IMG/VR virus record: IMGVR_UViG_3300013131_000312
Coordinates: 1-20,254 of that record
Source: a virus
Length of the DNA stretch: 20,254 nucleotides
Strand: one strand, 5' to 3'
Below the pieces are notes generated by a model that ran no database searches, was not told the origin of the DNA, and was given only the letters and a program-made list of their open reading frames with translations. Positions 1-20,254 of the stretch are shown here, one piece after another. Position 1 is the first letter of the stretch. Each line of letters opens with the position of its first letter. A program made the position numbers and the translations under genes.

Positions 1-89
1 GGCGACTCTAGTAGAACAGCCGATGTCTCTATACCCAGCTGATTCGTTTTGATCTTATCACCCTTCTTCAACTCTATTGCTTTTACCAT
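1..89 (-). CDS. N-terminal fragment of unrecognised small protein (runs off window)
   Basis: The first 29 codons of a gene that continues past the window edge. It starts MVKAIELKKGDKIKTNQLGI and stays open to base 1. The ATG is placed by a strong ribosome site (AAAGGAG, 4 bases of spacing) and a promoter just upstream. The same ACAAAAGGAGCA sequence precedes the next two minus-strand cassettes. The visible part is basic and hydrophilic, with no signal peptide or recognisable motif. I do not recognise the family. It appears to be the last visible of several single-gene cassettes at this end of the window. Confidence 0.6.
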   Translation of the reverse strand, partial: MVKAIELKKGDKIKTNQLGIETSAVLLES

Positions 90-107
90 AGTGCTCCTTT
101 TGTTGGT

Positions 108-150
108 TATCTTATCTACATAAGATAGCTCTGCCATGAAGTCAAGTCAA
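108..150 (-). promoter_or_regulatory. Sigma70-like promoter with palindromic operator
   Basis: Read on the minus strand, two overlapping TTGACT boxes (150-145 and 145-140) precede -10 candidates TATCTT and TATGTA, each at 17 bases. The -10 region lies inside a palindrome at 108-127, TATCTTAT-N4-ATAAGATA. The predicted start site near 110 gives a 20-base leader containing AAGGAG. A very similar palindrome lies over the -10 box of the promoter at 980-1011, which suggests a shared DNA-binding regulator. Confidence 0.6.
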
Positions 151-361
151 AAAATAAAAAAATTGCAGGGAGAACCAGGATGCGCTGGATGGTATTATAA
201 TAAACATTTGAAAACAAACCACGCTTGAAGGAACGGGACGGGAGAGATATGGCAGCTGGCAGCCGAAGGGTGATGGTAATATTATTATTAAATAAAAAAA
301 TTATCTAAACACGGGAACGGGAGCGGGAACGGGCGACCGAAGTCGCCCGTGAACTTTTATT
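151..361. repeat. GC-rich intergenic island A with CGGGAA repeats
   Basis: No gene was found here. The stretch holds G-rich repeats on the plus strand: GGAACGGGACGGGA at 230-243, and three imperfect CGGGAA/CGGGAG units at 312-333. It also has a GGAGAACCAGGATG word (about 169-182) that recurs at 2017-2030. The AT-rich part between (about 270-305) has no visible function. The rightmost part forms the hairpin listed at 329-350. Related islands occur at 1040-1242, 1775-1934 and 1985-2130. Confidence 0.55.
329..350 (-). terminator. Hairpin with UUCG tetraloop downstream of 362-952 gene
   Basis: Perfect 9-bp stem ACGGGCGAC/GTCGCCCGT. On the minus strand, the transcribed one for the neighbouring gene, the loop is TTCG closed by C-G, the classic very stable C(UUCG)G tetraloop. 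It starts 11 bases after the stop codon of the 362-952 gene. There is no immediate U-tract; a run of T comes only about 35 bases later. It could be an intrinsic terminator of unusual form or a 3'-end stabilising hairpin. Confidence 0.5.
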
Positions 362-952
362 TTAGAGAATTTTAAATCCGCCTGACTGCTCCGCGAACTC
401 TGCAAAATGTTCAACATTATCCACAGAGAACGGATACATACCCGAGCGGTCGGTTTTGTAATAGATAGTGTCCCACTTTTCTTTATCCTCTTTCGGATAA
501 TCACGCGGAACAATGTCGCCGTGTTTCTTTTTCATCTCTTCACTAAACGCGGACAACTCTTTGTCTACCTCTTCATTGTGCTTTTCAGCTTTTTTGTAGT
601 TTTCCATATACATTTCTGCATACTTTTTAGTGTGCCCCGTCGCGATTAAATGTTTTAATTGTTTTGCAATTTCTACCGCGTCGGTGTCTTTGACACGGAA
701 ACCGCTATTCTCGTGCCAGTAGTCTATGTGTTCTTCTTCAACACAACCCGTGAACTTAATTATATAATCCGCAAGAGGTCTCCACCACCAAACATTATTG
801 CGAAAATAATAACCTTTGTTCTCTTCTTCGAACTTGTTCATCTGTTCAAAGTAATTGTCTCGTTCTTCTGCTGTAGCTTTATCCCAATCAATTTTAGGTT
901 TAACTGCACCCTCTTTGAGTTTAGGTTTCAAGCCGTACACGTCCATACCCAT
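362..952 (-). CDS. Conserved phage/bacterial protein of unknown function (WWWRP motif)
   Basis: A 196-aa soluble protein starting MGMDVYGLKPK, with an AAAGGAGCATGT ribosome site fixing the start. Recognisable features are the N-terminal MGMDVYG, a GYYFRNNVWWWRPLADYI block (about 47-64), a YWHENSGF segment (about 78-85), a charged helical middle rich in K and E, and a C-terminal YPFSVDNVEHFAEFAEQSGGF block. This architecture is familiar to me from hypothetical proteins in many phages and bacteria; no function is assigned. The conserved Trp/His/Asn residues could form a binding pocket, but that is speculation. It is a single-gene unit with its own promoter (980-1011) and downstream hairpin (329-350), like a moron. 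Base composition looks less AT-rich than the replication genes. Confidence 0.85.
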   Translation of the reverse strand: MGMDVYGLKPKLKEGAVKPKIDWDKATAEERDNYFEQMNKFEEENKGYYFRNNVWWWRPLADYIIKFTGCVEEEHIDYWHENSGFRVKDTDAVEIAKQLKHLIATGHTKKYAEMYMENYKKAEKHNEEVDKELSAFSEEMKKKHGDIVPRDYPKEDKEKWDTIYYKTDRSGMYPFSVDNVEHFAEFAEQSGGFKIL

Positions 953-979
953 ACATGCTCCTTTTGTTGTTTGTTTATT

Positions 980-1011
980 ATCTTATATATATAAGATTTT
1001 TATAAAGTCAA
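980..1011 (-). promoter_or_regulatory. Promoter with perfect 18-bp palindrome over the -10 box
   Basis: Minus strand: TTGACT (1011-1006), 16 bases, then TATATA (989-984), with a start site expected near 977 and AAGGAG shortly before the ATG at 952. A perfect palindrome ATCTTATATATATAAGAT covers 980-997, including the whole -10 box. It has the same arms and spacing as the palindrome at 108-127, so it is likely an operator for a dimeric regulator. Confidence 0.65.
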
Positions 1012-1039
1012 TTAACTTTTTAGTTGTATTTAAAAAAAA

Positions 1040-1242
1040 TGCAGGAGCTTCCACCGGGTCTACCTTCCTGATGGTGAACTCTTCATTCACGGTTCGTGGT
1101 CGAAGAAACGGGAACGGGATGCGGGAACGGGGCTACATCAACCAAATCAACAGAAGCAGCAACGCCAGCTGCCCTGCTCTGGTGAAGACTAGCAGGGCAA
1201 TTAATATTATCAAAACCCAGAACACGGGAAATGGGAACGGGA
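1040..1242. repeat. GC-rich intergenic island B with CGGGAA repeats and hairpin
   Basis: No gene is supported here. The G-rich hexamer motif appears at about 1108-1134 (AACGGGAACGGGATGCGGG and onward) and again at 1222-1242 (CGGGAAATGGGAACGGGA). A perfect 9-bp inverted repeat, TGCCCTGCT/AGCAGGGCA, lies at 1170-1178 and 1191-1199 with a 12-base loop. It sits about 45 bases after the stop of the 1243-1536 gene, so it may end that transcript. No U-tract follows it. Confidence 0.5.
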
Positions 1243-1536
1243 TTACTTCTTCACTGGCCGTGTAATTCTATCTCTACCAGTTTCGTAAAATAAAACATCG
1301 TTCAGCTTCCAATTTTTTAAAAGTGTGGCCTCATTGTTGATTGTCCCAAAACCACGGCGTTGAGTCCCTGATCTTATTTTAACCCACATCTTTTCGCTTA
1401 CACCACCCTCCGTAAACCAAACGTAAACGAAATTTTTAAAATCCTCTAGTAGTTCTAGTTTTTTTATTTTAAAGTAAGTTGCTTTGCCGTGCTTCTTGCA
1501 CGTGTAAATTATATTTTTTCTTGGCTCTATCATCAT
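1243..1536 (-). CDS. Small DUF2314-like protein
   Basis: A 97-aa protein beginning MMIEPRKNIIYTCKKHG. The frame stays open upstream to 1629, but the AAAACAAAAGGAGCA ribosome site, shared with neighbouring cassettes, directly precedes the ATG pair at 1536/1533. A short CTCKKHG-type start is followed by a segment reading EKMWVKIRSG, GFGTINNEA and LNDVLFYETG. This matches the pattern of DUF2314-type domains (E-MWV, then G-G-x-NN, then GD-V-F), which have no settled biochemical role. It is preceded by an unusually long leader with a hairpin and by a very good promoter at 1726-1754. The assignment to DUF2314 is from memory of the family pattern and is moderate. Confidence 0.7.
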   Translation of the reverse strand: MMIEPRKNIIYTCKKHGKATYFKIKKLELLEDFKNFVYVWFTEGGVSEKMWVKIRSGTQRRGFGTINNEATLLKNWKLNDVLFYETGRDRITRPVKK

Positions 1537-1719
1537 TGCTCCTTTTGTTTTGTTAAAGCAGGGCTGATAGTGGCAAACGACCCAGACCATCAGCTCTGCC
1601 CATTTTATCGCGGTAGTCACCCGCATCACCAGAAACGATCTGACCTTACACCAACATTGCCTTCGTTAAGGCGTTCGAAGTAAAGCACTATCTCTTTGCT
1701 TTCGCATTCATCTGGCTGT
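1537..1719 (-). promoter_or_regulatory. Long structured 5' leader of the 1243-1536 gene
   Basis: The promoter at 1726-1754 predicts a transcript start near 1719, leaving about 180 bases before the ATG. The neighbouring cassettes have leaders of about 20-25 bases. An 11-bp inverted repeat (1558-1568 with 1589-1599, one mismatch or G-U pair) ends about 15 bases before the ribosome site. Short reading frames in this leader (13 and about 31 codons) are not convincing genes. It could be an attenuator or simply decayed coding sequence. Confidence 0.35.
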
Positions 1720-1725
1720 CCCATT

Positions 1726-1754
1726 AATATAAGATAGGTAATTCCTAATGTCAA
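1726..1754 (-). promoter_or_regulatory. Near-consensus sigma70 promoter
   Basis: Minus strand TTGACA (1754-1749), a 17-base spacer and TATATT (1731-1726). The spacer and -10 contain one TATCTTAT half-site at the same place as in the palindromic promoters, but the second half is missing. It drives the 1243-1536 gene through a long leader. Confidence 0.65.
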
Positions 1755-1774
1755 GCATAATTAAAAAATATTTT

Positions 1775-1934
1775 TAGCATCAAACTCCGGAGAGCTCAGC
1801 AGCTGGGAGGCAGGTCCGTGATTCGTTGTTCATGGATCATGGCTGCGGGAACGGGAACGGGAACGGGAACGGGATTACGGTAGCCCAACGGACGCTAAAC
1901 AGGAGCTAATTATTTAGAGGATGTCGAGCTACCA
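1775..1934 (-). repeat. GC-rich intergenic island C, promoter-driven but without a gene
   Basis: The clearest hexamer array of the window is at 1846-1874: four CGGGAA units plus CGGGATTACGG on the plus strand. Flanking words include TCCGTGATTCGT (1814-1825), which recurs at 5415-5426. A long-range inverted repeat GGTAGC/GCTACC also lies near 1882 and 1928. The promoter at 1941-1969 points into this stretch, yet only a reading frame of about 13 codons is present. It is either a small RNA, a decayed cassette or a landing site for repeats. Confidence 0.45.
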
Positions 1935-1940
1935 ACCACA

Positions 1941-1969
1941 GATATAATCATCGTGGGATATGAAGTCAA
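1941..1969 (-). promoter_or_regulatory. Sigma70-like promoter with no gene downstream
   Basis: Minus strand TTGACT (1969-1964), 17 bases, TATATC (1946-1941). The -35 begins 4 bases after the stop codon of the VRR-NUC gene. It shares TTGACTTCAT with the promoter at 108-150. Transcription would start near 1934 and enter island C. Confidence 0.55.
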
Positions 1970-1972
1970 GCA

Positions 1973-2404
1973 TTATTTTTTTATTATTTTCGAACCAGCT
2001 TCCTGCTGCCTGGAAGGAGAACCAGGATGGGTGATTATCTTATTCAGAACCGCGGTCCATGAAACGGGGTGCGGGAAATGGGAAACGGGAAACGTGGCAA
2101 ACGGATCACGGTGCAAGCAAGAGTTGTAGTCGTAAAGTTTGACGGCTCTCTGCCCGAGGTCGAAGTTTAAGATAAATACTCTGCCACCAACACTAGCACG
2201 TTTTACAATCCACGCTTTTTGGTATTTAGTAAGCGGAGTCTGTTTTCTCTTTTTTACCTTTAGCTCCAGCCAAAATTCAATGCCTTGATAGCATCCGTTT
2301 ACATCAGGAACGCCTAATGCAATGTTTGTTTCTATTCTTTGAAAGTGTACGTTTGGCAACGCTTTTTTTATTTTTTGATACAGCTTCGATTCTTCCTTTG
2401 GCAT
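1973..2404 (-). CDS. VRR-NUC family PD-(D/E)XK nuclease
   Basis: A 143-aa protein. The N-terminal 95 residues form a compact VRR-NUC nuclease: helical start (EESKLYQKIKKALP), GVPDVNG with the metal-binding D34, then LELKVKKR with E47 and K49 of the (D/E)XK motif, and LTKYQKAWI. In this family such enzymes cleave DNA with a divalent metal; in phages they are often single-domain and may act on branched DNA or in packaging. ATG at 2404 is preferred over a TTG one codon earlier. It overlaps the metallopeptidase gene by 101 bases. The tail from about residue 98 is encoded by a GC-rich repeat island (FATFPVSHFPHPVS and beyond) and is probably not part of the ancestral protein. Confidence 0.8.
   Translation of the reverse strand: MPKEESKLYQKIKKALPNVHFQRIETNIALGVPDVNGCYQGIEFWLELKVKKRKQTPLTKYQKAWIVKRASVGGRVFILNFDLGQRAVKLYDYNSCLHRDPFATFPVSHFPHPVSWTAVLNKIITHPGSPSRQQEAGSKIIKK
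1985..2130. repeat. GC-rich island D, inside the 3' end of the nuclease gene
   Basis: The same class of sequence as islands A to C: GGAGAACCAGGATG (2017-2030, also in island A) and a degenerate hexamer run of CGGGAAA and TGGGAAA units at about 2063-2095, followed by CGGATCACGG (2100-2109). Unlike the others it is translated, as the C-terminal 45 residues of the VRR-NUC protein. Confidence 0.5.
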
Positions 2405-2753
2405 CAAATTTTCCGTTTACTAATTGCGTTTGTAAATAGGGTAAAAACCATTTGTTATCTCTGAATACTTGAGAGAGGCTATTAGAAATTGCGTTAACAA
2501 TTAATTCCTCGTTTTCTTCCTTAGCAAGAAGATTTCCCTGCGAGTTAAGTCCGGTTTGATAGACACAAGCGTGAATGACTTCGTGCAAGAGTGTGTTTGC
2601 TTCTGATCTTGCATTTTGTTCTTTCTGGATATCGATTTTAGCGTTACTACTGTCATACTCACCTAAAACATTATCATCTTTTTTATCTTCTGTCTCAAAA
2701 TTAATAACATTAATTGAAATATCTTCGTAACCAATTTTAATCTTTTTTTTCAT
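2304..2753 (-). CDS. Small HExxH zinc metallopeptidase-like protein
   Basis: A 149-aa protein. It has NTLLHEVIHACVYQTGL around residues 53-69, with H57-E58-x-x-H61 as the zinc-binding catalytic motif and the acidic stretch EENEELIV (79-86) as likely source of the third ligand. This layout is that of small phage metallopeptidase-like proteins related to the ImmA/SprT types; the substrate is unknown. ATG at 2753 has GGAG 10 bases upstream and is preferred over an in-frame GTG at 2774. The C-terminal 34 residues (NGKFDAKGRIEAVSKNK onward) run through the start of the VRR-NUC gene in another frame. They are very basic and unlike the rest, suggesting loss of an original stop near 2404. Confidence 0.75.
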   Translation of the reverse strand: MKKKIKIGYEDISINVINFETEDKKDDNVLGEYDSSNAKIDIQKEQNARSEANTLLHEVIHACVYQTGLNSQGNLLAKEENEELIVNAISNSLSQVFRDNKWFLPYLQTQLVNGKFDAKGRIEAVSKNKKSVAKRTLSKNRNKHCIRRS

Positions 2754-2769
2754 TAATTCTGATCTCCAC

Positions 2770-2825
2770 TGCACCCAAAGACATGTTTAAGTGCTTGTTA
2801 TGTACCCTATTGAATTGCACCCAAA
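2770..2825. repeat. Direct repeat TGCACCCAAA in short intergenic gap
   Basis: The 10-mer TGCACCCAAA occurs at 2770-2779 and 2816-2825, 46 bases apart, framing the gap between the terminase small subunit and the metallopeptidase. It could be a binding site pair or a footprint of an insertion or deletion. Its significance is uncertain. Confidence 0.35.
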
Positions 2826-2833
2826 AATCTTCC

Positions 2834-3340
2834 TTAAGAAGACTTTTCCTCTTCTTCGATTTCGAGGACTTTTTCAAACGGTATCTCATCCTTAAGCTCA
2901 TTGATTGTTTTGATTAATTCATCTTTTGTCATTGCTGACAAGTCCTGGACTTTAATCTCTTTTCGATCAATGTAAAAGCCTGCTGCTTGCCCTAGTCTAA
3001 ACTCCGCATTTATGGCCGCTGCAAGTTGGTTTTTATCTTCCGCCTTCTTTGAAAGTGAGTCTAATCTTTTTAAATGTCTAAGGTAGTCTTTGTATGTATT
3101 TGTCTTGGCGTCACGCAATCTTTCAATATACGCTACTACATGAGGAAACTTATCTGGGTTTGTTAAAAGACTTCCCCATTTACCAGTCGTTGTTTCAGCA
3201 TATCCTGCGTGCCGAGCAGCTTCTTGTTTTGTACAATCAGGATAATTTGAAACATAAAACTCTGCGAACGCACGTTGCTTGCCAGTTAATAACTCAGCTC
3301 CTTTTAGATTCGCCTTAACCTCTTGAACTAAAGTTTCCAT
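2834..3340 (-). CDS. terS: Terminase small subunit
   Basis: A 168-aa protein. Residues 17-60 read ELLTGKQRAFAEFYVSN, then a CTKQEAARHAGYAE segment, which is the DNA-binding helix-turn-helix typical of Terminase_2-type small subunits; NPDKFPHVVAYIERLR follows. The middle is helical (oligomerisation region) and the C-terminus strongly acidic (EIEEEEKSS). The protein recognises phage DNA at the start of packaging and recruits the large ATPase/nuclease subunit, which is not in this window. It is the first gene after the 3341-3791 non-coding region, consistent with the start of a late transcript, and is followed by the metallopeptidase and nuclease genes. No strong ribosome site is visible before the ATG. 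Confidence 0.85.
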   Translation of the reverse strand: METLVQEVKANLKGAELLTGKQRAFAEFYVSNYPDCTKQEAARHAGYAETTTGKWGSLLTNPDKFPHVVAYIERLRDAKTNTYKDYLRHLKRLDSLSKKAEDKNQLAAAINAEFRLGQAAGFYIDRKEIKVQDLSAMTKDELIKTINELKDEIPFEKVLEIEEEEKSS

Positions 3341-3661
3341 AAATTTTTAATTATTATATAGATATTCCAATGTAAATAATACAACAAAGGTAAAAAAAGT
3401 TTTCTTGTCCAGTAGAATAATAGTACATATATGTTTACAATATTGATTATTAATATTGTTTTTATTGAATATATTGAATTTAGTGTTCAGTGTACTTTCA
3501 GGGTAGTATGCTGAAAGAATAACTGTTGGTATATATATCTTATTTGATGTTTTCAGCTTGTCAGTGTACTTTTGAGTTTATTTTTGTGTAGAGACATGAA
3601 AAGGTCTAATGTATCTATATACATAGCTGAAATTTGTGTATTTACTTGGTTTTTGTTAATC
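3341..3661. promoter_or_regulatory. AT-rich non-coding region upstream of terminase gene
   Basis: About 320 bases without a credible gene. It contains the direct repeat TCAGTGTACTTT (3487-3498 and 3561-3572), a 7-bp inverted repeat CTTTCAG/CTGAAAG (3495-3501 and 3511-3517), and a longer-range pair TTTCAGCT/AGCTGAAA (3551-3558 and 3625-3632). A TATAAT lies about 20 bases before the terminase ATG, with weak -35 candidates. It is likely the promoter/regulatory region of the packaging genes; an origin-like role is possible but unproven. Confidence 0.45.
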
Positions 3662-3789
3662 GGTGGGCTGAACGAATCAGCCCACCATAACTAACAAAAG
3701 GTAGGTGTGGTATTTATACCACAGTACGTGATCCGTGGTCAACCATACCCTACCCGTTGCTCACGGGTAACGTGTTGCAAAAATGCAAC
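3662..3789. terminator. Cluster of four consecutive perfect hairpins
   Basis: In 128 bases: GGTGGGCTGA/TCAGCCCACC (3662-3686, 10 bp, 5-base loop), TGTGGTAT/ATACCACA (3706-3723, 8 bp, 2-base spacer), TACCCGT/ACGGGTA (3751-3769, 7 bp) and GTTGCA/TGCAAC (3774-3789, 6 bp, AAAA loop). The cluster begins 3 bases after the stop of the acidic-protein gene, the last gene of the small-gene operon, and so is well placed to end it. None has a following U-tract on the minus strand, so other roles (RNA processing, protein binding, small RNA) remain open. Confidence 0.5.
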
Positions 3790-3791
3790 TA

Positions 3792-3953
3792 TTAGTCCTC
3801 GTCCTCATCTTCATCCTCGTCATCTTCGTAATCATCTTCGTCATGATCACATTTAGAATTTTCGAGTTCAATTGCTTTATCGCGTAAAGTAATTAAATCC
3901 TCCTCAATTCTATCAATGATGTCTTGGATTGTTTCTTCTCTTTTCTTTCCCAT
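3792..3953 (-). CDS. 53-aa highly acidic protein
   Basis: MGKKREETIQDIIDRIEEDL starts an amphipathic helix (about 5-33) with coiled-coil character. A single Cys-Asp-His follows, and then an almost purely acidic tail of D, E and Y (about 38-53). The start is set by one of the strongest ribosome sites in the window (GGGGAGG, 6 bases of spacing), which suggests high expression. Function is unknown; a small helix with a polyacidic tail could bind basic host proteins or mimic DNA, but no specific family is recognised. It is the last gene of the small-gene operon, directly before the hairpin cluster. Hairpins with GTTGCA/TGCAAC arms flank it and the next gene. Confidence 0.75.
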   Translation of the reverse strand: MGKKREETIQDIIDRIEEDLITLRDKAIELENSKCDHDEDDYEDDEDEDEDED

Positions 3954-4015
3954 AGTCTACCTCCCCGAAGGCCAGATATGCAAAAAATTATATGGGATAA
4001 AGCCCCGTAAAGGCC

Positions 4016-4141
4016 TTATTTTTTAAATGATTTTATAACATCTTCTGCAAAATCAGTGTAAAACTTCTGTACATTACCAAAGTAATTAGACCAGAATGCT
4101 TTTACCTCACTATAAGCAGGTATTTGAAATAGTTTTTCCAT
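4016..4141 (-). CDS. 41-aa phasin-like short protein
   Basis: MEKLFQIPAYSEVKAFWSNY opens a single amphipathic helix rich in aromatic residues (FWSNYFGNVQKFYTDF) ending in basic KSFKK. The pattern resembles the short phasin-like segment of polyhydroxyalkanoate granule proteins, but the length is far below a full phasin, so this is only a resemblance. A good ribosome site (AAGGAG, 8 bases of spacing) fixes the start. It lies between the HNH endonuclease and the acidic protein. It may be a small host-interaction protein; function unknown. Confidence 0.65.
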   Translation of the reverse strand: MEKLFQIPAYSEVKAFWSNYFGNVQKFYTDFAEDVIKSFKK

Positions 4142-4168
4142 TTTTTATCTCCTTGTTGGAAAATATAT

Positions 4169-4185
4169 ATGTTGCAGTGCAACAT
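4169..4185. terminator. Hairpin ATGTTGCA/TGCAACAT
   Basis: Perfect 8-bp arms around one base, a near-perfect palindrome, between the HNH gene stop and the 41-aa gene. On the plus strand it is followed by TTTTT, on the minus strand by AT-rich sequence. The arms match those of the hairpin at 3774-3789. It may be a partial terminator, a processing site or an operator. Confidence 0.4.
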
Positions 4186-4196
4186 TTTTCAAGGTG

Positions 4197-4721
4197 TCAA
4201 AATTTCACTTTATTGTTTTTACCAACAGATTTACAAATTGAATAAAAATCTTTAACAGATAATTCCTGTTTCATACGATTTACGATAGCGCAACAAAACA
4301 CAATGTTACCGTCAATATAAGGTTTATTACTATCTATTCTATCAACCGAAATATTATACATACGTCGAGCATTCCCTAAGAGGTGTGTCATTTTTAAATT
4401 AGAATAAGGACAACGCAAACCAAATTTATCATGTTGTTCTTTCCAAATATCTAAAAATTCACTGCAAGTAATTAAAAGTTCATGTTTAGTATCTTTCTTC
4501 AACCGTTTTTTTGTTAATTGATAAATTCTTCTTACAAAAGTAATGGAATTTCTTGACCAAGCAGCCTTTTCTTTTTTAAGCTTACAAGGCTTGCACCAAG
4601 AATGTAATTTAATTTTACTATTTGCTTGAAAATAAAAAAAAGTTTTTAATTTTTTTTGTTTACACAACGAGCAAGTTTTATAATTGATCTCCTGTTCCGT
4701 CGTCAATGTTTCTTCGTTCAT
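4197..4721 (-). CDS. HNH-type homing endonuclease-like protein
   Basis: A 174-aa protein. An N-terminal zinc ribbon is formed by C17-x2-C20 and C43-x2-C46 (CSLC and CKPC). The C-terminal half has RCPYSNLKMT, then SVDRIDSNKPYIDGNIVFCC and NRMKQELS, the DRID-x-GN-NxMK pattern of a large group of phage HNH nucleases with a degenerate first His. Such genes are usually free-standing homing endonucleases. The ATG at 4721 follows an in-frame ATG at 4823, but the zinc ribbon and the 44-base overlap with the preceding gene favour the later start; no clear ribosome site is visible. It is unusually AT-rich even for this window, consistent with a mobile origin. It breaks the run of tiny genes. Confidence 0.75.
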   Translation of the reverse strand: MNEETLTTEQEINYKTCSLCKQKKLKTFFYFQANSKIKLHSWCKPCKLKKEKAAWSRNSITFVRRIYQLTKKRLKKDTKHELLITCSEFLDIWKEQHDKFGLRCPYSNLKMTHLLGNARRMYNISVDRIDSNKPYIDGNIVFCCAIVNRMKQELSVKDFYSICKSVGKNNKVKF

Positions 4722-5025
4722 TATATTTTTTTCGCCAGTTAATGTAATTGATTTGTTCTTTAGTAAAATAGATTTGTTCGTTGTCGACCATTTGTAGATA
4801 TTTTTCTCTAACTGTCTCATCATTCAAATCAGCAAGGTTACAAATAATTTTAAAGTTTTCACTATCATTTACAAACCATAAGTGAGCTTGGTATTTGAAC
4901 ATAATTAACGAACGTTCCATTCCAGGATAAATGACATCTTCGAATGCTCGTTGGATAACAGCTCTCCAAAGTTTTGTTTCTGGTAAGGTTTCTTCTTCGT
5001 GAATTTCTGTTTTGAGCTCCTGCAT
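4678..5025 (-). CDS. Conserved small phage protein, unknown function
   Basis: A 115-aa protein: MQELKTEIHEEETLPETKLW, then RAVIQRAFEDVIYPGMERSL, HLWFVNDSENFKIICNLADL and an E/R/K-rich tail. The WRAVI-QA--D ... A--W-----F--IC-LA-L---VR pattern is familiar from short proteins encoded beside early or replication genes in many phages, without an assigned function. A second in-frame ATG lies at MERSL. The ATG used has no visible ribosome site, so translation may depend on the gene before it. The 3' end overlaps the HNH gene. Confidence 0.7.
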   Translation of the reverse strand: MQELKTEIHEEETLPETKLWRAVIQRAFEDVIYPGMERSLIMFKYQAHLWFVNDSENFKIICNLADLNDETVREKYLQMVDNEQIYFTKEQINYINWRKKYNERRNIDDGTGDQL

Positions 5026-5096
5026 TGTAGTTCATTTAGACGAAGGCCGGCAGGGTATGGTAGCTCTTTAACGAGATCAAACCGACCTTCATCCAA
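4905..5096 (-). CDS. Possible 63-aa overlapping reading frame (TTG start)
   Basis: The frame begins with TTG one base after the stop of the 72-aa gene and fills an otherwise unusual 72-base gap in a tightly packed operon: MDEGRFDLVKELPYPAGLRL. Its last 40 codons lie in another frame of the 115-aa gene and look low-quality (SSKQKFTKKKPYQ). No family is recognised. It may be a short real peptide whose stop has been lost, or chance. Confidence 0.25.
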   Translation of the reverse strand: MDEGRFDLVKELPYPAGLRLNELQCRSSKQKFTKKKPYQKQNFGELLSNEHSKMSFILEWNVR

Positions 5097-5097
5097 A

Positions 5098-5316
5098 TCA
5101 CTTTACTACACGTAGGCCACGCATAGCCAAACGATCCTTATTGGTTCGTTTATAAACTTCATCAAGATAAGATTTGAATCCTAATGTACTATCACTAAAG
5201 CCAAAATTGGTACCACAATAGAGACCGAATAATATAGAAGATATTTTTCTATACTCTTCTCTCGTTGTGCGAGATGCGATAATCGCTAATGTTTTTCCAA
5301 ATTCTGTCTTGTCCAC
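5098..5316 (-). CDS. 72-aa protein of unknown function
   Basis: Starts at GTG (MDKTEFGKTLAIIASRTTRE). A stop lies two codons upstream in frame, so no ATG start is available before it. The sequence is mixed alpha/beta in appearance, with GLYCGTNFGFSDSTLGFKSY and a basic C-terminus (NKDRLAMRGLRVVK). It has no membrane segment, Cys pair or catalytic motif that I recognise. It follows the 29-aa membrane peptide with a 6-base gap. Position and size are typical for an early phage gene. Confidence 0.55.
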   Translation of the reverse strand: MDKTEFGKTLAIIASRTTREEYRKISSILFGLYCGTNFGFSDSTLGFKSYLDEVYKRTNKDRLAMRGLRVVK

Positions 5317-5322
5317 AAGTTT

Positions 5323-5412
5323 TCATTTGTTGTGCCAGCAGATTATTAGAATTAAAGATGTAAAAACAATTATTACTTCAACCCAATGTAAACTAACCAG
5401 CAGTTCAAGCAT
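5323..5412 (-). CDS. 29-aa single-span membrane peptide
   Basis: MLELLVSLHWVEVIIVFTSL followed by ILIICWHNK: one hydrophobic helix covering most of the peptide with a short polar C-terminus. The ATG overlaps the stop of the preceding zinc-protein gene by 8 bases (ATGCTTGA), a coupling arrangement seen through this operon. It may act on the host envelope, as many tiny early phage proteins do; no family assignment is possible. Confidence 0.5.
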   Translation of the reverse strand: MLELLVSLHWVEVIIVFTSLILIICWHNK

Positions 5413-5590
5413 TGTCCGTGATTCGTGTTTCTTGAGTCGTTTTTCGTGAGTCTAGGTGTGATGTACACTTGGGGCAATTTATAAAGTTATTTGGATCCTT
5501 ATACAAGAAAATAATTGAAGGGTAAGAACCTTGTTTTTTAACGTAATTATTACCCTTACAAACTGTGCAATTACTTTGATTTTTGGCCAT
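5405..5590 (-). CDS. 61-aa zinc-binding protein (two CxxC)
   Basis: MAKNQSNCTVCKGNNYVKKQ, with C8-x2-C11 and C39-x2-C42 forming a likely zinc knuckle. AAGGAG seven bases upstream fixes the ATG at 5590 rather than an in-frame ATG nine codons earlier. The start overlaps the end of the ribbon-helix-helix-like gene. The last 14 residues (SRKTTQETRITDNA) are encoded by a GTGATTCGTG-type repeat like those in the intergenic islands, so the natural C-terminus may have been extended. It could be a small nucleic-acid or protein-binding factor. Confidence 0.65.
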   Translation of the reverse strand: MAKNQSNCTVCKGNNYVKKQGSYPSIIFLYKDPNNFINCPKCTSHLDSRKTTQETRITDNA

Positions 5591-5786
5591 TTTTATACTC
5601 CTTAAGTATTTTTTCAAGATAGGCCTCTGTACTCATTTTCTTCAAACCTGCACGTCTTTCTATCTCTTTATCGACTAATAGAGCTATAAAAGCTGCAGGG
5701 TTACGATACTCCTTATCGCAAAGAGCCAGTAATTTATCATAGCTAGATTTTCTAACCGCTACTGACTTCCAGTTTTTTATGTCCAT
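5571..5786 (-). CDS. Ribbon-helix-helix-like small protein
   Basis: 71 aa: WKSVAVRKSSYDKLLALCDK looks like the strand and first helix of a ribbon-helix-helix fold. YRNPAAFIALLVDKEIERRA follows as the second helix, then a lysine-rich helical tail. Proteins of this fold bind DNA as dimers, and small phage versions often repress promoters or act as antitoxins. No toxin partner is evident beside it. The ribosome site is AAAGGAAAAATAAC. It is a reasonable candidate for the factor binding the TATCTTAT palindromes at the left end, but nothing in the sequence proves this. Confidence 0.6.
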   Translation of the reverse strand: MDIKNWKSVAVRKSSYDKLLALCDKEYRNPAAFIALLVDKEIERRAGLKKMSTEAYLEKILKEYKNGQKSK

Positions 5787-5787
5787 G

Positions 5788-5937
5788 TTATTTTTCCTTT
5801 TTGTTTGTTAATGTTTCTATTTTGTTAGGTGCTGTAATTAAATCTCCAGTTTTTATACCAACACCACCTATTTTAAATAGTTCTGCACCAAAGCAACCAC
5901 TTAAAAGTAATAATGTGATAATTAAAAGTTGTTTCAT
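5788..5937 (-). CDS. 49-aa predicted lipoprotein
   Basis: MKQLLIITLLLLSGCFGAEL is a complete lipoprotein signal peptide: basic start, hydrophobic core and lipobox L-S-G-C with the acylated Cys at about 14. The mature part is only about 35 residues and ends KIETLTNKKEK. Export would place it in the cell envelope. Tiny phage lipoproteins can be outer spanins (Rz1-like) or superinfection-exclusion proteins, but this one lacks proline richness and lies among early genes, favouring the latter. The ATG overlaps the preceding stop (ATGA). Confidence 0.7.
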   Translation of the reverse strand: MKQLLIITLLLLSGCFGAELFKIGGVGIKTGDLITAPNKIETLTNKKEK

Positions 5938-6119
5938 ATTTTATAATCTCTTATTTCTGCCCAACGTTCTTCTATTGTAAGTTCGTTACGCAGTTTCCAA
6001 AATATCCTTAATCTCTCTTTTAATGGCGGATAACTTTTACCATCTGGATGATTGTCCATATAATATTTTTTAGACGTGTAGAGTAAAAAATTATGTATTA
6101 TTCTTTTGATGTATTTCAT
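5934..6119 (-). CDS. 61-aa basic protein, unknown function
   Basis: MKYIKRIIHNFLLYTSKKYY, then DNHPDGKSYPPLKERLRIFW and a C-terminal helix ELTIEERWAEIRDY. Both ends overlap neighbours by ATGA, which selects this ATG over one 20 codons upstream. No domain is recognised. The aromatic and basic N-terminal half is amphipathic and might associate with a membrane. Confidence 0.55.
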   Translation of the reverse strand: MKYIKRIIHNFLLYTSKKYYMDNHPDGKSYPPLKERLRIFWKLRNELTIEERWAEIRDYKI

Positions 6120-6208
6120 ACGTATAATGTAATTGTTACGATCATTAATAACCAACAAATTATGATTAATAATAACCAAGGGTTAGGTTTATAATTATCA
6201 AGTTTCAT
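6116..6208 (-). CDS. 30-aa single-span membrane peptide
   Basis: MKLDNYKPNP is a polar head; WLLLIIICWLLMIVTITLYV is one transmembrane helix ending at the C-terminus. Start and stop overlap the flanking genes (11 bases and ATGA), as elsewhere in this operon, which supports it as real despite its size. No family is assigned; membrane location is predicted. Confidence 0.55.
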   Translation of the reverse strand: MKLDNYKPNPWLLLIIICWLLMIVTITLYV

Positions 6209-6308
6209 TTTTTTTTTTCTTTCTTCTTAAGTTACCTAAAGCATCATAAATTTTATGATATCTTTTTAATGCACCAGGAAGCCAACTGGGTTGTTTTTTC
6301 TTTTTCAT
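6198..6308 (-). CDS. 36-aa basic peptide
   Basis: MKKKKQPSWLPGALKRYHKI and a lysine-rich tail (RRKKKKNET). Very basic, so it may bind nucleic acid. The ATG overlaps the preceding stop as TAATG, and the end overlaps the membrane peptide. No family is recognised. Confidence 0.5.
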   Translation of the reverse strand: MKKKKQPSWLPGALKRYHKIYDALGNLRRKKKKNET

Positions 6309-6541
6309 TAGTGCCTGAACTTCCTGATATCTAAAATTGCTTGCTCTGGAGTATAATTGTACTTTTGTCCCATTGCTACAAAAAAATTCATAACTCTTTT
6401 TTGAGCTTCTTTTTCATTTTCAGGTTTTGCTCCACCACAATAAATATGTTCTGCTATCAAACTATTTAAATCATATTTTTTTGTAAGCATTTCAATCCAT
6501 TTGTACAGTGGATGATTTTTATCTATAAATATTTTTTTCAT
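6308..6541 (-). CDS. 77-aa protein of unknown function
   Basis: MKKIFIDKNHPLYKWIEMLT opens a mostly helical soluble protein with one Cys in a HIYCGGAKPENE stretch and a YTPEQAILDIRKFRH end. GGAG seven bases upstream and ATGA overlap with the preceding membrane peptide choose ATG 6541 over in-frame ATGs at 6553 and 6565. No domain is recognised. Confidence 0.6.
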   Translation of the reverse strand: MKKIFIDKNHPLYKWIEMLTKKYDLNSLIAEHIYCGGAKPENEKEAQKRVMNFFVAMGQKYNYTPEQAILDIRKFRH

Positions 6542-6636
6542 AATAAACTCCATAATGCAAAACAAGTTACCAATAAACTAAATCTTGGTAACAACGCGTA
6601 AAACAAAATTAACGTTCCTAATAAAAATAGTATCAT
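6538..6636 (-). CDS. 32-aa membrane peptide
   Basis: MILFLLGTLILFYALLPRFS followed by LLVTCFALWSLL: almost entirely hydrophobic, long enough for one or two short membrane passes around the PRFS turn. Both ends overlap neighbours by ATGA. It is one of three tiny membrane peptides in this operon. Confidence 0.5.
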   Translation of the reverse strand: MILFLLGTLILFYALLPRFSLLVTCFALWSLL

Positions 6637-6839
6637 TTGATTCCTTGATATTGTTTAATGATATGGTCTGCAATGTCATTATTAATTAAAACATAACCTG
6701 TGTCATCTAATTGTAATTTTAAGTTACAAAGTTTTTCTTTACATGCCTTAAAGAATACATCGTTAGGCAAATCGTTTTTAGGCACGGCTTTAGCTATGTC
6801 TTGTATCTCTTTTAAATACTCAAACCAATCTTTTGCCAT
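6633..6839 (-). CDS. 68-aa protein of unknown function
   Basis: MAKDWFEYLKEIQDIAKAVP, then a helical CKEKLCNLKLQLDDTGYVLI segment and DIADHIIKQYQGIK. Soluble and alpha-helical in appearance. The ATG is part of a TAATG overlap with the preceding stop, with GGAG about 10 bases upstream, and is preferred over the in-frame ATG at 6854. No family is recognised. Confidence 0.6.
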   Translation of the reverse strand: MAKDWFEYLKEIQDIAKAVPKNDLPNDVFFKACKEKLCNLKLQLDDTGYVLINNDIADHIIKQYQGIK

Positions 6840-7060
6840 TATTGCATTCTCCAAGAGTTGATTGTTTTATTTACTTGATCTAATAAAACAGTAAATTTTT
6901 CAATAGTTGCATCAAACGTCATTGAAACTTTTCTATGATTTACAAACATTGAAATTGTTTTTTCTTTACTGCAATATTCTACAGAGAAAGATTCTAAATT
7001 AAACGGATTTAATTTAAATGATTCGCCTGATTCTAATTTTATCTCTGTAATTACATCCAT
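6839..7060 (-). CDS. 73-aa protein, first gene of the small-gene operon
   Basis: MDVITEIKLESGESFKLNPF and the following YCSKEKTISMFVNHRKVSMT suggest a beta-rich fold, with a helical C-terminus (TIEKFTVLLDQVNKTINSW). No family is recognised. The promoter -10 box ends only 8 bases before the ATG, so the message would be leaderless or nearly so. Its position at the head of about 17 co-transcribed small genes makes it an immediate-early candidate. Confidence 0.6.
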   Translation of the reverse strand: MDVITEIKLESGESFKLNPFNLESFSVEYCSKEKTISMFVNHRKVSMTFDATIEKFTVLLDQVNKTINSWRMQ

Positions 7061-7068
7061 ATCCCACG

Positions 7069-7096
7069 AATATATGAATTAAAAAGATAAAGTCAA
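7069..7096 (-). promoter_or_regulatory. Promoter of the small-gene operon
   Basis: Minus strand TTGACT (7096-7091), 16 bases, TATATT (7074-7069). The expected start near 7062 is 2 bases before the ATG at 7060, so there is no room for a ribosome site. It diverges from the plus-strand promoter at 7127-7155. Confidence 0.6.
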
Positions 7097-7126
7097 GCAA
7101 AAATAAATGTTTATTTTTAATGGTTA

Positions 7127-7155
7127 TTGACAAATTATCCCATAAAATCTAATAA
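7127..7155 (+). promoter_or_regulatory. Promoter of the plus-strand gene pair
   Basis: TTGACA (7127-7132), 17 bases, TAATAA (7150-7155). The standard spacing puts the start on or next to the A of the ATG at 7162, predicting a leaderless message; no ribosome site is present in front of that ATG. Confidence 0.6.
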
Positions 7156-7161
7156 TAGCCT

Positions 7162-7422
7162 ATGAAATTATATCGCTTTAATGCACATTATGCAGGGCAA
7201 CATATAATAGCAGATGTTAAAGCACATAATGATGATGAAGCGAAAGTTAGTTTCATAAATGAGTTAAATGAAGGCGGAGGAACGTGGAAAAAAGACAGTT
7301 TTTATACTCCTTCCAAAGTTTTCATAACTTATGAAGAAATAAATGATGATAGAAACGTCACAGTCTCTGTTACTAAAAAAGATCAGCTTGGAGTCCAAGT
7401 GGAATCAGTTGTATCTAGATAA
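7162..7422 (+). CDS. 86-aa protein of unknown function
   Basis: MKLYRFNAHYAGQHIIADVK, then AHNDDEAKVSFINELNEGGG, then ITYEEINDDRNVTVSVTKKD. It resembles a compact alpha/beta domain of the kind seen in small conserved phage proteins, but I cannot name the family. It is one of only three long plus-strand genes, transcribed away from the small-gene operon and towards the replication operon. Its promoter predicts leaderless translation. Its last 27 codons overlap the next gene in another frame. Confidence 0.6.
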   Translation: MKLYRFNAHYAGQHIIADVKAHNDDEAKVSFINELNEGGGTWKKDSFYTPSKVFITYEEINDDRNVTVSVTKKDQLGVQVESVVSR

Positions 7423-7552
7423 TGGTTGCGAGACACCAGACATGAAATGGATAGATCTTGAATTGAAAAAAACAAGATTAGCAATGAGAGATTTAGCCAA
7501 TGTAGTTGCAAGACAAGAATTATTGAGAGAATACTCAGATATTTCTAGTTAA
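7343..7552 (+). CDS. 69-aa helical protein of unknown function
   Basis: The part reading LESKWNQLYLDNGCETPDMK and LELKKTRLAMRDLANVVARQ looks like a genuine small helical hairpin protein. The N-terminal 17 residues overlap the previous gene and could be an artefact of the start choice; a TTG at LESK is an alternative. GAAGAAAT precedes the ATG pair at 7343/7346. No domain name can be given. It ends 30 bases before the convergent replication operon. Confidence 0.5.
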   Translation: MMIETSQSLLLKKISLESKWNQLYLDNGCETPDMKWIDLELKKTRLAMRDLANVVARQELLREYSDISS

Positions 7553-7558
7553 AGCAAC

Positions 7559-7583
7559 AAAAAAATAGAATAGGTAAAATTCT
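7559..7583 (-). terminator. Weak intrinsic terminator of the replication operon
   Basis: On the minus strand, AGAAT-TTTACCT-ATTCT forms a 5-bp AT-rich stem followed by A and seven T residues. It overlaps the stop of the zinc-ribbon gene and lies in the gap between convergent genes. The stem is weak; the U-tract is the better part of the evidence. Confidence 0.35.
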
Positions 7584-7773
7584 AAGGGACATTATTGTCT
7601 TTTAAATTAAAATCTACTTTTGTAAATAAAACTTTACCGTTTATGTGTTGTTTAGATTTTTCTAAGCATATAGGACAAACAAAAATATTATCATCCTTTG
7701 TTTTTCTAAAATGCACTGGAGTTGCACAGTGTGGACATACACCTAAATTTATTTGTACATCTTCTAAATCCAT
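7582..7773 (-). CDS. 63-aa zinc-ribbon protein
   Basis: MDLEDVQINLGVCPHCATPV and NIFVCPICLEKS give C13-x2-C16 and C33-x2-C36, a typical four-Cys zinc ribbon. The short basic and acidic tail has no further domain. The ATG overlaps the polymerase stop as TAATG, so the two are translationally coupled. It may assist the polymerase or bind nucleic acid; function unknown. It is the last gene of the replication operon. Confidence 0.7.
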   Translation of the reverse strand: MDLEDVQINLGVCPHCATPVHFRKTKDDNIFVCPICLEKSKQHINGKVLFTKVDFNLKDNNVP

Positions 7774-9635
7774 TATGCATCTCCCCAGTCCTTTCCAATT
7801 GCTACATCTACTTTAGATGGAACTACTAATTCTGGAATAGAACTTTCCATTATTTTTTTAATTTGTTCCGAATCTTTACTCTCCCTAACACTAAAGCATA
7901 ATTCGTCATGTATTTGCAACATAGGTAAAAACCCAGCATTATAGCAGTCAATCATAGCTTGTTTAACTTGATCTGCAGCTGACCCTTGAATTAACCTGTT
8001 TAAAGCTTTGAAAGTACCAGATCTTCTAATGTTATTAACACCGTATTTTTGAACTGCATCATCGTAAGTTGTTGATTTATTTAATCCCCAGCTAGCCACT
8101 TCCCATTTATCAAATCTACAACGTCTTCCTCTAATGGTTCTTATAGATCCGTTTGTTTCAGCTGATTCTTGACACTTTGATGCTAATTGTTTTACGAAAG
8201 GAACTTTCTTATTGTATGTGTCCAAAAGTTTTTTTGCTTCTTCTTCTCCAATTCCAAGTTGTACGGATAATTTTTTGGCGCCCATTCCATAAAAAAGTCC
8301 CAAGTTAATAGTCTTCGCTTGTCCTCTAGGTATGCCCGCCATATCTGCAACTGTTTGATGGAAATCTGCGTCGTCTTTCTCATAAGCTCTAATTAATTGA
8401 TCTGATCCTTTAAATCCAACCGTATAAGCATAGTGTGCCACAAGTCTTGGCTCCTGTTGCGAGTAGTCGAATGAACCCCATAATAAATCATTATCAGGTT
8501 TAAATATAGATCTAATTTTAGGGCCAAACTCCTTATTTTTTGCTGGAACTTGTTGTAAATTTGGATTCGACATAGATAATCTACCAGATACTGTACCTCC
8601 TGAATCTGACTTTAATTGATTAATTTCTGCGTGAATCCTACCCTTATGTTGATATTTAATAATTGAATCAATAAATGTAGATGTAAATTTATTTATTTCT
8701 CTAGCTTCTCTTAAATATTTTGCTATTGGTGCAGGACAATTTAACAGCCAATTGGCTGTAAAACTAGGTTCCTTTGTTTTTTCTGTTCTAGGATAGTCTA
8801 TCTTTAATTTATCGAAAGCCTTAGCTATACTTCTTGCCTCCCAAATTTCTACATTAAGACCACATTCTTTATTAAGTTGATGTAGTAAAGTTTTTTCTTT
8901 TTCTAAAAATTCTTGTTTCAATTTTTCAGCTTGTACAACATTTACACGTATTCCCTTAGCTCTCATCGCAATTAGAATCGGCGTTAGTTTTGTTTCTAAA
9001 TCGAATATAGTTTGTAAAGAGTTGTCATAGATTTTAAATTTAAGATATTGCCAAAGTTTTAAAGTTAATGATGCATCTTGTTCCGCATAGAAGCCTACAT
9101 ATTGAGCTGGTAATTTATAAAGCTCCTGTTTAGCGTCTAGTCCCCAATCGGCCGCTGCTTCTTTTAGCTCTTGCTCAGACTTTGTTTCGCCTAACCAATC
9201 GAAGCCGAGAGAATTTAATGAATAAGAAAATCTATTTTCATCTACAATAGCTGCAGCAATCATCGTATCAACTATTCTTCCGTTTTTAATATTTACTCCG
9301 TGAGCTCTTAACCAACCCACATCGTATGATGAATTGTGAAATATTTTATCCCCTGAGCCACTTACAATGTCCTGAACCCAATCCATTACCATTTTGTAAT
9401 CCATGTTAGAACCAACCTCATGACCGATGGGGTAATAACCAACAAAACCCTCTGTGGCCACACCAATACCTACAATATTACCGTCCATAGTAGGCCAACC
9501 TGGTCCCTTTTCTTTTATGTTTGGATCTTTTGTTTCTAAATCTATTGCTATTTCTTTTGCATTTTTTAAATCAGGAAAGTGTGTTGGAGGAGTCCAATCT
9601 GATTCTTTAAATACAAAATTTATTTGATGACTCAT
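7773..9635 (-). CDS. polA: DNA polymerase I (family A) with 3'-5' exonuclease
   Basis: 620 aa, replicating the phage DNA. Exonuclease domain (about 25-200): Exo I IDLETKD (D32, E34), Exo II HNSSYDVGWL (N101, D105), Exo III YAEQD (Y183, D187), all intact, so proofreading is expected. Polymerase domain: GRLSMSNPNLQQVP (351-364), motif A FDYSQQEPR (D390, E395), motif B RGQAKTINLGLFYG (R437, K441, Y449) and motif C LQIHDELCF (D577, E578). No 5'-3' exonuclease domain, as usual for phage enzymes. The residue matching E. coli Pol I Phe762 is Leu445. The gene is tightly packed (ATGA with DUF3310 upstream, TAATG with the zinc ribbon downstream), so it is expressed as part of the replication operon. 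Confidence 0.97.
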   Translation of the reverse strand: MSHQINFVFKESDWTPPTHFPDLKNAKEIAIDLETKDPNIKEKGPGWPTMDGNIVGIGVATEGFVGYYPIGHEVGSNMDYKMVMDWVQDIVSGSGDKIFHNSSYDVGWLRAHGVNIKNGRIVDTMIAAAIVDENRFSYSLNSLGFDWLGETKSEQELKEAAADWGLDAKQELYKLPAQYVGFYAEQDASLTLKLWQYLKFKIYDNSLQTIFDLETKLTPILIAMRAKGIRVNVVQAEKLKQEFLEKEKTLLHQLNKECGLNVEIWEARSIAKAFDKLKIDYPRTEKTKEPSFTANWLLNCPAPIAKYLREAREINKFTSTFIDSIIKYQHKGRIHAEINQLKSDSGGTVSGRLSMSNPNLQQVPAKNKEFGPKIRSIFKPDNDLLWGSFDYSQQEPRLVAHYAYTVGFKGSDQLIRAYEKDDADFHQTVADMAGIPRGQAKTINLGLFYGMGAKKLSVQLGIGEEEAKKLLDTYNKKVPFVKQLASKCQESAETNGSIRTIRGRRCRFDKWEVASWGLNKSTTYDDAVQKYGVNNIRRSGTFKALNRLIQGSAADQVKQAMIDCYNAGFLPMLQIHDELCFSVRESKDSEQIKKIMESSIPELVVPSKVDVAIGKDWGDA

Positions 9636-9847
9636 TCTGTGTAATCTCTTTCAATAATCATTTCACAATAATGTATTGCTTTTTTTATATCTGCTAACTT
9701 ACCTTTGTCTTGATGTCGTGTTACATATTTAATTACATTTCCCTCTGCAAACAGTAATTTATTTTTATTTATATATTGTGAGGGTTGAATGGCATGCTTT
9801 TTATAATGAACACCGCCAACTTGTCTAAAGAGAGTTTTATTTGTCAT
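9632..9847 (-). CDS. DUF3310 family protein
   Basis: 71 aa with the defining pattern VGGVHYKK, IQPSQYI, EGNVIKYVTRH and DIKKAIHYCEMII. This family is widespread in phages, often next to nucleotide-metabolism or replication genes, and is sometimes annotated as a nucleotide kinase without firm proof. The start overlaps the methyltransferase-like gene by 11 bases and the stop overlaps the polymerase ATG (ATGA). Its length is normal for the minimal family member. Confidence 0.88.
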   Translation of the reverse strand: MTNKTLFRQVGGVHYKKHAIQPSQYINKNKLLFAEGNVIKYVTRHQDKGKLADIKKAIHYCEMIIERDYTE

Positions 9848-10292
9848 TTTTTATTTCTACTGTAGCTATTGTATCATTATGCTGACTTCCGTGAGCAATT
9901 AACATTATTCTCGATAATTTGAAACCATATTTTTTTCCAATTCCATTACTATTCCATCCAAAACAAATTACTTTACCATTTGTTTTAGTAATTCTAGAAA
10001 TTTCTTTTTTACAATTCGACCAATAAGATGCATTAAAATTATCTAATGAAATTCCTGCATTTTTATACTTTGTTTTTAATTGATAAGAAGAATACGGAGG
10101 ATCAAAAACTAAAGCATTAATACTATTTGTCGTTATTGTTTTTAGATATTGTATAGCATCCTGTTTAAATGGATAAGGAAAAGGATCGATATAATCAGAA
10201 CCAAGTTCTTCATTTATTAGTTTTTTTAATGGTTTAATTGTAAATGTTTTATGACTAGGCATAGACCAATATCTTTCAATTTTTATTTTCAT
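9837..10292 (-). CDS. Adenine methyltransferase-like phage protein
   Basis: 151 aa. It has the catalytic DPPY motif of N6-adenine (and N4-cytosine) methyltransferases at 64-67 (LVFDPPYSSYQL), followed by SYWSNCKKEISRIT, GKVICFGWNSNGIG and a C-terminal LSRIMLIAHGSQHNDTIATV. This compact type is familiar from phage genomes. The cofactor-binding FxGxG motif is not apparent, so the protein is either a circularly arranged or minimal methyltransferase, or has lost activity. The N-terminal MPSHKTFTIKPLKKLI block is typical of this subgroup. No matching restriction enzyme lies in the window; the usual role would be self-protection or regulation of phage DNA. Confidence 0.8.
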   Translation of the reverse strand: MKIKIERYWSMPSHKTFTIKPLKKLINEELGSDYIDPFPYPFKQDAIQYLKTITTNSINALVFDPPYSSYQLKTKYKNAGISLDNFNASYWSNCKKEISRITKTNGKVICFGWNSNGIGKKYGFKLSRIMLIAHGSQHNDTIATVEIKNDK

Positions 10293-10413
10293 ACAAATAA
10301 GTAATTTTTGGCTTATATTTTTTATGATATTCGTCCCTTATAATTCTTAATCTTTTACACATTAATTGAAGTATTTTCAAACGTTTTTTTAATCGTTTTA
10401 ATTCTTTCTTCAT
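10276..10413 (-). CDS. 45-aa basic coiled-coil-like peptide
   Basis: MKKELKRLKKRLKILQLMCK followed by RLRIIRDEYHKKYKPK: leucine/isoleucine heptads in an extremely basic helix. It begins in the ATGA overlap with the cytosine methyltransferase stop and ends 17 bases inside the next gene. Compact packing supports translation. It could bind DNA or RNA; no family is recognised. Confidence 0.5.
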   Translation of the reverse strand: MKKELKRLKKRLKILQLMCKRLRIIRDEYHKKYKPKITYLYENKN

Positions 10414-11438
10414 AATTTTTCCGCTGTTAAAATTGCAAAACCTATTTCTCTAACTATTTGTGGCACGATAGAGTTTCCTAATGATTTTAATCTTTCGTTT
10501 CTATTTCTGTCCATCCGAGTGGATACCCCATCAGGAATTCTACAAATTCTGGATTGAGTCTGCCACCAACTTTCTCTTGTTTCATCATGACCACTCCTGA
10601 TAAAATACTTTTCTCCGCCATTCTTTTGTAATTTGTATTCTGACCTGTGTCTTTCCAATCTCTTGCTGTTGGAGTTGGAAACATGTTCATCGCGTCTCGT
10701 AGTTTTACTCCCCATCTGACACCTTTCTTGTTCTCTCGAAAGAAATGACCATCCTTCAACTGCACATCTTTTGCTATTCCACCCTCCGAGTCCGATGCTG
10801 TTGGAGTTGGATACATGTTCACTACGGGTTTGCCGTATTGAATTTGTTCCGCTAAATTTCCCGGTGGAACTGTTACCCTTCCAATACTTGTTCTGTATTT
10901 TTTTCTTCTCTCCATCGCTTCCTTTGATCTTGTTCCAATGTCCGTTGCTGTCGGAGTAAGCCATAATCCAGATTCGTTTTCTTTGGTGCCAAGCACCGAC
11001 GCCTGCAGCTGGAATAACAATACATTGGACTTCGAAACCCGCTTCTTCCAAATCAGTTTGCACCTGTTTGAGCACCACGCCGTTGTTGATGTTAATAAGC
11101 CCTTCAACGTTTTCGCCAATAAACCATCGGGGCTTACATTCTCTAATGACTCTAATAGTTTCATCCCAGAGATATCGATCGTCATCTGTTCCTTTTCTTT
11201 TTCCTGCAACACTGAATGGTTGGCAAGGGAATCCTCCACTGATAATGTCCGCTTGATATTTTTCTCCTTTAACATTTCGTATATCTCCTTCTATTGTTAT
11301 ATTTGGCCAATGTTTTTTCAAAACTTTTTGACAAAATTCACTTTTCTCCACAAAAGCAATTGTTTTAAAACCACCTGTCGATTCTAATCCTAAACTAAAT
11401 CCTCCAATCCCTGAAAATAAATCTAATAATCTTAACAT
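10410..11438 (-). CDS. dcm: DNA (cytosine-5-)-methyltransferase
   Basis: 342 aa. Methylates cytosine C5 in DNA. Motif I DLFSGIGG (6-13), motif IV GGFPCQPFSVAG (68-79) with nucleophile C72, motif VI ENV (109-111), motif VIII QRKRIW (152-157), target-recognition region about 165-300, and motif X LGNSIVPQ near 320. All catalytic motifs are intact. The target-recognition region carries repeated SNSNS blocks (HVSNSNSIGL and HVSNSNSKRL) and is low in complexity because the same bases are also open in a second frame (10487-11275). No restriction endonuclease is adjacent, so it is an orphan enzyme probably protecting phage DNA. The start forms TAATG with the helicase stop. Confidence 0.93.
   Translation of the reverse strand: MLRLLDLFSGIGGFSLGLESTGGFKTIAFVEKSEFCQKVLKKHWPNITIEGDIRNVKGEKYQADIISGGFPCQPFSVAGKRKGTDDDRYLWDETIRVIRECKPRWFIGENVEGLININNGVVLKQVQTDLEEAGFEVQCIVIPAAGVGAWHQRKRIWIMAYSDSNGHWNKIKGSDGEKKKIQNKYWKGNSSTGKFSGTNSIRQTRSEHVSNSNSIGLGGWNSKRCAVEGWSFLSREQERCQMGSKTTRRDEHVSNSNSKRLERHRSEYKLQKNGGEKYFIRSGHDETRESWWQTQSRICRIPDGVSTRMDRNRNERLKSLGNSIVPQIVREIGFAILTAEKL
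10487..11275 (-). CDS. Overlapping second-frame gene inside dcm (LPTPTA/LMGYP family)
   Basis: A 262-codon frame lying entirely inside the methyltransferase gene, shifted one base downstream. It does not look like noise: SPDGLLAKTLK, CKLIWKK, VLLFQLQAS, KENESGLWLTPTATD, then MYPTPTASDSEGG, MFPTPTARDWKD, and a C-terminal GGRLNPEFVEFLMGYPLGWT. I know this series (FQL, T-E-x-ESGL-PTP, PTPTA-D repeats, LNP-FVE-LMG-P-GW) from free-standing phage and prophage proteins found near cytosine methyltransferases, function unknown. The motif-VIII bases GAWHQRKRIW give the GTKENESGLW block in this frame. ATG at 11275 has no clear ribosome site of its own. It may be a true overprinted gene, or a segment reached by frameshifting from dcm. 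Confidence 0.55.
   Translation of the reverse strand: MLKEKNIKRTLSVEDSLANHSVLQEKEKEQMTIDISGMKLLESLENVSPDGLLAKTLKGLLTSTTAWCSNRCKLIWKKRVSKSNVLLFQLQASVLGTKENESGLWLTPTATDIGTRSKEAMERRKKYRTSIGRVTVPPGNLAEQIQYGKPVVNMYPTPTASDSEGGIAKDVQLKDGHFFRENKKGVRWGVKLRDAMNMFPTPTARDWKDTGQNTNYKRMAEKSILSGVVMMKQEKVGGRLNPEFVEFLMGYPLGWTEIETKD
10665..10822 (-). repeat. Intragenic direct repeat in dcm target-recognition region
   Basis: GCTGTTGGAGTTGGA-ACATGTTCA-type 26-mers at 10665-10690 and 10797-10822 agree at 24 positions. A weaker third copy (GCTGTCGGAGTAAGCC) lies near 10948. In the dcm frame they encode HVSNSNS; in the second frame MFPTPTA and MYPTPTA. Confidence 0.65.
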
Positions 11439-13018
11439 TAAATATTTCTTCTAATTTCATTTAACATCCTACAAAGTGGAAACGTATATTGATGATTACT
11501 TCTCAATATATGTAAATTTTGTTTAGCCCTAGTTACTCCTACATACCATACTCTGTATTCAGAGCAACGATCTTTTCCTATTTTATTTTCTAAATGAGCA
11601 GGCCAATTAGATTTTTCGTAAATCACCACATCTTTGGCTTCACCACCTTTTATTGAGTGAATTGTGTCTATAACAATTTCAGAATCCAAATCAGGATTAA
11701 TATCAGTTTCAATCAATTTATTGAAATAATATTTGTCTTGTTCAGAAAAATTTCTATTAAATACGTTAGTCCAGTCATCCTTAGGAACTCTAAGGCCAGC
11801 TTCAGTCACTAAAAAATTATAATCAAACAATAAGTTGTTATTTACAGCCATCCACTTTTTACTATCTAAACTTCTCCAACCATAAGCTATTTCATTAATG
11901 TAAGTGTAAAGAATTTGACACTGTTCTTTATTAATTTTATTACCACGCATTAATTGATTCCAAAGTTTAATTGCTCTCCATTTATGTATATCAAAAGATT
12001 TTGATCCTTTTGCACTTTGAAAAAACAAACCTATAGTTTTTGCTTCTTGTTTTAATTCATCTACAATTTCATTTGTTCGGCCAAGTATCATCCAACTGTC
12101 TGATGCACCAAAATTTATATCTTTAAGTCTTTGATATGTAATAATGTTTCCTGCATTTATTTTTGGTACAAAGTCTTTTTTCTTTCTACCTTTAATATAC
12201 GTTGCAATATATTGAGAAAAATCGTGTATTGTTTTTGGTATTCTATAAGAAGTTTTTAATATAAAATCTTCACCTGGAAATTCATTAAAGTGTTCTACTT
12301 CAGCTCCATTCCACTCATAAATCGCTTGGTCGTCATCTCCAGCTATGTAAATTCTACTAGAATTGTTAGCTAACTTATAAATTAATTTCCATTGTAAAGG
12401 AGTTAAATCTTGAGCTTCATCTACTATTAAAACTTTTAATTTTGGCGCTGGAGCATTTTTAATATAGTGTTCAATCATATCAGTAAAATCTACTCTATGA
12501 TCTTGTTTGTATTCATCATAAGCTTCAATAATTAATCTAAATTTTTCGTAAACAACTCTTTTAATTTTTTCTTCTTTATACTGATCATCAGGGTGAACTA
12601 ATCTATTCCTTGCCTTATCATATACTCGTAGAGACCAGTCATTCCAAACAAGGTGCCCATTGTAGTTTTCAAATCTAACTTTAGGCAAACCCAATGTTTG
12701 AGCAAACTCTACCATGTCTATATCAGGATCAATAACTGGAACTTGTTTGTAATTTTGTCTGCAAAAACTATGTATTGTTCTAAAATTTCTTAAATCATCA
12801 TCGGTGCAGCCTACAAACTTTTTAAATGCTCTATATCTTGCTTCATTAACTGCCTTGTTTGTAAAAGATAAGTAGGCCATGTCCCTAGGTTTAATGCCTC
12901 TTGTTATTAATTTCTCAACTCTTTCTAATAAAGTTGTTGTCTTTCCTGTACCTGGAGGACCATATATTTTAATGGTTCGGTTCTTCAAACGGTGCTTTTT
13001 CTCTTTTGAATAAGACAT
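11438..13018 (-). CDS. UvrD/PcrA-like superfamily 1 DNA helicase
   Basis: 526 aa. ATP-driven unwinding of DNA, 3'-5' in this superfamily. Walker A GPPGTGKTT (20-28), SFTNKAVNEAR motif Ia (51-61), Walker B LIVDEAQD (197-204), motif III GDDDQAIYEWNGA (227-239), TSYR motif IV (256-259), TIHSIKGGEAKDV motif V (452-464) and YVGVTRAKQNL motif VI (492-502). All are intact; somewhat shorter than UvrD (about 720 aa), as usual in phages. ATG at 13018 has AAAGG four bases upstream and overlaps the primase end by 50 bases; a TTG four codons earlier is less likely. Together with primase and polymerase it forms the replisome core here. No hexameric helicase is present in the window. Confidence 0.93.
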   Translation of the reverse strand: MSYSKEKKHRLKNRTIKIYGPPGTGKTTTLLERVEKLITRGIKPRDMAYLSFTNKAVNEARYRAFKKFVGCTDDDLRNFRTIHSFCRQNYKQVPVIDPDIDMVEFAQTLGLPKVRFENYNGHLVWNDWSLRVYDKARNRLVHPDDQYKEEKIKRVVYEKFRLIIEAYDEYKQDHRVDFTDMIEHYIKNAPAPKLKVLIVDEAQDLTPLQWKLIYKLANNSSRIYIAGDDDQAIYEWNGAEVEHFNEFPGEDFILKTSYRIPKTIHDFSQYIATYIKGRKKKDFVPKINAGNIITYQRLKDINFGASDSWMILGRTNEIVDELKQEAKTIGLFFQSAKGSKSFDIHKWRAIKLWNQLMRGNKINKEQCQILYTYINEIAYGWRSLDSKKWMAVNNNLLFDYNFLVTEAGLRVPKDDWTNVFNRNFSEQDKYYFNKLIETDINPDLDSEIVIDTIHSIKGGEAKDVVIYEKSNWPAHLENKIGKDRCSEYRVWYVGVTRAKQNLHILRSNHQYTFPLCRMLNEIRRNI

Positions 13019-14498
13019 TTGACCTTTCAATTATTGGTTCTTCTGGTTTTTTACAATACCAAATATTTTTGATTTTTAATTTATCATAATATTCTTTTTT
13101 AATTGAACCATTCTTTTTAAGTGTATTAATAATTTCAAATTTTTTAATAGCTTTATTATTTTTTCGTATGAATCTTTCAAAAGTTTTATATTTAAAGACA
13201 ACATTGTTATCGTGTAAAAACCACATATCCGCCTCCACTTGAGATGCATTGTCTGCTTGTTGTGTTTCTTGTGTAAACTGAATCATTAAGTCTGCAAATT
13301 CTTCTTGTGCTTCTTTGTCTTCATCATAACCTTCAATGTCTTGTTGCATTGTCTTTAATTGATTTAAAAATACTCTAAATTCTTTATCCTTGAGTTTTTG
13401 CCAAACCATATCTGCTTGATCAAATAATGCCTCAGCAAATAATTGCTGTTGATTACATTGCTTACCATTTAATTCTATAGTTTTTTTATCTATTGTTAGA
13501 AAATAAATTGGTGGATTTGTTCGCAATCTTTGAAATGAATCTACCTTTGGCATGTATGCTGAACTATCAATACCGTATAATAATGTTCTACAAAGACCCG
13601 CATTACAATGATCCTTCATAGGTTTATCAGTACACTTGTATCCATAATCTTTTTTCTCATAACTTTTAATTACAGCTTGTACTTCGTGTGCAGGTAATTG
13701 CTCATAAAATTGATCGTTACGATCCCAAACTTCTTTTTGCCATCCATCTGGATTTTTCTTTTTTGCAAGAGTTGCAAAAGCAGTTAAAGCATTATTTCTA
13801 AAACCACCCTCACACCCATTTCTTATTACAGCTTGTAGGCATGGAGGGTATTGGTCAAAATCTTTTTCTTCAATTAAACTATCGTCTACTTTTATTGCAA
13901 AAAATTGCTCTTTCGTTAATCTAAATTTATCAATAAAACTATACCAATCAATTAATGGTATACCAATTCCATTATCATATAATGCATAGCGAGTTGTTCT
14001 TGCAGCCTTTTGATAAGGAATATTTAACCAATTACCTAAATCATTTTTATGAACCATGATTTGTCTTTGCTTAGGAAATATTTCGCAACTAGATAATCCG
14101 AGATCCGTGGACAACAAACTAAGTTTGTCAATCATATCGCTAGCCTGAATTGGTTCTTTGGTATGTAAAAATAAATGTACTCCCCCTGACTTTGACCTAT
14201 AAGGCACAAGTGGATATTTTTTCTTTCTAATGTTTTCTATTAAATTCTTTACGTTTAAATCGTACTTATCTACGTCTATGCATCCCCAGATGCATGTATT
14301 GTCTTGTTGAATAGGTATAACACCTAAATTAATTTCACCGTTTAAATGTTTTTGAAATAGTTCTTGAGTGAGAGGAGCACGCTTAGTTACAGCGCGCCCC
14401 TTCTCTTTACCTGTCTTCTGATCTTTATCGCCTTCAAGATAATATTCCCCGTAGGCAATATCTAAGCCCTGAAAGATTTCGATAAATTTCTCGACCAT
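12969..14498 (-). CDS. Archaeo-eukaryotic-type primase (TOTE/PriCT-like)
   Basis: 509 aa. Likely makes primers for phage replication. The catalytic core is in the N-terminal third: CIDVDKYD (D75 and D77, the DxD metal site), RSKSGGVHLFLH (S104, H108), CEIFPKQRQI and LGNWLNIPY, the order seen in archaeo-eukaryotic primases of the TOTE/AEP type. Around 230-320 come NGCEGGFRNNALTAFATLAK, typical of a PriCT helical domain, and a Cys/His cluster (CTDKPMKDHCNAGLC) that probably binds zinc. The C-terminal third is helical and basic without a helicase domain, so the helicase is supplied by separate genes. The start forms TAATG with the SSB-like gene; no ribosome site, so probably coupled. Confidence 0.82.
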   Translation of the reverse strand: MVEKFIEIFQGLDIAYGEYYLEGDKDQKTGKEKGRAVTKRAPLTQELFQKHLNGEINLGVIPIQQDNTCIWGCIDVDKYDLNVKNLIENIRKKKYPLVPYRSKSGGVHLFLHTKEPIQASDMIDKLSLLSTDLGLSSCEIFPKQRQIMVHKNDLGNWLNIPYQKAARTTRYALYDNGIGIPLIDWYSFIDKFRLTKEQFFAIKVDDSLIEEKDFDQYPPCLQAVIRNGCEGGFRNNALTAFATLAKKKNPDGWQKEVWDRNDQFYEQLPAHEVQAVIKSYEKKDYGYKCTDKPMKDHCNAGLCRTLLYGIDSSAYMPKVDSFQRLRTNPPIYFLTIDKKTIELNGKQCNQQQLFAEALFDQADMVWQKLKDKEFRVFLNQLKTMQQDIEGYDEDKEAQEEFADLMIQFTQETQQADNASQVEADMWFLHDNNVVFKYKTFERFIRKNNKAIKKFEIINTLKKNGSIKKEYYDKLKIKNIWYCKKPEEPIIERSNVLFKREKAPFEEPNH

Positions 14499-15322
14499 TA
14501 GAAAGGAGTTGATTCAGATTTTGTATTTGGTTGATTTTCTGTTGTTACTGGCGTATCGTCTTCATAACTTACAGATACACCTTTGCGACAAGCTTCATAT
14601 AAATCAACTGCAGATTTAAATGCATTTTGATTTGATACTTGCCCCACATGATTAATAGCCCAACCAGTCCATTGACCTTTACCGTTTGATTCTTGAACAG
14701 TAGTAAGTTTGTAGACTTGACTAAATGATGGTTGAGATACCAAATCACCTTTACTATTTTTAACTTTTGGTAAGGCTCTCATCATTGAGTTCCACTTACG
14801 AGATTTTTTAGCTTGAGTTCTGCTCATAGTTATTAATCCTGTAGTGTTTGGACTCTGATCTTCATTCAATAAAAGAACAAAGTGAGATGCTGTTCCTTCA
14901 AGATAGTTTCCGTTTGAAAGTCTATCTCTATTTTGAGCGTCCCTTTTTGTTTGAGATACAATATCTGAATCAGCAGAGTAAATTTTTACTGGAGCATTAA
15001 CACCTCCGGTTCCTCTCTCTTTCCATTCAATATATTCAAACTTATAATAACAAGGCACGACTAATATACCTTTGGTTCCATCATACAGTTTTTTTGTAAC
15101 TGAGTTACAAATCATTCCTGTTTGAGCACCCTCAATATATTTTTCGTGTCCAGGTCTTCTTTCATAAGATGCATCGCTAATTAATTTAATAAACGGCATA
15201 GCCATTTGATTAGCCGTGACGTTTTCAAGTCCTGCATCACCATACTGAGCAATTACAGAAGCTACATTAAATGTAGGTTTTTCTATAATTGCAGTTTTTT
15301 CTTTTTTTACTTGTGTTTGCAT
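14498..15322 (-). CDS. Probable single-stranded DNA-binding protein
   Basis: 274 aa. The body (about 20-240) is beta-rich with MPFIKLISDASYERRPGHEK, IEGAQTGMICNSVTK and VVPCYYKFEYIEWKERG, a set familiar from phage genomes in the position of the ssDNA-binding protein. The C-terminus is a flexible acidic/polar tail ending ESTPF, reminiscent of the acidic tip with a terminal Phe by which SSBs recruit partners. It has AAGGA before the ATG, one base after the stop of the gene upstream, and precedes the primase. Assignment rests on context and tail shape rather than on a clear OB-fold signature. Confidence 0.55.
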   Translation of the reverse strand: MQTQVKKEKTAIIEKPTFNVASVIAQYGDAGLENVTANQMAMPFIKLISDASYERRPGHEKYIEGAQTGMICNSVTKKLYDGTKGILVVPCYYKFEYIEWKERGTGGVNAPVKIYSADSDIVSQTKRDAQNRDRLSNGNYLEGTASHFVLLLNEDQSPNTTGLITMSRTQAKKSRKWNSMMRALPKVKNSKGDLVSQPSFSQVYKLTTVQESNGKGQWTGWAINHVGQVSNQNAFKSAVDLYEACRKGVSVSYEDDTPVTTENQPNTKSESTPF

Positions 15323-15323
15323 T

Positions 15324-15872
15324 TTAGTCCTTAGTGGTTAGTTTTGTTTTGCTAGAAATATGAACTCCAAACAAATCATCAGGTATGTCCATTCCTTTTT
15401 CAGTTTGTTCCTTAACAAACGTAGACAAGGTCATATGATGGACATGTTCCTTTTGAATTGGAGTTGTGCCTTTAGATCTTAGAAGTTCTAGCACTTCTCT
15501 TGCTTTACTATCTTCACCCATACTAAACTCAACAGAAATATCGTGTTTAATAATATCTCCATAGCCATTTTTCCTTAGCCAATCAAATGCCTTAAGTTGA
15601 TTCGCTTTAGTAATATAAGCTTTATATGTTGGAACAGCTTCAACCATAGTTCCATCAGAGAGTTTAATCATTGATATATCCATCTCAGCCATTAAATTCG
15701 GAATTAACTCAGAGGATATTAGGGCTTCTTTTTCGACAAGCTTCTTTACTTCTGCTTGTTTTTCTTCAATATCAGTTTGTGCTTTTTTTAAATCTTGACA
15801 CAATTTAGATATTGTCTGCATTTTATCTTGATCTACACCTTGCAGTGCATCAAGAGTATTTGTTGCTACCAT
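15324..15872 (-). CDS. Coiled-coil conserved phage protein heading the replication operon
   Basis: 182 aa from the ATG at 15872, fixed by AAGGAG; the longer in-frame extension to 16001 has no ribosome site and runs through the promoter. Residues 10-60 form a coiled coil (KLCQDLKKAQTDIEEKQAEV). Next come IPNLMAEMDISMIKLSDGTM, AFDWLRKNGYGDIIKHDISV and EHVHHMTLSTFVKEQTEKG. I recognise this combination as a conserved phage protein encoded beside ssDNA-binding and primase genes, without known activity. As first gene of the replication operon it may be an accessory replication factor. Confidence 0.7.
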   Translation of the reverse strand: MVATNTLDALQGVDQDKMQTISKLCQDLKKAQTDIEEKQAEVKKLVEKEALISSELIPNLMAEMDISMIKLSDGTMVEAVPTYKAYITKANQLKAFDWLRKNGYGDIIKHDISVEFSMGEDSKAREVLELLRSKGTTPIQKEHVHHMTLSTFVKEQTEKGMDIPDDLFGVHISSKTKLTTKD

Positions 15873-15881
15873 TTTTTCTCC

Positions 15882-15917
15882 TTGACGTCTTATTAAACTA
15901 ATATAAATACATGTCAA
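15882..15917. promoter_or_regulatory. Superimposed divergent promoter pair
   Basis: Plus strand: TTGACG (15882-15887), 16 bases, TAAATA (15904-15909), start near 15916. Minus strand: TTGACA (15917-15912), 16 bases, TAATAA (15895-15890), start near 15883, right at the AAGGAG of the 15872 gene. The two share the same 36 bases with mirror symmetry, so one polymerase should exclude the other. Confidence 0.6.
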
Positions 15918-15927
15918 ACATAATTTT

Positions 15928-17352
15928 GTGGTAGCGAAATATATTTTTAAAACTGAACCTTTTGCACACCAACGCAAAGCACTAGAGCTTTCTTGGAACA
16001 AAGAAAGCTATGCTTTCTTTATGGAGATGGGTACAGGAAAAACTAAAGTTTTGTTAGATAATGTTGGAGTCTTGTACACGTTAAATAATATCAATGCTGC
16101 ATTAATAATAGCAACAAAATCTGTATACACGGTATGGTTTAATGACGAAATACCTAAACATCTTAATGTTCCTTATGAAACTTATCTATGGAAGCCAACA
16201 AAAGAAAAAACTTGTAAAGAATTTATTTTAAAACAAAGTGATAAACTAAAATTATTTGTAATGAATATTGAAGCTTTATCCACAATTAAAGGATATCAAT
16301 TTGCAGTACAATTTTTAATGAAACATAGTGCATTAATTGCCGTAGACGAATCATCTACTGTTAAAAACTATAGAGCTAAAAGGACAAAGAATCTTTTAAA
16401 ATTAAGAAAAATTTCTAAGTACCGTAGAATTTTAACAGGATCACCAGTGACTAAAAGCCCGGTAGATTTATATACTCAGTGCGAATTTTTAGATCCTAAA
16501 CATTTAGGTTTTAATTCATTTGTAGCTTTTAAAAATAGATATTGTGTATTTGATATTGTACACATTACAGGAGACAGACAGATTGCTGTGCCAGTTGGAT
16601 TTAAGAACCTTGAAGAGTTAGAACAGAAATTAAAAACATTTTCTTTTAGAGTTAAAAAAGAACAGTGTTTAGACTTACCAGCCAAGGTTTATTCTAAGAG
16701 AGTTGTCCAATTAACTGAAGAACAGAAAAAAGTTTATAATGAAATAAAAGAACAAGCTATAGCAAACTTAGACGGAGACAGAATGACTGTTAATAATGTT
16801 TTGACTGAAATTATTAGACTACATCAAATTACTGCAGGTTTCTTTTCTGGAGAATCTGGTCAGATACAAAAATTAAATAACAATAAGCTAGATGCACTTT
16901 TAGAAATTATAGAAGACACAGATGAAAAAATTATCATTTGGGCAAACTGGGTTTACAATATTGAAGAAATAACTAATAAACTTGTGGATATTTATGGTCC
17001 GTCGTCCGTTGTTAATTTCTATGGTGCGGTTAATTCTGAAAAAAGAAGCAAGGCTATTGATCTATTTATGAATGATCCTAATTGTAGATTCTTTGTTGCA
17101 AATCCATCTACTGGAGGATTTGGTTTAACATTAACATCGGCTACATTAGTTATTTATTATTCAAATAGTTTTAATGCTGAACACAGAATGCAATCTGAAG
17201 AAAGAGCTCATCGAATAGGTCAAACTAAAAAGGTGACTTATATTGATTTGATAACCGAAGATAGTGTTGATGAAAAGATTGTAACGTCTTTAAAAAACAA
17301 GTTTAAATTGTCGGCTGCGACTCTGGGAGAGGTTGTTCGGACTTGGCTATAG
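15928..17352 (+). CDS. SNF2/SWI2-family superfamily 2 DNA translocase
   Basis: 474 aa. Q-like motif PFAHQRKAL (11-19), Walker A EMGTGKTK (33-40), DEAD-box equivalent VDESS (139-143), motif III LTGSP (169-173), FYGAVNSEKR and PSTGGFGLTLTSA motif V, and motif VI QSEERAHRIGQ (422-432). The ERAHRIGQ form is diagnostic of SNF2-type enzymes, which move along double-stranded DNA. Phage members probably remodel DNA at forks or during recombination. It starts at GTG with no visible ribosome site; a stop lies 8 codons upstream, so no ATG alternative exists. It is the only large gene on the plus strand, diverging from the replication operon and ending 50 bases inside the convergent exonuclease gene. Confidence 0.9.
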   Translation: MVAKYIFKTEPFAHQRKALELSWNKESYAFFMEMGTGKTKVLLDNVGVLYTLNNINAALIIATKSVYTVWFNDEIPKHLNVPYETYLWKPTKEKTCKEFILKQSDKLKLFVMNIEALSTIKGYQFAVQFLMKHSALIAVDESSTVKNYRAKRTKNLLKLRKISKYRRILTGSPVTKSPVDLYTQCEFLDPKHLGFNSFVAFKNRYCVFDIVHITGDRQIAVPVGFKNLEELEQKLKTFSFRVKKEQCLDLPAKVYSKRVVQLTEEQKKVYNEIKEQAIANLDGDRMTVNNVLTEIIRLHQITAGFFSGESGQIQKLNNNKLDALLEIIEDTDEKIIIWANWVYNIEEITNKLVDIYGPSSVVNFYGAVNSEKRSKAIDLFMNDPNCRFFVANPSTGGFGLTLTSATLVIYYSNSFNAEHRMQSEERAHRIGQTKKVTYIDLITEDSVDEKIVTSLKNKFKLSAATLGEVVRTWL

Positions 17353-18001
17353 CTTTATAGTCTTCAAATTTCTTCCACCATTTATCTTTCCACATTTTCA
17401 TTTGATCTCCAAATATTTCAAACGATTGAAATTGTAAGTCCCTTGAACACATCAAAACAACTCCGCCTTCTATTTCACCGTAATGTTTACTGTGTGCTTC
17501 GGCATAAGCCGCTAATTGTAAAAAATAATCTTCAATCCATTCAACTCTTTTTGGCTTATTTGTTTGCTTAAAGTCAATGATTGCTGGCTTGTCTTTATAG
17601 ATACCTATTAAATCTGTAGTTCCTGCATAAAGATCTTCGTATCTTAAATTAGTCTCAGATCCCCATGCTTCTTTTACATTTTTTAGTCCTTCTTTAATAA
17701 TCATATTGGCCATGTCTTTTGCTTTTTGTCCTTCAGGAGTCATAGACATGTAGTTAGTTCCTTCAATATATTTTTCTAAATATTTATGCATCTCAGTTCC
17801 AATTCTAGATGCTTCTTGTTTGATTCGTTCTGCTTCTTCGTTACCAACTCTTTTAATCCATTTATCAAGATTAGCTCTATCTTTTGTTTTAGATAATATA
17901 GTTGTGACTGAAGGGATTTTTGTTCCGTTAACGACGTACGTTCTGCCACTCTCTTGAGTGTCTCTATCGTATTTTAAATAATCGTATTTTTTTATTAACA
18001 C
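17303..18001 (-). CDS. RecB-like PD-(D/E)XK exonuclease
   Basis: 232 aa. Signature in order: PSVTTILSKTKD (30-41), a helix with GTEMHKYLE (H72), YAGTTDLIG (D130), AIIDFKQTNKPK (D143, K145) and YFLQLAAYAEAH (Q162, Y166). These are the GxxxH, D, (D/E)xK and QxxxY elements of the RecB/Cas4-type nuclease family. In phages such enzymes resect DNA ends for recombination or degrade host DNA to supply nucleotides. It starts at GTG, 9 bases after the preceding stop. The last 16 codons and stop lie opposite the end of the SNF2 helicase gene. Confidence 0.87.
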   Translation of the reverse strand: MLIKKYDYLKYDRDTQESGRTYVVNGTKIPSVTTILSKTKDRANLDKWIKRVGNEEAERIKQEASRIGTEMHKYLEKYIEGTNYMSMTPEGQKAKDMANMIIKEGLKNVKEAWGSETNLRYEDLYAGTTDLIGIYKDKPAIIDFKQTNKPKRVEWIEDYFLQLAAYAEAHSKHYGEIEGGVVLMCSRDLQFQSFEIFGDQMKMWKDKWWKKFEDYKAIAKSEQPLPESQPTI

Positions 18002-18010
18002 ACTTACTTA

Positions 18011-18217
18011 TTACTTTATTACAGCCGTAAGTAAAGTAACAATTATACTACCCATAGCTGCAATAACTATGCCTGCAGATACCATGATTACTTTTTCTAA
18101 TCTAACAATTCTTTCGTGTAATTGATCAATTTTTTTAAATGTTTCTCTTTGCATTATTCTGCAAAGCTTTTCATGTTCATCAATTCTGGTTAAAGCTGTT
18201 TTACCGTTTTTATACAT
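18011..18217 (-). CDS. Small coiled-coil/membrane protein, holin- or XhlA-like
   Basis: 68 aa: a polar helical N-terminus (RIDEHEKLCRIMQRETFKKI, DQLHERIVRLEK) and one C-terminal membrane helix VIMVSAGIVIAAMGSIIVTL. This layout is that of XhlA-type hemolysin/holin-associated proteins and of some pinholin-like proteins. It follows a virion gene, with which it overlaps by 8 bases, so a late lysis role is plausible, but no endolysin lies beside it here. The ribosome site AAGGAAG is clear. Confidence 0.65.
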   Translation of the reverse strand: MYKNGKTALTRIDEHEKLCRIMQRETFKKIDQLHERIVRLEKVIMVSAGIVIAAMGSIIVTLLTAVIK

Positions 18218-20254
18218 TTTCTCTTCCTTGTGCTGCCAGTATTCCTAAAGTATCAGTTGGAAAAGCTGCGGCAAATCTTTGTGCATTAACTGGTTGTTGT
18301 TGAGCTAATGGCACAATACCGGGTAGTCTTGGTAATGCTTGTTGTAATATACCAGGAGGAGCTTGTCTCGTTGCTTCTCTCATTAATTGTTCTTCTTCAT
18401 CGTTTCTCGGTGCTCCACCGATAGGTCTAAATAAATCATCTATTTCTGGTGGAGGTAATACTTTACCTAACATGTTGTCTGGAACAGAAGCGAACAATCT
18501 TTCTTTTTGTTTAGGGTCAATGTGTAATCCCTTTAAATCATCTGGGATATATTTTTCATTAGATAATCTTTGTAGAAGTTCTTGAGTGGAAATATTGCGA
18601 CCTTCGAATTTTCTAGGATCATTTGGATAATCATTCGATAAAACATTTAATATTTTTATAAGTGATCTGCGCATTGCAACTGCACCTAATGTTTTATCTC
18701 CTGCTTCCGATGCTTCTAAATAAGTTTTAAAAGAGGTATTTATTGCTTTCAATCTTTCAGGGCTAGCAAAGAATCTGTTTGTAAAAAAACCTAAAGCTAA
18801 TAATGGGACTACACCTAATACGTCCATGCCATAAAAACCAGCGAATAAACCTAATGGTGCACCAGTCAAAATTAATCTTCTTGCCAAGAAAGTAGAACTT
18901 GATGGAACTTCAATTTTATTTAAGGCAGAAATATAACCTATTAAATCTTCAATTTCTTTTACCATTTTTTTACCTTGTTCTGGTCCTAAAATCATCTCAA
19001 ATTTTTTTGCATATTCACTAGAGGGTAGGACTAATCTTCTAAATATGTCTGGATCAAATTGAACATTACCTCTAATATATTGAGATACGCTTTCTCCTCC
19101 TGGTAATTTCATGTCAGAAATCATTTTTGCAGGTAATCTTGCTTCTTGATAGGTTCTTTCTCTACCTATTAAATCATAAAGAAAATTTTCTTCTGATGAA
19201 GCTTTTAAAAAAGATTTTTGATATGCGTCAGATAGATACGCAGCATGTAACCTTTTTAAGGTAGCATTACCATCAGGTGTTCCTTTAGCAACAAAAGTGT
19301 ATGCGCCCGTTTTTGGATTTATTTTGTATACATCAGCTTGTAGTAATTTTTGTAAATCAGTTATTGCATCAAAACTTTGTTTATTTGCAGAAGACATAAA
19401 AATGTTATCAGCAACTGTTTTTGCAAGTTGATCTGCATTTTTATTTCCCGATTCAAAAAAACCAGCTATTTGTTTATCTGTAAATAAATTTTTACCAAAA
19501 TTAGTTCTTATCTTATCTGCTAAAGGTGTTTCAAAAGAAATAATATTTTCTGAGTAAAATTTATTAGCGTCGTCTAATTGGCTTTTTAATTTTAAAATTG
19601 CTTCTTGATTTAATTTTTGTCCACTTGCACCAGAAATTGCACCCACAGTAGTTTTTACTGGTTGTGTTGCGTCTATCACTTGATCTGCAATAGCTTTATT
19701 AGGAGGTGTATATTTTAAAAATACTTCAGCAGTTGGATCTAAGCTAATACTTGCAAAGTCTTTTTCCATTCTTGTTGTTAATTCTCTATAAACATTAATT
19801 AATTTTAAGTTGTTTGGTGATCCAGCTACAGCGTTATTTAATAATATTCTCATTTCTAAATATTCATTTGGAGAAATTAATCTGTTAGCTTTTAATAAAT
19901 TTTCATACGCATTCATAAATCTACCAATTGGAGTTTGCAGTAGTTCATTGTCCATTGTTAATTTAAATTCAACAGGAGAATTGTCACTTGCTTTGATGTA
20001 ATTATAAAATTGTCTTTGATGATTCATTGGTATAATCATTGGATCTCCAAATTGATTTGACATCTGTCTAAACAATGTGTAACGAACATCTGCCATATTT
20101 CTAAAATTTTCATAATTTTTTTGCATTTGTCCAGCCACATTATCTGAAACAGAAGCAAGTTGAGCTAGATGCATGTTTGGTTGAAAATTAAATATGTCTT
20201 CAAATTTTGCTGCAAAAGCAGCTAATCTTTTTTGTTTAGCTTGTTCTACTGGTA
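18210..20254 (-). CDS. C-terminal part of a large probable internal virion protein
   Basis: The frame is open through the right edge of the window, so this is 680 residues of a longer protein; the first ATG at 20174 is internal. Mostly alpha-helical and Ala/Gln/Asn-rich (QAKQKRLAAFAAKFEDI, ASGQKLNQEAILKLK). About 190-225 residues before the end there is a hydrophobic stretch (LILTGAPLGLFAGFYG and VVPLLALGFF) that could cross a membrane. The C-terminus is Pro/Gln-rich (RQAPPGILQQALPRLPG). Very large helical proteins with a membrane segment near the end are typical of podovirus internal or ejection proteins; this is inference, since no diagnostic motif or enzymatic domain is visible. Confidence 0.6.
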   Translation of the reverse strand, partial: PVEQAKQKRLAAFAAKFEDIFNFQPNMHLAQLASVSDNVAGQMQKNYENFRNMADVRYTLFRQMSNQFGDPMIIPMNHQRQFYNYIKASDNSPVEFKLTMDNELLQTPIGRFMNAYENLLKANRLISPNEYLEMRILLNNAVAGSPNNLKLINVYRELTTRMEKDFASISLDPTAEVFLKYTPPNKAIADQVIDATQPVKTTVGAISGASGQKLNQEAILKLKSQLDDANKFYSENIISFETPLADKIRTNFGKNLFTDKQIAGFFESGNKNADQLAKTVADNIFMSSANKQSFDAITDLQKLLQADVYKINPKTGAYTFVAKGTPDGNATLKRLHAAYLSDAYQKSFLKASSEENFLYDLIGRERTYQEARLPAKMISDMKLPGGESVSQYIRGNVQFDPDIFRRLVLPSSEYAKKFEMILGPEQGKKMVKEIEDLIGYISALNKIEVPSSSTFLARRLILTGAPLGLFAGFYGMDVLGVVPLLALGFFTNRFFASPERLKAINTSFKTYLEASEAGDKTLGAVAMRRSLIKILNVLSNDYPNDPRKFEGRNISTQELLQRLSNEKYIPDDLKGLHIDPKQKERLFASVPDNMLGKVLPPPEIDDLFRPIGGAPRNDEEEQLMREATRQAPPGILQQALPRLPGIVPLAQQQPVNAQRFAAAFPTDTLGILAAQGRENV

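Follow-up and report, generated by a model that had tools for sequence, protein, structure and literature searches.

The window, i.e. the whole stretch of 20,254 nucleotides analysed here, comes from one uncultured virus. Its minus strand carries a C5-cytosine methyltransferase gene (dcm, called alpha below) of 342 aa at 10410..11438 and, nested in it, an overlapping open reading frame of 262 codons (ORF2, or beta) at 10487..11275, exactly where a sequence-only reading of the same DNA had placed a second gene. The ORF2 start is offset by 163 nt from that of dcm (11438), i.e. it lies in the +1 frame. It corresponds to dcm residue 55 and precedes motif IV, so that the overlap begins earlier than that reading had it (from around motif IV). 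The pair is surrounded by phage replication genes (DNA polymerase, helicases, primase and exonuclease) and by a second methyltransferase of the DPPY type. The latter, located just downstream of alpha (9837-10292, minus strand; 151 aa; phrog_11619, E 2.4e-29), is possibly N-terminally short and represents a second modification enzyme of the same module. A set of 73 flanking proteins consists mainly of phage genes and other methyltransferases, and no restriction-enzyme neighbour occurs among the 25 commonest families listed for them.

Alpha matches the profiles PF00145 (E 9.1e-54; 183.5 bits for a cut-off of 22), TIGR00675 (E 9.9e-49) and phrog_363 (E 3.1e-77). Its motifs follow in the order I (DLFSGIGG), IV (PCQPFS), VI (ENV), VIII (QRKRIW) and X (LGNSIVPQ). 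Motif X, identified in alignments that include M.HhaI, reads LGNSIVPQIVREIGFAIL (10419..10484, minus strand) and begins just 3' of the beta stop codon. The LGN block near the dcm end, previously taken for motif IX, is this motif X. Neither inspection nor profile comparison revealed a recognisable motif IX in alpha, where the region ahead of LGN reads RIPDGVSTRMDRNRN. The short canonical motif IX profile, run against alpha and beta, is too short to discriminate. Judged by these matches and motifs, alpha is a C5-methyltransferase homologue, though not a complete one.

ORF2 is matched by phrog_1008 (E 1.4e-33; residues 10-259 on profile positions 39-282 of 329). This match and the conservation of the double coding described below agree with the claim that both frames encode conserved proteins. 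Neither Pfam nor NCBIfam gave a match at cut-off, and no HNH domain was identified in ORF2 with PHROG, Pfam and NCBIfam profiles. From N- to C-terminus, beta is composed of an N-terminal half (10961..11275) that overprints alpha motifs IV-VIII, a series of PTPTA modules and a motif IX block, GGRLNPEFVEFLMGYPLGWT (10508..10567), all on the minus strand. As had been noticed before, ORF2 translates the motif VIII bases (QRKRIWI) as ENESGLW, and wherever dcm has an SNSNS block the other frame has a PTPTA block. The first module, LTPTATD (10940..10960, minus strand), overlaps the end of alpha motif VIII and YSDSNG; the second, YPTPTASD (10790..10813, minus strand), is SNSNSIG in alpha and the third, FPTPTARD (10658..10681, minus strand), is SNSNSKR.

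The sequence AGAAGGAGATATACGAA, read as EGDIR in alpha, precedes the ORF2 ATG at 11275. It includes a strong ribosome-binding site, GAAGGAG (11285..11291, minus strand, within alpha EGDI), with a spacing of 9 nt. An internal start accompanied by a 6-base Shine-Dalgarno sequence is found at 47% of 153 loci, compared to 9% expected from synonymous shuffles (z 17.6). Since these start signals belong to ORF2 itself and are enriched over shuffles, internal initiation of ORF2 appears likelier than frameshifting.

The second frame is longer than chance would predict, as the sequence-only reading had supposed. When alpha was shuffled synonymously with protein and codon usage kept fixed (n=2000), the longest +1 frame had a mean of 81 and a maximum of 199 codons for 267 observed. 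The same shuffle applied to seven other phage methyltransferase genes gave p values from 0 to 0.0035. Shuffled alpha genes still average about 20-90 bits against the ORF2 profile; part of the resemblance is passive and a shuffle control is therefore needed. ORF2 scores 306 bits against this family profile, which was built from nine sequences including that of the window, and the best of 200 synonymous shuffles scores 125. All of the 41 loci examined in this way, 40 of which lie outside the profile, score above all 200 shuffles each (minimum z 7.9). When beta is shuffled synonymously, alpha acquires 9.7 stops on average; the constraint between the frames is thus mutual.

Divergence at the codon positions leads to the same view. 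For pairs with 65-97% alpha identity, the ratio of third to first position divergence falls from 2.16 and 2.23 at the two ends outside the overlap to 1.28 across motifs IV-VIII and to 0.64 in the recognition region. A second frame under constraint should leave just such a suppression because alpha third positions are beta second positions, and the comparison of variation per frame in related dcm genes, suggested with the original observation, thus speaks for ORF2. Within the recognition region the conservation of beta (68%) exceeds that of alpha (57.5%). ORF2 is a real, selected gene and both frames are under selection.

Two origins of the frame were considered and rejected: a chance open frame, by the shuffle tests and the codon-position divergence, and a general tendency of C5 genes toward an open +1 frame, by controls that were mostly null (27 of 33 canonical and other complete C5-methyltransferases carry no +1 frame beyond chance, p<0.05). 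A second +1 ORF family was nevertheless observed in complete monomeric C5-methyltransferases (L174:1598-2023, L179:1457-1876, L229, L231 and L237; Streptococcus phage MM1 ORF14, P0091_40 and Bacillota). Its members have 141-165 codons and end like CSLSDILEEEVDEKYFLS; those of L174 and L231 share 44% identity (E 3e-22). Their shuffle p values range from 0 to 0.013 and the host methyltransferases form one clade (99/97). The +1 ORFs of such genes need not be subunits.

ORF2 is widespread. A tblastn search identified 90 phage records, and a profile scan gave 80 loci in viral contigs and another 80 in bacterial genomes of many phyla, including Bacillota, Bacteroidota, Pseudomonadota, Chloroflexota, Chlorobiota and Actinomycetota. 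Of 299 Bacillota genomes sampled, 4 have ORF2 and 73 have C5-methyltransferases. ORF2 is in phase +1 of the methyltransferase frame at 87 of the 87 viral or phage loci tested, a count that leaves out L039, whose frames are broken. Stops in the second frame of homologous dcm genes, which would have argued against a second gene, are absent from all 87. The overlap has a median length of 266 codons and reaches 541. Bacterial loci (about 80 of 80) have both frames open in the same phase, with few exceptions: alpha has isolated stops in L122 and L135 and a broken frame in L167, and L139 is arranged differently. On one chromosome of a Roseovarius MAG (OX638333.1) the nested pair is present in five near-identical copies (L142-L146). 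The number of PTPTA modules varies from 0 to 6 across the family. In L086 (2378-4000) and L052 (2468-3739), overlaps of 541 and 424 codons have both frames open and contain repeated PTPTA modules, which may correspond to tandem recognition modules as in multispecific methyltransferases.

Free-standing phage homologues of ORF2 had been mentioned in the sequence-only reading. None turned up in the 80 viral loci, in the 80 from genomes or in plasmids and phages: the relatives inspected, about 170, all overlap a C5-methyltransferase frame. In records annotating only ORF2 or neither gene (L001, L255 and L256) the alpha frame is still present, and single-frame database entries look like annotation choices. 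In L001 (2273-3216) the annotators called ORF2 the methyltransferase; there the alpha N-terminus and the remainder occupy different frames, with a break near 2395-2533 that corresponds either to a sequencing error or to a real frameshift.

The nature of beta is best approached through relatives in which the same region is read in frame. Mycobacteriophage Starcevich gp69 and its relatives carry LLPTPxA modules and the block LxPxFxEWMMGWPxGW in the methyltransferase frame, ahead of motif X. Motif IX of these in-frame homologues lies about 30 residues ahead of GN, as in M.HhaI, where it reads RKLHPRECARVMGYPDSY in the aligned entry some 30 residues ahead of GN. The beta block aligns with motif IX of the in-frame monomers with an hhalign probability of 96% (E 2e-9); its alignment with the canonical motif IX (LTPREaARLQGFPDdF) is in the same register and weak alone (probability 15%). 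The AF2 model of one mycobacteriophage monomer matches M.HhaI from end to end (Z 23.5, 3.2 A, 232 residues), with the PTP modules unresolved. The link between the two blocks, together with this match, suggests that ORF2 holds the VIII-to-X content of a one-piece enzyme. In some alphas, only 64-79 residues separate motifs VIII and X, which leaves little room for a recognition domain. The PTP modules are predicted to be disordered even within the in-frame monomer and their role in recognition is putative. Beta modelled by itself with AF2 gave a poor, low-confidence structure (pLDDT 63, pTM 0.36), for which no fold match was found.

Three arrangements can be distinguished: nested pairs of the window type, in-frame monomers and splits resembling M.AquI. 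The N-terminal half of ORF2 is selected in the nested forms (the window type; L172, z 7.1; L173, z 3.7). It is not selected in the AquI-like splits of actinophages, where the overlap is short, and in 12 of 13 in-frame monomers its z does not exceed 1.3, the exception being L201 with 2.4. Selection on the N-terminal half thus goes with a recognition region in the +1 frame, a rule that is not perfect since L175, a nested form, shows no such selection. In L139, L177, L180, L209 and L210, alpha ends past motif VIII and the +1 frame holds both IX and X; the enzyme is complete there only with the +1 product. In the tree of motifs I-VIII the nested, in-frame and AquI-like forms make up one group (86/99) apart from the canonical enzymes, a grouping that is partly due to the choice of sample because ORF2 served to find its bacterial and viral members. 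The arrangements are interleaved within it: L210 stands beside L196, and L139 (2266-3565), whose ORF2 frame continues through IX and X, lies within the nested group among the window-type genes.

These observations suggest that one stretch of DNA encodes a two-subunit C5-cytosine DNA methyltransferase. Alpha, in frame 0, would be the catalytic core with the AdoMet and catalytic motifs I-VIII, and would obtain motif X through translation that continues across the overlap. Beta, initiated separately at 11275, would supply the small-domain parts absent from alpha, namely the target-recognition region with its PTPTA modules and motif IX. The two may assemble into one active enzyme methylating phage DNA, with specificity residing in beta; this methylation probably serves to evade host restriction. 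We give a probability of roughly three in four to ORF2 being the beta subunit (target recognition and motif IX) of such a split C5-methyltransferase active as a heterodimer. A broader statement seems reasonably likely, if somewhat less so: a large and old phage and prophage clade would consist of obligate heterodimers in which the gene of the catalytic subunit also encodes, in a second frame, the specificity subunit. The recognition region would have moved between frames, giving in-frame monomer, AquI-like split and nested pair, and database entries with one complete enzyme would show half of it.

ORF2 might instead encode an independent overprinted protein (a regulator, chaperone or anti-host factor) that shares its DNA with a complete methyltransferase. 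The second +1 ORF family, which lies over complete monomeric enzymes of streptococcal phages and Bacillota, provides a precedent, and AF2 gives ORF2 no enzyme-like fold. However, ORF2 has a methyltransferase motif IX and modules that related methyltransferases hold in frame, alpha lacks motif IX, and selection on the N-terminal half is tied to the presence of the recognition region in the +1 frame. We regard such an independent function as unlikely. A split enzyme, with its recognition region and motif IX in the second frame, also accounts better than a programmed frameshift for the relation between the frames. The sequence-only reading had proposed that dcm is translated by frameshifting into ORF2, giving a methyltransferase with a swapped specificity domain. 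One shift past motif VIII would indeed join all motifs in relatives such as L139, L177 and L180. In the window, a product shifted into ORF2 would lack motif X unless it shifted a second time. Moreover ORF2 has its own start with a strong ribosome site and overprints motifs IV-VIII with selected sequence, so that a fusion would lose catalytic motifs. This makes frameshifting very improbable.

It could also be argued that the second frame is a by-product, the constrained dcm motifs happening to read as similar +1 peptides. The bits retained by shuffled alphas show how far such passive similarity can go, but the observed scores exceed every shuffle in each of the 41 loci, the overlap shows suppressed divergence at third positions and beta is the better conserved product in the recognition region. 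The by-product explanation is already contradicted by these selection tests and hardly deserves credence.

Fully nested pairs on the same strand, of 200-540 codons and conserved across phyla, are rare. Because beta is absent from Pfam and NCBIfam, annotation pipelines skip it. If beta is required, many annotated single-gene phage cytosine methyltransferases would seem inactive when cloned in codon-optimised form, since a recoded alpha no longer encodes beta, and attempts to predict specificity from alpha by itself would fail. The family also allows a protein region to be tracked between reading frames across living relatives.

Direct homologues of ORF2 are annotated as nested genes in the Paenibacillus phages Rani (gp51 in gp50) and Tadhana (gp55 in gp54), where the internal genes are labelled hypothetical or second methyltransferase. 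No prior report of the nested pair was found in the literature searched. The monomeric mycobacteriophage C5-methyltransferases (Starcevich gp69, L184-L208) share the LLPTPxA modules and the LxPxFxEWMMGWPxGW block with ORF2 but differ from the window in having a single frame that ends in motif X and no selected +1 N-terminal half. A hidden HNH endonuclease ORF located out of frame inside phage methylases has been described for ShiLan (PMC11855218). The latter is an inserted homing element, whereas ORF2 is neither an insertion nor an HNH protein: a ShiLan-type insertion was rejected since ORF2 has no HNH match and overlies the conserved methyltransferase motifs themselves. The methyltransferase gp107 of mycobacteriophage Hannaconda (L176:1920-2552) does contain an HNH-like ORF in another frame, similar to the ShiLan element (PMC11855218).

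The closest known systems are two-polypeptide enzymes. In 1995 Lee et al. reportedly found that the beta polypeptide of M.EcoHK31I is translated from a different frame of the alpha gene. A search for the M.EcoHK31I genes in E. coli genomes and plasmids by way of N15 gp58 and a gammaproteobacterial relative returned only prophage or plasmid orphan methyltransferases. M.AquI has an alpha subunit with motifs I-VIII and a second subunit with motif IX, motif X and the distal recognition region (PMC3404938). The window pair resembles it as a split C5 enzyme with motif IX on the second subunit, but in the window motif X belongs to alpha, past the beta stop. IX and X occur together on the second polypeptide in L139, L180, L209 and L210; L139, L177 and L180 are AquI-like in this respect but overlapping. 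M.EcoHK31I (YGGCCR) is likewise made of two polypeptides: motifs I-VIII and X belong to the larger and motif IX to the smaller (PMC3404938), which is the distribution observed in the window. It differs in that the window pair belongs to a phage, has no known restriction enzyme alongside and includes a 262-aa beta carrying PTPTA modules. The recognition domain of M.EcoHK31I was predicted in the large subunit, which counts against the placement in beta proposed for the window. By motif layout, the window pair is therefore of the two-polypeptide C5 kind. The double-coded gene is of a known kind, far wider than the characterised case and spread over phages and bacteria of many phyla; what seems new is this breadth, along with the strength of the double coding, a connection with in-frame monomers and the fact that beta is unannotated.
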